This document shows positions 1 to 64,000 of a DNA stretch of 64,000 bases, piece by piece. The notes beneath the pieces are model-generated. The model ran no database searches and had not been told where the DNA came from. It saw only the letters and a list, made by a program, of their open reading frames with translations. The translations under genes were made by a program, and so were the position numbers. How positions within the stretch are numbered: the stretch's first letter is position 1; each line of letters starts with the position of its first letter. The stretch comes from Verrucomicrobiia bacterium (GTDB lineage Bacteria; Verrucomicrobiota; Verrucomicrobiia; Opitutales; Cerasicoccaceae), in NCBI GenBank assembly GCA_030432235.1, contig JAUIHT010000001.1, positions 62,001 through 126,000 of the forward strand, in the 5' to 3' direction.

Positions 1-2223
1 TTTGACGGTTGGCGTGGGCTGAGTTTCTTTGCTGGTGATTCAGTGCAGAGACCTTATCAGGTTTGGAATACTTCCGAGGAAGCCCTCTCGGGCGTCTTTA
101 GATTCACTGTCCGCGATGGGGCTGCTACCCTGTGGACGCATGAAGAAGCGCTGAGCCTGGAGCCGGGTGAGACGACTGATATCAGCATCCCGTTTCCCGC
201 CTTCGAGTCAAAGGGCGAGAAACGTAAGCTGCAGGGAGCCGCGCAGATTGTTTCAGGCGAGGGCGATTCGGTGTTTGATGCGGACTACCCGCTGGCGGTC
301 TTTGTGCGCGACCCACAGGTTTCTCACACCGGGAAAGTGGCGATACTGGGGGCTTCCCCGTCCCTGGAGGAGCAGATACGCCGCTTGGGTGTTCAGGCGG
401 AAGCACTCCCCCCTGACAGTAGCGCGGCAGCGCTGTCCGGATATCCGCTGGTGGTGCTGGGAGATAGCCTGAGCACCGCTTGGCTGGAATCCAATCAAGG
501 GATATTGGCCGAGTACGTTGATGCAGGTGGACGCGTTCTGTCGCTGTTTCCGACGTCAGGCGGTTACCAATGGTTGCCGCTGGAGGTGGGCACTTTGGAA
601 GGGCCTGCGACCCTTAGCTTTCGTCGGGCGGATGACAGTCCGGTTTTTGAAAACCTGGATGACGCGGACCTGCAGATGTGGGCGCCTGGCAACGTGATCG
701 CGTCGTCTATGCTGTTGATGCCTGAAAGTGGAAATTTCGAAATACTCGCGGAAACCGGCTCGCGCTCAGGCCTCAATTTAACGCCGCTCCTGGCGCTTTA
801 TTACGGGAAAGGCAGCTTTATCCTGAGCACTTACGAGATAGTGCCGTTGCTCTCACAGGAGCCGGCGGTGGCACTTCTGCTGCGTAACCTAATCGATTGG
901 TCCTTGGGACTGCCCGAACATGCCTACGCTCCGGCCGTGGTCGTGGGGGGCGAGGAAAGTACTTTTCAGCAATGCCTCAAGTCCATGCGGCTCGATGCAT
1001 CGGTCGTCGGTTCCCTGACAAACACCAATGATGTTCCACAAGCGGGGCTTATCCTGGCCCGGGGTGACAAGTTGAGCGAACGCATACCAGCCACCGTAGC
1101 GCGTGAGTTACTCGCATCCGGAAGCACACTGCTGGTGCATCACGTGACGGAAAACGACGCAGCCTGGCTGCAAAAGGTCGTTGGGCAGGCGCCGGTGTTT
1201 TCCCTGCGCGGCGGAGAAACGGATGTCGCCCCCGGGATCCTGCCGGACGGTTTGCTGGCCAATGCGAGCCTGGCTGACCTGACTTGGGGAGACCGCCCGG
1301 TAAAGCATCCCACTCCTACGAGTGCCGAACTCGTAACCTGGCAAGGCCCCGTCAACGCGCAGCAATCACTGGTCGTCGCGGGTATGTTGCAGACCATACC
1401 TGTCGGTGATGGAAAACTGGTCATCGACCAGATACTATGGGACCTTGAAGATCGGCCTCCGCGCATGGTGTCCATCCTCTTGACCGCTCTGTCCGCGAAA
1501 CTGGCAACGATTCCGAAGGTCTTTCCCGAAACCCGCTTTCGTCCTCTCGACCTGGGATCTTATTGCAACATCAACGTGGGGCGCTTCAGCAACAACTGGA
1601 TCGTCTATCAGGACAGTGGCAAGCTGCCTGAAAATGATCAGGTGCAGGAAACCGAGGCGTCGGCATTTAATCAAGGTGAGTCGATTACGACTGTGGGTGA
1701 CGTGCCGTTTGTCATGCTCGACCCGCGCAAGAACAATAACCAGAACGCTATCATTATCAGGCAGCCTGATAACGATGTTTATTCGGGTTTTGCCGATGGT
1801 GTTGATGGCACGCCTGAAGGCGCTTACGATATAGAGGTTCCACCCTCTGACCGCTTGGTGGAGCGCATCTACTTCTTTCACGCCTACTTGGAGAATTGGC
1901 GTTTAAAAGAAAAGCAGAACAATATCGTAGGCAGTTACCGCATCAATTACATGGATGGAACGAGTGAGATCCTTCCCCTGCAGATTCGATACAACATCGA
2001 CAAATTCAAAAAGAAGGCCCTTAGCGATCTGCCAGCAGCCAAAGTAGTGGCGAACTATCCCGCCGCCAACAACTCCGTAGTCTCCATCTACCGGACGGAG
2101 TGGATAAACCCTTCCCCGACGAAGAAGATTCGGAGCATCGATTTCCTGCCCGGCAATAACATGCGCCGTGTCCCCATCCTCTTCGGCATTACCCTGGTGA
2201 CCGGGGACGCGCAGTATATCTAG
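1..2223 (+). CDS. Secreted glycoside-hydrolase-like protein, 5' partial
   Basis: The frame is open from the first base with no stop, so the GTG at 43 is not a credible start and the gene begins upstream of the window. The first visible ~70 residues look like an immunoglobulin-type sandwich as in family 2 glycosidases. Residues about 100-300 resemble a degenerate class I amidotransferase-like domain (VVLGDS, then GGRVLSLFP), of the kind fused to bacterial beta-galactosidases. From about residue 500 a probable galactose-binding-like beta sandwich follows (PLDLGSYCNINVGRF) and runs to the end. No catalytic residues can be pointed out in the visible part. The next gene starts 13 bp downstream, so they probably share a transcript. 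The role in polysaccharide use is inferred from domain style only. Confidence 0.5.
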   Translation, partial: FDGWRGLSFFAGDSVQRPYQVWNTSEEALSGVFRFTVRDGAATLWTHEEALSLEPGETTDISIPFPAFESKGEKRKLQGAAQIVSGEGDSVFDADYPLAVFVRDPQVSHTGKVAILGASPSLEEQIRRLGVQAEALPPDSSAAALSGYPLVVLGDSLSTAWLESNQGILAEYVDAGGRVLSLFPTSGGYQWLPLEVGTLEGPATLSFRRADDSPVFENLDDADLQMWAPGNVIASSMLLMPESGNFEILAETGSRSGLNLTPLLALYYGKGSFILSTYEIVPLLSQEPAVALLLRNLIDWSLGLPEHAYAPAVVVGGEESTFQQCLKSMRLDASVVGSLTNTNDVPQAGLILARGDKLSERIPATVARELLASGSTLLVHHVTENDAAWLQKVVGQAPVFSLRGGETDVAPGILPDGLLANASLADLTWGDRPVKHPTPTSAELVTWQGPVNAQQSLVVAGMLQTIPVGDGKLVIDQILWDLEDRPPRMVSILLTALSAKLATIPKVFPETRFRPLDLGSYCNINVGRFSNNWIVYQDSGKLPENDQVQETEASAFNQGESITTVGDVPFVMLDPRKNNNQNAIIIRQPDNDVYSGFADGVDGTPEGAYDIEVPPSDRLVERIYFFHAYLENWRLKEKQNNIVGSYRINYMDGTSEILPLQIRYNIDKFKKKALSDLPAAKVVANYPAANNSVVSIYRTEWINPSPTKKIRSIDFLPGNNMRRVPILFGITLVTGDAQYI

Positions 2224-2236
2224 CAGCATTCTCGTT

Positions 2237-2905
2237 ATGACTATTTTTCGCCAACGTACATCTGCTCACGGATTCAGCCTCATCGAATTATTGACGGTAA
2301 TCGCGGTTATTGCCGTACTGGCGGCCATTCTCCTGCCGATGGTTTATCGGGCTCAGGCTTGGTCAGAGCAGAGCAAATGCATGTCCGGGCTGCGGCAGAT
2401 GCAATTGGCGAATATGCAATATGCCACCGACCATGATGGCAGGTTTGTACCCGTATTTACCAAAAGAAACAAACCAAGCAAAAGTGGAAGTGATAAGTTG
2501 TTTTGGCATAACAATCGCGATTTCGTGACTTTGCTGGGATGCCCAGAAGATAAAGCCGCATCCGTGCCACTTGATTTGCGCTGTCCCGTCGAAGGGGTAC
2601 AGCAAACTGGTTGGGGTTTCAACTCAACGGGATTGGATGAGCCCGAGAATGCCGGTGAAAAACGCGATATTGCCCAGCATGAATTGCTGCATCCCAGTGA
2701 AAGCATGGCCATAATAGACGCACTGGACTTCCACGTCTTCCGCTCCAAGGCCGATGCGTATTATGGAGTGGAAACTAAAATATCGAATGCCACGGCCTAT
2801 CGCCACAATGGAAAGGCCTGTCTGGTATACTGGGACGGACACACCGGAGTCCTGACTCGGGAAGAAGTGTTGGGTAACGATGAACTCTGGCAGCAAAAAG
2901 AGTAA
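2237..2905 (+). CDS. Prepilin-like protein with N-terminal methylation motif
   Basis: 222 residues. The N-terminus carries a type IV pilin/pseudopilin signal, GFSLIELL, followed by an unbroken hydrophobic helix (TVIAVIAVLAAILLPM). The leader would be cut after Gly by a prepilin peptidase, leaving a methylated Phe. The C-terminus has the short ending VYWDGHTGVLT, typical of the large family of verrucomicrobial, lentisphaeral and planctomycetal pseudopilin-like proteins. The exact function of these is unknown; they are often placed beside secreted carbohydrate-active enzymes, as here. The start is ATG, 13 bp after the stop of the preceding gene. Confidence 0.85.
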   Translation: MTIFRQRTSAHGFSLIELLTVIAVIAVLAAILLPMVYRAQAWSEQSKCMSGLRQMQLANMQYATDHDGRFVPVFTKRNKPSKSGSDKLFWHNNRDFVTLLGCPEDKAASVPLDLRCPVEGVQQTGWGFNSTGLDEPENAGEKRDIAQHELLHPSESMAIIDALDFHVFRSKADAYYGVETKISNATAYRHNGKACLVYWDGHTGVLTREEVLGNDELWQQKE

Positions 2906-2928
2906 GTGAATCGCTCCATTTACAATAA

Positions 2929-2958
2929 TTGGAAGAGGCGGAGAGAGTCGAACCGATC
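2929..2958 (-). repeat. tRNA/tmRNA 3'-end-like remnant, possible att site
   Basis: Read on the minus strand, this stretch has a T-loop-like GGTTCGACTC and ends in CTTCCA followed by AATTAT. About 20 of 25 positions match the 3' end of ssrA at 35817-35846. The rest of a tRNA cannot be folded here: the 5' T-stem and anticodon arm are missing. It may be an older attachment-site remnant from ssrA or from a tRNA-Ser-like gene. Chance similarity to the general tRNA 3'-end consensus is not excluded. Confidence 0.3.
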
Positions 2959-3043
2959 TTCGACTATCATCTATTTTCACCTAATTAAGCCTCCAGGCTA
3001 GCTTTGTATGCGGACGCAATAAGCAAACCTCGACTCTACGTTT

Positions 3044-3757
3044 CTAGGAGGCCTTTTCTTTCTTGCGCAGCTTACGGAGACCGACGGCGCCAAGCGCCAG
3101 CAGGGCGAGTCCGGTGACTGTTTCAGCCGGCTCGGGAACGGTTTGGGTTGTTCCGGCAAGAATACCGCTCGAGTTCGTATACTTCGATTCATCAATAACA
3201 ATGCGGAATATATAAGGATACCATTCCACGTGGGCCCAACCGTAGAAATAGGTGCCGCCTCCCTTGTCTAATCGAAAGCCAATGTAGCCGCTTTGAATAC
3301 CACCGTCAAAGTTACTGTTGGTATTGAATGCGATATTCAAAGCTCCTATCGCCGCAGAATTTTTCGCAAAGCTCGTTTGGCTACTCAAATCGAAAGTGGA
3401 GGTCACCGACCTGCCGACAGTGCTGTAGCGAGTATAAATGTTTTTTCGAAAAACCAGTCCGGCATTTTCGGAAATCACCTGTGATTGTGCAAAAAGCTTA
3501 AAATGGAGTCCGCCAGTCGCGATAGAAATGTCTCCGCCAAAATTGATCGTCGCGCTGGCATGTATGAATTGACCGTAATGGCTTACATCGGCGACCTCTC
3601 CAATTTTCAGGGATGACGTAATGCCGTCTACGGTCCATTGCGCGGCGGTGGCATCGGTACTGTAGGCGGTTGCGGTTCCTCCTGTGTTCACTATTCCATG
3701 GGCGCTGGTGCAGGCAATGAGAGAAGAAATGGAAGAAACGACATCTTTTGCTTTCAT
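3044..3757 (-). CDS. PEP-CTERM-type secreted protein
   Basis: 237 residues of unknown function. The C-terminus has a sorting signal: VPEPAETVTGLALLALGAVG then a basic tail RKLRKKEKAS, i.e. Pro-Glu-Pro, a hydrophobic span and positive residues. Such tails are recognised by exosortases that move proteins to the cell surface or matrix. The N-terminus (MKAKDVVSSISSLIACTSAHG) is a weak but plausible signal peptide. The body is rich in Gly, Ser and Thr with beta-strand-like alternation and no recognised catalytic motif. No exosortase gene lies in this window. It is transcribed away from the adhesin operon starting at 4357. Confidence 0.75.
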   Translation of the reverse strand: MKAKDVVSSISSLIACTSAHGIVNTGGTATAYSTDATAAQWTVDGITSSLKIGEVADVSHYGQFIHASATINFGGDISIATGGLHFKLFAQSQVISENAGLVFRKNIYTRYSTVGRSVTSTFDLSSQTSFAKNSAAIGALNIAFNTNSNFDGGIQSGYIGFRLDKGGGTYFYGWAHVEWYPYIFRIVIDESKYTNSSGILAGTTQTVPEPAETVTGLALLALGAVGLRKLRKKEKAS

Positions 3758-4356
3758 GCATCTTATATATTAAATAGGGGCCGATAAATCAATAATTAAT
3801 GCCTTTATTTTGCTTATCTATAGTTATGGCCATGGTCATAATATTTTAATATAAAAAAGTTATTTTATACGTAATCTGATTGGGCATTAGATGATTCGTG
3901 TCCTCGCTTGGAAGTGATTTTATGGTGTATTAGGTTTTTAACATGACTTACTGCGTAGTCTTTCTATCGGGGCCAAAAGGCTCTGTTTGGAAATTGTAAT
4001 ACGTTTTTATTAAGCAATAACGACGCCTATCATTTTTTATGAATGTGAAAGATTGCTCTGTTTCTGTTTGTACTTACGCGATGTTAACCAAGGCCTTTAA
4101 TAAGCATAACAATTGTATCGTAAAAAAATGTAAAGCTTTCATAATCGATTTTGTGTAGTTGCAGAAATTGTTTTTTTGAATCTATAATAGCATCAGAATT
4201 CCGGTTCTGCGTTCTTTCATATCAATTATTTAAAAAAGACTACGGCTTATTTGAAAAGCTGTTTAAGGTTCAAGTTTCCGCTTTAAAAAAAGACCATTCT
4301 ATACTGATTATTCAAGGGGTCGGGTTTTATTAGTAACAAAGTAATAAGGCCTATTT
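3758..4356. other. AT-rich intergenic region between divergent surface genes
   Basis: About 600 bp without a convincing gene. It is clearly more AT-rich than its surroundings. A TATAAT hexamer lies at 4183-4188 with TTGCAG 18 bp upstream (4159-4164), a possible weak promoter for the adhesin operon. An imperfect 16-bp palindrome around TGGCCATGG lies near 3826-3841, upstream of the minus-strand gene. The 60-codon frame at 4151-4333 has no ribosome site or recognisable content. Confidence 0.35.
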
Positions 4357-7300
4357 ATGAAACTACCATTAGTCCCTAGCCTCTTCCTACTACTGTATTC
4401 CCCATTGCTGCATGCGGCACTGCCAAGTACGCTTCCTTATCAGGGGCGTGTTTCTGAAGATGGTTCCCTACCAACGGGTACGCGCTATTTTAAGTTCGCC
4501 ATCACCGATGGAGTCTCGACGCTGTACTGGGATAGCGATCAGGATGTTGGCTTGGGTACGCCGGGCATGGAAGTAACCGTGACTAATGGCCTATTCTCGG
4601 TCGTCCTGGGCAATAACGATACGGGTAACCCCACCATCCCGAGTGGCGTCTGGGATAATGACGCCCTCTATTTGCGCATCTGGTACAGTGAGGACAGTAC
4701 TGATGGCACGGATGGAACCTTCGATTTAATTACCGGTACAGACATACCTATCCTGCCCAGTGCTCATGCGCACCGTGCGACCATCGCTGACACGGCAACC
4801 ACTGCCACCACCGCAACCACTGCCACCACCGCGACGACGGCCTCTGGCCTCACTGGCAGCGACATTGATGGCAGCGGGCTTATAAACCTCAGTGGAGCCG
4901 CGCTCAGCTCGGGCACCGTGCCTTCCGCCGCGCTGGCCGATGCGGCGGTGACGAATGCCAAGCTTGCCGATGCTGCCGTGCAGGAAAATAACGTTGATTT
5001 CGACACCGTGATTTCGGGGACGGGCTTCCCGCTTTTCGAAGATATTGCGGCATCGGTCGCTTTGACAACGGAGCAGCCTTTGGCTTCTGTGGCGGTGTCA
5101 GGCCAGGAAAACACCCAGACCGTCAGCTATGAATTTCCGCTCCCCGGTAGCCTTCTCTTGACCTTGGATGGCAGCGGATTTCCGGTCTCCGTTTATACGC
5201 CATCGGACGCAGTCGGCGGTGTGTCGACTGCGACTATCGACGGCAAGGCCGCCGTCGCCCTCTACGACGATGGTAATATAAAGCTGCTCATTGCTGATTC
5301 CGCGACCTTGACTGCGGCAACCACCTGGAGCACCTACACGCTGGCAACAGGAGTTACCGGTAGTAATGCTGCTTTCAATGAAGCCACGGCCTATAATCAA
5401 ATTGATCTAGAGGAAATAGATGGTCGTCCAGCTGTCGCCTACTTTAACACGGATACTCGGCTACTACATATGGTTATCGCGGATAGTGCTCCAGTCAGTG
5501 GCAGTACGACCTGGACGGATGTTGCCGTGCCTGTTGGGCTTCTTGCTCTAACTGATTTCGACCTTGCTGAAGTCAATGGGAGGGCAGCGATTGCATATAA
5601 CTCTCCTGATTCGGAAATTAGCTACGTGATTGCCGATGATAACAACTATGCCGCAAGTAATGACGGCTGGACTGGTTTCACGTTTCAGACTAATAATGCC
5701 CAACCATTTGTGGATTTTGCCGTTATCAACGGACAGGTTGTCTTAGTGTACTTAAATGCAGCGGGCAACGGTATTGTCCTTAGCTGGGCTGAGGAAACAG
5801 CAACTGAATTGATAACTGACTGGAATAACGAGGGCTTTGGCTCATCCTTTACCGCAGGTTCAGTCACGGGCCTGAGCGTTGGGGAGGCTGGGGGCACGCC
5901 CATCATTGCTTTAAGCACCAACAACTCCATTACCTATTACGAAACGGACGACCCCACGATCTCCCTCGCGAGTTCGTTTACTGACCGAACAGTTGATGGC
6001 CTGGCATATACTCAGTTGTCGAAACCCATCCTGGTTGAATTCTCCGGCCTCCCGGGGATCGCCTATCAAGATACCACATTCACTTCCGTCGGCCTGTCCA
6101 CGGATTATGCCATTGCCGGCGAGTCGGACGGGCAGAGCTTTTCTGTAATCTCCAATTCAGCCGCTGCCTTGGGCGATGTGGACGTCATCAACGGCAAGCC
6201 GGTTATTTCTTACGTCGATGCGGGCGGTGACGTGATACTCCTGCAAGGCGAGTTCGTCGACTGGCAAGGGAAAGCCGGTATGCTGACGGGATTCTCCTTT
6301 ACCTCAACCGGCGTCAACCTGAACTACCTGGGCGGCGGTAGTAATACTCTCAGTCTCGGAAATATTGCTATCAATGGAGGCAACATCACCGATAGTAGCC
6401 TGACGGGAGCCGATATCGGTGACGGCACCCTGACCGGATCAGACCTTGCGACTGGCACGATCGCTACCGCCTACCTGGCCGACAATGCGGTAACCAATGC
6501 GAAAATGGCCGATAATGCCATCGGCTCAGCGGAACTGATCGACGCCGCGGTCACCGCGACCAAACTGGCTGACAACGCGGTGACGAATGCGAAAATGGCC
6601 GACGAGGCCGTTACCACGGCCAAGATTGCGGATGACACCGTGACTCTGGCCAAGCTTAGCTTTGGGGGTGATGGGTTTGCCGTAGGTGGCACCTACAATG
6701 GGTCAGCCAACGGTAGTAAGAATCCTGACCCGGACTCCGGCGGAGCTGGCGCTCGCATGTTCTGGTACCCCGAAAAAGCCGCTTTTCGTGCAGGTGCTAC
6801 TGGAGCTGGTAATGAGTGGACGGAGGCTTCGATTGGGCACTATAGCATTGCCTTGGGTAGAGACACGAAGGCATCCGGCAGCCACAGTACGGCCATTGGT
6901 TATGGAACGAATGCAACGGGTTTTGAATCGTTTGCCGCTGGCTATCAAAGTACTGCGTCGGCTAGCCGCGCTGTTGCCATGGGCCATCAAAACATTGCTT
7001 CGCAGGATGACTCCGCAGCCTTTGGTAAAAATACAACTGCCAGTAATTACGAGGCATTTGCCTGTGGGTTCAACACGACGGCATCTGGCTTTCGATCCTT
7101 TGCCAGCGGAAGGGATACCGAAGCCTCCGCAGAAGACGCCTTTGCGGGTGGCAATGGCACGACGGCCTCCGGCTTTCGCTCCTTCGCCATCGGTGAGGGC
7201 AGCGTAGCCTCGGGGATAAACGCCTTTGCAGGTGGCAAAGGCACCATCGCTTCGGTGGACGATAGCTTTATCATCGGGAGATATAATGAAGAAACGTCAG

Positions 7301-7902
7301 CCTATTTTATATTAGGAAATGGAACAAGTGATGTCTCACGGAGTAATGCCATGACGTGTGATGCTTCAGGCAATCTCTACATCGCGGGTAATGCCTTTAA
7401 GCCGAGTGGTGGCTCCTGGATCGCCACTTCGGACCGACGACTGAAGGATGATATCCGTCACTATGAACGAGGCTTGTCGGAGGTTTTAGCAATCAAGCCA
7501 ATCCGATTCCATTACAATGAACTCAGCGGTATGGACACGGAGAATGAGTATGTCGGTGTCATCGCTCAGGAGCTGCAGAAAGTCGTGCCCGAGATGGTCG
7601 ACGAATTCAGTCTGAATAGCGAAACCTACCTTCAGGTCGACCCTTCCGATTTTACCTACATTCTAATCAACGCGGTCAAAGAGCAGCAGGTGCAGATTGA
7701 CGCCTTGGAAAAGCAAGTAGTCGGCCAGCAAGCGGTGATCGGTGCGATGCAGGATCAGCTTGCCGCACTGCAAGCCCAAGTCTCGGGCCTCGTCGCTCAG
7801 CGCGAAGACCTGAACGCAGCTCCGACCCCAATGGTCGAGACCGCTTCAATCTCTGCTGAAGAGCAGGGGAGCGTTCTCGAGTTACAGACTGCGACTCGTT
7901 AG
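4357..7902 (+). CDS. Large surface adhesin with YadA-like head repeats and S74 domain
   Basis: 1181 residues. Signal peptide MKLPLVPSLFLLLYSPLLHA, then a conserved start of the mature protein (LPYQGRVSEDG). A Thr/Ala run at about 147-163 is encoded by an 18-bp tandem repeat. Two blocks of repeated AVTNAKLAD-type units lie near residues 190-205 and 700-770. Between them are propeller-like repeats with VDVINGKPVISY-type motifs. Residues about 828-978 hold roughly 14-residue YadA-head-like repeats (AIGYGTNATG, AAGYQSTAS). From about 1026 comes a peptidase S74/intramolecular chaperone domain, SDRRLKDDI, with the Ser...Lys pair used for self-cleavage in that family, then a C-terminal coiled coil (about 1110-1160). 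It probably forms a trimeric fibre. The signals for outer membrane anchoring are not visible. It is first in an operon with the next two genes. Confidence 0.8.
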   Translation: MKLPLVPSLFLLLYSPLLHAALPSTLPYQGRVSEDGSLPTGTRYFKFAITDGVSTLYWDSDQDVGLGTPGMEVTVTNGLFSVVLGNNDTGNPTIPSGVWDNDALYLRIWYSEDSTDGTDGTFDLITGTDIPILPSAHAHRATIADTATTATTATTATTATTASGLTGSDIDGSGLINLSGAALSSGTVPSAALADAAVTNAKLADAAVQENNVDFDTVISGTGFPLFEDIAASVALTTEQPLASVAVSGQENTQTVSYEFPLPGSLLLTLDGSGFPVSVYTPSDAVGGVSTATIDGKAAVALYDDGNIKLLIADSATLTAATTWSTYTLATGVTGSNAAFNEATAYNQIDLEEIDGRPAVAYFNTDTRLLHMVIADSAPVSGSTTWTDVAVPVGLLALTDFDLAEVNGRAAIAYNSPDSEISYVIADDNNYAASNDGWTGFTFQTNNAQPFVDFAVINGQVVLVYLNAAGNGIVLSWAEETATELITDWNNEGFGSSFTAGSVTGLSVGEAGGTPIIALSTNNSITYYETDDPTISLASSFTDRTVDGLAYTQLSKPILVEFSGLPGIAYQDTTFTSVGLSTDYAIAGESDGQSFSVISNSAAALGDVDVINGKPVISYVDAGGDVILLQGEFVDWQGKAGMLTGFSFTSTGVNLNYLGGGSNTLSLGNIAINGGNITDSSLTGADIGDGTLTGSDLATGTIATAYLADNAVTNAKMADNAIGSAELIDAAVTATKLADNAVTNAKMADEAVTTAKIADDTVTLAKLSFGGDGFAVGGTYNGSANGSKNPDPDSGGAGARMFWYPEKAAFRAGATGAGNEWTEASIGHYSIALGRDTKASGSHSTAIGYGTNATGFESFAAGYQSTASASRAVAMGHQNIASQDDSAAFGKNTTASNYEAFACGFNTTASGFRSFASGRDTEASAEDAFAGGNGTTASGFRSFAIGEGSVASGINAFAGGKGTIASVDDSFIIGRYNEETSAYFILGNGTSDVSRSNAMTCDASGNLYIAGNAFKPSGGSWIATSDRRLKDDIRHYERGLSEVLAIKPIRFHYNELSGMDTENEYVGVIAQELQKVVPEMVDEFSLNSETYLQVDPSDFTYILINAVKEQQVQIDALEKQVVGQQAVIGAMQDQLAALQAQVSGLVAQREDLNAAPTPMVETASISAEEQGSVLELQTATR
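4795..4830 (+). repeat. 18-bp tandem repeat, two copies, inside the adhesin gene
   Basis: The unit GCAACCACTGCCACCACC occurs twice in direct succession (4795-4812 and 4813-4830), with partial degenerate flanks. It encodes alternating Ala-Thr-Thr. Being a multiple of three, copy-number change by slippage would keep the frame and alter the length of a probable linker after the first domain. Confidence 0.8.
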
Positions 7903-7959
7903 TCTTCAACCCCAACGAAGTCCTATGTTTTTCCACTTATTCAGACCTATGGGAGCGTC

Positions 7960-8808
7960 ATGAAGACCTGCTATACTTTTATCATGCCAGCGACACTGCT
8001 GCTCCTCAGCCAAGCCTACGGGTTTAACTATGCGCTAACCATGGCGGAGGAGACATTTACGGCAGGCGATCCTATTCCTCTCGATACTCGATTAGCTGTT
8101 GTGCGTAACGGCCCCAGCGCCATTCTTCACGGCAGCTCTGAAATACTGGCCGCTGACGCTCTCGAGAATCCCTTCAATACCCAATCCTTGGAGCTGTTGC
8201 CCACGCAGTCTGGCAGTTTCTACATCGCACAACAGGAATTTGAGTTACAGCAGCCTAACACGGATAGCCTTTCCATCGGTATGAGCCTATACCTGGACAA
8301 TTTCCAAACCGGCTCGGGTGGCGCCTTTATTCCGGATGAACAGAGCGACTATTTCTCAATCCTCTTCGACACGCCCGGGGTCGAGCGAATTGATTTTACT
8401 TCAAGCGGCTCGGCTACGAGTGGACGAGTGCTCGTACACGGCGGTACGGAGGAGATCGGAACCTTTGACTATGGTACGATTATGCAAATCCTCGTGGATG
8501 TTGATGTCCTCAACAATACCTGGGCGATTAGCATCTCGCAAAATAGCACCACCGTTGCAGAGCTTTCGAATAGCGCTACTTTTTACGAGGAATTTGGTCA
8601 AAATACCTATAGCGGTCAGATCGAGTCGGTGCGCTTTGCCCTGGTCGATGGCACGGCTGATGGATCCAATTCACCACAGGCCATTTACGACGACGTATCG
8701 ATCGTACCGGAACCCGCTGAAGGCCTTTGGCTGTTCGCTATATTACCTGCCCTGGCAGTCGCATTGCGGCGTCGTTTTATTAGTAATAGGAAGGAGCTTC
8801 TGTTATGA
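7960..8808 (+). CDS. PEP-CTERM-type secreted protein
   Basis: 282 residues. Signal peptide MKTCYTFIMPATLLLLSQAYG. The C-terminus is IVPEPAEGLWLFAILPALAV followed by ALRRRF, a PEP-CTERM-like sorting signal. The central part reads as a beta-sandwich (DFTSSGSATSGRVLVHGG, then a stretch ending YDDVSIVPEP) much like concanavalin-type or LamG-like domains in other PEP-CTERM proteins, with no enzyme motif. It follows the adhesin by 57 bp and overlaps the start of the next gene in an ATGA junction, so the three genes are probably co-transcribed. Confidence 0.7.
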   Translation: MKTCYTFIMPATLLLLSQAYGFNYALTMAEETFTAGDPIPLDTRLAVVRNGPSAILHGSSEILAADALENPFNTQSLELLPTQSGSFYIAQQEFELQQPNTDSLSIGMSLYLDNFQTGSGGAFIPDEQSDYFSILFDTPGVERIDFTSSGSATSGRVLVHGGTEEIGTFDYGTIMQILVDVDVLNNTWAISISQNSTTVAELSNSATFYEEFGQNTYSGQIESVRFALVDGTADGSNSPQAIYDDVSIVPEPAEGLWLFAILPALAVALRRRFISNRKELLL

Positions 8809-9758
8809 AACCAAGAGTTTTTTTTCAACAAACTGTTTTATCGAGGTCCATCCTGCTGGGGCTTTTGGGGGAATGCTTAAGCTTGGCCAGCTTAGAGGCG
8901 GCTAAACTGGAAATCAGCTCATTTTCGAACGGCGGATATCTGGAGGCTTCCACGACACAGCTCGTTTGTGACCTCGAGCCGGTGACAGGTGTGTATCAAG
9001 AGGGAACCACTGTCATGCGCTCCGGCTCCTCTGGACAAGTCTATGACATCGATACTTTAGTGATACCGAGCGGATTTGAGGTGAATGACGACAGCTACGT
9101 GCAGATTGCTGCTACAGCGACGAACACCGATGGCACAGATTATTCTGTCACTGCTGACGCTACCTGGTCGAGCGCAAGCCCTGAAGTTAGCACGATAAAT
9201 AAAGGCATACTGACGCCCAGTGGCGTATTCGAAGACACCCCTGTAAGCGTACAGGCAGTCTATCGGGATTTAGTTGCCTTGGGTACCGTTACGATTCTCG
9301 ATGTCGACCTCGATAATTATATTACCTCCCCCTATAATTTTGCCGGTGACGGTATTCCGGATTCCTGGCAGTTGGCCTACTTCAAAGAAGGCAGCGGCTA
9401 TGCCTCGCCACAGGCGAGCCCTTCGCTTGATGGCAGGGTTAACTATTTCAAGTATGCCCTTGTCCTCAACCCCGTTCGCTACGAAAGCGGTTCTGTCATC
9501 CAGACTTCGAGTGTTACCGTGGATAATGAAGACTACCTCCTCATCATTTATACCAAGCCAGCTAATGTGCTAAGCTCGATAGCCTACCAAGCGAGTTTTG
9601 GTGATGATCCTACTGCTTCAACTAATTCGAGCAGCGGGGTATTGCATAATGAAGTAGACAACGGCGACGACGTGACCGTTCAATGGCGAGACACGGTACC
9701 TCTGAGCAGCCCGCGCTTTGCCGTTTTGGACGTCGCTTATACAGACCCTACGCGATAA
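8805..9758 (+). CDS. Secreted hypothetical protein with GDGIPDSWQ motif
   Basis: 317 residues. The N-terminus has a basic start and a hydrophobic stretch (SRSILLGLLGECLSLASLEA), a likely signal peptide. Residues about 90-160 look like a bacterial Ig-like domain (VTADATWSSASPEVSTINKG). Around residue 180 is GDGIPDSWQLAYF, a calcium-loop-like element common near the C-termini of verrucomicrobial extracellular proteins. The rest is beta-rich. The ATG overlaps the stop of the upstream gene by 4 bp, indicating translational coupling. Function unknown. Confidence 0.65.
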   Translation: MKPRVFFQQTVLSRSILLGLLGECLSLASLEAAKLEISSFSNGGYLEASTTQLVCDLEPVTGVYQEGTTVMRSGSSGQVYDIDTLVIPSGFEVNDDSYVQIAATATNTDGTDYSVTADATWSSASPEVSTINKGILTPSGVFEDTPVSVQAVYRDLVALGTVTILDVDLDNYITSPYNFAGDGIPDSWQLAYFKEGSGYASPQASPSLDGRVNYFKYALVLNPVRYESGSVIQTSSVTVDNEDYLLIIYTKPANVLSSIAYQASFGDDPTASTNSSSGVLHNEVDNGDDVTVQWRDTVPLSSPRFAVLDVAYTDPTR

Positions 9759-9781
9759 ATAACAGTACCGAAGCAGGACTG

Positions 9782-11344
9782 CTATTGGGTGGAGACGAAA
9801 TACCAGTCAGGGCTTTCGCTAACGAGGTAGAGCCAGAAACCGCCTTCGGTAGAGAGTTCGGGATGAGTGTAAAGCCACCCGTGGTAAGAGCCGGTATCGG
9901 CATAATACCAACCCGTCCGCTCCAGCTCGTATATCCAGCCTAAAGCGAGGGAGTAGAACCAAGGCTCATTCTGTGCATTCACGGTGCCAACCCATGTAAG
10001 GAACCAATGATCGTTGTCATCCAATGCCTGGGTTGCGCCATCGCTAAGCAATGCGGATGGCTGGTAGTCCTCAACCAGGGATGGGTCCGTGATGGTGCCT
10101 GAAATATAAACGTTGTAAGCATTGCCCGGGGCCAGGGTGACGTTGAAGCTCGCCTGTGAAGCCAAGCCCTGGTCCGCATCGTCATCCGAGAGATCGAGGA
10201 GATCGGTTAAGGAGTCGAAATCACCCGTGCTTAGGCTCATGTCGAGGCTCTTGCTGCTTCCTCCCTGTTTCGCAATCGCATAGCTAACCGATTTTTCAAT
10301 GAAAGAAGCGTTGTTGACGGAGGTAAGGTCAAGACCATCGAACTTAAAGTCCATCAACGGGTACACTTCGTTGAGACCGTTATCCATCGAATAGTCATTC
10401 AATCCAGTCAGGCTGAGGTCCAGCAATGAGCCCTCTCCCGTAGTCGTGCCCACAGCGGAAGGAATATCACTAACCGTGATGTCATTCAGGATAGCGAGTA
10501 GAGCATTAAAAGTACTATAGTATTCAGTTTTAGTGGAGAGGAGAACTGAGGCATAAATCTCTGAAGCGACGTCCTCGATATCGCCAGTCAACTGGTCAAT
10601 CGTGCCCTCTATAGTCTCAAGCGATATGGATGAACTGCTATCGACTTCACTGACCGCTTCCACAATATAAGCGAGCAAGGCATTTAGGCCGTCCGAGTTT
10701 ACTTCGATTTTGACATCGGAGTTGGAGTCTATCCGGTAGGTATATGCAGAGCTGGAAGCATTGGCGGGCTGATAAAATTGGATAAAATAATCATCCGTCG
10801 TGTAGGTTGCGTTACTGAGGTCCACTGTTATTTTGCTGCTGATCAATTCGACGACCGGGACTCCGCCGACTGTGCCCTTCCAGTAAACTCGGACGATGAG
10901 GGAATCGGAAAGTGTGTTGAGGTAGGTGGAATTTTCGACGGCTACGTAACCCCCATCGTCGCTGATAGTCACAAACTTCACTTCGCTGTCAACTTGCTGC
11001 ACCATATTGGCAAAAACGAAACCATCAGTCGATGACGTCTCGTAATAAAGCTCGGCCTCATAAGTATCCGTATCCGAGTCGTAGGACCATAATGAGTAAT
11101 CCTCCAGGAAAGTCATACTGGAAAAGTCCCATACCGCTACCCAAGTTTGGGAATCGGCAGTAATGATCTCGAATGTGGAATCCCCAACTTCCGTTGAGTC
11201 TGAAATGGTATCCACAGTTCCTGAAAAAAACATAGTGCTGGCGCTGCGCGAGGTGGCGAACGTATCTCCTGCGGCACAGAAAAACATTAGCAAAACAAGG
11301 GGTAAGGTAGTGGATTTCATGAGTGATTTAAAAGTGAGTATCAT
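9782..11344 (-). CDS. Large secreted protein with aromatic-rich C-terminal domain
   Basis: 520 residues. Signal peptide MILTFKSLMKSTTLPLVLLMFFCAAGDTFA. The body is acidic and Ser/Thr/Asp-rich, with many VDSSSSISLETI-type stretches, typical of a secreted beta-rich protein. The last ~80 residues are strikingly rich in Trp and Tyr (WFYSLALGWIYELE, GWYYADTGSYHGWLYT, FWLYLVSESPDWYF). A similar ending occurs in the gene at 44236-45774, so this is a shared C-terminal module. It converges on the preceding operon with a 23-bp gap. No enzymatic motif seen. Confidence 0.65.
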   Translation of the reverse strand: MILTFKSLMKSTTLPLVLLMFFCAAGDTFATSRSASTMFFSGTVDTISDSTEVGDSTFEIITADSQTWVAVWDFSSMTFLEDYSLWSYDSDTDTYEAELYYETSSTDGFVFANMVQQVDSEVKFVTISDDGGYVAVENSTYLNTLSDSLIVRVYWKGTVGGVPVVELISSKITVDLSNATYTTDDYFIQFYQPANASSSAYTYRIDSNSDVKIEVNSDGLNALLAYIVEAVSEVDSSSSISLETIEGTIDQLTGDIEDVASEIYASVLLSTKTEYYSTFNALLAILNDITVSDIPSAVGTTTGEGSLLDLSLTGLNDYSMDNGLNEVYPLMDFKFDGLDLTSVNNASFIEKSVSYAIAKQGGSSKSLDMSLSTGDFDSLTDLLDLSDDDADQGLASQASFNVTLAPGNAYNVYISGTITDPSLVEDYQPSALLSDGATQALDDNDHWFLTWVGTVNAQNEPWFYSLALGWIYELERTGWYYADTGSYHGWLYTHPELSTEGGFWLYLVSESPDWYFVSTQ

Positions 11345-11482
11345 CTCTTAGGCAGCTTTAGGTATAATGATCCTAAAATGACAAACACACAACCCCTAAA
11401 GGCAGTCAGACAGCACCTTGTATAAGCAAATTAGCAACAGAATGAGTTTACTTTGGGGGTAGGCCCGTCTAGATAGATTGCA

Positions 11483-11980
11483 ATGGCATGGTTAAAAAAT
11501 ATCAAAGATCGTTCTGAGAATTTAATCATGGGCTTGGGTTTTATTGGAGTGAGCCTATTGGTTGGCTGGATGCTGGTGGTGAAACCCATTCACGAGCATC
11601 TTCGGGTCGGACAATGGGAACAGCTACCAGCGACAATCACCTCAGTCAAAATGTTGGAGAATGTAAACCCTTCCAATGGCGGTACCACCAGTTATGAATG
11701 TCAGGCTAGCTATCGTTATGAGGTTGCTGGTAAAACCTACGAAGCTTCTGGCGTTTCGATTTATAAGGGAAGCGATAACCTGAGTAATTTTCAGCAGCGA
11801 ATCTTTAACGAGTTGTCTAACCACGAGAAGAGCGGAAAGCCGTTCCGAGCCTACGTGAATCCTGATAACCCGGAGCAAGCAGTACTCTACCGAAGTATTC
11901 GTTGGGGAGTGACAATCGGTGTCGCAATATTGGTCCTGCTTTTTTGTTCCGCAGGATTCGTCATTATCTTAAAACCATAA
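11483..11980 (+). CDS. DUF3592-type membrane protein
   Basis: 165 residues. Two membrane helices bracket a soluble beta-rich middle: about residues 17-36 (LGFIGVSLLVGWMLVVKPIH) and 138-162 (VTIGVAILVLLFCSAGFVII). The middle has WEQLPATITSV near its start and a YRYEVAGKTYEASGVSI segment, then RAYVNPDNPEQAVLYR, the signature layout of DUF3592 proteins. The family has no firm role; several members are extracytoplasmic. It is divergent from the gene at 9782-11344 and stands alone. Confidence 0.75.
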   Translation: MAWLKNIKDRSENLIMGLGFIGVSLLVGWMLVVKPIHEHLRVGQWEQLPATITSVKMLENVNPSNGGTTSYECQASYRYEVAGKTYEASGVSIYKGSDNLSNFQQRIFNELSNHEKSGKPFRAYVNPDNPEQAVLYRSIRWGVTIGVAILVLLFCSAGFVIILKP

Positions 11981-12393
11981 AGTGCCAGATTGCGTCTCCA
12001 CGCGCCATTACGACAAGTCATGACTTGCCGCACTAGTTTGGAGTGGCTTGATGTTCTTTCGAGGGAATACTCAGGTTATAGGCTAATTCGAAATAGATAA
12101 CATCATGCTCTAGCTTCAGTTCCATGCACCTATATGCACCTGATTTCATGGCTATTGTCGTTTGAAAAATTCGCAAGCATTTGTATGCCAGTATACAATA
12201 AAATTGGTAGAGGTGGCGGGAGTCGAATGCGTTCAGCACTAATTTTGTAAATTCTTATGAGTCAACGCTTGGCGTTGTTAATTAACGCGTTACGCATTTT
12301 TGAAAAGAGTTGGTTTTCCTAAAATTTGTCATGGATTCCTAAAATTTTAGCGAATTCTGGCAACGTTTTGGCAATGTTTTCGACCACCCTGAA
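11981..12393. other. Intergenic region with att-like site and short direct repeats
   Basis: 413 bp with no credible gene. It contains the ssrA-like direct repeat (12198-12227), a small perfect hairpin CAACGC-TTG-GCGTTG (12263-12277), the 12-bp repeat TTCCTAAAATTT at 12316-12327 and 12336-12347, and an 11-bp-period repeat GGCAACGTTTT/GGCAATGTTTT at about 12359-12380. Short direct repeats beside a core repeat resemble arm-type integrase sites. The 68-codon frame at 12033-12239 runs through the att repeat and is unlikely to be a gene. Confidence 0.5.
12198..12227. repeat. Left att-like direct repeat of the ssrA 3' end
   Basis: Thirty bases here match 35817-35846 with one mismatch (A for G at 12209). 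The shared segment covers the ssrA T-loop, the 3' acceptor strand, CCA and seven bases beyond. The match stops on the T-arm side where ssrA would continue, as expected for a duplicated attachment site. It is the likely left end of the accessory region. The cis-lying mismatch means the copy has aged or was made by a different recombination event from the 24850 copy. Confidence 0.65.
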
Positions 12394-13095
12394 CTACTGC
12401 TCAGATTTGAGTTGGTGAATCGCGAAATTCCTGACGGCTTCGCTGGTGTGTTCCGTCATCATTTCCACCGGAAAGTAGGTTGTCCACCCTTCGGCGGGGA
12501 GCAACTGGTTTTCTATCGCCTTACGAACATTGGACACATGTTGACTCATCCAAGCAATGGCCCTTGTCGGCCGCTCCGTTGACTGATGTTGATTAAGTAA
12601 GTCCCTGAAGAAATACCGAGTCACCAAGACCAGAAGGTTTAAATGTTTTTGATCCTGACGTTCCGCCTGGTCGAGGGTGAGTAAATTGGCCAGCTGAGCT
12701 TGAAACAGGGCTGGCGGCGCCAGGAACCACATGGGTCTGACATTGTAAATGATGGGAATGGAGCCGTCTTCGAGTTCTTTTTCGGTAAGCCCATTGACTG
12801 TTCGGATGACCTCTGCGGTCTGCCCTTCCGGCCCTTGCAGGATGTGCGTAACCAAACGCATACACCCTTTGGTCGGTAGAGGCAGTTCTTTCCAGTTTGG
12901 AGGTAGCCGTAGCTCAGGGACCCGCCGATAGAAGTCAGCATCTCGACTCGTGAAGGGCTGATAGTCACGAATCTTTGGCTCGAACGCCTGATAACGTTCC
13001 GCCCAAAGATTAATTGCCTGCCCACCGACGAGTAACAACCCAGTCCCTTCATCAAGAAGGTCTAGGTAGTCCTTAACTGTCCGATCTCGTTTCAA
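12394..13095 (-). CDS. Putative minimal nucleotidyltransferase (possible toxin)
   Basis: 233 residues. The N-terminal part has LLVGGQAINLWAERY followed at about residue 48 by SRDADFY. This GG...(16-30 residues)...DxD layout fits the polymerase-beta-type nucleotidyltransferase fold used by AbiEii and MenT-like toxins and by CCA-type enzymes. The remainder is helical (ALFQAQLANLLTLDQAERQDQKHLNLL). The start overlaps the end of the small upstream gene by 23 bp, a layout common in toxin-antitoxin pairs. Substrate unknown; housekeeping roles cannot be excluded. Confidence 0.55.
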   Translation of the reverse strand: MKRDRTVKDYLDLLDEGTGLLLVGGQAINLWAERYQAFEPKIRDYQPFTSRDADFYRRVPELRLPPNWKELPLPTKGCMRLVTHILQGPEGQTAEVIRTVNGLTEKELEDGSIPIIYNVRPMWFLAPPALFQAQLANLLTLDQAERQDQKHLNLLVLVTRYFFRDLLNQHQSTERPTRAIAWMSQHVSNVRKAIENQLLPAEGWTTYFPVEMMTEHTSEAVRNFAIHQLKSEQ

Positions 13096-13288
13096 CCGAG
13101 AGAGCGTTCCAGTTTACCTGAGCCTTGCTCCAGAAATCGTCCGGGAGGATGGAGTTTTGCTTTTGCAGCTCTGTCGGGGTGGCTTTTCCAGTGGATATAG
13201 CCAAGCTGTCTTCACGACGGGACTCTGCCCGAGCACTCGCGAAGTCTTTGTCTTCCAGAACTGCTGCTGGTTGGCTCATTATTCTCAA
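13073..13288 (-). CDS. Small protein upstream of nucleotidyltransferase (possible antitoxin)
   Basis: 71 residues, charged and mainly helical, ending QKQNSILPDDFWSKAQVNWNALS. An alternative start Met lies at residue 4 (13279). It is translated just before, and overlaps by 23 bp, the nucleotidyltransferase at 12394-13095. Small size, acidic and Ala/Glu-rich first half, and tight coupling suggest an antitoxin-like partner, but no antitoxin DNA-binding motif can be named. The upstream gene ends 69 bp before it, so it may share the promoter of the 14889 operon. Confidence 0.5.
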   Translation of the reverse strand: MRIMSQPAAVLEDKDFASARAESRREDSLAISTGKATPTELQKQNSILPDDFWSKAQVNWNALSVETRSDS

Positions 13289-13357
13289 AATATGGCTGAT
13301 TCTGGTGAAAAGGTCAAGATTGCCCTTCTTGGGGCGTTGTGGGGCTCAAAGGCCACT

Positions 13358-14116
13358 CTACGGGTACTTAATCGTTAGCTCACTGTCGCCGGAGAGAATT
13401 GCGTAGCAAGTTTGTTGTCCGTCGATGCACCATGAGCGCCCTTTTTGGCGTGCGCCCTGAGATGAACTCGTATGCCCCACGATTTGTGGCCACGGCAGGT
13501 CATCCTGGAATTCCTCATCCCAGTCCAGCCATGTTATGCCACCAGTTTCAGCCTCACCACCCCGTGTCATCCCCGGTATTAGAAGCCTATCTTCACTATT
13601 ACCTAAATTTGCGAGCGTATGTGTACAGTGAGCGTCGAACGCATCTAGAGGCTCAGTATGATAAGCGTATTGTTTCCAAATATCCGAAGTTAAACCGGCA
13701 TGGCTAATGAAATGTCCGTTAACCATTTTGAATAAGCGGCAATCTTTCCAGAAGTCGTCATCCAGAACCTTGTTTATCTTCTTCCCTTTGCTGTTTGTGT
13801 AACCTGTTAGCTTGTAAGATAGATTTCTGGGATTCTGAAAGCAGATAAAGCGTCTACGCCCCTCAAGATAGGGAATGTCGTGATTTCCCAGTAAGAAGGT
13901 TATGCGGCTGCCGTGTATTTCACGTAGTTTAACCAAGTAATCACAGGTAGCACTTACCGAGGCAGCATGCCTAGACGTCGAGTCAAAATAATCACCCCCA
14001 AAGAGAAGATGAGACCAATTGCCTTCCTCTTTCTTCAAAATACAGCGAACCCAGTCGATATGTTGATGCATATCGAATATGAGTAAGCAGGCTTTGGTAT
14101 TCAAGGTGTGGCTCAC
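13358..14116 (-). CDS. Calcineurin-like metallophosphoesterase
   Basis: 252 residues with the metal-binding motifs of the family in order: FDMHQH (DxH variant), FGGDYFD (GDxxD), LLGNHD (GNHD), HFISHAG and IVGHTSS (GHxH-like, here GHT). The protein is therefore a probable two-metal phosphatase or nuclease. It starts two bases after the stop of the RlaP-type nucleotidyltransferase, so the two are co-translated. Metallophosphoesterases and RlaP-type enzymes are both found in bacterial RNA repair gene sets; a role in trimming or repairing RNA ends is an inference from this pairing, not visible in the sequence itself. Confidence 0.8.
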   Translation of the reverse strand: MSHTLNTKACLLIFDMHQHIDWVRCILKKEEGNWSHLLFGGDYFDSTSRHAASVSATCDYLVKLREIHGSRITFLLGNHDIPYLEGRRRFICFQNPRNLSYKLTGYTNSKGKKINKVLDDDFWKDCRLFKMVNGHFISHAGLTSDIWKQYAYHTEPLDAFDAHCTHTLANLGNSEDRLLIPGMTRGGEAETGGITWLDWDEEFQDDLPWPQIVGHTSSSQGARQKGRSWCIDGQQTCYAILSGDSELTIKYP

Positions 14117-14118
14117 AG

Positions 14119-14889
14119 CTATTCCTTCCAGACACGTCGAATCGTTTCCCGCAGGAAGTTATCTGCGGGCTTGACGACACGGTCGCCTGTATCCAGTTCA
14201 CTAGCGACGGCCTCCATATGGGCCATTTGCTTTTCCAGGAAGAGGTTGATTGATGGAATCTTGGGTCCCTTTCCGAGTTCGGGCGTCTCCTTCTTCAAGG
14301 CAACGAGGCCACGGATATCCTCCTTGAGCTGGCCTTCGTCGAGAAGCTCATCCACGAGCGTCTCAAAACGCATAGGTACGGGGCCGCTACGGTTTTCCAA
14401 CCAGAGACAGCCGAGGACAGGCCGAAGAATGTACAGGTACTTCTTCAGTTTCACTACGTCTTCCTTCATGAACTCCCGGTAGTTGTGGCGTGCCATGTGC
14501 AGGTAGTGGTAGGCGCACGACTTCGGCGAGAAGTAGAGCGGGACCAGCTCGCGGATACCGGCGACGAACGCGTCGTCCTGCTGGTACACGATGGGCGAAT
14601 CCAGCCACTCCAGGAGAGGCGGGTTGGACTTACGCATAAGGTTAAGCGTCTTGCGTAGTTCCCAGCCGCTGATGTCGAGCGCATCGTTGATCGGCATTTC
14701 AATGACGTCCCGGCGAGGGGTAACCGTCACATACCACTCCGGGCGCTCTATGTAGATGAAGCGCACATCCCAGTCACTATCGGGGGAAGGAAAGCCCCAG
14801 GCACGACTGCCCGATTCACACGCATAGAGCACTCGGACGCCGCGTTCGCGTTCGATTTCAGTAAGCTTTTGTTGGATGAGTTCGTTCAT
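14119..14889 (-). CDS. RlaP/YcgL-type nucleotidyltransferase
   Basis: 256 residues. The N-terminus has the polymerase-beta nucleotidyltransferase signature CESGSRAWGFPSPDSDWDVR: GS at about 27-28 followed by the DxD pair, then FIYIERPEWYV. The layout matches the YcgL/RlaP family (Pfam PF10127, annotated as RNA-repair-associated polymerase beta family). The rest is helical and includes LLEWLDSPIVY and SYCAYHYLHMARHNYREF-like segments typical of the family. It is the first gene of a minus-strand operon and is preceded by an attenuator-like leader (14901-15049). The biochemical activity is not established for this subgroup. Confidence 0.8.
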   Translation of the reverse strand: MNELIQQKLTEIERERGVRVLYACESGSRAWGFPSPDSDWDVRFIYIERPEWYVTVTPRRDVIEMPINDALDISGWELRKTLNLMRKSNPPLLEWLDSPIVYQQDDAFVAGIRELVPLYFSPKSCAYHYLHMARHNYREFMKEDVVKLKKYLYILRPVLGCLWLENRSGPVPMRFETLVDELLDEGQLKEDIRGLVALKKETPELGKGPKIPSINLFLEKQMAHMEAVASELDTGDRVVKPADNFLRETIRRVWKE

Positions 14890-14900
14890 GGCGGGTTCGG

Positions 14901-14939
14901 AAAACAGAAAACCCGTCGCCGGAAGGTCGGCTGACGGGT
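14901..14939 (-). terminator. Attenuator-type terminator hairpin before RlaP gene
   Basis: On the minus strand: ACCCGTC-A-GCCG, loop ACCTTC, CGGC-GACGGGT, then TTTTCTGTTTT. The stem has eleven pairs with one bulged base and is followed by a T-rich tract, the form of an intrinsic terminator. It ends about 12 bp before the ATG of the nucleotidyltransferase (14889), so it would stop transcription before the gene. The 5' side of the stem (14929-14935) can pair instead with 14971-14977, which would break the terminator. Confidence 0.6.
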
Positions 14940-14977
14940 CACGCTAATACGGTTTGGATACGTTGCGACGGTCAGCC
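14929..14977 (-). promoter_or_regulatory. Possible antiterminator helix in the RlaP leader
   Basis: On the minus strand GGCTGAC (14971-14977) is perfectly complementary to GTCAGCC (14929-14935). The latter is part of the terminator stem, so the two structures exclude each other. GGCTGA also contains the stop codon of the 25-codon upstream ORF. CCGTCGC just downstream (14965-14971 region) is in turn complementary to GCGACGG of the terminator 3' arm. The switch is inferred by eye; no folding energies were calculated. Confidence 0.45.
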
Positions 14978-15049
14978 CAAGAACAGCACATTCGTACCGC
15001 AGAGGTAGCTCTGGCGGGTCTCGAAAATGTGTTGTGATTTGAGTGACAT
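14972..15049 (-). CDS. Candidate 25-residue leader peptide
   Basis: ATG at 15049, stop TGA at 14972-14974. The peptide starts MSLKSQHIFE and ends SYLCGTNVLFLG. Too short for routine gene calls. The TGA lies in the 5' arm of the candidate antiterminator, so a ribosome paused at or near the stop would cover that arm and change the RNA fold. No good Shine-Dalgarno precedes it on this strand; a stem-loop (15049-15082) sits directly before the ATG. Translation is therefore uncertain. Confidence 0.4.
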   Translation of the reverse strand: MSLKSQHIFETRQSYLCGTNVLFLG

Positions 15050-15093
15050 CAGTCGTGAAGATAGGAGGAGCTTCAGGACTGACAAGGTTTTTT
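15049..15093 (+). terminator. Hairpin plus T-run between divergent operons
   Basis: Twelve-base arms at 15049-15060 and 15071-15082 pair with one mismatch around the loop ATAGGAGGAG. A run of six T follows at 15088-15093. On the plus strand this has intrinsic-terminator form, but no plus-strand gene lies upstream, so it would act as a leader attenuator or as a protein-binding dyad. The loop holds a perfect AGGAGG, yet no start codon follows at a suitable distance. Confidence 0.4.
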
Positions 15094-15108
15094 ATCCCAC
15101 GAGATAAG
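15079..15108 (+). promoter_or_regulatory. Possible promoter of the seven-gene operon
   Basis: CTGACA (15079-15084) and GATAAG (15103-15108) are spaced by 18 bp and match the sigma-70 consensus at 5/6 and 4/6. The -10 lies about 60 bp before the preferred ATG at 15171. The -35 overlaps the right arm of the hairpin at 15071-15082, so a regulator bound there would compete with polymerase. Weak evidence by eye only. Confidence 0.3.
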
Positions 15109-15170
15109 TTAATTGTTGTCTTCAGCGCGTGCTTGCCAGGGCTCAGTGTAATCTAATATGTAATCACCAA

Positions 15171-16454
15171 ATGGCAGAATCTACTAAGCGGGCGGCAAAT
15201 AATCTGGAAGCTATTCTAAGTCAGAAGGATTTGAAGGGTGTCGAGGCTGCACTCTATCCCAAGCCGCAGGCTGCGAATACGGTGATTCCCGCTGGTTATT
15301 CCGGCACAAGCGAAGATATAAAGCGTCGCCATGCTTTGTTAGGCGTTTCGGAAGAATATCTTGGGCGTTTGCTTCCTTCAGGAGGTTTTGATGAGTTGGA
15401 GGTTTTCTCGAATAATGCAGAAAATCTCGTGGGGGTTGTGCAGGTGCCTCTTGGAGTTGCTGGCCCTTTACGTATCAACGGCATCCATGCCCAAGGTGAC
15501 TACATCATACCTTTGGCCACGCACGAGGCAGCTCTGGTGGCATCCTACCATCGTGGTGCGCTGGCTATCACGCAGTCGGGCGGCTGCACAACCATGCTAC
15601 TGAATGAGGCGGTCTCGCGGTCACCGGGCTTTGTCTTCGATAACTTGATCGAGACGGGGAAGTTTCTGGCCTGGCTGTTGCCTCAGGAAGGTCGGTTACG
15701 TGAGGTGGCCGAGTCCACGACACGGCATGGGAAACTCATCGACATGAGCGCGACCATCGAGGGTAACCACGTCTATTTGCGCTTTGACTACCACACCGGT
15801 GACGCCGCCGGCCAGAATATGGTCACTATCGCCACGCAGGCGGTCTGTGACTTTATCCGTAAAAACTCTCCTGTCCGTCCCAAGGCCGTCTATGTCGAGG
15901 CCAACCAGTCCGGCGACAAGAAGGCCAGTAGTCAGTCCTTTCAGCACGTGCGCGGGAAGAAAGTTACCTGCGAGGTCGAGCTACCCGCCGAGGTTCTCAA
16001 ACGCTCATTCAGGGCCACATCTCGGCAGATGGAGGACTACTGGCGTATCTCCGCTCTGGGTGGTGCGCTCTCCGGCACCATCGGCTTGCAGGGGCACTAC
16101 GCCAACGGTCTTGCGGCTCTCTTTATCGCTTGCGGTCAGGACGCCGCTTGCGTCGCAGAGGCCGCGGTGGGCATGACCCGCTTCGAAGCACGTGGAGATG
16201 CCCTCTACGCAACCGTCACGCTGCCGAATCTCATCGTCGGGACGGTCGGCGGCGGCACCGGCCTGCCGACTCAGAGGGCTTGCCTGGAAATCCTGGGACT
16301 ATACGGTGCGGGCAAGGCGAAGGCCTTTGCTGAGGTCTGTGCCGGGGTGGTTCTAGCGGGAGAACTATCGATCATCGCCGCCTTGGCGACGGGGAACTTC
16401 TCCCGTGCCCATGAGGTGCTGGCTCGTTTGCGAAAACGCCAAACCCATGACTAA
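15171..16454 (+). CDS. Class I-type HMG-CoA reductase homologue
   Basis: 427 residues from ATG 15171; an in-frame GTG at 15129 would add 14. HMG-CoA reductases turn HMG-CoA plus two NAD(P)H into mevalonate. Catalytic landmarks are present: Glu in PLATHEAALVAS (about 118), Lys in GDKKASS (about 249), Asp in GQDAACVAE (about 323), and the C-terminal His in SRAHEVL (about 413). ENLVGVVQVPLGVAGP and GTVGGGTGLPTQ are further family signatures. The usual DAMGMN cofactor/dimer motif of class I is DAAGQN here. No other mevalonate gene is near, and the gene is coupled to six enzymes of a different sort, so it may reduce HMG-CoA for a dedicated product or act on another CoA thioester. Confidence 0.9.
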   Translation: MAESTKRAANNLEAILSQKDLKGVEAALYPKPQAANTVIPAGYSGTSEDIKRRHALLGVSEEYLGRLLPSGGFDELEVFSNNAENLVGVVQVPLGVAGPLRINGIHAQGDYIIPLATHEAALVASYHRGALAITQSGGCTTMLLNEAVSRSPGFVFDNLIETGKFLAWLLPQEGRLREVAESTTRHGKLIDMSATIEGNHVYLRFDYHTGDAAGQNMVTIATQAVCDFIRKNSPVRPKAVYVEANQSGDKKASSQSFQHVRGKKVTCEVELPAEVLKRSFRATSRQMEDYWRISALGGALSGTIGLQGHYANGLAALFIACGQDAACVAEAAVGMTRFEARGDALYATVTLPNLIVGTVGGGTGLPTQRACLEILGLYGAGKAKAFAEVCAGVVLAGELSIIAALATGNFSRAHEVLARLRKRQTHD

Positions 16455-17358
16455 CCGTTGGTGGACATATCAGCGGGAGCGCTTCCCCCTGGCCCAGCAC
16501 GCACCACTGGTACTGGCCTTCAGCCTGTCGGCCCTGACCTTCTCCCGCCTCCTGCGAGGCGAGGATTCGTTTCCTCCGTGGCAGCCCTTGTTGGTCGCCT
16601 TCGTTACTGCTCTGACCTTTTTCCTGCAACTGCGCATCGCCGACGAGTTCAAGGACTTCGAGGATGATTCACGTTATCGGCCCTACCGTCCGGTGCCACG
16701 CGGCTTGGTAACGCTTCGCGAACTTGGTTGGGGCTTTGTGGGTTGTGCAGTCCTTCAGCTAGCACTAGCCTTGTGGCTATACCCACCGCTCATTATACTG
16801 TTGGTGGTGGCATGGCTCTATCTCGCGGGCATGTGCAAGGAGTTTTTTGTCCGCGACTGGCTGAAGGCCCGCCCCATCACCTACCTGTGGACGCATATGC
16901 TCATCATGCCGATTGTGGACCTCTACATGACCTCATGCGACTGGCTCGTACATGGTTTGGACAAGCCTCCATCGGGCATTCTATGGTTTCTGGTAGTGAG
17001 CTTCTGTAACGGCGTGCTGATCGAGTTTGGTCGTAAAATCCGCGCCCCGGAAGACGAGGAAGAAGGCGTCCAGACCTATACGGTGCTTTGGGGCATCCCG
17101 CGTGCAGTGGGTGCCTGGGTATTTGTTTTAAGTCTAAATCTCTTTGCTGCTCTCATGGCCGCAAGCCGCACGGAGACATTATTGCCGACCGCCGTACTGC
17201 TGGCTGTATTCTACGCGGGAGCCGCCGGGGTCGCATTGGCTTTCTTCCGCCGGAACGTCAGCACACGCGCTAAGCGCATTGAAATGGTCTCTGGTATCTG
17301 GACACTAGCGATGTACCTCACCCTGGGCCCCTTGGCCCTCCTTTACCACCGTCTCTAA
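16447..17358 (+). CDS. UbiA-family integral membrane transferase
   Basis: 303 residues from ATG 16447, overlapping the reductase stop by 8 bp; a longer frame opens at 16405 but that start sits inside the reductase. Seven or more membrane helices are seen. The first Asp-rich motif is RIADEFKDFEDD (about 63-74), followed by RPYRPVPRGLVTLREL, typical of UbiA enzymes. The second motif position reads EFGRKIRAPEDEEEG (about 193-207), so its Asp residues are shifted or replaced compared with DxxxD. UbiA enzymes move prenyl (or decaprenylphosphoribosyl) groups from a diphosphate donor to aromatic or other acceptors in the membrane. Acceptor and donor are unknown here. Confidence 0.85.
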   Translation: MTNRWWTYQRERFPLAQHAPLVLAFSLSALTFSRLLRGEDSFPPWQPLLVAFVTALTFFLQLRIADEFKDFEDDSRYRPYRPVPRGLVTLRELGWGFVGCAVLQLALALWLYPPLIILLVVAWLYLAGMCKEFFVRDWLKARPITYLWTHMLIMPIVDLYMTSCDWLVHGLDKPPSGILWFLVVSFCNGVLIEFGRKIRAPEDEEEGVQTYTVLWGIPRAVGAWVFVLSLNLFAALMAASRTETLLPTAVLLAVFYAGAAGVALAFFRRNVSTRAKRIEMVSGIWTLAMYLTLGPLALLYHRL

Positions 17359-19904
17359 TGTTCGAACTTCTGACAGCCCGCGACGAACCCTCCCTCCCAC
17401 GCATGGGCGGCAAGGGCTTCGCTTTAGCTCGCCTGAGCGCGGCGGGATTCCCGGTGCCGGCCTGGCTGGCGGTCTCGCCCCCGAAGGTGGACGCGAAGGC
17501 GCTTACACCGCCAGAGAGTTTTTCGTGGCCGGATGAATTTCTCCAGCGCCTGCAAGTCGAACTCGCCAAGCTGGCTCCGGCGGGTGATCGCTTCGCCGTG
17601 CGTTCCTCAGCGGTGGACGAGGACGGTGCGCGTTCTTCCTTCGCCGGGCAACTAGAGAGTTTTCTTGAGGTCACGTCCGATGATGTGCCCCGGTACATCG
17701 TCAAGGTATGGGAGTCGGTATTGTCCGAACGCGTGCAGGTCTATCGTCGCGAGCAGGGCTTGGCAGAGGCGCCACGCCTGCCTGCCGTGGTGGTGCAGAG
17801 GATGGTGCCAGCCGAGAGCGCTGGAGTGGCCTTCAGCGCGGACGTAGTCAGTGGGAGCTGGTCCACTGCGGTGGTCAGTGCAGTGCGCGGCTTGGGCGAA
17901 CAACTGGTTTCTGGTGAGAGCGATGCCGACACTTGGCGCGTGCGGCGCGGGGGCGAGGTTGTCGATTACCAACCCGCACAGACTGGCGGTGAGCCCATCC
18001 TGGGCGACCAGCATGTCCGCACAGTGGCGGACTTGGCCCGGCGCTGCGAGCGCTTCTTCGGCGGCCCGCAGGACATCGAGTGGGCCTGGGCCGATGGCGA
18101 GCTTTACCTCCTCCAGTCGCGGCCCATTACCACCTTGCATCAGTTGGCCGACCCCGACGGCGAACTGCGCATCTGGGACAATAGTAACATCGCCGAGAGC
18201 TACGGGGGCGTGACGACTCCACTGACCTTCTCCTTCGCGCACACCATCTACGAGGAGGTTTACCAGCAGTTTTGCCTCATTCTGCACGTGCGGCGCGAGG
18301 TGGTAGAGGCCAACCATCCGGTCTTCCAGAGCATGCTGGGACTGGTACGCGGGCGTGTTTACTATAATCTCATGTCGTGGTATCACGTGCTGGCGCTGCT
18401 GCCGGGCTTCCGCCTGAACCGCCGCTTCATGGAGCAGATGATGGGCGTCAAAGAAGGGATGCCCGAGAGCGTGCTGGCGCAGTTTCAGGACGACCGCTTG
18501 GGCGCGCGCCTGAAGGACGGCTTTCGCTTGGCCTGGGCTCTGGTCGGGTTGGCCAAGGCGCAGCTCATGCTGCCGCGCATGATTCGCCAGTTCTATCAGG
18601 AATTCAACGACGCCCTCACCTTGACCGCCCCACTTGAGCAGATGCGGGCAGACGAACTGACCGGGCATTTTCACCACCTCGAATGCCGCCTGCTCAGTCG
18701 TTGGAATGCGCCCCTGGTCAATGATTTCTTTGCCATGATTTACTTCGGGGTGCTGCGTGCGCTGACCAAAAAATGGTGTGACGACGAGGATGGCACTTTG
18801 CAGAACGGTCTACTTTGCGGCACGGGTAACATCGTTAGCGCGGAGCCCGCTCGGCGCATTCACGAGATGGCGCAGGTGGCATCGGCTAAACCGGAGTTCA
18901 TCGCTTGCCTGAGCACCGGCTCCGCGCGTGACATCGAGGTGGCCATGCAGGCCCTCCCGGATTTTGAGAAGCTCTACCAAGCCTACCTGGAGCGCTTCGC
19001 CGACCGCTGCCTGAACGAGTTGAAGCTGGAGAGCCCGACCCTGCGCGACGACCCGCTGCCGTTGCTGCGCTCCGTCGGCGCGCTGGCCCGGCGTATCCAC
19101 GAAGGTCACGCCGTTGAGCGCGCCAGCGAGAACAAGCTGCAAGCGGAGACCGAGGCGGTGGTCGAGGAACGCCTGTCGGGGAAACGTTTGCGGCGTGCGC
19201 TCTTCCATTACGTACTTGGGCAGGCCCAGCAACGCGTACGCGACCGAGAGAATTTGCGCTTCGAGCGCACCCGGCTCTTTGGCCGCATTCGTGCTGTCTT
19301 TCTGGAACTAGGCAAGCGCTTCGCCGCAGTCCATGCGCTTGATGAACCCCGCGATGTGCTCTACCTGGAAATCTCTGAGGTGCTCGGCTTCGTCGAGGGC
19401 ACGGCCACGACTACCGACCTAGCCGGTCTGGTAGCCCTGCGCAAGGCTGAGTTCGCCCACTTCGCGGCGGAGCCACCACCTGCCGATCGCTTCGAGACGC
19501 GCGGTCTGGTCAGCGTCGGCAACACGTTTCAGGGGGCGGCTAAGTCCCAATCGCAGACGGATAGACCTGCCGTCGATTCGTTGAAAGGCATCGGCTGCTG
19601 CCCGGGCGTTGTTCGCGGGCGTGCCCGTGTGGTTTTGAACCCCGCTGGAGCAGAGATTCAGCCCGGTGAAATCCTGGTGGCCGAGCAGACCGACCCTGGC
19701 TGGATCACGCTTTTTCCGGGGGCTAGCGGCGTGCTGGTCGAGCGAGGCAGTTTGTTGTCTCACTCCGCCATCGTCTCGCGAGAGCTGGGCATACCCGCCG
19801 TGGTATCCCTACAGGGGCTGCTGGCATCCGTGAAAACTGGTGACGAACTTGAAATGGACGGCGCAGCCGGCACGGTGCGCATTCTGGAAAGGGCTCATGA
19901 GTAA
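17358..19904 (+). CDS. PEP-synthase/rifampin-phosphotransferase-like enzyme
   Basis: 848 residues; the ATG shares one base with the UbiA stop (TAATG). N-terminal ATP-grasp (PPDK_N): GGKGFALARL (about 16), AVRSSAVDEDG (about 81), QRMVPAESAGVAFSAD, and DIEWAWADGELYLLQSRPITTL (to about 260). A middle region begins WDNSNIAESYGGVTTPLTFSF (about 273). The C-terminal swivelling phosphohistidine domain has GSLLSHSAIVSRELGIPAVV with the acceptor His near 801. This three-part layout, and the lack of a TIM-barrel PEP/pyruvate domain, fit the rifampin phosphotransferase branch, which passes the beta-phosphate of ATP to a hydroxyl of a small molecule. Likely substrate: an alcohol made in this pathway (inference). 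Confidence 0.85.
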   Translation: MFELLTARDEPSLPRMGGKGFALARLSAAGFPVPAWLAVSPPKVDAKALTPPESFSWPDEFLQRLQVELAKLAPAGDRFAVRSSAVDEDGARSSFAGQLESFLEVTSDDVPRYIVKVWESVLSERVQVYRREQGLAEAPRLPAVVVQRMVPAESAGVAFSADVVSGSWSTAVVSAVRGLGEQLVSGESDADTWRVRRGGEVVDYQPAQTGGEPILGDQHVRTVADLARRCERFFGGPQDIEWAWADGELYLLQSRPITTLHQLADPDGELRIWDNSNIAESYGGVTTPLTFSFAHTIYEEVYQQFCLILHVRREVVEANHPVFQSMLGLVRGRVYYNLMSWYHVLALLPGFRLNRRFMEQMMGVKEGMPESVLAQFQDDRLGARLKDGFRLAWALVGLAKAQLMLPRMIRQFYQEFNDALTLTAPLEQMRADELTGHFHHLECRLLSRWNAPLVNDFFAMIYFGVLRALTKKWCDDEDGTLQNGLLCGTGNIVSAEPARRIHEMAQVASAKPEFIACLSTGSARDIEVAMQALPDFEKLYQAYLERFADRCLNELKLESPTLRDDPLPLLRSVGALARRIHEGHAVERASENKLQAETEAVVEERLSGKRLRRALFHYVLGQAQQRVRDRENLRFERTRLFGRIRAVFLELGKRFAAVHALDEPRDVLYLEISEVLGFVEGTATTTDLAGLVALRKAEFAHFAAEPPPADRFETRGLVSVGNTFQGAAKSQSQTDRPAVDSLKGIGCCPGVVRGRARVVLNPAGAEIQPGEILVAEQTDPGWITLFPGASGVLVERGSLLSHSAIVSRELGIPAVVSLQGLLASVKTGDELEMDGAAGTVRILERAHE

Positions 19905-21006
19905 GGCTGCCACTGAGGCTGCGTCCCGGGCCGACTTTTCCCGCATCCGCTACGCGCAGGTGTGGGAGGACGCTGACATCCTGGTCGAGTCGCTCGCTAT
20001 CGGGCCCGAGAGCGTCTGCCTGTCCATCGCTTCCGCCGGGGACAACGCCCTGGCGCTGCTGACCCGTTCGCCGAAAAAGGTGGTCGCCCTTGACTTGAAT
20101 CCCGCGCAGTTGCACTGCCTGGCCTTGCGGGTGGCGGCCTTCCGCGGCCTGGAGCACTCGGAGTTACTGGAGTTGATTGGGGCACGGCCCTCGTCGCGAC
20201 GGGCTCAACTTTACGTGCGCTGTCGGGAGTACCTGGAATCGGATGCCCGGGACTTCTGGGACGCCCGCCCGGAGGAAGTCGCCGCCGGTGTCGGCTCGGC
20301 GGGGAAGTTCGAGCGCTACTTCGCGCTCTTTCGCGAGAAGGTGTTGCCCTGGGTGCATGGCCGCCACGATGTGTCCGCCCTGCTGGAGCCGAAGAGCGCA
20401 AACGAACGCGAGCGGTTCTACGAGCAACGCTGGAACAACCTGCGCTGGCGTTGGCTCTTTCGCGTGTTTTTCTCGCGTTTCATGATGGGGCGGCTGGGAC
20501 GCGACCCGGCCTTTTTCAAATATGTCGAGGGCAGCGTGGCCGACCGCATCCTGGAGCGCACTCGTTACGCTCTGACCGCTTTAGACCCGGCGGAGAATCC
20601 TTACCTGAACTGGATTCTCTGCGGCGAGTTCGGCGAGGCGTTGCCGCTGTATTTGCGCGCGGAACACTTCGAGACCATCCGGCGAAACCTTGATCGACTG
20701 GAGTGGCGGTTGGCCTCGGTGGAGGATTTTACCGCCAGCTTGGACGAGCCCGTACTCGACGCCTGCAACCTAAGCGACATCTTCGAATACATGTCCGAGG
20801 ACAACACTGCGCGGCTGCTGGGAGAACTGTGCCGGGTCTGCCGTCCGGGGGCGCGACTGGCATACTGGAACATGCTGGCGCCACGGTCGCGTCCGGATGC
20901 GCTGGCTGGCCAGTTGCGACCTTTGGACGAGCTGTCCGAATCGTTATTTAAACAAGACAAGGCATTCTTTTACAGCCGATTCGTGGTGGAGGAGCGCCTG
21001 CCATGA
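19897..21006 (+). CDS. BtaA-like (DUF3419) SAM-dependent aminocarboxypropyl transferase
   Basis: 369 residues from ATG 19897, which overlaps the upstream stop by 8 bp. YAQVWEDADILVESL (about 19-33), SIASAGDNALALL (about 43-55) and VVALDLNPAQLHCLALR (about 62-78) match the SAM-binding core of DUF3419. Later blocks GKFERYFALFRE, FYEQRWNNLRWRWLF and ENPYLNWILCG are also characteristic. The studied member, BtaA, moves the 3-amino-3-carboxypropyl group of SAM to diacylglycerol, giving the homoserine headgroup of betaine lipids. The partner N-methyltransferase BtaB is absent here. A GNAT two genes on could acylate the free amino group instead (inference). Confidence 0.85.
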   Translation: MSKAATEAASRADFSRIRYAQVWEDADILVESLAIGPESVCLSIASAGDNALALLTRSPKKVVALDLNPAQLHCLALRVAAFRGLEHSELLELIGARPSSRRAQLYVRCREYLESDARDFWDARPEEVAAGVGSAGKFERYFALFREKVLPWVHGRHDVSALLEPKSANERERFYEQRWNNLRWRWLFRVFFSRFMMGRLGRDPAFFKYVEGSVADRILERTRYALTALDPAENPYLNWILCGEFGEALPLYLRAEHFETIRRNLDRLEWRLASVEDFTASLDEPVLDACNLSDIFEYMSEDNTARLLGELCRVCRPGARLAYWNMLAPRSRPDALAGQLRPLDELSESLFKQDKAFFYSRFVVEERLP

Positions 21007-22322
21007 TTTCCCCCTGGCTCGGCATCCTTATCGTTGTGACTGTCCTTGGGGCGGTCATCGGCGTGCTGGCCCTGGCGCAGGCCCGGCTGGGGCTTTCCGC
21101 TGAACTCACGCGCAAGGGCGTTCACGTCGTGATGGGCCTGTGCTGCCTGAGTTTCCCCTGGTTGTTTCGCTCGGTCTGGCCGGTGATGCTGCTCTGCGCG
21201 GTCTCTCTCGCGGGCCTGCTTTGGCTGCGGCTGCGCGGCCAAGGACTGCGCACGGTGCTGCACGGCGTGGGACGCTTTTCCTATGGAGAGCTATGCTTCC
21301 CCGTGGCAGTGGCGCTGCTCTTCGTCCTGATGCGCAACCCCGTCGTTGATTTCGTCGTGCCGGTCCTGGTGCTGACCCTGGCCGATGCCGTCGGGGCGCT
21401 CATAGGGGTGCGCTACGGGATGTCGTCCTACAGCACCGACGAGGGCCATAAAAGCCTGGAGGGCTCTGTTGCGTTCTTCATAACCACCTTCCTCAGCACG
21501 CATGTGCCCCTGCTTCTTTTTACAGATATTGGGCGGGCTGAGTGCCTGCTGATTGGCGTCCTCGTCGGCATCGTGGTGATGATGCTGGAGGCGGTAGCCT
21601 GGCGTGGCTTGGACAACCTCTTCATTCCCATCGGCACTTACCTGCTCCTGCAGTCTTACCCGCTGCTGACTCCGGCAGAGCTGACCCTGCGCCTGGTCGT
21701 GTTGCTCGGGACCATGCTGGTGCTCTGGGGGCTGCGCAAGTGGACTTACGCCCGCGACAGCACGCTCATTGCAGCGGCCCTGTTGTTCTACTTTGTGTGG
21801 GTGGTCGGGGACTGGGGCTGGCTCTGGCCACCGTTGGCCCTGCTGATCGGCTACAGCCTGCTGTGCCCACCAGCCTCGCGCGAGTTGCACCTCCCACATG
21901 GGATGGCCGACCTCGGCGCAGTGGCGGGCATGGGCTTCGTCTGGCTCTTTCTGTCTGCGGTTTTTCCGGATATCGATTTATACTGGGCCTATGCGTTCTC
22001 CTGGGCCTCGCAGATGGGCATGATTGCTTGCTCGTACCTGACCTGGAAGAAGCCGGGACTGACCATGGCATCGACGCTTGTGCAAACGCTGCTGATATGC
22101 GCGGCGTTGTTCATCCTACCGGTATTTCTCCACACAGGCATCTCGCAAGCCTTGGTCTCTATGGCACTGTTATTGGCTGCCTGCGCTCTCTGCGTAGCCG
22201 TTTATTGGAAGCTTGAGTGGGTGCGGCGAGGCGGCACACAAACACCAGGGCGTGCGGGGAGGCAATTCGTATACGGGGCATTAGCCTCCTGCCTGGGACT
22301 TTTCTTAATTCATCTTACATGA
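21003..22322 (+). CDS. Phytol/dolichol kinase-like membrane protein
   Basis: 439 residues; the start overlaps the previous stop in ATGA. The N-terminal half matches CTP-dependent polyprenol kinases (VTE5/SEC59/CdsA-like): LTRKGVHVVMG (about 36-46), LADAVGALIGVRYG (about 126-139), then HKSLEGSVAFF (about 149-159) and DNLFIPIGTYLLL. These motifs form the CTP and polyprenol sites. The C-terminal ~200 residues are further membrane helices without a recognised name, making this about twice the usual length. It would phosphorylate a lipid alcohol in the membrane; the fused second half may be a second transporter-like or transferase domain. Confidence 0.8.
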   Translation: MISPWLGILIVVTVLGAVIGVLALAQARLGLSAELTRKGVHVVMGLCCLSFPWLFRSVWPVMLLCAVSLAGLLWLRLRGQGLRTVLHGVGRFSYGELCFPVAVALLFVLMRNPVVDFVVPVLVLTLADAVGALIGVRYGMSSYSTDEGHKSLEGSVAFFITTFLSTHVPLLLFTDIGRAECLLIGVLVGIVVMMLEAVAWRGLDNLFIPIGTYLLLQSYPLLTPAELTLRLVVLLGTMLVLWGLRKWTYARDSTLIAAALLFYFVWVVGDWGWLWPPLALLIGYSLLCPPASRELHLPHGMADLGAVAGMGFVWLFLSAVFPDIDLYWAYAFSWASQMGMIACSYLTWKKPGLTMASTLVQTLLICAALFILPVFLHTGISQALVSMALLLAACALCVAVYWKLEWVRRGGTQTPGRAGRQFVYGALASCLGLFLIHLT

Positions 22323-23311
22323 GTATAGAGCTATCCATCTTTGCCTCTGCTAAGGAATGGGATTTCTTGGAAGCTTCTCCAGAAGTGCCGATCCTATCCG
22401 CTGAAGCGTGGGAGCGCCTCAAACCGGAGGCTCACTTTGTTCTGCATGAAGGCTCACACCTTTTGGCTCGTTGCTCGGTCTGGCTAAATAGCTTGCCAAC
22501 ATGGGAGAGTACGACCCCAGCGGCGATCGGTCACTTTGAGGCGATCAATATCCCATCGGGAAAGCATTTGCTGGAAACAGTGGTCAAGTGGCTCAAAGAG
22601 CATGGAGCGGAATCTGTAGTAGGTCCCATGGACGCTAACACCTGGAATCGTTACCGCCTCGTGACCTATAGCGACGGCCGTCCTCCTTTCCTTATGGAGC
22701 CGTCACACCCGCCGTTTTACCTTAAGGCGTGGCAAGACGCAGGCTTCACACCGGTGGCGGAATACCACTCGGCAGAGGCTCCGCTGTCGCTCGGCCCCGA
22801 CCCGCGCCTGGAGCGCACCATCGAACGCCTACGGGCCAGCGGCGTCTCCCTGCGCAATCTACGCGTGGATGACTTCGAGGGCGAACTGCACCGTATCCAT
22901 GCGGTGGCGCAGGAGGCTTTCGCGGCAAACTATTTCTACACGGATATTGGCGAAGACGATTTCATCGCACTTTATGCTCCCTATCGCGATAAGCTCGATC
23001 CACGTCTCGTCTTCCTGGCCGAGCACGACGACGAAGCTGTCGGTTTCCTCTTTGGCATCCCCGACTTCGCTCAAGCCCTGCGAGGCGAGACGGTGGAGGC
23101 GGTCATCCTGAAAACGGTGGCAGTGCGGCAGCGCCGGGACTTGGCGGGCCTGGGATTATGGATTGTGCACAAGGGGCATCAGCGAGCGGCGGAGCTGGGC
23201 TACCGGAAGATTATCCACGCGCTTGTCACTGGACAGAGCAAGCTGCGTAACTTGGGCGGTGAGACACTTGATGTCTTTCGCAAGTACACGCTCTTCGGCC
23301 AAAAACTTTGA
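22319..23311 (+). CDS. GNAT-type acyltransferase-like protein
   Basis: 330 residues from ATG 22319 (ATGA overlap with the upstream stop); the longer frame from 22217 lies inside the upstream gene. The first ~170 residues carry family-like SVVGPMDANTWNRYRLVTY and PPFYLKAWQDAGF segments seen in GNAT-related proteins. The C-terminal half is a GNAT fold: LVFLAEHDDEAVGFLFGIPD (about 228-247), then the acetyl-CoA loop region VILKTVAVRQRRDLAGLGLWIVHKG (from about 262; the usual Q/RxxGxG/A is RRDLAGLG). It would acylate an amine, using acyl-CoA. The amine substrate is unknown. Confidence 0.75.
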   Translation: MSIELSIFASAKEWDFLEASPEVPILSAEAWERLKPEAHFVLHEGSHLLARCSVWLNSLPTWESTTPAAIGHFEAINIPSGKHLLETVVKWLKEHGAESVVGPMDANTWNRYRLVTYSDGRPPFLMEPSHPPFYLKAWQDAGFTPVAEYHSAEAPLSLGPDPRLERTIERLRASGVSLRNLRVDDFEGELHRIHAVAQEAFAANYFYTDIGEDDFIALYAPYRDKLDPRLVFLAEHDDEAVGFLFGIPDFAQALRGETVEAVILKTVAVRQRRDLAGLGLWIVHKGHQRAAELGYRKIIHALVTGQSKLRNLGGETLDVFRKYTLFGQKL

Positions 23312-23314
23312 CGC

Positions 23315-24853
23315 ATGAACCTCGCAGAACTCCTCGACCAGCAGGCCGCGCAACGGCCCGAGCAGACGGCTCTCATCGACGGTCGTTGCGAGAGCGAGCG
23401 TGAGATAAGTTACGGGCGATTGCAGGAGCTAACCTTGGCCACCGCTGCGCACCTGAAGCAGGTAGGCATTACGTCAGGCAGCCGTGTACTGGTTTTGGTG
23501 CCGATGCGTAGCGAGCTGTACGTCACCCTGGCCGCGCTTTGGCGCCTGGGCGCAGTGGCGCTGTTTCTCGACCCCTCCGCCGGACGGGAGCACATCGCCC
23601 AGTGTTGTGCCCAAGCTAAGCCGGACGCCTTGATTGGTGTGCCCAAGGCCCGTTGGCTAAGCTTGATCTGCCCGGCGCTGCGGCGCGTCACGTGCAAACT
23701 CTACTGGGGCAGTCAGCTCCGTTGGGGCGTCCAGCCGTCGGGTTCGATCCCCATCGTTGAGGTTCCCGCCGACCAACCGGCCATCCTCACCTTTACCAGC
23801 GGTAGCACCGGTGAGCCCAAGGGAGCCATCCGCACACACGCGGTGCTTCGCGCCCAGTACAAGGCATTGACCCATGCCATCGCGCTGGAACCCGGCGAAC
23901 GCGACCTCGCCACCATGCCCATAATTGCGCTGGTCAACCTGGCGGCTGGTCTGACTACGCTCATTCCCGATGCCGACTTGCGCCGCCCGGGCTTCATCAA
24001 ACCCGGCCCCGTTTTGAAACAGATCAAGCGGTTTCAGCCGACCCGTTGCGAGGCATCGCCAGCTTTCTTGCGGGTGCTGTGTGAAGAGGCAGAGCGCCGC
24101 GGCGAACCTCTAAGTGGTTTTTCGAAGATTTACACCGGCGGGGCACCCGTTTTTCCCCGTAATTTGCGCCTCTACGCTCGGAGCTTCGTCAACGCATCAG
24201 TGAACGTCCTATTTGGTTCCACTGAGGCCGAACCGATTAGCCACATCTCGCTGGACGAAATCGCTGAAGCAGACTTGGCCCAGATGCGTGCGGGGAACGG
24301 TCTGCTGGTAGGCGCGGTGTCGCCCGAGACGCGCCTGCGCATCATTCGTGACCAATGGGGCGAGTCGTTAGGGCTGCTTTCGACGGATGCTTGGGCAGAC
24401 ATGGCTTTGCCCGTCGGCGAAATAGGCGAAATTGTGGTCAGTGGCGACCACGTCGTGCCGGGCTACCTGAACGGTCAAGGCGACGCCGAGAACAAGATCC
24501 GGGTGGACGGCACAATCTGGCATCGCACCGGTGACGCAGGCTACCTCGATTCCGAAGGTCGCCTCTGGCTGATGGGGCGTTGCTCTGCCAAGTTCGAAGT
24601 AGACGGCCAGACGATTTACCCGTTTTCTGTCGAGTGCGCCGCCGCGGAACATTTCAATGTCCCTATCGCCGGCTGCTTGAAGCAAGACACAGGCTATATA
24701 CTTGCCATTCCAACGCTCTCGAACACGGCAATCGATGACCACTTCGCCCCGCAGTTACCCCGTCCTGAGAATATTCTCCAGCTAAAGCACATCCCGGTCG
24801 ATAAGCGTCATAACGCCAAGATAGACTATAAGGCGTTGGAAAAGATAATATAA
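23315..24853 (+). CDS. ANL-superfamily acid ligase (OleC-like features)
   Basis: 512 residues starting 3 bp after the GNAT stop. ATP-binding P-loop LTFTSGSTGEPKGAI (about 157-171), GGAPVFPRN (about 275), FGSTEAEPIS (about 299-308), HRTGDAGYLD...LMGR (about 402-418) and the C-terminal lysine region RHNAKIDYKAL (about 497-507). All ANL motifs are present, so it should make an acyl-adenylate. The GGAPVFP and STEAEP blocks resemble the beta-lactone synthetase OleC and its relatives more than common fatty acyl-CoA ligases. It could activate a fatty or beta-hydroxy acid for the product of the operon. The stop codon abuts the att-like sequence at 24850. Confidence 0.85.
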   Translation: MNLAELLDQQAAQRPEQTALIDGRCESEREISYGRLQELTLATAAHLKQVGITSGSRVLVLVPMRSELYVTLAALWRLGAVALFLDPSAGREHIAQCCAQAKPDALIGVPKARWLSLICPALRRVTCKLYWGSQLRWGVQPSGSIPIVEVPADQPAILTFTSGSTGEPKGAIRTHAVLRAQYKALTHAIALEPGERDLATMPIIALVNLAAGLTTLIPDADLRRPGFIKPGPVLKQIKRFQPTRCEASPAFLRVLCEEAERRGEPLSGFSKIYTGGAPVFPRNLRLYARSFVNASVNVLFGSTEAEPISHISLDEIAEADLAQMRAGNGLLVGAVSPETRLRIIRDQWGESLGLLSTDAWADMALPVGEIGEIVVSGDHVVPGYLNGQGDAENKIRVDGTIWHRTGDAGYLDSEGRLWLMGRCSAKFEVDGQTIYPFSVECAAAEHFNVPIAGCLKQDTGYILAIPTLSNTAIDDHFAPQLPRPENILQLKHIPVDKRHNAKIDYKALEKII

Positions 24854-24873
24854 AACAAGTGGAGGTGGCGGGA
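24850..24873. repeat. Internal att-like copy of the ssrA 3' end
   Basis: Twenty-four bases match 35817-35840 at 21 positions, including an unbroken 15-bp GTGGAGGTGGCGGGA. The match ends before the T-loop, so the copy is shorter than that at 12198. It marks the boundary between the GC-rich biosynthetic operon and the AT-rich phage-like part. The stop codon of the ANL gene falls inside its first bases. Confidence 0.55.
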
Positions 24874-24991
24874 AAGTGAATTTACCGCCCGAAATCCCCT
24901 ATTTTATGCGGATTCTGTCTGTCTGTTACAAGTGAACTGCGATGGTTTTTTGTAACACTTGCAGTCAAGGCATGTAAATGAACCAGTCAAA

Positions 24992-25381
24992 TCAAAACGT
25001 GTCTGGGTCCCTTTCTAGTTCATCAGGGACATTTGTCGAAAAAGTCAGGTGAAGCTTAGCGAAATCAATTTCAAAAGCCACCTCTTCATGATAGTCAAAA
25101 TTTGAGATGGCGTCCTTGCAGCCTAAATAGGCAGAACCTGAAAAGGAAACATATAGAATACCCGTAGAACTATTCTCGAATTCCGTATCTTCTACATTGT
25201 CAATGCCATCGTAGGTCTCCCGGAATTCTTGGCAAAAGTCCGCGAATAAGGTTCGCTCATCCTCTTCAGGCAAGTCCGTAATAAGCGCTTCGATCAATGT
25301 CCTTTTTTCTGATTTAGTGCCATTTCTCAAGATTTCGGCTTCATCCTCAGAAAGTCTAATAGTAATGGTTTTCTCAATCAT
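24992..25381 (-). CDS. Hypothetical acidic protein with possible RHH N-terminus
   Basis: 129 residues, strongly acidic. The first ~35 residues (MIEKTITIRLSEDEAEILRN) read like a ribbon-helix-helix start, with a beta strand then a helix, often seen in antitoxins and small regulators. The rest (GILYVSFSGSAYLGCKDAIS, EVAFEIDFAKLHLTF) looks like a small alpha/beta domain of unknown type. It is the last gene on the integrase-distal side of the phage-like element. No role assigned. Confidence 0.55.
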   Translation of the reverse strand: MIEKTITIRLSEDEAEILRNGTKSEKRTLIEALITDLPEEDERTLFADFCQEFRETYDGIDNVEDTEFENSSTGILYVSFSGSAYLGCKDAISNFDYHEEVAFEIDFAKLHLTFSTNVPDELERDPDTF

Positions 25382-25518
25382 AAGAACTTTGGTCGAAGGC
25401 TATCTAAAATGCCCTCGTGAGTAAAGTGGCTACATAGCCTACCTTGGACATCAAAAGCCTTCCTAGCGGTATTTTTTTAATTGATAGGGGCCTTCCTGCT
25501 GCCAAACAAGGCTGTGGC

Positions 25519-26856
25519 CTATGGGACATCCCCCAAACTCGCCAAGCCTTCTACTGCTCGCTGATATCTTCTAGTAAGACAAAAGTTAGTGGTCGAATTA
25601 CCCACGCGCTCAAGGATACCTCGTTCAGTAAGTTGACGGATAACTCGTCTTAGCGATCTAGAATTTGGCGAGATGGCAATCCCATTAGCATGGACTAAAC
25701 TGGTAAGAATTATACGCGTATATGAACCGCATATTTCACTTATCTGGCCAAGTAAAAGATACGCGGGCGTGTTGATGTTCGATACTTCTGTTGAACGCCG
25801 TAAGTGCGCCCAAAAATTGTTTAGCAATCTTGCAGATTCATCTGGAACCCGATATGAAATCCAGTTGTGAAGTATACGCCGACTACGGGTTGTATGACTT
25901 CTACGTGAATTAGGGGGGTGTAAAATCTCCTGGCACGCGGTCAGGTCTAGCCTGATCTCAAACCGCACTCGCTTATCGGTTTTAGCATAAATAGCCAACT
26001 CACGGCCTACACCCAAGCCAATCCTAAATTGACGCGATAAAGCTTCAGTGCGCTCAATTCCCTGAACTTCAAAATCATTGATGCGTAGTCTTCTACCGTA
26101 AGATTGCAATGCTGCCTGAAAACGCTCAGTGAAGTTAATTGAATTCATTTCATCAGGCATTGCTAAATCAATGTATGCTTCAACATTTCTAAAATTGTAA
26201 TCCATGCTGCCGACATTGAACTGCAAATTTGAAATACCTGAGGCTGCATGACGAAATTCATGCTCAATTTGATAAAGCACGGCACTCAAATAGTCGTTTA
26301 CAAGACGTGGCCACTGTCCTGAATTTGCGATATTTTCCCAAGGGCCAAAGATTAAGTTATCGGAGTTATCCAGCGATTTTTCTCGCTGACGATACGATAA
26401 GCCGTCGATTACTCTGTTCGTCCGATTAAACAGTTGCTCACCCGAAATTTGAAACTGTTGCAATTCATCCGATTCTGCACGAGTAATCCTTTGGTAGTTC
26501 AAGAATCTTGTTGGATTCAAATTTAGGTTCAGTTCTATATCAAAGGTTCCACTACCTTGACTTCGACTGATAGCATTGCTTGTGACGCGAATGGAACCAC
26601 CAAATAAAGGATGTGTTCTACGACTATGGGTTATGAGCCTAATCTCCACATTGCCTCGTCCTACATCTTCGGAAAATCTTCTAAAAATTGGCTGATATCC
26701 AGTATCTCCTATCTCATGAATACGACTCAAACTCCTTAGTGCATCATTTACCGCTATAACACTCCCCTCAAAACGCCAACCAGTTACACGTAATTCTATT
26801 TTATCATGCCGAAGCATATCAGCCTCAATATCCAGTTCAGTGCTAAAGGTCTGCAT
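25519..26856 (-). CDS. Possible replication-initiation-like protein
   Basis: 445 residues. Two segments, RNVEAYIDL and ELAIYAKTDKRVRFEIRLDL, resemble conserved strands of phage/plasmid gene II/X-type replication proteins (the pattern 'K-x-Y-x-K-T ... L-R-F-E-x-R'). The C-terminus (LRRVIRQLTERGILERV) looks like a winged helix. A HEFRH stretch near residue 200 fits HExxH zinc-peptidase spacing but may be chance. It follows the HEPN gene by 57 bp on the same strand and could belong to the element's replication or to the conflict module. Function uncertain. Confidence 0.4.
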   Translation of the reverse strand: MQTFSTELDIEADMLRHDKIELRVTGWRFEGSVIAVNDALRSLSRIHEIGDTGYQPIFRRFSEDVGRGNVEIRLITHSRRTHPLFGGSIRVTSNAISRSQGSGTFDIELNLNLNPTRFLNYQRITRAESDELQQFQISGEQLFNRTNRVIDGLSYRQREKSLDNSDNLIFGPWENIANSGQWPRLVNDYLSAVLYQIEHEFRHAASGISNLQFNVGSMDYNFRNVEAYIDLAMPDEMNSINFTERFQAALQSYGRRLRINDFEVQGIERTEALSRQFRIGLGVGRELAIYAKTDKRVRFEIRLDLTACQEILHPPNSRRSHTTRSRRILHNWISYRVPDESARLLNNFWAHLRRSTEVSNINTPAYLLLGQISEICGSYTRIILTSLVHANGIAISPNSRSLRRVIRQLTERGILERVGNSTTNFCLTRRYQRAVEGLASLGDVP

Positions 26857-26913
26857 TCTAAATTATTTTCACCTCTACATACCCCTGTATAAAGAGTCTA
26901 AAAAATCATAAAT

Positions 26914-27630
26914 TTAAGTAGCCCCAACCGCATCTTCTTGTGGACTAATAGAACGAAGAAAGTTCTTTTTTAAATAAAGTTCATTTGAAAGATACTCTTC
27001 TACGAGGTTAATCGTTTCTTCAAGCGCCTGAACAACCTGATCTCTTGCAACATCAAGACCTTTTTCAAATGATGCATCGCGCCCAACCTCAGCGAAAGAT
27101 TTTATACCATGTGCGAGGTCATTTCGATACCGTTTTATTTCGACCAACTTCCAATACTTTTTACCATTTAGTTTTCCATAACCGAAATGCACAGCGGTTT
27201 CAGACATTTTTCTGGCATCCAAATTCCCTGAAAAATGCCCCTGGGCAACAAAAGAATTATGGATAATATCTCTAGCAAGCTCATTTAGATTTTCAATTAA
27301 ACTTTCAGGGTTTCGGTTTCTGAATTTTCTTAAAATCATCAATCTAATTTCATCTCGACAATCATCAAAATGAACACGCTTTGTCTTTAGCTCATCAAAA
27401 ATACAATCTAGTGCTGAAGTCATAGTTGATTCTACTAAATTATACAAAAGCAAATAAGCATTTGCTTTTAGTGTCCTCAGCAGATCGACTTTATCTGGAA
27501 GTGGCTCATCATTATGTAGCAAATCTTCAATTTTTAGTTTTATATAACTCTTATCGATACCTCGAACAAAGTTCAAATAATTATCTACTTCGTGTCTCCG
27601 AAGCTCAAATTCCTGCTTAACTCTTTCCAC
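26914..27630 (-). CDS. HEPN-domain protein, MAE_28990/MAE_18760-like
   Basis: 238 residues, almost all helical. KRYRNDLAHGIKSF near residue 180 carries the HEPN ribonuclease motif RxxxxH (R-NDLA-H). The family with LVESTMTSALDCIFDEL and a late RNDLAH matches the MAE_28990/MAE_18760 HEPN group, usually coded beside DUF262 proteins. HEPN enzymes cut RNA in toxin-antitoxin and abortive-infection systems. The start overlaps the end of the DUF262 gene by 14 bp, so the two are co-translated. Probable effector of the module. Confidence 0.8.
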   Translation of the reverse strand: MERVKQEFELRRHEVDNYLNFVRGIDKSYIKLKIEDLLHNDEPLPDKVDLLRTLKANAYLLLYNLVESTMTSALDCIFDELKTKRVHFDDCRDEIRLMILRKFRNRNPESLIENLNELARDIIHNSFVAQGHFSGNLDARKMSETAVHFGYGKLNGKKYWKLVEIKRYRNDLAHGIKSFAEVGRDASFEKGLDVARDQVVQALEETINLVEEYLSNELYLKKNFLRSISPQEDAVGAT

Positions 27631-28705
27631 GGTAAACTCCTAAAAGATTATCCCTGACATAATGAAGCCTACTGACAACCTTAGGCTTAGAATTACTAGC
27701 ATCAGAGGCAATTAATAGTTGAAATTCATTAGAGTAAATCCAATCTTCGACGTTTTGAGGGATTAAGTTAGGATTTTCTCGTAAAGCTATAGCCGCGCCT
27801 ACAGACAAAGCCTCAAATCTAATTCTAGGAGTCCTGCCTAAATCAGGCTTATTGAAGCCGTAAGGATAATATTTTTTGGCAAACTGCATTGCGCTGTCAA
27901 ATTCAGTCTTCATTGAAACCTCGTCAAATTCTTCTTGATTCATTTTTTCTAGGTAATCATCAAGGAAACCTTTCACACTGTGCTTGAATTCCTCATAGTC
28001 ATTCAAGTATGCAAAAAACCTAAGGACAAACTCCTCCCTCTCTCTTCGCTTTATACTAGGCTTAGATAGCGGGGTTAGTTCGGAAAATAATCTATCCTTG
28101 GCACAAACCTCCAAAAAATTAGTGAATGTTCCACGCATTATCCCCCTTCTTTGTTCCATGTGATTTAGAGGGTCACTGCCAGTATTTATACGCTCAAACA
28201 AATCTCTCCTTGTTTCCTCATCAGCCTTTTCAGAAAGAACAATCATTCTTAGTGTCGTTCTTTTAAATTTCCGTTGCCGAGCCAGTGGTAGGTCTTTGAA
28301 ATAATATCCATTCAACTTGTCCAATTTATCAAGCTCACAAAGCCTTAGATCATCATTTAAGAACGCGTGAAGTGTTCTGATTCTCTGGGAACCATCAACA
28401 ATTTCTAGCCTTCCCTTTTCATCATTTATATCAGCAAGAAATAAATAAGGAATTGGTAACTGTATCAAAACAGACTCTATAAATTTGGATTGCCTTTTAT
28501 CATCCCACGTATGCTCCCTTTGATATTCAGGAACGAAAAATTCAGCGCCTTCAACATCATCTACACCTTTGAATTTTTCTACTATAATCTCTACCGGGTA
28601 TTCCTTAACATCGTAATCAACTTGCCGACTATGCTCTACAATTTGGGCCTCAATTTCCTCCGCAAGTAAAGTCGTCAACATGTCTTGTTGTCTATTATCA
28701 TTCAT
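27617..28705 (-). CDS. DUF262 (ParB/GmrS-like) protein
   Basis: 362 residues. Near the N-terminus FVPEYQREHTWDDKRQSKFIESVL (about 56-79) and LEIVDGSQRIRTLHAFL (about 104-120) are the two defining blocks of DUF262; DGSQR is the ParB/Srx-fold nucleotide motif. DLFERINTGSDPLNHME follows at about 165. DUF262 is the N-terminal domain of GmrSD enzymes that attack modified phage DNA; stand-alone forms such as this often accompany HEPN proteins. Coded one base after the methyltransferase stop and overlapping the HEPN start. Confidence 0.85.
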   Translation of the reverse strand: MNDNRQQDMLTTLLAEEIEAQIVEHSRQVDYDVKEYPVEIIVEKFKGVDDVEGAEFFVPEYQREHTWDDKRQSKFIESVLIQLPIPYLFLADINDEKGRLEIVDGSQRIRTLHAFLNDDLRLCELDKLDKLNGYYFKDLPLARQRKFKRTTLRMIVLSEKADEETRRDLFERINTGSDPLNHMEQRRGIMRGTFTNFLEVCAKDRLFSELTPLSKPSIKRREREEFVLRFFAYLNDYEEFKHSVKGFLDDYLEKMNQEEFDEVSMKTEFDSAMQFAKKYYPYGFNKPDLGRTPRIRFEALSVGAAIALRENPNLIPQNVEDWIYSNEFQLLIASDASNSKPKVVSRLHYVRDNLLGVYRGKS

Positions 28706-28706
28706 A

Positions 28707-29771
28707 CTAATAATGTTGTTCTATATGGTTTTTAATAGCATCGCCAACAACCTTCCCCAAAGTCACAGGAACAGCATTCCCGATTAGCCTTCCCATCGCC
28801 TTAATAGACACATTAACCCCCGGCTCAATAAATCTATAATTCTCAGGAAACCCCTGCAACAAAGCACCTTCACGCAATGAAAGTGCTCTATCTTGCTCAG
28901 GATGGCCAAAGCGGCCACTACCGAATCCAAAAAACTGGGTTGTTATAGTAGGCACTGGTTTATGCCATTCAAAACGACCATACACACTTGGATAAGATAA
29001 GCCTGTTTCTGCCTTATGGCAGTCTGCCACTAGCCTTTTAGGCCAGTCTTTCCAAGTCCCGCCCGGTTTAGACGCTCGAATCCTTTGAAGGTTTAGAGGG
29101 CTTAGCCTACTGCATCGGTGAAGTGGGTCGTCAGTTGAGGCAGTGCCATGTTCAAGTCTTGGAAGATTCTTTATTATACTCTCTGCTGTAAGATAACTCT
29201 CTGGCTTGTGGGTCTTAGGGGGTAACAGAATTTCAGCTTTTTTAGATGCAAAAGCCAATAATCTTGTTCGTTGCTGAGGTAGACCATAATCTGGAGCATA
29301 CACATCGTAAGAGGTGAATTTGTAGCCTGCTGCGACCAGATCAGCTTCGAATTCGCTGAAAATTGTATGCTTTCTTAACTCCACAACATTTTCCATGCTA
29401 ATGACTTCAGGCGACAACTCTAACGCAAGCCTCGAAAAATGCTTTAGGAGACCCCACTTGGGATCGCTTTCATTATTTTTGCCCTGTGTATATTTGGAAA
29501 AGGGCTGGCAAGGCGCACATCCAACTAATATCCGCTGTTTAGCGCCCTTAAAATGTCTATCAAGTTCTGCTGACGTAAGGTTTCCTACATCAACTTCAAA
29601 AAATTTTGCAGGATGATTATTTGTTGCGTATGGATATTTGCATGTGCCATCAATATCATACCCAGCAATTACATTAATCCCCGCATCCAGTAGTCCACGA
29701 GTCAGTCCACCAGCTCCACAAAACAGGTCTATAGCAATGGGATGTGATTTGTTTTTCTTCTTTTTAGCCAC
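28707..29771 (-). CDS. DNA (cytosine-5) methyltransferase
   Basis: 354 residues from a GTG at 29771 (MAKKKKNK); a TTG at 29780 is also possible. Motif I DLFCGAGGLTRGL, motif IV VGCAPCQPFSKYTQG with the catalytic Cys, motif VI MENVVEL, motif VIII QQRTRLLA and motif X RLIGNAVPVTLG are all present and in order. The variable region between VIII and IX is short, so the recognition site is probably short. It heads a minus-strand operon with the DUF262 and HEPN genes. It could mark self DNA for that pair or act alone. Confidence 0.9.
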   Translation of the reverse strand: MAKKKKNKSHPIAIDLFCGAGGLTRGLLDAGINVIAGYDIDGTCKYPYATNNHPAKFFEVDVGNLTSAELDRHFKGAKQRILVGCAPCQPFSKYTQGKNNESDPKWGLLKHFSRLALELSPEVISMENVVELRKHTIFSEFEADLVAAGYKFTSYDVYAPDYGLPQQRTRLLAFASKKAEILLPPKTHKPESYLTAESIIKNLPRLEHGTASTDDPLHRCSRLSPLNLQRIRASKPGGTWKDWPKRLVADCHKAETGLSYPSVYGRFEWHKPVPTITTQFFGFGSGRFGHPEQDRALSLREGALLQGFPENYRFIEPGVNVSIKAMGRLIGNAVPVTLGKVVGDAIKNHIEQHY

Positions 29772-29876
29772 GCGCAACAAAAAATTGATTGTTGGTGTGA
29801 TATAACATCCGTCAAGAGAATGCCCAACCTATTCTCGCAAAAGGCAAATAATTTTCTTGTCTACAATAACGAACGT

Positions 29877-29952
29877 TTTCGTGAACCCTCCTGCCCTCGA
29901 AAACCCGCCTTACGAAATTGGCGATATTAGTTTATTTTACTGGTTCACGAAA
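29877..29952. repeat. 11-bp inverted repeat between methyltransferase and recombinase genes
   Basis: TTTCGTGAACC at 29877-29887 and GGTTCACGAAA at 29942-29952 are perfect inverted copies, 54 bp apart, in the 226-bp gap between the divergent genes. The right copy lies about 45 bp before the serine recombinase start. Either an operator for the divergent promoters or binding sites of the recombinase. Confidence 0.5.
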
Positions 29953-29997
29953 TTATAGTTTACAAAACAATAATTTTACCGTTTAAATAAACCAATT

Positions 29998-30591
29998 ATG
30001 AAAATTGGCTACGCACGGGTATCTACAAACGAACAAAATCTTTCGCTTCAGCTTGATGCCCTTAAGGCTGAAGGATGTGAAAAAATCTTTCAGGATAAAA
30101 TTTCGGGCGCAAAATCGGAAAGGCCTGAATTCAGTAAGCTCCTAGAAGGGCTACGTAAGGGGGACACCGTTATCGTCTACAAGCTGGACAGATTAGGGCG
30201 TAGTCTGAAGCACCTGATTGAAACTGTTGCAGATTTTCAAGATCGGGGCGTCAGCTTCAAATCCCTTAATGATCCCGTGGATACAACCTCACCGCAAGGA
30301 AAGCTGATTTTTAATATATTTGCCTCTCTCGCGGAATTTGAACGGGAGCTAATACGGGAAAGGACGATGGCGGGTCTAGCCTCTGCAAGGGCTAGGGGGC
30401 GCATAGGGGGCCGTCCTAAAGGCCTGTCCGAGGATGCTGAGAACACAGCCCGCATTTGTGAATCTCTCTATCGAGAAGGGACTCATAGCGCCAACGCAAT
30501 AGCGAAGCAGCTTGGCATCTCAAAGGCTACACTATATAAATACCTACGGCATAGGGGCGTAGAAATCAGCCCCTATAAAAAAGTATTCTAA
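29998..30591 (+). CDS. Serine recombinase (resolvase/invertase family)
   Basis: 197 residues. The N-terminal catalytic domain begins MKIGYARVSTNEQNLSLQLDAL, with the nucleophile Ser near residue 9, then YKLDRLGRSLKHL and FASLAEFERELIRERTMAGL (the long E-helix). The C-terminal HTH is IAKQLGISKATLYKYL. It is a small resolvase/invertase-type enzyme, full length. It may resolve dimers of the element or invert a segment. It is divergent from the methyltransferase and its 3' end overlaps the next convergent gene by 4 bp. Confidence 0.92.
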   Translation: MKIGYARVSTNEQNLSLQLDALKAEGCEKIFQDKISGAKSERPEFSKLLEGLRKGDTVIVYKLDRLGRSLKHLIETVADFQDRGVSFKSLNDPVDTTSPQGKLIFNIFASLAEFERELIRERTMAGLASARARGRIGGRPKGLSEDAENTARICESLYREGTHSANAIAKQLGISKATLYKYLRHRGVEISPYKKVF

Positions 30592-30965
30592 TACACTATG
30601 CACTTAAGAGCCTCCGAAATGGCCTTTCTGGCATTTTCGATGTCCGGTGCGTCGAACGACTCTTCCACAACCCCGGCAGCCATAAACTCATGGTGCCCGA
30701 TTTCGGTTATTGATGCGTTAACTATCCGAACGCACGCATTTTCATTAACAATTAAACATGGCTTAAGCGAAGCCCCTGACGGAACCTTAAAGACAAACAT
30801 GTCGGGTGATTTTCGACCCTGTGTAAATATTGGCTTTCCCCCGCTTTGTGGAATCTCTCTTATTTCTCTCTTGCCTTCTTCAAAATGGCATCCCGGAAGA
30901 TGAATTAGTCTATCGTTGGGTTGAACTAAGAAATATTCCACAATATCACGATATAAAAAAGTCAT
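30588..30965 (-). CDS. Hypothetical protein
   Basis: 125 residues of unknown family. No membrane helix or signal peptide. The sequence is mixed alpha/beta with GCHFEEGKREIREIPQSGGK and a C-terminal helical DAPDIENARKAISEALK. It converges on the serine recombinase with a 4-bp overlap. Nothing links it to a known system. It lies in the AT-rich phage-like segment. Confidence 0.5.
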   Translation of the reverse strand: MTFLYRDIVEYFLVQPNDRLIHLPGCHFEEGKREIREIPQSGGKPIFTQGRKSPDMFVFKVPSGASLKPCLIVNENACVRIVNASITEIGHHEFMAAGVVEESFDAPDIENARKAISEALKCIVY

Positions 30966-31036
30966 GATTCTGCAAGTATATTTTTTTTAGGCATACCGCC
31001 TATCGAAATAGATGACATTTCGCTCGTGCATGCACC

Positions 31037-31795
31037 TTATTGAGTGACATTTTTGGCAGCGTGCCACCCTTCATTGTAGCCCTCGTGGTAGCCTTTTGCG
31101 TATTGCGTTGGATATTCCATGCCCTGGGCAAGGCGCTTGCCGTTATCCTTGGCCCACAGGCCCCGCCTTTCCCTGCCAGAATACCAATCCGCTTTGCCCA
31201 CTATCCAGCCATCATCAAAGCCCATATTATAGGCGGCTTTTTCAGCGTCTGCGGCAGCCTGTGCTTGTTCTTTGGCTTTACGTGCTATTTCTGCTTCATT
31301 CGCTAACCGTTGGGCTCTAGCGCGATCAAAGATGTCAGTGTCTTGATAATTCGCAGTAAACCTGCCGGAATTATGCCTTAGCTTCAGCGTGCCATCTTCT
31401 TGAATGCCTTCCAATGCGACAACCGTTCCCTCTGCTAATTCGATTTCACCAACATTTTGACCGTTGCTTACTATGGCAATGGAAGCAGGGGCAGCCAGAG
31501 AAACCTCTCTAGGCCGGATTGAATAATCGTTCAATAGTGCCTCTAGCGACATGTCTGATGGTTCAGGCAAAGAGGGTGTAGAATCTTTAGCAGGCAGGTA
31601 AGACTTTGAGTCATCTGAAACGGTAACTTGCTCTGTGGGCTTAGGGGGCGGCGGCGTTGCCGTAGACTCAGAAATATTCTGACCCTGTTGGCTAACTTCA
31701 CTAGCTGGCTGCATGATCCCGATAATCGCTAGGACCGCGAAAATCCCGATTATGAAAAGCACGCAACCTGATGATTTCTTTTTGGCTTTGGACAT
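31037..31795 (-). CDS. Membrane-anchored hypothetical protein
   Basis: 252 residues from ATG 31795; a longer start at 31819 adds eight residues before the natural MSKAKKKSSG. A single helix (VLFIIGIFAVLAIIGIM) follows a basic N-terminus. Then a Gln/Ser/Pro-rich linker, a beta-rich middle (VGEIELAEGTVVALEGIQEDGTLKLRH), a run of charged helix (ARKAKEQAQAAADAEKAA), and a Gly/Trp-rich C-terminus with GYHEGYNEGWHAAK. The last part suggests a small conserved domain of unknown role. It is divergent from the XRE regulator with a shared promoter region. Confidence 0.6.
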   Translation of the reverse strand: MSKAKKKSSGCVLFIIGIFAVLAIIGIMQPASEVSQQGQNISESTATPPPPKPTEQVTVSDDSKSYLPAKDSTPSLPEPSDMSLEALLNDYSIRPREVSLAAPASIAIVSNGQNVGEIELAEGTVVALEGIQEDGTLKLRHNSGRFTANYQDTDIFDRARAQRLANEAEIARKAKEQAQAAADAEKAAYNMGFDDGWIVGKADWYSGRERRGLWAKDNGKRLAQGMEYPTQYAKGYHEGYNEGWHAAKNVTQ

Positions 31796-31817
31796 GGCAA
31801 ACTTAACGAAATAACAC

Positions 31818-31829
31818 ACACGAACGTGT
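31818..31829. promoter_or_regulatory. Dyad between divergent genes, possible XRE operator
   Basis: ACACG-AA-CGTGT is a perfect 5-bp-arm dyad in the 70-bp gap between the genes starting at 31795 (minus) and 31866 (plus). XRE-type regulators bind such dyads, so it may be the operator of the small regulator at 31866. Short enough to arise by chance. Confidence 0.3.
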
Positions 31830-31865
31830 ATATACGAAGATATGGCTGCAAGGTAAAATTACCAC

Positions 31866-32084
31866 GTGGCTGAAATTAGGACAAAGTTTGGGCAAAGCAT
31901 TTACAGACTCAGGCAAGAGAAAGGGCTCTCCCAAATGGAATTGGCAGCTAGGGCCGATTTGCACTTAAACACCGTTAACCTAGTTGAAGCAGGCAAGAAA
32001 AGCGTCCAGATTGAAACTATTGAGAAGTTGGCGATAGGCTTAGAGTGTTCAATGGCCGATATCTTTGCACTGATTGATAAATAA
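31866..32084 (+). CDS. XRE-family DNA-binding regulator
   Basis: 72 residues from GTG 31866. A single helix-turn-helix domain of the Cro/C1 type: FGQSIYRLRQEKGLSQMELA, then ADLHLNTVNLVEAGKKSVQ and ETIEKLAIGLECSMADIFAL. It has the length of a minimal XRE regulator. Close to the phage-like genes, so it may control the element, and it sits divergent from the membrane protein gene. Its 3' end converges with the terminase gene. Confidence 0.85.
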   Translation: MAEIRTKFGQSIYRLRQEKGLSQMELAARADLHLNTVNLVEAGKKSVQIETIEKLAIGLECSMADIFALIDK

Positions 32085-32094
32085 AGCTTCGTTA

Positions 32095-33399
32095 TCATCC
32101 AAACAGTATCCGGGTCTTGGGGCGTTCATATATTGCGCCCAACACGGCATCGGCCCTATCGGGGCTCTGAAGGCCCCTGGAAGCCATTTTTGGCTTAGGC
32201 TCTACCTGCACTTGCCCCCTGCTATTCAAAAGGTATCTACGGGATACTAACTGCTCATGCAAAAGCTTGTCGTTAGGGAGAATGATCGCGCCCGCTTTGA
32301 TGAACTGCGCCCCCTGCATCCACATTTCAGTGCCTGTATTGGCGTAGGCTTCCTTATTCTTGGCGGGTAATTCATTCCTAATGCGGTTCAACTTCCAATC
32401 TTGTTCATCAAGCCGATCTAGAATGGGAATCCCAAGGCCGGATGCATCGGCGCTTATTTGCCTGGGCTTCAATCCCTGCTGCCGGAATAGCCGGATAAAC
32501 TCTCCACAGGCTGACATTGTATTCCTATCCCGCCATGCCTTAACAATTTCAACACGATTTCCCCGGCGCACTGCCAAGACATTCTCATCCCCGCCCGCCG
32601 CAAAGTCACAGAAGGCGCGGACTTTACCCTCTTCATACTGAATGGATGTCGATAGGCAGTTCTCAAGGTCTGTTAGTGTAATGATTGATTGATCGCTATC
32701 ATCATTCGGGAACTCCGCATATATCATGCTGCGCACTAGCGGGCTATCGATCCCGTATTTTGAAATCTGTTCATCAATCCAATCCTGCGATATATGCGGG
32801 CAATCGAAAGCCGACACTGAGAAGTGCCGAAAGAAGCGTCTCTCAGAAGTGAAGGCCCTGTAGAATTTGCCTTTCTTGGGGCCGGGGGAACTTATCATCA
32901 GTAGGCGCGTTGGCTGGCAGCGTTCAATGGCCTCAAAAATTTCATCAGGAACGCTCTTGGATTCATCAACGATGACTAGGAGGTTGTCATTATGCCAGCC
33001 CTCGAAGCGGGCGGCGTCATCCGTAGAAAATCCGATAATGCGCGAACCCGTAGGCGTCTCAACTTCAGTATCAAGAAATTTCCAGCTAGGGAAAAGATTC
33101 TGGAAACTACGTATCCCCGGAAAGCACTGTTCCTTTACTTGGCGGAAAACGCCCGCCGTTATCAAGGTCAGGCTTCCGGGGAACACGGCGGCGTGCCATA
33201 GGGCAAGGGGAACGCCAAGGCGGGAGGTTTTCCCGGTTCCATTGCCCGCCTTGATGGCAACCGCGCTCCCGCGCATGTCCAAGGCCGCTAAGGCATCTTG
33301 CTGCCACCCGTATAGCTCCATGCCTAGAATGCCCCTAGCGAAGCCGTAGGGCAACTGTAGAAGCTCTAGGGCGTCATTCTGGATTGCTGTCTGACTCAT
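32095..33399 (-). CDS. Phage terminase large subunit-like protein
   Basis: 434 residues. Packaging ATPase features: Walker A KAGNGTGKTS (about 50-59), Walker B NLLVIVDESKSV (about 138-149) and a coupling-type SSPG. The C-terminal RNase H-like nuclease has the acidic triad positions CDFAAGGDENV, ISADASGLGIPI and SPDRADAVLGAIY. TerL cuts and packs phage DNA. It overlaps the small subunit gene by 26 bp. No portal or capsid genes follow, which is unusual for a phage. Confidence 0.88.
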   Translation of the reverse strand: MSQTAIQNDALELLQLPYGFARGILGMELYGWQQDALAALDMRGSAVAIKAGNGTGKTSRLGVPLALWHAAVFPGSLTLITAGVFRQVKEQCFPGIRSFQNLFPSWKFLDTEVETPTGSRIIGFSTDDAARFEGWHNDNLLVIVDESKSVPDEIFEAIERCQPTRLLMISSPGPKKGKFYRAFTSERRFFRHFSVSAFDCPHISQDWIDEQISKYGIDSPLVRSMIYAEFPNDDSDQSIITLTDLENCLSTSIQYEEGKVRAFCDFAAGGDENVLAVRRGNRVEIVKAWRDRNTMSACGEFIRLFRQQGLKPRQISADASGLGIPILDRLDEQDWKLNRIRNELPAKNKEAYANTGTEMWMQGAQFIKAGAIILPNDKLLHEQLVSRRYLLNSRGQVQVEPKPKMASRGLQSPDRADAVLGAIYERPKTRILFG

Positions 33400-33805
33400 A
33401 GCGTTGCCTTGCCTCTGCTATTGCCTGAATGGTCGCATCATCGAAACCCATTGAATGCTTTAATGTGCCTTCGTGCTTGTGGGCGACCTCTACGCGGTTT
33501 TTGGCGAAATGCTCTGGGAAAGCGTGTTCAAGATACCAACGTGAATCGGCTGTATTTCCCTTATCGCTGGATTCCCGAATCCGCTTTAGATGGCTAGCCA
33601 TGCCCTGTGCTATGGCCCTGTTTATGGACTCAGAAAATTCTGGAAAATCCCGCCGCCACTGCATGAAGGTTTCGTAGCTGATGCCTACTAGCGCGGCGGC
33701 GTGGGTTAAGGGCAGTCCGTCAGAAATCGCCTCTAGAATTTCTTTGGTTAGGGCGGGAGTTCGCTTAGTGGGCCTTCCTCTTCGTCTGCGCTTTGGTGGA
33801 TTCAT
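33374..33805 (-). CDS. Terminase small subunit-like protein
   Basis: 143 residues. A basic N-terminus (MNPPKRRRRGRPTKRTP) leads into a helix-turn-helix, LEAISDGLPLTHAAALVGISYETFMQWRRDFPEF, as in TerS and related phage DNA-binding proteins that choose the packaging site. The C-terminus is helical. It lies directly upstream of the large subunit on the same strand with a 26-bp overlap, as in tailed phages. Confidence 0.75.
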   Translation of the reverse strand: MNPPKRRRRGRPTKRTPALTKEILEAISDGLPLTHAAALVGISYETFMQWRRDFPEFSESINRAIAQGMASHLKRIRESSDKGNTADSRWYLEHAFPEHFAKNRVEVAHKHEGTLKHSMGFDDATIQAIAEARQRYESDSNPE

Positions 33806-33955
33806 GGTATTTTTGAAACTGTTGCAAAATCGCTCGCTAATTTAGCTTTCAAAGAACGAACAACCTTGTGTTTCACACCTTAAGAATCAGCCATCCATAT
33901 GTCAATAAATATTTATCAATCAATTACTTAAGAACTGTTTCATTGTCAACTCAAT

Positions 33956-35731
33956 CTAATCCGATTGGATGTATAAATGAGATAAATCTAACTCTTCGTA
34001 GCAAATCTTTTCAATTTGCTCAGCATATATGGCTATAGGGACGCCAACACCATAGTGTCTTCCGGTGCTTTGTGATTCTGTCCAACCGCATATGCGATTA
34101 CAATATTCGGTGAATATTTTAGCCTCTCGTAATTTATCCCTAAATGTATGTCTGAAGCTGTGAAAACAAAGCGCTCTGCCATCTGACTTTAAGCCAGTTG
34201 AAATCAAGAATCTCCTATACCATTTCTGAAAAGAGTCCGAATAACCAGTGGCTCCGAAAGCAAGGTCTGGAAACAGCCTCGTAGACTTTTGCTTACTCAT
34301 AGCCTGAACATAATCCAAGAATCCAAGCTTCAGTAATTCACTGTGTAGAGGGACATTTCGTTTTGCAGATTCATTCTTCAGGGACTTGTCCCCAGCAAGC
34401 CTACCGCTATCAAGCTTTTCACGAATAGCTATGTAATAAATGCCATCTTCTTCTTTAATATCCTCTACATAGAGTTGGCAAATTTCATTCAGTCTCATCC
34501 CTGAGAACAAGGCAATCAACGGCACCCAGAAACGATGCCTCCTGATGATGCATTTGCCAGTTCGGGAGTAGTTTCGTTCATCATCAACGCAACCTGTATA
34601 AAGGGGGGCTTGGAAAATAGTCTTTAATTCATTAATCGAATATGGGCGCACTCTATTATCATCATCGTCAACATCCGTAGCCAGTTGAAGCTTCTTGGCT
34701 GGGTTTTTGGGTATCAACTGCCAATCTTCAGCAAATCCAAACAGCGTAGAAAGCGATTCAAAGGTCTTGTTAATCGTCCTGGGGTGGAGAGTCTTGAAAT
34801 CCTTAGCCTTGGAAGAATTGACAACCTGCTTGAAAGTCAGGCCAGGGAAGCGCTTTGAAGCATTCGTAGGCACCTTCTTTAGTAGGGCGCGATATTCCAC
34901 GAAATCATCTCGGCAAATGTCAGTGATTGAGGTTGCCTCCCCGATATACTCGGCAAAGCGAATTAGGTGTTGCTCATATTGGAGGCGGGATTTCGAGGCT
35001 AACCTTTTCTCGGCAAGGTATTTTTCCAATAGTCCTTGAACCGTTACTTTGGCCTTGGGCGCATTCCGCTTTATCTTTTCAGGTAAGGGGCTTTCATACT
35101 CTACTCCATTAAAATAGCTATCTCTTATATGCGCCTGCTTGCTTAAGGAACTGATCCGCCTTTCTCTGATTTCCTCTAAACCACGACGCACAAGTTTACT
35201 TATTAGCGCATATTCCTTGGAATCCCTGTTAATGTTAATCGAATGCTCTCTTAGGATATTTTCAGTTTCCTTTTGAATCCAGCTATCAGAAGAATCAATG
35301 TATGCCTCGGAATCGGTTTGCAGGACTTCAAGGTCACATTTTAGGCCATCAAGCACTTCATAAGAATTAGAATTTTTGATGGCATCGTCTACAATTGGAA
35401 CGAAATCAAATTCTTGCTTGTGGAACCATGACAATACAATGCTTTGGATTTCTTCGTTTGATAGTGACTCGACATGTAGCACTCCCTCAACCCTAGCTTG
35501 CTCACTTTGCAACAATTTCAATTTTCGGGCAGCGGCGTTAATTACATTCTCAGCTTCAACCAATGCCATAGGATATCCCTTCAGCGCTTCTTGATAGTCG
35601 CTGGTTTTGAAGGACTTGGTAAAAGCTGTTTTTCCGATTAGGGGGACAAGCTCCGCTGGAATCGTCCTTCTGTATCTCCAATGTTTTCCTCGTTTTTCTA
35701 AGCCATTTGGTCTCTTTGGCACTGGTTTCAT
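33956..35731 (-). CDS. Tyrosine integrase
   Basis: 591 residues. N-terminal DUF6538-like opening (KHWRYRRTIPAELVPLIGK), a long middle, then a SAM-like core-binding region (LLEKYLAEKRLASKSRLQYEQHL). The catalytic domain has LFSGMRLNEICQLYVEDI (Arg I), HSFRHTFRDKL (HxxR) and GRHYG with the nucleophile Tyr. The start lies 93 bp from the ssrA 3' end, and the gene reads away from it, as usual for elements that use ssrA as their attachment site. It is probably the enzyme that inserted the phage-like part. Two TTGTAACA repeats lie just upstream. Confidence 0.92.
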   Translation of the reverse strand: MKPVPKRPNGLEKRGKHWRYRRTIPAELVPLIGKTAFTKSFKTSDYQEALKGYPMALVEAENVINAAARKLKLLQSEQARVEGVLHVESLSNEEIQSIVLSWFHKQEFDFVPIVDDAIKNSNSYEVLDGLKCDLEVLQTDSEAYIDSSDSWIQKETENILREHSININRDSKEYALISKLVRRGLEEIRERRISSLSKQAHIRDSYFNGVEYESPLPEKIKRNAPKAKVTVQGLLEKYLAEKRLASKSRLQYEQHLIRFAEYIGEATSITDICRDDFVEYRALLKKVPTNASKRFPGLTFKQVVNSSKAKDFKTLHPRTINKTFESLSTLFGFAEDWQLIPKNPAKKLQLATDVDDDDNRVRPYSINELKTIFQAPLYTGCVDDERNYSRTGKCIIRRHRFWVPLIALFSGMRLNEICQLYVEDIKEEDGIYYIAIREKLDSGRLAGDKSLKNESAKRNVPLHSELLKLGFLDYVQAMSKQKSTRLFPDLAFGATGYSDSFQKWYRRFLISTGLKSDGRALCFHSFRHTFRDKLREAKIFTEYCNRICGWTESQSTGRHYGVGVPIAIYAEQIEKICYEELDLSHLYIQSD

Positions 35732-35738
35732 CCTTCTG

Positions 35739-35763
35739 ATTTGTAACAGTTATTTGTAACAGT
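35739..35763 (+). repeat. Direct repeat of ATTTGTAACAGT beside the att site
   Basis: ATTTGTAACAGT occurs at 35739-35750 and again at 35752-35763, one base apart, between the integrase start and the ssrA 3' end. TTGTAACA also occurs at 24924-24931 (minus) and 24950-24957 at the other end. This fits arm-type binding sites of the integrase; promoter control of the integrase is also possible. Confidence 0.5.
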
Positions 35764-35816
35764 CCAGAAAGAAGTGCCCTAAAATCAATGACTTACGTTA
35801 TAAATCAACGACTTAC

Positions 35817-35846
35817 ATAAAATTGGTGGAGGTGGCGGGAGTCGAA
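35817..35846. repeat. ssrA-side att repeat
   Basis: Thirty bases spanning the ssrA T-loop, 3' acceptor strand, CCA-coding TGG and seven bases beyond. It matches 12198-12227 at 29 of 30 positions. As in other ssrA islands, the repeat supplies an intact 3' end, so the gene stays functional after integration. Confidence 0.65.
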
Positions 35847-36195
35847 CCCGCGTGTCCGGAGGTTTCACGCATAGCGTCTACGAGCGTAGTCTGTCTATTG
35901 GGCTTCGGGAGTGTGGAGCGAACAAACACGCTTCACTCCCCCTAGTGGCCTGTGGAGTACGGCGACGGCCCGGTCACCCGGCCGTCACTATGCCTGCTGG
36001 CTGACGCCTTGATCCCTTAGCAGGTGTCCAGGTCAAGACGAGGCTGACTTAAGCAGCCATAAGTTCGCCCTGAGGGGCGAACTCGACGATTTTATTTTCG
36101 CCATTTATAGGTGTGATGGATTTGATGCGGAGCCAACCATCATCTCCGGCCCGCAACCATGCCCTACATCTCCGGGTCGAATCCGTAACACCCCC
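35824..36195 (-). ncRNA. ssrA: tmRNA
   Basis: 372 nt with CCA encoded. The 5' end GGGGGTG (36195 downward) pairs with CACCTCC near the 3' end; a T-stem/loop GCGGG-TTCGACT-CCCGC precedes it. The 5' region GTTACGGATTCGACCCGG is the conserved tRNA-like D-loop part. The tag frame reads NGENKIVEFAPQGELMAA and stops at TAA (36051 region); the exact resume codon is uncertain by one residue. The tag is added to proteins on stalled ribosomes and directs their destruction. It serves as integration site of the adjoining element. Confidence 0.95.
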
Positions 36196-36210
36196 GTGAA
36201 GGTTTTGACG

Positions 36211-36276
36211 GATTCCCCGTGGGGAATCTCACAAAGAACGAACCTACCAGCATGCCACAATCGGCGCGGATGTCAA
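36211..36276 (-). promoter_or_regulatory. ssrA promoter and 5'-leader palindrome
   Basis: On the minus strand TTGACA (36271-36276) matches the -35 consensus fully and CATGCT (36249-36254) lies 16 bp downstream as a weak -10. The leader to the mature 5' end contains GATTCCCC-GT-GGGGAATC at 36211-36228, an 8-bp-arm hairpin that would lie in the precursor and may guide RNase P or other trimming. The -35 overlaps the 3' end of the neighbouring oxidoreductase gene. Confidence 0.5.
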
Positions 36277-37301
36277 GGGGTCGTAAGGAGCACGGGGTGG
36301 CCGGATTCGGCGCTGTCGATGGCGGCAAAAACCATGGCGAGACTATGGATGTTGTCGGCGGCTTGCGTTTCCGGTATGCAGCCCTCGCCCAGGCTGCAAA
36401 AGAAGTTATCGAATACTTGGGCATGGAGGTCGGTCGCGGTGGGCTTGCTCTGGTCGCTTAGATCGTATCGCTCATGGACGCTGCGCGCGCCTTCCTGGCG
36501 AGTGGGGATTTCGTAGAAAAGGCCATCGTCGCCGTCCCATACGAGGGTGCCGCGTTCGCCCACCAGACGCCAGGTGGCATTCCAACTGGTGCAGGCGCCT
36601 TCGGCATTCCAGGATCCGCGGTAGTTGAAGTGTACGCCGTCTTCCATGGTAAAGAGTGCCTCTGCAGTGGCGCCATGCTGGAAGCCCGAGCCGGCCGGGT
36701 TGGACTCACGAGCGTAAACGGACTTCGCCTGCTTGCCACCGGTGAGCATGCGTGCGAGGTCAAAGTGATGGATGGCCATATCGACCAGCAGTGCATGGTC
36801 CATCTCCGCTCGAAATCCCCCGATGTGAATACCCATGAAGTAATCCGCGTAAATGCTATGAAGCGGGCCGACGGTGCCCTGTTCGATGAGCTCTCGTGCC
36901 CGCCTGCCCGTTTGCTGGAAGCGGCGGTTCTGACAAACGGCCAGTTGACGTCCACACTCGGTGGCCTTGGCCACCATGCGACGGGCGGACTCCATGGAGT
37001 GGGCTAGGGGCTTCTCTACCAGGACGTGGCAGCCGGCCTCCAGTGCGGTAACAGCGACTTCTTCGTGGGCCTCGGGGATGGTGGCGTTGAAGACCACATC
37101 GGGCTTCAGTTCAGCCAGGGCGTCGCCCAGATTGTCACCGACGTAAACGTCCGGCGCGAATTCGTCCGCTCTTGCTTGGGCGGCATCACGATTGATATCG
37201 ACAATGCCTGTGAGGCTTACGTCATCGCGCTCTTTCAACGGTCTTAGCCAAGCGCCGGCAATGCGTCCGCAGCCGACGTGCAGGATTTTTAGAGGGGTCA
37301 T
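36273..37301 (-). CDS. Gfo/Idh/MocA-family oxidoreductase
   Basis: 342 residues from ATG 37301 (MTPLKILHVGCGRIAGAWLR). Rossmann NAD(P) motif GCGRIAG near the start, then LVEKPLAHSMESARRMV, the EKP motif with the Lys that joins the nicotinamide and sugar sites. DHALLVDMAIHHFDLARML carries the catalytic-type Asp/His region. The C-terminal domain is the usual beta-sheet half. These enzymes oxidise or reduce sugars and inositols. The true substrate is unknown. It is a typical length and stands on the chromosomal side of ssrA. Confidence 0.85.
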   Translation of the reverse strand: MTPLKILHVGCGRIAGAWLRPLKERDDVSLTGIVDINRDAAQARADEFAPDVYVGDNLGDALAELKPDVVFNATIPEAHEEVAVTALEAGCHVLVEKPLAHSMESARRMVAKATECGRQLAVCQNRRFQQTGRRARELIEQGTVGPLHSIYADYFMGIHIGGFRAEMDHALLVDMAIHHFDLARMLTGGKQAKSVYARESNPAGSGFQHGATAEALFTMEDGVHFNYRGSWNAEGACTSWNATWRLVGERGTLVWDGDDGLFYEIPTRQEGARSVHERYDLSDQSKPTATDLHAQVFDNFFCSLGEGCIPETQAADNIHSLAMVFAAIDSAESGHPVLLTTP

Positions 37302-37458
37302 GCATCCCTCATTGTGCATGGGCGCGTAGAGGGCAAGACTGTTGCTGTGCGGTTATAACGATATAAGAAGGGTACCATTGCGGTATTTCCAGTTGATTTC
37401 CGGCGCGGGGTGACATGATAATCGAAGTCTTGCGAGTAATACACCTCTACATGCGTGG

Positions 37459-37842
37459 ATGAAAATTAGCCGGGGAGATATCATTGCGCGTGGGTTGACC
37501 GGGCGTTGCCCGCGTTGCGGCGCTTTTGGCCTTTTTCGGCATTGGTTTCGGCTGAACAAAAGCTGCTCAGGCTGCGGTCTGCCGCTGGAAAAGGAGGAGT
37601 CGGGGTTCTACTTCGGCACGACTTCCATCGGGTACGTGCTGGCCATCATTGTGGTGCTGATACCGGTCTGTTTTCTCGTGGTGCTGGACCTGCTTTCCGT
37701 CTGGATGGGCGTGGCACTGGCTATTGTTGGGTCCGTCTTGCTGGTGGTGGCGCTCTACCCGATCCTGCTGTGCTGGGTTCTGATGAGTTACTACGCGCTT
37801 TTTCCCGAACGGCTGGAAGATGACGGCGCAGGCAAAGAATAG
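37459..37842 (+). CDS. DUF983 zinc-ribbon membrane protein
   Basis: 127 residues. A zinc-ribbon pair CPRCG (about 17-21) and CSGCGL (about 35-40) is followed by FYFGTTSIGYV and two membrane helices (VLAIIVVLIPVCFLVVLDLL and AIVGSVLLVVALYPILLCWV). This is the full DUF983 pattern. The family's role is not established. The stop is just before the frame leading into panC. Confidence 0.85.
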   Translation: MKISRGDIIARGLTGRCPRCGAFGLFRHWFRLNKSCSGCGLPLEKEESGFYFGTTSIGYVLAIIVVLIPVCFLVVLDLLSVWMGVALAIVGSVLLVVALYPILLCWVLMSYYALFPERLEDDGAGKE

Positions 37843-37895
37843 GCGTGCCGCGCTTTTCGCTTTCAGCTTACGTGTTTTCGCTTTTAGCTCTTCCA

Positions 37896-38738
37896 ATGCA
37901 AGTCATCGAGTCGCTGACACAAATGCAGAACCTCGCCATCCAACTCCGTGGCGAGGGCAAGCTCCTCGGGCTGGTCCCGACCATGGGCGCGCTGCATGAG
38001 GGGCACCTCTCCTTAATCGACATCTGCAGGGAAAAGGCCGATGTCACCGTCGTTTCCATCTTCTTGAACCCCACCCAGTTCGGGCCCAACGAAGATTTGG
38101 ACAAGTACCCGCAGGCGCTGGAGCAGGACTTGCGCGCCAGCGAAGAGCATGGAGCGGACATCGTATTCGCGCCTCATCGGGACGACGTATACCCGCCTGA
38201 TTATTCCACCTATATCCTCGAGGAAAAGGTGGGCAAAGACCTTTGCGGGATTTCCCGGCCCGGCCATTTTCGTGGCGTCACCACTGTTGTGGCGATGCTC
38301 TTTAATGTCTGCCGCCCGGACGTGGCGGTATTCGGGCAAAAGGATGCCCAGCAGTGTGCCGTTATCAAACGCATGGTGCGCGACCTGCACTTTCCCATCG
38401 ACATCGTCATTGGCCCCATCGTGCGTGAGCCCGACGGACTGGCCATGAGCAGCCGGAACCGCTACCTGGAGCCCGTCCAGCGCAAGGAGGCCGCGCGCTT
38501 CAACGCAGCTTTGCGGCAGGGGCAGAAGCTGGTCGAACAAGGCTTCCTCAATGTTGATCGCGTTAAGGCCGAGGTCGCGCATCATCTCAGTCAGAGCCGT
38601 CTGATTCGTATCATTTACATCGAAGTCGTGGACCGGAATACCATGAAGCCCGAGCGGGAGGTGCGCCCCGGTCAAAGCCTGCTTGTCTCCGCCATCTGGC
38701 TCGACCAGACACGTCTCATCGACAACCTCGAACTTTGA
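37896..38738 (+). CDS. panC: Pantothenate synthetase
   Basis: 280 residues from ATG 37896 (MQVIESLTQMQNLA); the longer frame from 37845 adds a non-conserved stretch. LVPTMGALHEGHLSLI carries the HxGH ATP site, FGQKDAQQCAVIKRMV binds pantoate, and GLAMSSRNRYL has the KMSKS-like SSRN. It condenses pantoate with beta-alanine using ATP, the last step of pantothenate synthesis. It follows DUF983 closely on the same strand. Convergent with a PEP-CTERM gene 3 bp away. Confidence 0.95.
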   Translation: MQVIESLTQMQNLAIQLRGEGKLLGLVPTMGALHEGHLSLIDICREKADVTVVSIFLNPTQFGPNEDLDKYPQALEQDLRASEEHGADIVFAPHRDDVYPPDYSTYILEEKVGKDLCGISRPGHFRGVTTVVAMLFNVCRPDVAVFGQKDAQQCAVIKRMVRDLHFPIDIVIGPIVREPDGLAMSSRNRYLEPVQRKEAARFNAALRQGQKLVEQGFLNVDRVKAEVAHHLSQSRLIRIIYIEVVDRNTMKPEREVRPGQSLLVSAIWLDQTRLIDNLEL

Positions 38739-38741
38739 GCT

Positions 38742-39572
38742 TCAGGCTGCTTGCTTCCCTTTACGCCAGCGACGCAGACCGGCGGCACCCAAGGCGAGCA
38801 CACCCAATCCGATAACGGTTTCACGGGTCTCGGGTATAGCACCGACCTGGATGGATGAGCCCGGAGTGCTTTCATAGGCCCATTCGCTGATAGTCAGTGA
38901 GCCGTGGGTGAATTCGCCCTCATCCTTCTGGGAAGCAATGCTCAAGCGAGCCCAGCCCGCGTGTGTCCCATCATCACCGTTAAACCGGAAGCCCACGAAA
39001 TTCTCGTTTCCCAGTGGATCTTGAAAAAAGATGGTAAAGCCAGGGCCGGTGACGGTGCCGCCGGTGTAGGTGAGGGTACCGACATGCAAGCGCATCCAAG
39101 TCTTGGCATTGCCTGCCGTGGTACCGCTGGCTGTGCGTGCACTCACAAACCAATCGTAGGTGCCCGAAGAGTAAACCCCGCCGGGTTTCACGCTATGCGC
39201 ACTGTTGAGGGCTTGTATCTGATTACTGTTCTCCCCCAGGATTCCGGCGAAGACATTCGTTTGCGCGCCCAGACTGTGGGTGACCGTGTTGTGGACGTTG
39301 CCGCGGCCTTTCAAATGGACGTTATAGTTGGTGGCGGAAAGCACCTTTGTGCTGGTAGTCGTATGGGTCGTCGATGTCGTTAAGGAAAACGTAAAATCCG
39401 CCGAGCCATTCATATCAACGTCCCAGCCACCGGAACTGCTATTGACCGACATACCGCCTTTGGTAAAAAGTAATTCAAAGGGCGTGTTATCGTAATGAAT
39501 GATGCCGGCAGAAGCACTGCTGGCCGCGGTCAGTGCAATGAGTTGAGAGAGTGACGAATTTTTATTTTTCAC
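38742..39572 (-). CDS. PEP-CTERM-type secreted protein
   Basis: 276 residues. The C-terminus IPETRETVIGLGVLALGAAG followed by LRRWRKGKQAA is a sorting signal close to that of the protein at 3044-3757. The N-terminus is signal-like (SQLIALTAASSASA). The middle is beta-rich with GDDGTHAGWARLSI, as in other surface proteins of this type. No enzyme motif. It converges on panC. Confidence 0.7.
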   Translation of the reverse strand: MKNKNSSLSQLIALTAASSASAGIIHYDNTPFELLFTKGGMSVNSSSGGWDVDMNGSADFTFSLTTSTTHTTTSTKVLSATNYNVHLKGRGNVHNTVTHSLGAQTNVFAGILGENSNQIQALNSAHSVKPGGVYSSGTYDWFVSARTASGTTAGNAKTWMRLHVGTLTYTGGTVTGPGFTIFFQDPLGNENFVGFRFNGDDGTHAGWARLSIASQKDEGEFTHGSLTISEWAYESTPGSSIQVGAIPETRETVIGLGVLALGAAGLRRWRKGKQAA

Positions 39573-39799
39573 TGGGTCTATTTAGAGGATTGGAGAGTAC
39601 GAGTTGTTTTGAGCGAAAAAATGGCAGCGTTAGCCAATTCCAAACCGACCTAGTTAATCAGCAAGGTGATTGCCAAAATTTTAAAGGCATTATTTCTTAC
39701 AGTGGGAGGCCAAAGCTTTGCAATAATTCCACAAAAGGGCATTCATATTTGTTTCAGAAAGCGTTGCTTCCTAGAACCTTGGCGTGATGATAAATAAAA

Positions 39800-41401
39800 A
39801 TGCGTAGTTTTGACGTCATCGTCGTGGGCTCGGGTATTGCCGGGCTGAGCTTTGCACTCGCCATCGCGCGGGCCGGGCGACGTGTCGCCATCATCACGAA
39901 GAAGACACGGGCGGAGTCCAACACTAACTACGCCCAGGGCGGCATCGCGGCGGTCACTTCGCAGACGGACGATTTCAATCTGCACGTCCAGGATACCTTG
40001 ACCGCCGGCGACGGTCTGTGCGACGAGGCGGTGGTCCGCGAAATCGTCCAACAGGGCCCGGCCCGCATCGACGAACTGCGGCAGATTGGCGTGGATTTTA
40101 CTAACATGGACGACGGCCGCGTCTCTTTGCATCGGGAAGGGGGGCACTCCAAGCGGCGTATTTTGCACGTTAAGGACCTCACCGGGGCGGCCATCGAGGC
40201 GGCTTTGTTGGATGCCGTGGCGCGCAACGAAAACATCGAGGTGTTGGAGCATCATTTCGCCATCGACCTTATCACCCGCACGAAGCTGTCCCGCCTCGGT
40301 CATACCGGGGATGCAGGTGCGGGCGAGATTCTTGGCCTCTATGTGCTGGATGTACACACCGGCAAGGTGAGTGCCTTCGAGTGTCCCGTGGTGATGCTGG
40401 CCACCGGCGGGGTGGGGCAGGTCTACCAGTATACGACCAACCCGGATATCGCCACCGGCGATGGTATCGCCATGGCCTATCGGGCCGGGGCCGAAGTGCG
40501 CAACATGGAGTTTATCCAGTTCCACCCCACGGCACTATACACGACGACGAACGACCGCTTTCTCATCTCCGAAGCCGTGCGAGGCGAAGGCGCTATCCTG
40601 CGAAACTCGCGTAAGGAGGCTTTCATGGCCAAGTACGACGAGCGTAAGGACCTTGCCCCGCGCGACATCGTAGCCCGCGCCATCGACTCTGAGATGAAGC
40701 GCCTCGGCGCCGCCCATGTCTGGCTGGACATCACCCACCGGCCCAAGGAGGAGCTGCTCAAGCTGTTCCCGTCGATTTACGAAGGCTGTCAAAAGCAGGG
40801 CATCGACATGGCCACGGACCTCATCCCCGTCGTCCCCGCCTGCCATTACCTGTGCGGTGGCGTCGTAACGAACCTGAGCGCCGAGACCGATATACCCGGG
40901 CTGCTGGCCTGCGGGGAAGTTGCCTGTACCGGCCTGCACGGCGCCAACCGACTGGCCAGCAACTCCCTGCTCGAAGCCTGCGTGCTGGCTCATAACGGCG
41001 CCGACACCGCCCTGTCGTATTTACAGAAGTATGCCCTGGAGCCGGTCGGCATCCCGCCCTGGACCGACGGCAATGTCCGCGACCCCGACGAGCGCGTCGT
41101 GCTTTCGCACAACTGGGACGAGCTGCGTCGTGCCATGTGGGACTACGTCGGTATCGTCCGTACCACCAAGCGCCTGCAGCGCGCGCGTACCCGCGTGGCC
41201 AACCTCTCCAGTGAAATCCACGAGTACTACTGGAACTTCAAGGTCGAGCCTCGTTTGTTGGAGTTGCGCAATCTCATCCAGTGTGCGGAGCTCATCATCG
41301 GCTGTGCCCTCCAGCGTGAGGAGTCCCGGGGCCTCCACTACACCCGCGACTTTTTAAGCAAACACCCCGACGCTCACGACAGCGCCATGCGCCGACGGTA
41401 A
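39800..41401 (+). CDS. nadB: L-aspartate oxidase
   Basis: 533 residues. FAD site VVGSGIAGLSFALAIARAG at the N-terminus, then ESNTNYAQGGIAAV, RILHVKDLTGAAIEAAL, NPDIATGDGIAMAYRAGAEV, MEFIQFHPT and the ACTGLHGANRLASNSLLEA block. Catalytic His/Arg residues of the fumarate reductase/oxidase family are in place (HFHPTA-like and LHGANRL). It oxidises aspartate to iminoaspartate for quinolinate and NAD synthesis. Standard length. nadA and nadC are not in the window. Confidence 0.93.
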   Translation: MRSFDVIVVGSGIAGLSFALAIARAGRRVAIITKKTRAESNTNYAQGGIAAVTSQTDDFNLHVQDTLTAGDGLCDEAVVREIVQQGPARIDELRQIGVDFTNMDDGRVSLHREGGHSKRRILHVKDLTGAAIEAALLDAVARNENIEVLEHHFAIDLITRTKLSRLGHTGDAGAGEILGLYVLDVHTGKVSAFECPVVMLATGGVGQVYQYTTNPDIATGDGIAMAYRAGAEVRNMEFIQFHPTALYTTTNDRFLISEAVRGEGAILRNSRKEAFMAKYDERKDLAPRDIVARAIDSEMKRLGAAHVWLDITHRPKEELLKLFPSIYEGCQKQGIDMATDLIPVVPACHYLCGGVVTNLSAETDIPGLLACGEVACTGLHGANRLASNSLLEACVLAHNGADTALSYLQKYALEPVGIPPWTDGNVRDPDERVVLSHNWDELRRAMWDYVGIVRTTKRLQRARTRVANLSSEIHEYYWNFKVEPRLLELRNLIQCAELIIGCALQREESRGLHYTRDFLSKHPDAHDSAMRRR

Positions 41402-41500
41402 GAGGCGGGGTAGTATGAAGCTTGACTAGCCTGCCTGTGCTATTGCAATATTATTGCACTAGTAGTGGCGTATGCCACGCCCATTGTCACTTGGATATCC

Positions 41501-41983
41501 ATGCCCCCCAGCAACTATTCTGACGAGCCCCGGCTGATTAAGCCCAGCGGTCCGAATTATCGCCTGTATGTGACGATCGCCTGCATTATTGGGCTGGTCG
41601 GGCTGGTGGCTTCCATTCCGCTGTATGAGCGTTGGATGGACCGTCAGGCGCACGCGGTGGAGAGAGGGCAGTATGAGGGAGCCGTTTATGAGATACCCCT
41701 TGCCGGCCAGACGGAACGCATTGAGTTGGGGTGGGCTGGTGAGCACTTGGCTATCGCGATGGATGACATCCCCGCGCCAGATGCCACCGTGCGGGTCAAA
41801 GGTGATTTCGGCGAGGAGACTTTAGCTTGGAATTCCGAGTACTCGCTGTTCGGTCCGACCCAGGCTTACCTCTCACCCTACAAGCACCAGAAGGTTCGCG
41901 TCACGATTGAGGCGGGTGGGGAAGAGTTATGGTCGGGCAAACTCTGGGCCTGGGGCGTGGTCAGCCACCACCATCATCACTGA
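41501..41983 (+). CDS. Hypothetical membrane-anchored protein ending in His-5
   Basis: 160 residues from ATG 41501 (MPPSNYSDEPRL); the frame opens at 41465 but the first 12 residues look unconserved. One membrane helix (LYVTIACIIGLVGLVASIPL) is followed by a soluble beta-rich domain. The protein ends VVSHHHHH, a natural run of five His. The 3' end is 13 bp from the convergent recN gene. No family recognised. TTGACT at 41422-41427 could be a promoter -35. Confidence 0.6.
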   Translation: MPPSNYSDEPRLIKPSGPNYRLYVTIACIIGLVGLVASIPLYERWMDRQAHAVERGQYEGAVYEIPLAGQTERIELGWAGEHLAIAMDDIPAPDATVRVKGDFGEETLAWNSEYSLFGPTQAYLSPYKHQKVRVTIEAGGEELWSGKLWAWGVVSHHHHH

Positions 41984-41996
41984 AGTCCGGGAGCGG

Positions 41997-43661
41997 TCAC
42001 GCACTCTCGAGCAATTCGCGGGCATGCTTAAGGGCGGAGGCGGACTTGCGGTCGCCGAGCATGCGCGCCAGTTCGCTTTCACGAGCGGAGGTATCATCGT
42101 GAAGGGCGCCCAGGGTGACGCGGGTGGCCTTGGTGGACTGCGACTTTTCAACCACCAGATGCTGCCGCCCCCAAGCGGCGACTTGCGGTAGGTGGGTTAC
42201 GCAGAGCACTTGGTGCGCCCCGGCCAGGGCGGCAAGCTCACGCCCGACCTCCGCGCCGATTTCCCCGCCGACATTGGCGTCGACTTCGTCGAAGACCAGC
42301 AGCGGGGTGGCATCGGCTGCGGCCAGCACCGCCTTGAGCGCGAGCATAACGCGGGCGGTCTCACCGCTGGAGGCAATCTTGTTAAGCGGCAGTTGCTCCT
42401 GTCCGGCATTGGGGGCAAAAAGGAACTGACAACTCGAGTCGCCAGTGGGGCCGAGGGCGTTTTCAGGCACAATCTCGATGGCGAATCCCGCCCGCTGAAA
42501 TCCCAGGCGCTTGAGGAGCTCCTTCACTTTTTTTGAAAGTTCCTTGGCGGCCTTTTCGCGGGCAGTGCGCAATTGGGCGGCTTTCTCCCGCAACACTTTC
42601 TCCTGGGCTTTAGACTCCTGGTGGAGCTTTTCGAGGGTGGCCTTGATGTCGCCCTGTGTGTCCAGGCGCTGTGCCAGCGCTTCCCGTTTGGCCAGCACAT
42701 CCTCAATGCCGGGGCCGTACTTGCGTTTGAGCGAAAGCCAGGCGCTCATGCGCTCCTGCAGGGCGGCTGCGGTTTCCTCGTCGATATCGGCGCCTTCTCC
42801 GAGGTGGCCAAATTCATTTGCCAAATCATCCAGCTCAATGATCAAGGCTTCGAGGCGGCGCAGAGGCTCGGCGGCGGCAGGGTCGATTTCGGCCAGCTCC
42901 TGAGCGGCGCGGAGCAGTGGCGCGGCTTGGCCGGAGAGTCCTTCGTCACTTCCGAGGCCGCTTAGCAGATCACCGGTTAGTGTGGCCAGCTCCTGCGCAC
43001 GGTCCAGGCGGGCGTAGTCCCGCTCAAGCTCGGTGATGGATTCTTCCGAGGGCTCGATGGCGTCGATGGTTTCGATTTGATTGCGGATGAACTCGGCCTC
43101 GTCTTCGGAGAGGCGCTCGCCGTTACGGATGGCCTCGATCTGGCCGAGGGCGTGCTGCCATCGGGCGTAGCCGTCGACATAATCCTCAAGGGCAGGATCG
43201 TTGCCGGCGAAGTGGTCGAGCATGGCCAACTGGTGTTTTTCGGCAAAAAGCTTTTGCGGCTCACCCGGCCCGTGAAAATCCACCCACGACTCGCCCAGCT
43301 CCCTCAGGGCGGAAAGGGTGGTGACGGCGCCGTTGACGTGCAGGCGGGGAGGCTTGCTGCGATGGAGTGTCCGCGAAAGTACGAGCTGGCCGTCCTCGCA
43401 AGGCGGTAGGCCTAGAATCTCGAGAACGGTGTCGACCCGGGCGGAGTCGGCGAAGTGCAGCATGGCCTCGACGCGGCATTGCTCCTGGCCCTGGCGGATG
43501 ACGGTCTTCTCCGCGCGGTTGCCGGCCAGCAGGCTAAGCGCGCCCAGCAGGACGCTTTTACCTGCGCCGGTCTCACCCGTGACGGCGGTGAAGCCAGGGC
43601 CGAACTCCAGCTCGGCGCGGTCCATGAGGGCGAGATTCTCGACTTTCAGGTAATGCAGCAC
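41997..43661 (-). CDS. recN: DNA repair ATPase RecN
   Basis: 554 residues. Walker A VTGETGAGKSVLLGAL near the N-terminus, long coiled coils in the middle, and the ABC signature/Walker B block in the C-terminal third: KIASSGETARVMLALKAVL and PLLVFDEVDANVGGEIG. RecN is an SMC-like protein that helps repair double-strand breaks. Full length with ATG start. It is convergent with the small hypothetical gene at 41501-41983. Confidence 0.95.
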   Translation of the reverse strand: MLHYLKVENLALMDRAELEFGPGFTAVTGETGAGKSVLLGALSLLAGNRAEKTVIRQGQEQCRVEAMLHFADSARVDTVLEILGLPPCEDGQLVLSRTLHRSKPPRLHVNGAVTTLSALRELGESWVDFHGPGEPQKLFAEKHQLAMLDHFAGNDPALEDYVDGYARWQHALGQIEAIRNGERLSEDEAEFIRNQIETIDAIEPSEESITELERDYARLDRAQELATLTGDLLSGLGSDEGLSGQAAPLLRAAQELAEIDPAAAEPLRRLEALIIELDDLANEFGHLGEGADIDEETAAALQERMSAWLSLKRKYGPGIEDVLAKREALAQRLDTQGDIKATLEKLHQESKAQEKVLREKAAQLRTAREKAAKELSKKVKELLKRLGFQRAGFAIEIVPENALGPTGDSSCQFLFAPNAGQEQLPLNKIASSGETARVMLALKAVLAAADATPLLVFDEVDANVGGEIGAEVGRELAALAGAHQVLCVTHLPQVAAWGRQHLVVEKSQSTKATRVTLGALHDDTSARESELARMLGDRKSASALKHARELLESA

Positions 43662-43719
43662 AGTCCAGCGTTTTCACCGGGAACGCGCAGACTGTCAAGG
43701 CGTCGGCGGAGCCCTCCCA

Positions 43720-44172
43720 TTAAAAATGAAACCCAGGGCCGACCGGGGCGCCGCCTCCTGAACTGGAAGACAGTTCGCCCTTCTTGAATTTGGCGGTGAT
43801 GTCGTGCCCGTCCGGCTTGACCGTGAGCTGGCCGTTTTCGAGCGTGTAGTAGCAGATGATATCCCCCATGCTGTTCGTCTTGAAGCGGATTTTGCCGATG
43901 CCCACTTCATAGGTGCCGTTGATCTTTTTGGCACTACCGCCGCTCATGTTCGCGGTGGCGTCGAAGGTTTTATCTTTGTTCAGCTTGACGCCGACGTTGT
44001 CCACAACGAGCCAGATGGCGTCCCCGGAGAGGTCCGTCGACACCCAGGAGCCGTAGAGTTGATCCTCTTTGAGTACGATACGCCCCTGATTACTCTTGCT
44101 CGCCGGCAAGGCCAGGAGATTGGCGGAGAATAGACAAAGTACAACGAACAGGCAGCTTGCGGGTATCTTCAT
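43720..44172 (-). CDS. Secreted lipocalin-like hypothetical protein
   Basis: 150 residues. Signal peptide MKIPASCLFVVLCLFSANLLA. The mature part (LYGSWVSTDLSGDAIWLVV, DATANMSGGSAKKINGTYEV, YTLENGQLTVKPDGHDITAKF) has the strand pattern of small lipocalin-like domains that begin with GxW. The C-terminus is Gly/Ser-rich. A periplasmic or surface location is likely. Function unknown. Confidence 0.6.
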   Translation of the reverse strand: MKIPASCLFVVLCLFSANLLALPASKSNQGRIVLKEDQLYGSWVSTDLSGDAIWLVVDNVGVKLNKDKTFDATANMSGGSAKKINGTYEVGIGKIRFKTNSMGDIICYYTLENGQLTVKPDGHDITAKFKKGELSSSSGGGAPVGPGFHF

Positions 44173-44235
44173 GCCGTTCAGCCTAACCGTCTTGCCAGGA
44201 GGATCAAAGGAAAAAGCCTCCGTGGCGATCCGACG

Positions 44236-45774
44236 CTATTGTGGCAGAATGCTCCAGTCTCCGTTGCGGTTGACCCAGGTCTGGCCGTCTTGACGGGCCA
44301 GGAAAATCCACTCCTCGCCGGTAGCGTCGTAGAAGAACATCCCGGTGTCAGGGCTGCCCCATAGCCAGCTCTCCAGCGCGAAATTCCACTGCCACATTTG
44401 CGTAGAAGCACCTGCAGGAGCAATCCAGGCCCACCCCAGCAGATCCGATAGGATAAAGCGATTCCCCGGGCGTGGATCTTTATAATAGACGCCGATCCAG
44501 GGTGACCAGTAGTAGTCGTTGCCTAATGCATCGGCGTCGTTCTCCAGAACGGGCAACTCTCCATCGAGAGTTTCAATCGTCAACCCGAGTACTGCCCAGG
44601 CTTCGGTTCTTCCATCGGGGTTTGTGCCAATACCAATGATCGTCGTACCGTCACCACTGATGCTATTGACCGCGTGCAGGTTCCATTCACCGATATCAAT
44701 ATCGTTCTCTGCGAGAAAATCCGTGATATCTATCAGTTGCCGTTCTGAATCCCACAATACGGCCCGGTTGCCGCTTGAGCCTACGATAACTTGCCCTGAA
44801 TCACTGATGTCCGTGGCTGCATTACTGGTCATGCTGTCAGGGATGTCCAGGGCGGTCATTCCTTCCGCTTCCGTCCAAAAATAGGGCGTATATGTTGAAT
44901 AATCTTCATTGAAGCAGAAGCCAACTATCTTGGAGCCGTCAGGTGTCATGGCCCTTACATCCGTTTCGGATAAGTCCGGTAAATGACCAATATCCATACT
45001 GCCGTTTTCACGGTCCCAACGAAATCCCTTCACGTTTGTGTAGCCTTCACTCGTGGATTGCCCTGCAACAAACTGGCCGTCTTCGCTGACCAAATAAGCA
45101 TCGGACATTTGATTTCCGGCAAGTGCTTGAATTTCTACCATGCCATCGGCTTCCGTCCAAACAAAAGCCTGTGTCGTATCCGAATCGGAGATCGAACTAT
45201 ACCCAATAACGGTACTGCCGTCGCTGCTGACTTCGTAAGCCCGACTATTGGGAACGGAGGAAAGGAAGCCGATGCCTGACATCCCTCCGGCTTCAGTCCA
45301 GATGAAGGCCTCGGTATTCCCATTGTGATCGCCACTGTAACCAACGACGACTTCCCCCTGAGCACTGACCGCGTAAGCGACACTATGGGTGTCTCCATCA
45401 TTGAGGAAACCGAGTGCACTCGTGCCCTCTTGACGATTCCAGAGATATGCTTCTGAGCCTTCGAAAAAATCACTCCCCCGTAAGAGGCCAACAACATAAT
45501 TGCCGGATTTACTTACATCTTCCGGAAAGCTTGAGCTAAATCCAGAAGGCACTGCTACTTCAACTGGGCCAGCATTTTTCTGCCAAACAATCGAGGAGGC
45601 AGGTCCGTTTTGGTAGCTCTGTATGGCAATGACTTCGCCGTTTTCACTGATGTCGTAGGCATAGCTGCTGAAAGAGCTTTCGTCCGCATATCCCAAAGGA
45701 ACAAATTCGATGTTGGCCAAGCCCTGATGGCATAGAAGGGCAAAGGGCAGCAGAGAGAGATAGCTTTTTATCAT
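44236..45774 (-). CDS. Secreted HAF-repeat protein with aromatic-rich C-terminus
   Basis: 512 residues. Signal peptide MIKSYLSLLPFALLCHQGLA. Then at least seven repeats of about 50 residues with SEDGQFVAGQS / SSDGSTVIGYS and TEAGGMSGIGFL elements, the HAF-type pattern (A-x-x-x-S-x-D-G-x-x-V-x-G). They likely form a beta-propeller. From about residue 420 the C-terminus is rich in Trp (YYWSPWIGVYY, MWQWNFALESWLW, EWIFLARQDGQTWV), resembling the end of the protein at 9782-11344. Surface-exposed protein of unknown role. Confidence 0.75.
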   Translation of the reverse strand: MIKSYLSLLPFALLCHQGLANIEFVPLGYADESSFSSYAYDISENGEVIAIQSYQNGPASSIVWQKNAGPVEVAVPSGFSSSFPEDVSKSGNYVVGLLRGSDFFEGSEAYLWNRQEGTSALGFLNDGDTHSVAYAVSAQGEVVVGYSGDHNGNTEAFIWTEAGGMSGIGFLSSVPNSRAYEVSSDGSTVIGYSSISDSDTTQAFVWTEADGMVEIQALAGNQMSDAYLVSEDGQFVAGQSTSEGYTNVKGFRWDRENGSMDIGHLPDLSETDVRAMTPDGSKIVGFCFNEDYSTYTPYFWTEAEGMTALDIPDSMTSNAATDISDSGQVIVGSSGNRAVLWDSERQLIDITDFLAENDIDIGEWNLHAVNSISGDGTTIIGIGTNPDGRTEAWAVLGLTIETLDGELPVLENDADALGNDYYWSPWIGVYYKDPRPGNRFILSDLLGWAWIAPAGASTQMWQWNFALESWLWGSPDTGMFFYDATGEEWIFLARQDGQTWVNRNGDWSILPQ

Positions 45775-45819
45775 ATTTCCAAGGATGTGTTTCTGTAGTT
45801 AGCAATAGATCTGGATTTA

Positions 45820-48800
45820 TTAGCGTTTGGCTTCCTCCACCAGTTGCCAGCCTTCGTTCTGGATGAGGTGCTCGGCTTTTTTGAACTTCATAGTCTTGGT
45901 CTCGGGGCCTTTGCGGATGGTGACGGTTTCATTGCGGCCGATCTTGGGCAGCTCGCGTTTGACGGGCTGGAGCTTGACCTTGGGCAGTTGACGTCCACCG
46001 CCGGAGGCCTGGGCCTGGGGAGCGCCGTTGGGATCGTGGGCGAGGGGTTGGCCGCTGAGTGCGGGCCCGCGGGGGATGCCGCCGGCCTGCTGGGCCACGG
46101 CGCCTTCGTCGGGGCCGGTGGTTTTGGCGCTCTTGTTGAGGCGCGCGAGCATGTTCTTGAAGGCGTCGAGGTTGGTGGCGGAGCGGAAGAGCCCGCGGCA
46201 GATGTCGGCGCGGACGCGCCCCATCATGTCGGCGAAGAAGCGGTAGCCCTCGGACTTGTACTCGACGAGCGGATCCTTTTGGCCGTAGCCACGCAGGCCG
46301 ACGGCGCGGCGCAGGTCTTCCATCTCGGTGAGGTGGTCCTGCCAGTTGCGGTCGATCGCGCGGATGACCACGTAGCGCTCCAGTCCCTGGATGGCATTGG
46401 GGTCCTCGACGGATTCCTTGGTGGCGTAGGCTTCGCGGATGCGTTCGAGGAAAAAGCCTTTCAGGGCTTCGGTGTTCATACCGGTGACTTCCTCGTCCTT
46501 GATGGAGGCGGGGAAGTGGCTGTTGACCCAGGTGAGCAGGTTGTCGAGGTCGGCGCCGTCGGGCTCCTTGCCGCCGGGGGCGGCGGCATCGAGGCGGTCC
46601 TCAAGCTCTTCCTCGATCATGTCGAAGATAACTTCCTTGGGCTCGTCACTGTGGATCGCTGCGTTGCGGATGCCGTAGATAACCTCACGCTGGCGGTTCA
46701 GGACGTCGTCGTACTGGAGCAGGCGCTTGCGGATGGAAAAATTCTGCTGCTCGACCTTTTTCTGTGCGGTTTCGATGGAGCGGTTGAGGAGCGGGTGGGC
46801 CAGCTCTTCGCCTTCCTGGAAGGAACTCTGCAGGATGCGCGAAATCGGCCCGGCGTTCGCGAAGAGGCGCATGAGGTCGTCCTCCAGCGAGATGAAGAAC
46901 TTCGACTTGCCCGGGTCGCCTTGGCGGGAGCAACGTCCGCGCAACTGGCGGTCGACGCGGCGGGAGTCGTGACGTTCGGTGCCGAGGACCATGAGGCCGC
47001 CGGCATCGGGGACGCCTTCTCCGAGCTTGATGTCGGTGCCGCGACCAGCCATGTTGGTGGCGATGGTAACGGCGCCGCGCTGCCCGGCGCGGGAGACGAT
47101 CTCGGCCTCCTGCTGGTGGTACTTGGCATTGAGCACGCTGTGCACGATGTTGGCGCGCTTGAGCATGCGGGAAAGCACTTCGGAGGCTTCGACCGAGGCG
47201 GTGCCGACGAGCACGGGCTGGCCTTTCTTGTGAGCCTCGGCGATATGCTCGACGACGGAGTTGTATTTCTCGCGGCGGGTCTTGTAGATGACGTCGTTTT
47301 CGTCGATGCGGATGCAGGGCTTGTTCGTCGGGATGACTTTGACGTCCAACTGGTAGATGTCATGGAACTCGCCCGCCTCGGTTTCGGCGGTACCGGTCAT
47401 GCCGGCCAGCTTGTCGTACAAGCGGAAATAGTTCTGGATGGTGATGGTGGCGTAGGTCTTTGACTCCTTCTCGATGTTGACGCCCTCCTTGGCCTCGACG
47501 GCCTGGTGGAGCCCATCGGACCAGCGGCGGCCCGCCATCATGCGGCCGGTGTTTTCGTCGACGATGGCGACCTTGCCCTCGTGGATGACGTATTCCTTGT
47601 CGCGCTCGTAAAGGCTGTAGGCGCGCAGGAGCTGGGAGATGCAGTGGATGCGCTCGGCGCGTTCGGCGAAGATGCCTTCCTCCTTCTGCTTTTCCTTCAA
47701 CTTGTCCTCGTCGGAGAGCGAGTCGTCCTTGTCGATCTCCATGAAGATGGTGGGCAGATCCGGCATGACGAAGGCGTCGGGGTCGCCGGGGTGGAGCGTC
47801 TCGCGGCCCATCTCGGTCAGGTCGGCCTGGTGCTGCTTTTCATCGATGACGTAATAGAGCTGCTCCTTGATGGCGAAGAGCTGCTTTTTCATGAAGTCCG
47901 AATGCATTTCCAGGTCGAACTTCTCGAAATCGCGTCGCCATTCGCCGTTCTCCATCATACGCATGAGCGTCTTGTTCTTGGGCATGCCCAGCTTGACCTG
48001 GAGGAGCTTTTCGTAGGCGGAAGGACCGTCGGGCTGCTCCTTTTCCAGCTCGCCCTTGGCCTCGTTGGCGAGGCGGTTGCAGAGGCGCTGCTGGGCCTGT
48101 ACGAGGCTGGAGATGCCAGGCTTGAGCTCGCGGAAGGGGGCCTCGCGGTCTTCCTGAACGGGGCCGGAAATGATGAGCGGGGTGCGTGCCTCGTCGATGA
48201 GGATGGAGTCAATTTCGTCGACGATGCAGTAGTAGTGCTCCTTCTGGCACTGGTCCTCGGCGCGTGTGGCCATGCCGTTGTCCCGCAGGTAGTCGAAACC
48301 GAGTTCCGAAGCGGTGCCGTAGGTGATGTCGCAACGGTACATCTCCTTTTTGACGTCCGGGGACTGCTGGCTCTTGATCACGCCGACGGTGAGGCCGAGG
48401 AACTTGAAAAGGTGTCCCATCCACTCGGCGTCGCGCTGGGCCAGGTATTCGTTGACGGTGCAGAGCTGGCAGTTGCGGCTGGAGAGGGCGTTCAGGTAAA
48501 GCGGTAGGGTGGAGACGAGCGTCTTACCTTCACCGGTGGCCATTTCGGCGATGTTGCCCTCATGGATGGCGATGCCGCCGATGAGCTGCACGTCGAAGTG
48601 CACCATATTCCAGGTGGAGGTGGTGCCCATGTACTCGACTTCGCGTCCGCACATGCGACGGGCGGCGTTCTTGACCACCGCGAAGGCCTCGGGGAGGAGG
48701 TCGCTCAGGACGGCCTCGCTGGCATCGTGGAGCTTTTCGTGGTCGTCGCCGACGCGTTCTTCGGCGGCTTTCATGTGCTCCTGATAGCGCTGGCGGAACT

Positions 48801-48945
48801 CGGCCGTCTTGGCCTGCAGGGCCTCATCGCTCAGGCTCTTGAGCTCTTCGTCGATTTTATTGATGCTCGCAACGAGGGGAGCGCACTTCTTCTGGAAGCG
48901 GCGGTTGTGGCTGCCGGAAAACTTTTTAAGGACTGCTGAAATCAT
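45820..48945 (-). CDS. secA: Preprotein translocase ATPase SecA
   Basis: 1041 residues. Walker [19 protein letters not shown], helicase motif [16 protein letters not shown], and [11 protein letters not shown] in the second ATPase domain are diagnostic. An insertion of about 150 residues lies in NBD1 after the DEAD region (about 270-430), rich in Lys and Glu. The C-terminus lacks the CxCxSG zinc motif and ends [20 protein letters not shown] after a Gln/Gly/Pro-rich linker. SecA drives export through SecYEG; the secG gene lies at 55450. Longer than the ~900 residues of E. coli. Confidence 0.97.
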
Positions 48946-49079
48946 GGGTGTCTGGTCCGAAAGGATTACCTACCGGACAGGGATTTTAAACGTTCGTTCA
49001 ACGTTTTGGAAAATAGAGCCCGCCAACTTGACACCCTTTTTCGGTCAAAGCAAGGGCGGAAGCGGGGATGGTTTCCCCC

Positions 49080-49385
49080 TTAATCCAAATCAGCCAGCAT
49101 CTGTCGCACCTCGGCCTCGGGGTCTTCGTGGTGCTGCTCAATGGCGAGGCGGAGGGCGTCCTGCAGGATGGCTTTGGCGGCCTCGGTCTCGCCGGTGGCG
49201 ATGAGGGCTTTGCCGAGGAGGATGCGGGCGAGCATCCAGTCGTTACGAGCCTTGGAGCAGTAGGTCAGGTGCTCGACGGCCTCGTCCGCACGGCCTTCGT
49301 TGAGCAGAGCCTGCCCGTAGCTGAAACGGAAGAGTTGGTTGTTCGGGTCGGCCTGGACCTTGGCGGCGAAGATTTCGCTGTTCAT
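49080..49385 (-). CDS. TPR-type small protein
   Basis: 101 residues from ATG 49385 (MNSEIFAAKVQADPNNQLFR); the longer frame to 49442 enters an inverted repeat. Two helix pairs with TPR spacing: FRFSYGQALLNEGRADEAVEHL and ARILLGKALIATGETEAAKAIL. It is probably a protein-binding scaffold. It precedes secA (same strand) by about 130 bp downstream, with the gene order suggesting no tight coupling. Confidence 0.75.
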   Translation of the reverse strand: MNSEIFAAKVQADPNNQLFRFSYGQALLNEGRADEAVEHLTYCSKARNDWMLARILLGKALIATGETEAAKAILQDALRLAIEQHHEDPEAEVRQMLADLD

Positions 49386-49414
49386 CAGGAAAAACTTACC
49401 AGAATGACTTTCTT

Positions 49415-49487
49415 TAGCCACAAAAATGCACAGAAAGCACAAGGGTGAACGTTAAGCTTTTGTGATTTTTGTAACTCTTTGTGGCTA
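49415..49487. repeat. Imperfect 28-bp inverted repeat
   Basis: Arms 49415-49442 and 49460-49487 match at 22 of 28 positions in inverted orientation, around a 17-bp centre. They begin TAGCCACAAA and end TTTGTGGCTA. It lies between the TPR gene and the phosphatase gene, which diverge from it. The form resembles small palindromic repeat elements found many times in verrucomicrobial genomes; copy number is unknown from this window. Confidence 0.6.
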
Positions 49488-49529
49488 TTTCTCTGTCTAG
49501 AATTGATCCTGCACGGCTAACGGCTCTTT

Positions 49530-50831
49530 ATGGGGTTTATGTCATCTCATCGCTTCATTTTCTTTCTCCTGCTCATGCCCGCAGCGCTTTTCGCTGCCAA
49601 GCCCACCGGGCAGAGCGTCGTTTTTCTTCATCCGGACGGCGCGGGGCTTTCCTCCTGGAATCTCTTTCGCATCTGGCAGTACGGCCCCGACGGCAACTCC
49701 TACTGGGATGAGTTGCCCGGCATTGCGGTTTATCGGGCGCACATGAAGGACCACCTGAATGCCTCCAGCCACGGCGGCGGCACCATCCACGCCTATGGGG
49801 TCAAGGTGCTGCGGGACTCTTACGGGATGGACGGCAAAGAGCCCCTGAAATCAGCCAGCGGCTATGAAGGCAGCCTGATGATGGAGGCCCAGGCTGCGGG
49901 CATGCTTACCGGTATCATCAACAGCGGTCAGTTGGCCGAGCCTGGTACGGCGACACAGCTAGCCAGTGTGACCTCCCGCAAGCTTAGCGCGGAAATAGCC
50001 GAACAGCTTATCGCCAGCAATACGCCGCTCATCATGGGTGGCGGGGAGGCGCTTTTTCTCCCCGAGGATGTGGTTGGCGTTTATGGCTCCCCGGGCCTGC
50101 GTAAAGACGGCCGCAATCTGATCGAGGAAGCCGAAAATGCGGGCTACACGATTATTTATACGAAGGAGCAGTTGGAAGCGCTTTCTCCGGATACGAAGAA
50201 AGTGCTCGGTGTTTTTGCCGCGTGGGATACCTACAACGATGAGAACGAGGAAACCTTGGCCGATAGCGGATTGCTGCCGTACCGCGAAGAGGCGCCCACC
50301 GTCGCACAGATGACGCAGGCGGCCATCACGTGGATGCAGGCGCAGGGCAAGCCGTATTTCCTTATGGTAGAGGAGGAAGGCACGGATAATTTTACCAATG
50401 CGCTCAACGCCTACGGCATGCTCGAGGCCATGCGCCGTGCGGACGAATCCATCGGCGTTACCCGGCAGTTCGTGGACAAGGACCCGAAGCTCAGCGTCAT
50501 CGTTTGCTCTGATAGCGAGGCCTCGGGACCCGAGCTTATCGACTACGGTATGAACGTCGCGGGCAACCCCGCCCAGGGGGTTCCTCTGCCTCCGCGTCTT
50601 ATCACTGGCGCACTTCTTGATGGCTCACGCGGCACGGGAACCAAGCCTTTCGTCTCCGCCCCGGATCAGTTTGGACAGGAGCATTTGTTCGGCATCGCTT
50701 GGACGGACGGCAGCGATAAGTTCGGCGGCGTCCTTGTGCGTGGGGCTGGCCCCATCGTAGAGCATATGCCGGTCAACATGGACAACACGGCCATCTTTGC
50801 CGCTATCCGGGCAACGATTTTGGAGGACTGA
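49530..50831 (+). CDS. Alkaline-phosphatase-family secreted protein
   Basis: 433 residues. Signal peptide SSHRFIFFLLLMPAALFA. First metal motif FLHPDGAGLSSWN, then the nucleophile region NASSHGGGTIHAYGVKV, a Ser/Thr in the place of the usual active-site Ser. Later metal positions read EEEGTDNFTNALN and VCSDSEASG, where typical enzymes have D-x-x-x-H and DH. So the ligands are altered (His to Asn or Ser), and the reaction may differ from simple phosphate removal. Periplasmic or surface location. It is followed by the amidase gene. Confidence 0.75.
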   Translation: MGFMSSHRFIFFLLLMPAALFAAKPTGQSVVFLHPDGAGLSSWNLFRIWQYGPDGNSYWDELPGIAVYRAHMKDHLNASSHGGGTIHAYGVKVLRDSYGMDGKEPLKSASGYEGSLMMEAQAAGMLTGIINSGQLAEPGTATQLASVTSRKLSAEIAEQLIASNTPLIMGGGEALFLPEDVVGVYGSPGLRKDGRNLIEEAENAGYTIIYTKEQLEALSPDTKKVLGVFAAWDTYNDENEETLADSGLLPYREEAPTVAQMTQAAITWMQAQGKPYFLMVEEEGTDNFTNALNAYGMLEAMRRADESIGVTRQFVDKDPKLSVIVCSDSEASGPELIDYGMNVAGNPAQGVPLPPRLITGALLDGSRGTGTKPFVSAPDQFGQEHLFGIAWTDGSDKFGGVLVRGAGPIVEHMPVNMDNTAIFAAIRATILED

Positions 50832-50840
50832 TTTTAATTT

Positions 50841-50914
50841 GAACAGAAGCTCGCGAAGAACGCGAAGCCATGAAAATAAGTTATCAACTTTGCGCTCTTC
50901 GCGAGCTTCTGTTC
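50841..50914. repeat. Long inverted repeat spanning a start codon
   Basis: Arms 50841-50863 and 50892-50914 are inverted copies with one mismatch over 23 bases; the left arm begins GAACAGAAGC and the right ends GCTTCTGTTC. The ATG of the amidase gene (50870) is in the 28-bp loop, and the right arm codes for residues about 8-15 of its signal peptide. It could act as a terminator of the upstream gene, a translation block, or be a small inserted palindrome. Confidence 0.75.
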
Positions 50915-51607
50915 AAGTCGCTCTTATTTGTATCATTTACGTCACTCGTGGCGAATGCGCAGTTAGCTATTATCGAGAGTCCGATGCCGGAACCGACGCC
51001 GGAAATCAACTGGTATCGCGTGCCGGAGGAGCCTCGCGTAGTTGATACGGTGGTCATTCACCATGCCAGCGCCTACGGGTGGTTCGACGACGATTTTCAA
51101 AAGCAGTTCAAAGAGCAGCTCGCGCCCTACGAAGAGGACTTCGGCTTGACCCCGGAGACCCTCGACGCGCACATCTACGACTGGCGGCTGGTCAAAGCCA
51201 TCCTCACCGCCTACGGGGTCTCCGCGCATTACATCATCACACGAGACGGAGAAATCATCCGGTTGGTGCCGGAAGATTGGGTGGCCTGGCACGCCGGGGT
51301 CAGCAAGATGCCCTTTCCAGATGAGCGCGAGATGGTCAACTCCTTCTCCATTGGCATCGAGCTCCTGTCGCAGCATCCGGACAGCGCTCCTGAGATCGCC
51401 GACGGTTCCGTGCCCGCATACACCGAGGCGCAGTACGTGGCCCTGGAAAGATTGATGGCTGAAATTCAAACGCGTTGGCCCATCCGCACCGTCGTCGGCC
51501 ACGACGAAATTGCCCCTGAGCGCAAGCAGGACCCCGGGCCGCTCTTCGACTGGTCGCGTGTTCGTCGGGAGGACCGAAGTCCGATCGAGTCGCTGCCGGA
51601 AAATTGA
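50870..51607 (+). CDS. N-acetylmuramoyl-L-alanine amidase (Amidase_2/PGRP fold)
   Basis: 245 residues. Signal peptide includes LLFKSLLFVSFTSLVANA. The enzyme fold begins DTVVIHHASAYGW with the first zinc His; SAHYIITRDGEIIRLVPEDWVAWHAG holds the second (HAG), and TVVGHDEIAPERKQDPGPLF has the GHDEIAP motif with the third His and Asp-Pro-Gly. It cuts between muramic acid and the stem peptide in peptidoglycan. A periplasmic position fits recycling or cell separation. The start lies in the inverted repeat at 50841-50914. Confidence 0.9.
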   Translation: MKISYQLCALRELLFKSLLFVSFTSLVANAQLAIIESPMPEPTPEINWYRVPEEPRVVDTVVIHHASAYGWFDDDFQKQFKEQLAPYEEDFGLTPETLDAHIYDWRLVKAILTAYGVSAHYIITRDGEIIRLVPEDWVAWHAGVSKMPFPDEREMVNSFSIGIELLSQHPDSAPEIADGSVPAYTEAQYVALERLMAEIQTRWPIRTVVGHDEIAPERKQDPGPLFDWSRVRREDRSPIESLPEN

Positions 51608-51663
51608 ACTGTAACTTTTTGCGCGGGATGCGGTTGCTAAGAAAAAAGTTAATAACTCTCCCA

Positions 51664-52086
51664 ATGAAAACCGTCCCAATCCTCCTGGTAGCCAGTGGGC
51701 TGCTTCTTTTTTCTCTTCGAGCTTTGGCCTTGGACCCGGTCCAGGTTGCCACCTTTGATCGCTACGTCATCTCGCCGGATGAGCTATTCTTCGAGGAAGA
51801 TACGAGCCTGACGCCGGATAAGACCTTTATTGTACTGCGCAATTTTCGTGCGCTCAGCACGCCCGACGGCCAGCGTTTTGCCCTAGTGACAGTGCAGAAT
51901 CAGCTCAACAGCCGCAAGAGCCTTGACCGGGAGGAGTTTGTCGGGGTTTTCGCCGACGGCACGAAGGCCTATCCCTCGGAAATCGACGTGAAAATCGGTG
52001 CGTCCAGTACGTTCAGCTTCATCCTGAATTTCGGTGAGCATCCGTTCCCGCTGGTCAAGGTGGTCATCGACAACGGTAAGAGTTAG
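51664..52086 (+). CDS. Secreted hypothetical protein
   Basis: 140 residues from ATG 51664 ([22 protein letters not shown], a clean signal peptide); the frame opens at 51604 but adds 20 unlikely residues. The mature part ([57 protein letters not shown]) is all-beta in style. No family recognised. Convergent with the CCA-type enzyme gene by 4 bp overlap. Possibly cotranscribed with the amidase. Confidence 0.6.
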
Positions 52087-53441
52087 GCAGTGTTTTGACT
52101 CTGTAACCACATGATGGCGCCATTGAGGTCGTCAAACGCACCGTCGAGCTGTGCCTCGTAGGCAGTTTTGAGAATGGCGCCGAATTGTTTGCCCGGCTTG
52201 AGGCCTTCCGCGATGAGGTGCCGGCCTTGCAGGATGGGCACCGGGGCGGAGTCTTTGACTGCCAGCTCCTCGGCGCGCTTTTGCAGCCAGACGTCGGCTT
52301 CGCCGGTGGCGGGCAGGGGAGGGCGCCCCGCCATATCGGCGCGGACTACCCGCAGCAGACGGTCCATACGACCGACCAGGCGGGCCAGGCGACGGATGGC
52401 GGCATCACCGGCATTGGTTTTGTAGAGGGCATTGGGACGCATGTGGGCCTCTACCAGGGGCAGGACCTGCTCAAAAATGGCGCGTTCCTCGGTCAATCGC
52501 CGCAGAAAAGCCTCGGCGGGGCGCAGACCGACGGTTTCATGCTGAATCGAGCGGATGCGTCCGTCTTCGCCTTTTTCGGTGGTGAGAGGCTTACCGAAGT
52601 CGTGGCAGAGCACGGCGAGGCCGACGATGAGGTCCTCCCAATCGTCACCGATGCGTTCGCGGGCAAAGGCGTCCAGGCAGTGACTGGTGTGTGTCCAGAC
52701 ATCCCCCTCGGGGTGCCATTCGGGGTCCTGCGGACAGTCGATGAGCGCTTCCAACTCGGGGAAATAGCGAACCCAGCCGGTTTTACGCAGGAAGGCCAGC
52801 CCCCGCGAGGGTGTTTGTCCCTTGACCAGAAGCTTTTTCCACTCGTCGAAAAGTCGCTCCCGCGGCAGGCCCTCGGGCTTAATTTCCCGGCACAGGCGAA
52901 TGGTTTCGGGGGCGGGCTCCAGCTCGAAGCGCGCTACGAATTGCATGCCGCGCAGCACCCGCAGGGGGTCCTCGGAGAACTTTTGCGAGACGTGCCGTAA
53001 AACCCGATTTTCCAGATCCTGCCTCCCGCCACAGGGGTCGATTAGTTCTCCGCTGAGTGGGTCCCAGAGGAGGGCGTTGAGGGTGAAGTCGCGCCGGGAG
53101 GCCGCCTCGGCGAAGGACAGAAGGGGATCGCCTTCGACCGTGAAGCCTTTGTGCCCGGTGCCTGTTTTGGACTCCCGTCGGGGCAGGGAGACGTCGATGG
53201 GTAGCCCCTTGAGTTTGTAGACGGCGAAGGCTTTGCCGACTTGGTCAAAGCGAAAATGGGACGCTAGCGTGCGCTCCAGGTTGTCCTGTTCCAGCCCGAA
53301 GACCTCCACGTCGGCATCTTTGGAGGGGTGGCCGAGGAGAGCATCGCGCACCCAGCCACCTACCAATAAAGCCCGCCCACCCGCGGCGCGAATGGCTTCC
53401 GCGAGGGAGAGAACGTCAGGATCAGGCGTGAGTGAAATCAC
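52083..53441 (-). CDS. CCA tRNA nucleotidyltransferase/poly(A) polymerase family enzyme
   Basis: 452 residues. Nucleotidyltransferase head [26 protein letters not shown] gives GG and the DxD pair; the [21 protein letters not shown] block and the [14 protein letters not shown] block follow in the order of CCA-adding enzymes. From about residue 250 an HD domain ([28 protein letters not shown]) is present, as in bacterial enzymes with phosphohydrolase activity. It adds or repairs CCA on tRNA; poly(A) polymerase activity cannot be excluded by sequence. Confidence 0.9.
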
Positions 53442-53467
53442 GCCGCCTAGTTAGCCGATGGACCGCT

Positions 53468-53722
53468 CTAGAACCAGCCCTTTTTACCAGTTACGTAAGT
53501 CGCGACAAATTCATCGTCGGGCTTAGTCAGGTAGATGATGCCTTCGATGAGGCCGATGATCCCCATGATTGGTGACAGGAAGCCAAAGGTCAGTACCGTG
53601 ACGAGGAGCATGATGAGGCCTTCCTTGGTATAGCCGAGGATGAACTTATGAACGCCCAGGGCCCCGAGGAGGATACCGCAGATGCCTGCGGGTATTTTTT
53701 TGCTTGCTGCTTCGTTTGCCAT
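53468..53722 (-). CDS. TM2-domain membrane protein
   Basis: 84 residues. The TM2 pattern is complete: PAGICGILLGALGVHKFILGYTKEGLIMLL, then a second helix TFGFLSPIMGIIGLIEGIIYL and a charged short end. Family role unknown. It lies alone between the CCA-type gene and cysH, upstream of the former on the same strand. Confidence 0.85.
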   Translation of the reverse strand: MANEAASKKIPAGICGILLGALGVHKFILGYTKEGLIMLLVTVLTFGFLSPIMGIIGLIEGIIYLTKPDDEFVATYVTGKKGWF

Positions 53723-53861
53723 AATGTTGCAGTGTTGAGGTTAATGCTCAGAAACCACGCACAGGCTGGGGAAGTGCGTAGCCAAGGACAAGTGAAATAT
53801 AAAGAACACTTAAACTATAGTCCATTACCTAACATAGTAAAGATTTGACAAGGGGGGCCTC

Positions 53862-54593
53862 GTGGTCCTCACTATGACCTTCGTGGAAGTACTTGTGCAT
53901 TCGAAAAACGAACACCTGGAAGACGCCTCGGCTGCGGAGCGCGTGGGTTGGGCGCATGAGCAGTTCGGGGATCGCTTGGTGATGAGCACAAGTTTCGGGG
54001 TGCAGTCCGCTGCGACTTTGCATCTGGTTACCAGTATTGTTCCGGACATTCCGGTGATTTTTATCGATACCGGATACTTGTTTCCTGAAACTTACCGTTT
54101 TGGGGACGAGTTAACCAAGCGGCTCAACTTGAATCTTAAGGTGTACACGCCGTTGACCACTGCCGCACGGCAGGAAGCGCTCCATGGCAAACGCTGGGAG
54201 CAGGACCGGGAGGCCCTTGAGGCCTATAATTTTGAGAATAAGGTGGAACCCATGAATCGCGCCGTCAAGGAGCTTGGCGCCGAGGCTTGGATTTCGGGCT
54301 TGCGCCGCGTGCAGTCGGGTACCCGTGAGCACCTGCGTGTGGTTCAGCGTCAGAACAAGACTTATAAGGTCCATCCCATTATCGATTGGACGGATCGGGA
54401 TATTTACCAATACCTCAGTACCAATGACCTGCCTTATCACCCGCTCTGGGACGAGGGCTATGTCTCCGTTGGGGACGTCCACAGCACTTCGAAGCTACAG
54501 GCCGGCATGACGGCGGAGCAGACGCGCTTCAATGGCGTCAAGCGTGAGTGCGGTCTGCACGAGCTCAGCAATCGCGTCGATTTCCAGATCTAA
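53862..54593 (+). CDS. cysH: Phosphoadenylyl-sulfate reductase
   Basis: 243 residues. [17 protein letters not shown] contains the PP-loop, [13 protein letters not shown] and [13 protein letters not shown] follow, and the C-terminal KRECGLHE has the catalytic Cys. The iron-sulfur CC...CxxC cysteines of APS reductases are absent, so it should be the PAPS type. It reduces PAPS to sulfite with thioredoxin. Other sulfur genes are not nearby. A GTG-like longer start is not needed; [10 protein letters not shown] may begin at the second Met. Confidence 0.92.
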
Positions 54594-54646
54594 GCTTTGG
54601 TCTTGCCAAGGGCGTGCGGTGGAAAAGGCTGGGGAAAACACCATAA

Positions 54647-55393
54647 ATGTTTCGAAGCCTGCTAAAGAAAATAGCCTCGGGTATGGGCTATAAGCTTGTT
54701 CCCGCCCACGAGGACGGTGGAGAGGTCGACCCCTTCGCGGTCATGGCGGGTCGCTGTGCCGCGATTTCCGGCCCGGTCATTTTTGACGTTGGGGCGCACA
54801 AGGGGCATGTCGCGCAGGAATTCAGGAAATGTCTGCCTAGCGCCCAGGTGCACGCCTTCGAGCCCTTTCCCGAGTGCTTTTCCTTTTTGCGTGAGGTGGC
54901 CGCGGGCGACAGCGCTATTCACGTGCACGAGTTTGGCCTGGCGGAAAAGTCGGGCGAGCGATCCTTCCACGCCAACCTCGCCAATGCCACCAACTCCCTG
55001 CTCGGCACCGACGAGAAGGCGGACGAGACTTGGGGGCCGGGTCAGGTTGGCACCTGCGAGGTGGTTGCTTTGCCTTTCAGTACGCTGGACTCCTTCATGG
55101 CTGAGAGTGGTCTGGAGCGTGTCGACATCCTGAAGATGGACGTGCAAGGCGCCGAGCACCTGGTGATCGAAGGGGCCCGGGAGACGCTCGCGGCGGGACG
55201 CATCGGCATGATCTATACCGAGATCATCACCATGCCTACCTACGTGGGCCAACAGCCCCTTCACGAAGTGCTAACCCAATATGCCGGCCATGGCTTTTCA
55301 TTGGTTAATTTCTACAATCCTTCCCTGACCGATGCCGGGGAGCTGCGCCAGATTGACGCTCTCTTTGCTTACACGGGGGCCGAAAGATCTTGA
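54647..55393 (+). CDS. FkbM-family methyltransferase
   Basis: 248 residues. SAM-binding VIFDVGAHKGHVAQEF (about 44-59), then FEPFPECFSFL, the acidic loop, and late VDILKMDVQGAEHLVIEGA, all typical of FkbM. Such enzymes O-methylate sugars or lipids. The substrate is unknown. It is placed between cysH and secG with short gaps on the same strand. Confidence 0.88.
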   Translation: MFRSLLKKIASGMGYKLVPAHEDGGEVDPFAVMAGRCAAISGPVIFDVGAHKGHVAQEFRKCLPSAQVHAFEPFPECFSFLREVAAGDSAIHVHEFGLAEKSGERSFHANLANATNSLLGTDEKADETWGPGQVGTCEVVALPFSTLDSFMAESGLERVDILKMDVQGAEHLVIEGARETLAAGRIGMIYTEIITMPTYVGQQPLHEVLTQYAGHGFSLVNFYNPSLTDAGELRQIDALFAYTGAERS

Positions 55394-55449
55394 TATAGGC
55401 TGCCAAAAACCTAATCTCTCTACCTTTTTCCCATTTCAAAACCGCCCAC

Positions 55450-56103
55450 ATGACCACCATTCTCATCGCTTTATTCACCGTTGTGCTGCTTCTGGTCTGC
55501 GCCTTTATGGTGCTGATCATCCTCATGCAGCGTGCCAGCAGCAACGCCGGGCTGGGCTCGGCCCTGGGCGGTTCCGCCATGGAGTCCGCCCTCGGTGGTG
55601 GCGCCGGCAACGTCCTGACCCGCGGCACCGTGCTGGCCTCAACGTTATTTTTCGTCATCGCTTTCTGCCTCTATCTGGCGCACATGGCCACCTACGAAGG
55701 CGAGCTGCGCAGCAAGGGCGCCTTGCCCACCATTGAGGCCGTCGCGCCCGAGGACGAGGCCGCCGCTGAGCCTGCCGCACCTTCTGCTCTCAAGGGCGCG
55801 TTGACCGATACGACGGAGAAGACCGCCGTCACCGAGGTACCCGCCGATACCGGTACTGTGGCCGAAGCCACCAGTGTTCCCGAAGATTACTCCGCTGAGA
55901 AGACCGCGACCGACGCCGAGGCAGCCGCCAAGGAAGCCGCCGCGCCTGTGGTTGAGGAAGCTTCGGAGCAAACCTCCGCCGCCGCTGAAGCCGCAGCCAC
56001 CGAGGCTCCCGCGAAAGTGGAAGAATCCACCGAAGCGGTGAAGCAGGATGTGACTGAAGCGCCGCCTGCGCACGGACACGAAGAGCAAGTCCTCGAAAAG
56101 TAA
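55450..56103 (+). CDS. secG: Preprotein translocase subunit SecG with long tail
   Basis: 217 residues. The first ~85 residues are normal SecG: two helices (LIALFTVVLLLVCAFMVLIILM and AGNVLTRGTVLASTLFFVIAFCLYLA) and the NAGLGSALGG segment between them. The remaining ~130 residues are an acidic Ala/Glu/Thr/Pro-rich tail (ATEAPAKVEESTEAVKQD), low-complexity and probably unstructured. Ordinary SecG is about 75-115 residues. Works with SecA at 45820. Confidence 0.92.
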   Translation: MTTILIALFTVVLLLVCAFMVLIILMQRASSNAGLGSALGGSAMESALGGGAGNVLTRGTVLASTLFFVIAFCLYLAHMATYEGELRSKGALPTIEAVAPEDEAAAEPAAPSALKGALTDTTEKTAVTEVPADTGTVAEATSVPEDYSAEKTATDAEAAAKEAAAPVVEEASEQTSAAAEAAATEAPAKVEESTEAVKQDVTEAPPAHGHEEQVLEK

Positions 56104-56146
56104 TCCACACCCGGACCTTTTGCCGTCAGCGCTTGTCGAAGTTGCC

Positions 56147-57016
56147 ATGTTCCGCACGCCGATAAGCATTCTTCTGTTGTGCCTCATGGCCAGCAGCGCG
56201 TCTACGTTGTCGGCCGCCAAGCCCGGTGCCATGGGCCGGGGTCCCGAGGACGTCACCAAGATAAACCAGGAGGAAGGCGAGCGGCTCATTGGCGAGTTCC
56301 GCCAACAGCGCCTGCGCGGTGACTATGTGTTCCTGTTCGATCTCGAGAACATTCCACATCGCGGCAAGCGCTCCACCTACGAAGGCATCATCTGGGGCAC
56401 CTGGAACGAAAAGGGCCCGCTGAGCCGCACCGTTATCTGGGAGCCGGGCAAGAAGGAGCGCAAACCACTGTTGCAAATCATCGCCCAAGGCGGTCCCGAG
56501 CCACATGTGTGGATTTGGGAACCGGGCAAAGAGGTGCGCGAGTTGCCCAGTGAAGAATATTTTAACCCGCTCCTGCCCGGTAACGACTACTCCGCCTTCG
56601 ACCTGCTGATGCCCTACATTTTTTGGGAGAACTACGTTTACGAAGGCTCGCGCCAAGTGCTCGGACGGCCCGCGCACCAGTTCCTGGTCTGGCCCCCCGA
56701 GGAAATCCGCGCGGCTAAACCGGAGATCGGTGCGGCCTTCGTCGCCCTCGACGCCGGTTACAATGCCCTGGTCAAAGCCGAGCTGTTGGACGACACCGGC
56801 GACGAGATCAAAACGCTGGCCATTCGTAGCTTCAAGAAAGTCGACGACCAGTACATTATTAAGCAGATCGACATCACCGACGAGATTTCACGCGACAATA
56901 CCCGCTTCCTCGTGCGTGGCGCTGCCGTCGGTCAGGATTTGCAGAACGAGACCTTCGACCCAAAGCTGATCGAGTGGATTCCTGACACGACCAAGATTCC
57001 CTTCAAGGGCGTCTAG
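56147..57016 (+). CDS. Outer membrane lipoprotein-sorting-like protein
   Basis: 289 residues from ATG 56147 (MFRTPISILLLCLMASSAST, signal peptide); the frame opens at 56120. The mature part has GDYVFLFDLENIPHRGKRST, WGTWNEKGPLSRTVIWEPG, and GRPAHQFLVWPPE, in the strand order of the LolA-like lipoprotein-sorting (DUF4292/LolA-related) fold seen downstream of sec genes. It would be periplasmic. It follows secG by 44 bp on the same strand. Not proven to bind lipoproteins. Confidence 0.6.
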   Translation: MFRTPISILLLCLMASSASTLSAAKPGAMGRGPEDVTKINQEEGERLIGEFRQQRLRGDYVFLFDLENIPHRGKRSTYEGIIWGTWNEKGPLSRTVIWEPGKKERKPLLQIIAQGGPEPHVWIWEPGKEVRELPSEEYFNPLLPGNDYSAFDLLMPYIFWENYVYEGSRQVLGRPAHQFLVWPPEEIRAAKPEIGAAFVALDAGYNALVKAELLDDTGDEIKTLAIRSFKKVDDQYIIKQIDITDEISRDNTRFLVRGAAVGQDLQNETFDPKLIEWIPDTTKIPFKGV

Positions 57017-57034
57017 CAAGGCGAGAAGCCTTGC
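57016..57034 (+). terminator. Hairpin after the LolA-like gene
   Basis: GCAAGGC-GAGAA-GCCTTGC, a perfect 7-bp stem starting in the stop codon of the preceding gene. No clear T-run follows, so termination would be weak or Rho-assisted. The region to 57271 has further short palindromes (CGAAACTTCGTTTCG) and no credible gene. Confidence 0.45.
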
Positions 57035-57271
57035 ATCCTCGAAACTTCGTTTCGCGATGGGCTGCGCCCATACCGTACACGCTTCGCGTTGCGTGGGTGG
57101 TTATCCAGCTCGTGGGGCTGAGTGACCACAAGGGTCTTTTGCGCCCAAACAAAGTCCTGTGCGGTCACGCACTGCGGGGTTTGGGGGTGCGCGGCCCCCA
57201 ATAATGCATGCAGGTTGGCATTTTCGTTTTGTATTCCGGGCGGACCTGTCGTGTTGTTAGGGCTTCGAAAG

Positions 57272-59875
57272 ATGTCCAAAGCCAAGAGCGAGACCCCGAT
57301 GATGCGCCAGTACTGGCGCTACCGGGAGGAAGTCCCCGAGGACGCCCTCCTGCTGTTTCGCTTGGGCGACTTTTACGAGCTCTTCCATGGCGATGCCGAG
57401 GAGGGGTCGCGGCTGCTGGGCATCACGCTGACCCAGCGGTCGGGCTATCCCATGGCGGGGATTCCGTACCATGCAGCCAACAACTACATCCCCAAGCTCC
57501 TGGCCGTCGGGAAGAAGGTTGCCATCGTTGATCAGGTGGAGACGCCCCAGCCGGGCAAGCTGGTCAAGCGAGCCCTGACGCGTATCCTCACGCCGGGCAC
57601 TACCTTGGAGGAGCACCAGCTCGACGCCCGCAAGAACCACTACCTGCTCGCGCTCACCGCCGACAAGAAGGGTTTCCACGCCGCTTGGCTGGACCTCTCC
57701 ACGGGCGACTTTCAACTGGCCAGCGAGGTGCATCCCGCCGGGCTCATGCCGCTGTTCACTTCCATCGATCCGCGCGAGATCCTTCTGCCCGAAACCATCA
57801 GCGCCGGCTGGGCCCACAAAGACGATCTGCGTGCCTGGCACGAGGACTTCGATGCTTTCTGCGAGACTCACCCGGTGACCTGGTTGCCGGATTTCCAGTT
57901 TGAGGCTGCCGCCGGAGCTCGTGCCGTTCTGGAGGCTTTGCGGGTGCACAATCTGCAGGGCTTTGGGATAGACGCCACGCACGCTGCCCTGGGCAGTGCC
58001 GGGGCCATCATCACGTATGCGACCGAGACCCTTTGCTCGACGCCGCAGAATCTCCGCAAAATATCTCTCTACAACGCCCGTGAGAGCCTGCTGCTCGACC
58101 CCGCCACGCTCAAGAATCTGGAGGTCTTTCAGAGCGCAGCCAACTCCCGGCAGGGCAGCCTCATCGCCGCTGTCGACGGTACCGCTACCGCCGCCGGGGC
58201 CCGACTGCTGGAGCGTTGGCTCTCCGCTCCGCGCCTGGACCTGAATGAGCTTACCCGCCGCCAGCAGGCCGTGCAGGAGTTCCTCGACGAGCCCGGTCTG
58301 GCCAGTCGTCTGCACGAGCGGCTGAAAACTATCCGCGACCTCGGGCGTATCCTCGGCCGCTTGCAGAACCGCATCCGCAACCCGCGTGAGCTCGGCGGCG
58401 TGCGAGACACGCTCAATGCCCTGCCGGGTATTCGCGAGGACCTTGCCGCGTTCGTTGGTTCCACGGTGGAGACATTGCGTGAGCGCGTGGCCTCTTTCGA
58501 TTCCTTGCGTGAATTGCTCGACGGCGCGTTGGCCGAGGAGCTTCCTTCGCAGCTCAGCGACGGTGGCGTCATCCAGCCGGGGCACGATGCCGAGCTGGAC
58601 CGCCTGCTGGACCTTTCCCGCAACTCCAAGCAGTGGCTGGCTGACCTTGAAGCGCGCGAACGCAAACGCAGCGGTATCGACAAGCTGAAGGTCAAGTACA
58701 ACGGTGCCTTCGGCTACTTCTTCGAGGTGAGCAAGACGCAGGCCGCCAAGGTGCCGGAGGACTTCATCCGGCGGCAGACATTGGTCAACGCCGAGCGTTT
58801 CGTAACCGAGGAGCTGCGCGAAAAGGAGCGCGAGATTTTGTCCGCCGACGAAAAGGCGCTGGCCCGCGAGGACGAATTGTTCAAGCAGCTCGTCGAGTCG
58901 ATCCTGGCCGAGGCTGATGCCCTGCAGGAGACCGCCGAGGCTCTCGCGGAAATCGATGTCCTGCTGGGCTGGGGGCAAGTGGCGCGTGAGTGGGATTTCT
59001 GCCGCCCCGAACTGGACAAGGAGTCCGTGCTGGAAATCGAGGCCGGACGCCATCCGGTGGTCGAGCAGATGATGCGGCTGGACTACGGAGGACACCGAGG
59101 CAGCCAGACTTTTGTTCCGAACGACACCTGGCTCTCCACCGGAGAGGAGCAGATCGCGCTCATCACCGGTCCAAACATGGCCGGTAAGAGCACTTATATC
59201 CGTCAGGTCGCGCTGATTGTTTTACTTGCGCAAATCGGTTGCTGGGTGCCGGCGAAAAAGGCGCGTGTCGGGTTGGTGGACCGCATTTTCTCCCGCGTGG
59301 GTGCGAGCGACGAACTGGCCCGGGGCAACTCCACCTTTATGGTGGAGATGAACGAGACCGCCAACATCCTCAACAACGCCACCGAGCGCAGCCTCATCAT
59401 CCTCGACGAGATTGGGCGGGGCACCTCGACCTACGACGGGCTTTCCATCGCATGGGCCGTTATCGAGCACCTACACGGCGAGCAGGACCACGGCCCCCGC
59501 ACGCTTTTTGCCACGCATTACCACGAGCTCACGCAGTTGGAAAAACAGCTTTCGCGCCTGCGCAACTTTCACGTTTCGGTTAAGGAGTGGAATGACGAGA
59601 TTATCTTTGTGCGGCAGGTGCTGCCCGGTGCGGCCGATCGCTCGTACGGCATTCAGGTGGCGCGCCTGGCCGGTCTGCCGCCGAGTGTCATCAGTCGCGC
59701 GAAGGTCATTCTCGACGAACTCGAAAGCGAAGGTGCGGCCCGCCCCGGCCTGCTGGAAGAGGAGCCCGAGGGGAAGCTTGAAGAAAGCGTAGCTCAGGCG
59801 AAACCGCGCGTACCTGGCCCGGAAAAAGATGCAGCGAGTGGTCGTGGCGACGATGACCAGATGGAGTTGTTTTGA
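57272..59875 (+). CDS. mutS: DNA mismatch repair protein MutS
   Basis: 867 residues from ATG 57272 (MSKAKSETPMMRQYWR); the open frame from 57122 is unlikely. The mismatch-reading GDFYELF is at about 30-36. LTQRSG and PMAGIPYHAANNYI follow. The ATPase end has ITGPNMAGKSTYIRQVALI (Walker A), RGNSTFMVEMNETANIL and LDEIGRGTSTYDGLSIAWAV (Walker B). Full MutS1 architecture; the C-terminus has a charged linker and short end. It binds mispairs and recruits MutL. Confidence 0.97.
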   Translation: MSKAKSETPMMRQYWRYREEVPEDALLLFRLGDFYELFHGDAEEGSRLLGITLTQRSGYPMAGIPYHAANNYIPKLLAVGKKVAIVDQVETPQPGKLVKRALTRILTPGTTLEEHQLDARKNHYLLALTADKKGFHAAWLDLSTGDFQLASEVHPAGLMPLFTSIDPREILLPETISAGWAHKDDLRAWHEDFDAFCETHPVTWLPDFQFEAAAGARAVLEALRVHNLQGFGIDATHAALGSAGAIITYATETLCSTPQNLRKISLYNARESLLLDPATLKNLEVFQSAANSRQGSLIAAVDGTATAAGARLLERWLSAPRLDLNELTRRQQAVQEFLDEPGLASRLHERLKTIRDLGRILGRLQNRIRNPRELGGVRDTLNALPGIREDLAAFVGSTVETLRERVASFDSLRELLDGALAEELPSQLSDGGVIQPGHDAELDRLLDLSRNSKQWLADLEARERKRSGIDKLKVKYNGAFGYFFEVSKTQAAKVPEDFIRRQTLVNAERFVTEELREKEREILSADEKALAREDELFKQLVESILAEADALQETAEALAEIDVLLGWGQVAREWDFCRPELDKESVLEIEAGRHPVVEQMMRLDYGGHRGSQTFVPNDTWLSTGEEQIALITGPNMAGKSTYIRQVALIVLLAQIGCWVPAKKARVGLVDRIFSRVGASDELARGNSTFMVEMNETANILNNATERSLIILDEIGRGTSTYDGLSIAWAVIEHLHGEQDHGPRTLFATHYHELTQLEKQLSRLRNFHVSVKEWNDEIIFVRQVLPGAADRSYGIQVARLAGLPPSVISRAKVILDELESEGAARPGLLEEEPEGKLEESVAQAKPRVPGPEKDAASGRGDDDQMELF

Positions 59876-59959
59876 TGTCAGGCCTCCTCGCGCTTGAGGA
59901 GTGATTTGACGGTTGATTGCGAGCTTGCGGTTCCTGGCGTGTCGGGTATGTCTTAGCGG

Positions 59960-61081
59960 ATGGATCCCCGACTGCATCAACTGGCCAAGGTATTAACCGG
60001 CTTTTCCACTAAATTGAAAAAGGGCGAGCGCGTCCTGATTGAAACCTTCGACACGCCGGATTCCGTTCCGTTGGCCTTGGCGAGGGCGGCCCGTGAGCGG
60101 GGAGCGCAGCCTTTCTTTCTCCTTCGCAGTAGCCGTGTTTTGCGTGAATTTATCGTTGGTGCGAGCCCCAAGGAGTTCAAGGCCGAGGCCGCGGTGCAGC
60201 TCAAGCGCATGCAGGGGATGGACGCCTACATCGCCGTGCGTGGCAGTCACAACATTTTTGAAAGCAGCGATGTGTCCGGGCCGCAGATGGCCGGCTATCT
60301 GAAGGCCATGAAGCCCGTCCTCGACCATCGTGTGAACAAGACCCGCTGGGTCGTCCTGCGCTGGCCCACGCCCTCCATGGCGCAACAGGCGCGCATGAGT
60401 ACGGAAGCATTCGAGGATTTCTTCTATCGTGTCTGCACGCTGGACTACGCGCGCATGATTCCCGGCATGAACGCCCTGAAGAGGCTGATGGAAAAGACGG
60501 ACAAGGTGCATATCACCGGTCCCGGCACCGACCTGCGTTTTTCCATCAAGGGGATTCCGGCCATCACCTGTGGCGGTGAGTACAACATCCCCGACGGCGA
60601 GGTTTTTACCGCACCCGTCAAGGACAGTGTCGAGGGCGAGGTTTCCTTCAATGCATCCACCGTCTATCAGGGCGGCGCCTACGATCAGGTACGGCTCGTT
60701 TTCAAGAAGGGTAAGGTCGTCGAGGCTACCAGCAACGACAACAAGGGGCTCAACCGTATCCTCGATTCCGATGCCGGCGCGCGCTACATCGGTGAGTTTG
60801 CCATCGGCTTCAACCCCCACGTTACCGAGCCCATGCGGGACATTCTCTTCGACGAAAAGATCGCCGGGTCCTTCCATTTTACTCCCGGTCAGGCGTATGA
60901 GCAGGCCGACAACGGCAACCGCTCGCAGGTCCACTGGGACCTCGTCAATATCCAGCGGCCGGAGTGGGGCGGTGGCGAAATCAAGTTCGACGGCAAGGTC
61001 ATCCGCAAGGACGGGATCTTCATCCCCAAGTCACTGCACAAGCTCAATCCCGACTATCTGCTGGGTAAAAAAAGCAGGTAG
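59960..61081 (+). CDS. M29-family aminopeptidase
   Basis: 373 residues. The two halves match the M29 metallo-aminopeptidase fold: [31 protein letters not shown] in the first, and [30 protein letters not shown] and VHWDLV in the second, holding the metal ligands (Glu, Glu, His, Asp). It should release N-terminal residues from peptides using two metals. Cytosolic, no signal. ATG start. It follows mutS by 84 bp. Confidence 0.88.
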
Positions 61082-61085
61082 GCAC

Positions 61086-61712
61086 CTAGCGTTTGCGTGC
61101 GACCAGCAGCATCGATTCCCAGAGGAACGGCAGGCGGCCGCAGCCGTGAAAGCCCTCGACAGTGAAGCCCTCCTCTTCCAGTAGGCGCGTGAGAGTGGCG
61201 CGGGACCAGAACTTTATGTGACCGCCGTCCCAGAAGACGGTGTGGTGATGATCCCACTTGCCCAGCACGCTGATGGCTACGTTTTTCAGCCAACCATGAT
61301 AAGGTGTGCTGACGATAAACAAGCCGCCGGGTTTGAGTTTGGCGTGGGCGAACTGTGGCAGCAGGCGTGGCTGGAACAGGTGTTCGATAACCTCGGTGGA
61401 GACCGCCATATCGAAGCCCGACTCCGCCACCTGCTCCGGTGGGTCGGCGAAGCTCATATGATAAAAAGTTCCCTGCGGGCATACTGTTCTTGCCTCTTCG
61501 ATGCCGGACTGGCTGGCGTCCAGGCCCACTAGGGTGGGGCAGAACGCCGTCATGTCGCGTGCGAGCGTGCCGTTGCCGCAACCGAGGTCGAGGATGGATT
61601 GCACGTCACATTTTCGTGCGTAGCGCTCAATATAGGGAAGCAGCAGGGCATTGGTGTGCGGTTCATGGCCCTTCGGATACACGTAAGCGTTGGATGAGCA
61701 ATTCGGGTCCAT
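61086..61712 (-). CDS. Class I SAM-dependent methyltransferase
   Basis: 208 residues. Motif I ILDLGCGNGTLARDM (about 39-53), then LVGLDASQSGIEEA, FDMAVSTEVIEHLFQP and LKPGGLFIVSTPYHGWLKN, the Methyltransf_23/11 pattern of small-molecule or lipid methyltransferases. The end is helical. Substrate unknown. It is convergent with the aminopeptidase gene by 4 bp. Confidence 0.85.
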   Translation of the reverse strand: MDPNCSSNAYVYPKGHEPHTNALLLPYIERYARKCDVQSILDLGCGNGTLARDMTAFCPTLVGLDASQSGIEEARTVCPQGTFYHMSFADPPEQVAESGFDMAVSTEVIEHLFQPRLLPQFAHAKLKPGGLFIVSTPYHGWLKNVAISVLGKWDHHHTVFWDGGHIKFWSRATLTRLLEEEGFTVEGFHGCGRLPFLWESMLLVARKR

Positions 61713-61854
61713 GGTTGTTTACGGTATCAATTAAAAACGCAGAAATATCACTGTGAGGACTGGCAGGGTGGCTCGTCCAGACCTATTTGCCAGCAGGCAG
61801 AAGCAGCTTCGGGTTTTAGCGTGCCATTGTCGGTAAACCTGTTTTCTTCGCGGT

Positions 61855-62844
61855 ATGTCATTTTCCATTGCTCCCGATCTCGCGGACTTCATCCAGGGCT
61901 TGCCCAAGACCGAGACGCACCTGCATATCGAAGGTGCGTTGCCCTGGGACTTCATGCGCCGTATCGACGCGGTCAAGTACGCCGAGCCGCCCGACTCCTG
62001 GGCCAACGATTACAAGTACAACGACTTCGCGCACTTCGAGGAGCACCTGCTCGGCCTGGCTTTCCAGTGGTACACTTCGCCCGAGAAGTACCACGAGGCG
62101 GCAAAGGCCATCTTCGCGGCCCACGTCGCTGCCGGCGTGCGCTATGTCGAAACCAGTTTCGCCAGCGGCGTGGTGGAGTTCCTCGGGCTCGATGGCAAAG
62201 CCGTCTGCGACGCCATCGTTGCGGCCAAGCCCCCGGAGTTGGAGCTACGGGTCTTCATGGGTATCCACCACAGCGGGTTCATCCCCGCCATGCTACCCAT
62301 CATCGAGAAGTCACTGACCTGGAAAAATCTCACGGGACTGGACCTTCACGGTACCGAGACCCTGCCCATCGATCCAATCACGCCACGCATCTGGCAGGAG
62401 GCCCGCGACGCCGGCAAAGTCACCAAGGCACACGCGGGTGAGTTCTGCGGGCCGGACTTCGTTCGCTATGTCATGGACGAGCTCGGCATCACGCGTATTC
62501 AGCACGGTGTGCGCGCCGCGGAGGATCCCTTCCTCCCCAAGGAGCTGGCCGAGAGGGGCGTCATTCTGGATGTGTGCCCGATCAGCAACCATAAGCTCGT
62601 TCCCGGCATCCGCCTGGAGAATCATCCCATCCGCGCGCTCTTCGACGCCGGGGTCAAGGTGACGATCAGTACGGACGACCCGTTGACCTTTGGTAATACC
62701 ATCTCTGAGGAATACGCAGTCCTGCACGACATCACCGGCTTCTCCCGCAACGAGCTCAAACAAATCTGTCGCTACGGCCTCGAAAACGCTTTGGTGGATG
62801 ACGAAACGAAAGCTGCTTGGCTGGAAGAAATGCCGAAAAACTGA
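61855..62844 (+). CDS. add: Adenosine deaminase
   Basis: 329 residues. Metal HxH site in LPKTETHLHIEGALPW; THLH then the HAGEFCGPDF block with the third His and Glu, RIQHGVRAAEDP, and STDDPLTFGN with the fourth ligand Asp. It should turn adenosine into inosine; adenine deaminase of the same family is the alternative. Full length. It is convergent with a DUF1343 gene. Confidence 0.88.
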   Translation: MSFSIAPDLADFIQGLPKTETHLHIEGALPWDFMRRIDAVKYAEPPDSWANDYKYNDFAHFEEHLLGLAFQWYTSPEKYHEAAKAIFAAHVAAGVRYVETSFASGVVEFLGLDGKAVCDAIVAAKPPELELRVFMGIHHSGFIPAMLPIIEKSLTWKNLTGLDLHGTETLPIDPITPRIWQEARDAGKVTKAHAGEFCGPDFVRYVMDELGITRIQHGVRAAEDPFLPKELAERGVILDVCPISNHKLVPGIRLENHPIRALFDAGVKVTISTDDPLTFGNTISEEYAVLHDITGFSRNELKQICRYGLENALVDDETKAAWLEEMPKN

Positions 62845-62882
62845 AAGGCACCCGATTTCAGCCTTTCCGTTTTTGGCGCTTG

Positions 62883-64000
62883 CTACTGATACATCCAAAA
62901 GGGCTTGCAGCTTTCCTGGAAAGCCTGGGCCTCGGCGGACCATTGTTTGACAAACCTTTCGACATGGGCGGTCTTGCCGCGGCCGGAGATTTCCGTCCAC
63001 CAGCGCTCCGAGCCGACGTGCTTGTTGAAAAGCAGCTTCTGCTGGTCGCTGGCATCCCGGAAGGGGTTTTCGGGATATTCGAACTGGCAGGCCAGGCGCA
63101 TCATCTGGAAGGACAACTCGGTGGGCAGGAGGATGTCCCAATTTTCCACAACGACGTACACGCCGCGGTAGTCGCGACCATTTTTGTCGATACCGCGCAC
63201 CGGTTGGAACTTTAGGCCGGCAATGCCTTGAGAATCCAGAATGCGTGCCAGCGCTTGCGGTTCCTTGCCTGGGTAGGTGATGAGGCGAAAAGGGAACGGT
63301 GTTCCGTAGCCGTGGCGAAAGTCACCGAGCTGGCAGCCGAGTCCGGTCATGGCGTAGCCGAGGACGGCGGAGAGGTCGGGGATGGCGGGCGAGGTTGGCA
63401 CCCAGCGCAGTCCGGTGTCGGGCCAGCGCATGTTGCGTTGCCAGCCTTTCATGGGGACGACGTAAAGTTTGCCGTCGCGGCGCTGTTTGTCAGAGACCTC
63501 CAGCCAGCCGGGCACCAGCTTGGACATCTTGGCCAGCTCGCCGATGGTCAGCCCGTGCACGTAGGGAACGCGGAAGGCGCCCACGTAGGACATCAGGTGA
63601 GTATCCAGTGGCGGGCCGTCCACTTTTAGCCCACCGAGAGGATTGGGGCGGTCGAGGACCATGACCGGGATGCCGGCCTTGAAGCAGCCCTCAATGGTCT
63701 TTTTCATCGCACTGACGTAGGTGTAGCTGCGCACGCCGATGTCCTGCAGGTCGATGACCATGATGTCGATGGGCTTGAGCATCTCGGGTGTCGGTTCGCG
63801 CGTCGGCCCGTAAAGTGAATAGACGGGCAGCCCGGTGCGCGGGTGGATGCCGCTGGCCACGTATTTCTCTGCCTTCGCCGTACCGTCCACGCCGTGCTCG
63901 GGCCCGTAGAGAGCCACGAGGTTGACGTTGGGCGCATTGCGCAGCACATCGATGGTGGGTACGCCCTCGCCATTAACCCCTGCGGCGTGCGTCAGCAACC
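62883..64000 (-). CDS. DUF1343/NamZ-type exo-muramidase-like protein, 5' partial
   Basis: The frame runs off the window end; a TTG at 63998 is not a credible start. Visible: LVALYGPEHGVDGTA, LPVYSLYGPTREPTPEML, DIMVIDLQDIGVRSYTYVS, and MVLDRPNPLGGLKVDGPPL, the core of DUF1343. NamZ of this family removes terminal N-acetylmuramic acid from peptidoglycan fragments (GH171). Most of the family is secreted. The N-terminal signal lies outside the window. Transcribed towards the adenosine deaminase gene. Confidence 0.85.
   Translation of the reverse strand, partial: LLTHAAGVNGEGVPTIDVLRNAPNVNLVALYGPEHGVDGTAKAEKYVASGIHPRTGLPVYSLYGPTREPTPEMLKPIDIMVIDLQDIGVRSYTYVSAMKKTIEGCFKAGIPVMVLDRPNPLGGLKVDGPPLDTHLMSYVGAFRVPYVHGLTIGELAKMSKLVPGWLEVSDKQRRDGKLYVVPMKGWQRNMRWPDTGLRWVPTSPAIPDLSAVLGYAMTGLGCQLGDFRHGYGTPFPFRLITYPGKEPQALARILDSQGIAGLKFQPVRGIDKNGRDYRGVYVVVENWDILLPTELSFQMMRLACQFEYPENPFRDASDQQKLLFNKHVGSERWWTEISGRGKTAHVERFVKQWSAEAQAFQESCKPFWMYQ

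Follow-up and report, generated by a model that had tools for sequence, protein, structure and literature searches.

The window is the whole stretch of 64,000 nucleotides that was analysed. Its minus strand carries a gene for the nucleotidyltransferase RlaP, which is the first gene of an operon and is preceded by a leader. The genes at this locus are the following.

14119-14889, minus strand: RlaP nucleotidyltransferase, first operon gene (PF10127, 306.8 bits)
13358-14116, minus strand: calcineurin-like phosphoesterase, starting 2 nt after RlaP (PF00149, 27.6 bits)
12394-13095, minus strand: third ORF, operon membership unsure
15129-16454, plus strand: HMG-CoA reductase, divergent from the leader
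Between the divergent HMG-CoA reductase gene and the RlaP gene, minus strand: leader of ~160 nt

The PF10127 match of RlaP covers positions 1-248 of 249, and its score compares with a curated cut-off of 23. The predicted role of RlaP is to replace lost nucleotides ahead of ligation (PMC7824862), and the protein is also mentioned in PMC6514570. No match for RtcB is found in the window genome, which is 96% complete, and its RlaP would therefore need another ligase. No match to the ORF at 12394-13095 is found in Pfam, PHROGs, PADLOC, or NCBIfam; by eye, its stretch LLLVGGQAINLW resembles the start of a nucleotidyltransferase. In our reading, the HMG-CoA reductase more likely starts at 15171. Searched at E 1e-20, 9 other genomes of the family yield no match to this gene, which, together with the isolated RlaP, suggests acquired DNA. 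The window also contains a tmRNA gene at 35824-36195, with the tag GENKIVEFAPQGELMAA.

The elements of the leader are listed below, with regions numbered as in the four-region scheme of the trp attenuator.

15058-15085, minus strand: sigma-70-like promoter candidate TTGTCA-16-TATCTT, 9/12 matches to the motif
15049-15082: inverted repeat across the promoter-like site, 12-nt arms, 92% complementary
14972-15049, minus strand: 25-codon ATG leader ORF, stop TGA at 14974-14972, peptide MSLKSQHIFETRQSYLCGTNVLFLG
15026-15047, minus strand: region 1, the start of the leader ORF, which can pair with the ORF end at 14992-14971
14971-14977, minus strand: region 2, antiterminator arm GGCTGAC, which overlaps the stop codon of the ORF
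14929-14935, minus strand: region 3, GTCAGCC, common to the antiterminator and the 5' arm of the terminator
14901-14940, minus strand: predicted intrinsic terminator (regions 3:4), hairpin 14940-14910 followed by the T tract TTCTGTTTT at 14909-14901

The 3' edge of the promoter candidate lies 8 nt before the ATG of the leader ORF. Sigma-70-like sites number 2 in 2 kb, compared with 1.1 in shuffles, and by eye the window site is placed as the promoter-like sites of related leaders are. The repeat at 15049-15082 is near-perfect and extends as far as the leader ORF start. It could serve as an operator for a protein or could sequester the start codon, and a hairpin is possible given a transcription start further upstream. 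No ribosome-binding site is seen before the 25-codon ORF. The leader is present in a single copy in its own genome.

An earlier note on this DNA had claimed that the short minus-strand ORF ends in GGCTGA and that this end can pair with GTCAGCC in the terminator arm. The pairing is confirmed as an inverted repeat in which GGCTGAC (14977-14971) and GTCAGCC (14935-14929) are complementary at 7/7 positions. The strong terminator that the note placed just before the RlaP gene is likewise present. Its hairpin has a dG of -20.4 and 12 pairs, 9 of them G-C, and the T tract ends 20 nt upstream of the RlaP ATG (14889). The predicted terminator sits between the candidate promoter and the first structural gene, RlaP. 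A simple terminator scan lacks hairpin 14940-14910 in its output, in our reading because the stem is bulged. Region 1 and the ORF end form a 22-nt imperfect inverted repeat that is 73% complementary.

Judged from the sequence, we favor on balance a trp-type ribosome-controlled transcription attenuator before the RlaP RNA-repair operon as the candidate function of this leader. Region 2, at the ORF stop, has two alternative pairing partners, namely region 1 at the ORF start or region 3. A ribosome translating all the way to the stop of the ORF would cover region 2, the 3:4 helix would form, and transcription would end. With the ribosome held at an earlier point, region 2 would stay accessible during the synthesis of region 3 by RNA polymerase; the 2:3 helix would then form and RlaP would be transcribed. 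Among the matches listed in mainly open-access literature on attenuation, RNA repair, and tRNA damage, no title or abstract describes such a leader.

The length of the ORF is at chance level, as an ATG ORF of >=25 codons occurs in 930/2000 dinucleotide shuffles of the 281-nt intergenic region. The 7-nt complement taken alone is borderline and recurs in 38, 41, 48, and 105 of 1000 shuffles with 60, 100, 150, and 230 nt upstream, respectively. Both results agree with a rival explanation in which a plain terminator stands before RlaP by chance and lowers or insulates its expression, the pairing with the ORF end being accidental. We regard this as unlikely, though worth weighing. The energy gained when upstream sequence pairs with the 5' arm of the terminator is matched in 2/300 shuffles (60 nt) and in 0/300 (100 nt). 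For the 60-nt piece, the total energy stands out less (32/300), and the plain duplex energy of the window arm is reached in 14/500 shuffles. The pairing of the window arm is moderately significant. None of 80 windows outside the stop zone of the window leader matches the pairing of the stop zone with the terminator arm. The whole 241-nt leader has an unusually good fold (z -3.55; 1/200 shuffles equal), and the 91-nt stretch between the ORF end and the gene folds like shuffles (z -0.57; 61/200). Segment 1-2 reaches -26.0 kcal/mol, and 0/100 shuffles are as low.

The position of the terminator also speaks against the plain terminator. Among 318 mechanical ORFs of >=150 aa in 464 kb of the window genome, a strong terminator lies 12-60 nt before the first start of one, namely RlaP. 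Strong terminators within 80 nt after the stop accompany 9 of the same 318 ORFs. In addition, the nearest upstream gene among mechanical ORFs points away from the leader in the window and at three further RlaP loci (L112, L197, and L198), so no upstream gene needs a terminator at these four loci.

The effect of a ribosome on the favored attenuator was modeled by removing all sequence as far as 12 nt beyond the A-site codon, and selected positions are reported. As soon as region 3 has been completed, it pairs upstream with a probability of ~0.64-0.84 if the ribosome is in the body of the ORF. Near the stop, this probability falls from 0.70 to 0.14 in the window. In the related leaders described below, it falls from ~0.7 to 0.08 in L112 and L197, from ~0.7 to 0.05 in L198, and from ~0.8 to 0 in L199. 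L213 models poorly, with little drop (0.64 to 0.55). In the full-length transcript, the terminator is favored at all reported positions in the window, L112, L197, and L213, and the switch in these leaders would therefore have to be kinetic. For L198 and L199, the full-length transcript favors the antiterminator at most reported positions in the ORF body. The ribosome-free model also favors 2:3 (0.68 in the window). Helix 1:2 is therefore not clearly dominant, and failed initiation would also be expected to open the operon.

Five further leaders stand before RlaP genes of the Chthoniobacterales type: L112/L113 (IMG/VR), L197, L198, L199, and L213. All six leaders share one plan, in which a predicted promoter is followed by a short ORF, an arm at the ORF end, a terminator, and RlaP. 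By eye, the related leaders have a -35 element of the TTGACA/TTGACG type 17 nt before a weak -10, the -35 of L199 being lost at the contig end. Their ORFs are 39-43 codons long and open with an ATG that, by eye, lies 12-13 nt downstream of the -10 and has the common context TTC(C)AATGA; the terminator follows after another 25-36 nt. L112 and L197 also have a competing frame of 60-61 codons running up to the RlaP ATG, which was rejected because a stop interrupts it in L198.

The arm sequences differ between families and their complementarity is retained. Cognate arms pair with energies of -17.0 in the window, -21.3 in L197, -19.2 in L198, -19.5 in L199, and -13.3 in L213. Across four families (the window, clade A, L199, and L213), the cognate assignment of arms is the best of 24. 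The best 18-nt partner of the terminator arm is located at the ORF end in 6/6 leaders; in L199, this 18-nt window begins 16 nt before the stop, one nt outside the scored zone. Also in L199, 13/119 outside windows reach the stop-zone value; 8 of these share sequence with the arm, and the other 5 are located ~75 nt upstream of the stop. Duplexes as good arise in 14 (window), 9 (L112), 6 (L197), 10 (L198), and 40 (L199) of 500 shuffles, the clade A values not being independent of each other. In L213, the unrestricted best duplex lies elsewhere and is no better than shuffles (134/500). The ORFs that stop at the arm were partly picked after the arms had been seen. When the transcript is folded up to region 3, the minimum-energy structure has the 2:3 helix in 6/6 leaders. 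Folding of regions 1-2 is matched in 2/100 shuffles for L112 and is no stronger than shuffles in L197, L198, L199, and L213.

The recurrence of this plan across leader families strengthens the attenuator reading. What the earlier note proposed in this respect is upheld in part, by the anatomy (helices 1:2, 2:3, and 3:4, with an arm on the stop codon) and by the five further RlaP leaders. The presence of an arm at the ORF end in those five leaders also counts against the accidental pairing that a plain terminator would imply.

RlaP itself is scattered. It is present in 14/322 genomes of the order of the window, in 15/213 of the order of genome G322, and, at a stricter limit, in 28/387 genomes of the phylum. 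Relatives over most of the length of the window RlaP are at best ~50-56% identical. One plasmid record matches it at 60-80%, and one viral contig matches at 71% over 45 residues. The RlaP of G717, from the class of the window, is nearly identical to that of Verrucomicrobium sp. BvORR106 (L215, L061). The window leader has no sequence relatives in the plasmids searched, and nothing beyond matches of 23-35 nt is found in the 322 genomes of the order; alignment-based covariation is therefore not available for the window itself.

Leaders were compared at 185 RlaP loci that are distinct in the 100 nt upstream. Under a loose criterion, a terminator-like hairpin lies within 130 nt of the start at 13/185 loci. 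Under a strict criterion, 7/185 have a terminator, namely the window, L074, L078, L112, L197, L199, and L213. Among control genes in the same loci, 4/484 pass the strict criterion, a second sign that such terminators are rare before starts, and 0 of these 4 has a short ORF ending on the best duplex. The majority of RlaP loci have no leader, which, like the lack of sequence relatives of the window leader in the sets searched, is in keeping with a plain terminator.

The exact ORF rule of the control was applied to the seven loci and L198. It is passed by the window, L198, L199, and L074, the last with a weak duplex. L112 and L197 have a 43-codon ORF and yet fail the rule, because, in our reading of the script, their frame is open beyond the 180-nt limit that the rule sets for an upstream stop. 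L213 fails because its best unrestricted duplex lies elsewhere, and L078 also fails. L198 and L069 are one locus. Its RlaP start (near 2193 on the minus strand in L198, near 3989 in L069) reads ATA where relatives have ATG, which may be a rare start codon or a sign of a decaying gene; L198 was overlooked in start finding because of this ATA.

Candidate leaders at three other loci were considered and rejected. In Sideroxydans (L038), a duplex at the ORF end (3/500 shuffles) was set aside as likely repeat-derived by eye, and the L038 terminator is below the strict criterion. Paenibacillus L074 and L078 have short ORFs whose ends are close to the best duplex, and these duplexes are not clearly above shuffles (82 and 492 of 500, respectively). 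Apart from these three, the Paenibacillus loci L034 and L036 have a short ORF after GGAGG within ~220 nt before RlaP. Its peptide, translated by eye, starts MIRxQISxxNxTIE, and a terminator-like hairpin lies ~60 nt before RlaP. A motif near ACTTT(C/T)GCC(A/G/C)TGT is shared, by eye, by Paenibacillus L037, L048, L065, and L083, roughly 60-130 nt before RlaP.

In a quick tree, the RlaPs of L112, L197, L198/L069, L199, and L213 and the leaderless L212 form one clade with a support of 82 (not starred); the L069 leader copy is unlabeled in this tree. The window RlaP is outside that clade and has no well-supported neighbors. Its separation from the other leader-bearing RlaPs suggests two origins of the leader layout.

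The leader peptides drift. Between L112 and L198, the leader ORF differs in 9 nonsynonymous and 8 synonymous codons, and between L199 and L213 in 20 nonsynonymous and 3 synonymous codons. For the RlaP genes of L112 and L198, the corresponding numbers are 16 and 41. No purifying selection on the leader peptides is seen in the L112/L198 and L199/L213 pairs. A search with the L213 peptide in 210 genomes from the order of G322 yields, apart from L213 itself, a single match at E below 1e-4, the RlaP leader L199; two further matches are found at E 0.005-0.01. The earlier note had named conservation of the end of the leader peptide as a check. This check fails, as the window leader has no relatives among the 322 genomes of the order beyond matches of 23-35 nt and the related ORFs are without purifying selection; peptide conservation is thus rejected as evidence. 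An open leader frame is maintained in L112, L197, and L198. As far as the sequences tell, what is preserved is the position of the ORF, its start context, and the arms, rather than the residues.

Runs of control codons are absent, with the longest run of a single residue being 1 in the window and 2 in the other leaders. The window peptide has 16 different residues in 25 (P 0.098), that of L112 has 19 (0.062), and that of L197 has 20 (0.007); L198, L199, and L213 are unremarkable, and deliberate sampling of all 20 amino acids by the ORF is not claimed. With drifting peptides and no control-codon runs, these leaders fit a general sensor of translation better than one dedicated to a single amino acid, drug, or nascent peptide.

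In leaders of the vmlR/bmrCD type, the mechanism operates through a leader ORF. Such systems are also built of a leader ORF and a conditional terminator (PMC9226507, PMC4191407), and the RlaP leader might similarly be a drug- or peptide-specific stalling leader of the erm/vmlR type, on which a defined nascent peptide stalls the ribosome. The lack of a conserved peptide makes this very improbable, as do the genes themselves, which are predicted to serve RNA repair and not resistance.

The drift of the peptides while the helices are kept is also what would be expected of an attenuator with a signal other than the ribosome. The choice between 2:3 and 3:4 would then be made by a small molecule or by a protein, with RlaP itself, an RNA-binding regulator, and a phage antiterminator as the protein candidates. 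Between L112 and L198, fewer differences are found in the 65 nt that follow the ORF (7/65) than in the ORF itself (22/129), and one of the leaders is on a phage-like contig, both of which fit such a signal. In contrast, no common aptamer-like core is seen, and several families have the arm at the end of the ORF. Rfam 15 at gathering score finds in the window only the tmRNA, located elsewhere than the leader, and the leader gives sub-threshold matches of 12.9 and 12.6 bits. Only tRNAs reach the threshold in 17 RlaP loci, a set that includes L069 and L112 and not L197, L199, or L213. Taken together, a signal of this kind appears improbable.

In clade A, the operon is RlaP-RtcB, with RtcB scoring 294.8 bits in L112 and 164.8 bits in L249, and the RtcB frame begins at the end of RlaP. 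RtcB is present in 93/210 genomes of the order of G322. Of 30 RtcB-led loci in that order, 20 are readable, and a terminator before the start is found in none of the 20. In L112/L113, 12 tRNA genes identified by ARAGORN follow RlaP-RtcB at 6802-8561, and 7 of the 12 reach the Rfam threshold in L112. A Phage_attach/head-closure gene is located upstream of the L112 leader; with the tRNA genes, it places L112 on a phage-like contig. The IMG/VR locus L115 has 19 tRNA genes by ARAGORN at 47-3915, one of them on the other strand, just before RlaP.

An ORF with many different codons would report slow or broken translation in general, e.g., translation slowed by cleaved tRNAs. Cleaved tRNAs are the damage that RlaP is predicted to help repair. 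As a physiological signal, tRNA damage is plausible and is the least certain part of this reading. A wider proposal, which we hold tentatively, is that the leader is a general sensor of tRNA integrity made of RNA alone. Any stall in the ORF would switch on transcription of the RNA-repair operon, which encodes RlaP and, in clade A, also RtcB; the layout would have arisen at least twice, and the phage-like contig would carry its copy beside a tRNA array as an inducible answer to tRNA-cleaving defense.

The RlaP leader resembles the attenuators of the trp, his, and leu type in its leader ORF, its 1:2, 2:3, and 3:4 helices, its terminator directly before the first gene, and its region 2 at the ORF end. 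Unlike these attenuators, it has no run of control codons, precedes an RNA-repair operon, has a drifting peptide, and has an ORF that begins within ~13 nt of a -10-like element. The ilvBNC leaders of Corynebacterium are described as ribosome-mediated attenuators of amino-acid operons (PMC10272879, PMC11857589). In vmlR/bmrCD, leader translation decides on read-through, as is proposed for RlaP. The genes in vmlR/bmrCD serve resistance or export, and the signal is an antibiotic (PMC9226507, PMC4191407).

Among RNA-repair systems, Salmonella rtcBA is induced by tRNA fragments through RtcR (PMC7790460). An operon for RNA repair that answers to damaged tRNAs is thus shown for rtcBA and proposed here for RlaP. 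The two differ in that RtcR is a protein activator that binds tRNA fragments, whereas the proposed RlaP sensor would consist of leader RNA and the ribosome (PMC7790460). In Anabaena, rtcB and a large tRNA array are under the control of TrcR and answer to translational stress (PMC10272220). L112 similarly joins RlaP-RtcB with tRNA genes. Unlike the RlaP leader, TrcR is a transcriptional repressor, and the terms 'attenuat' and 'terminator' do not occur in the text of that paper (PMC10272220). Compared with RtcR and TrcR, direct reading of translation by a leader would be a simpler arrangement that needs no dedicated protein and could serve genomes and phages that lack RtcR. It would also allow the signal to which RlaP systems respond to be tested concretely.
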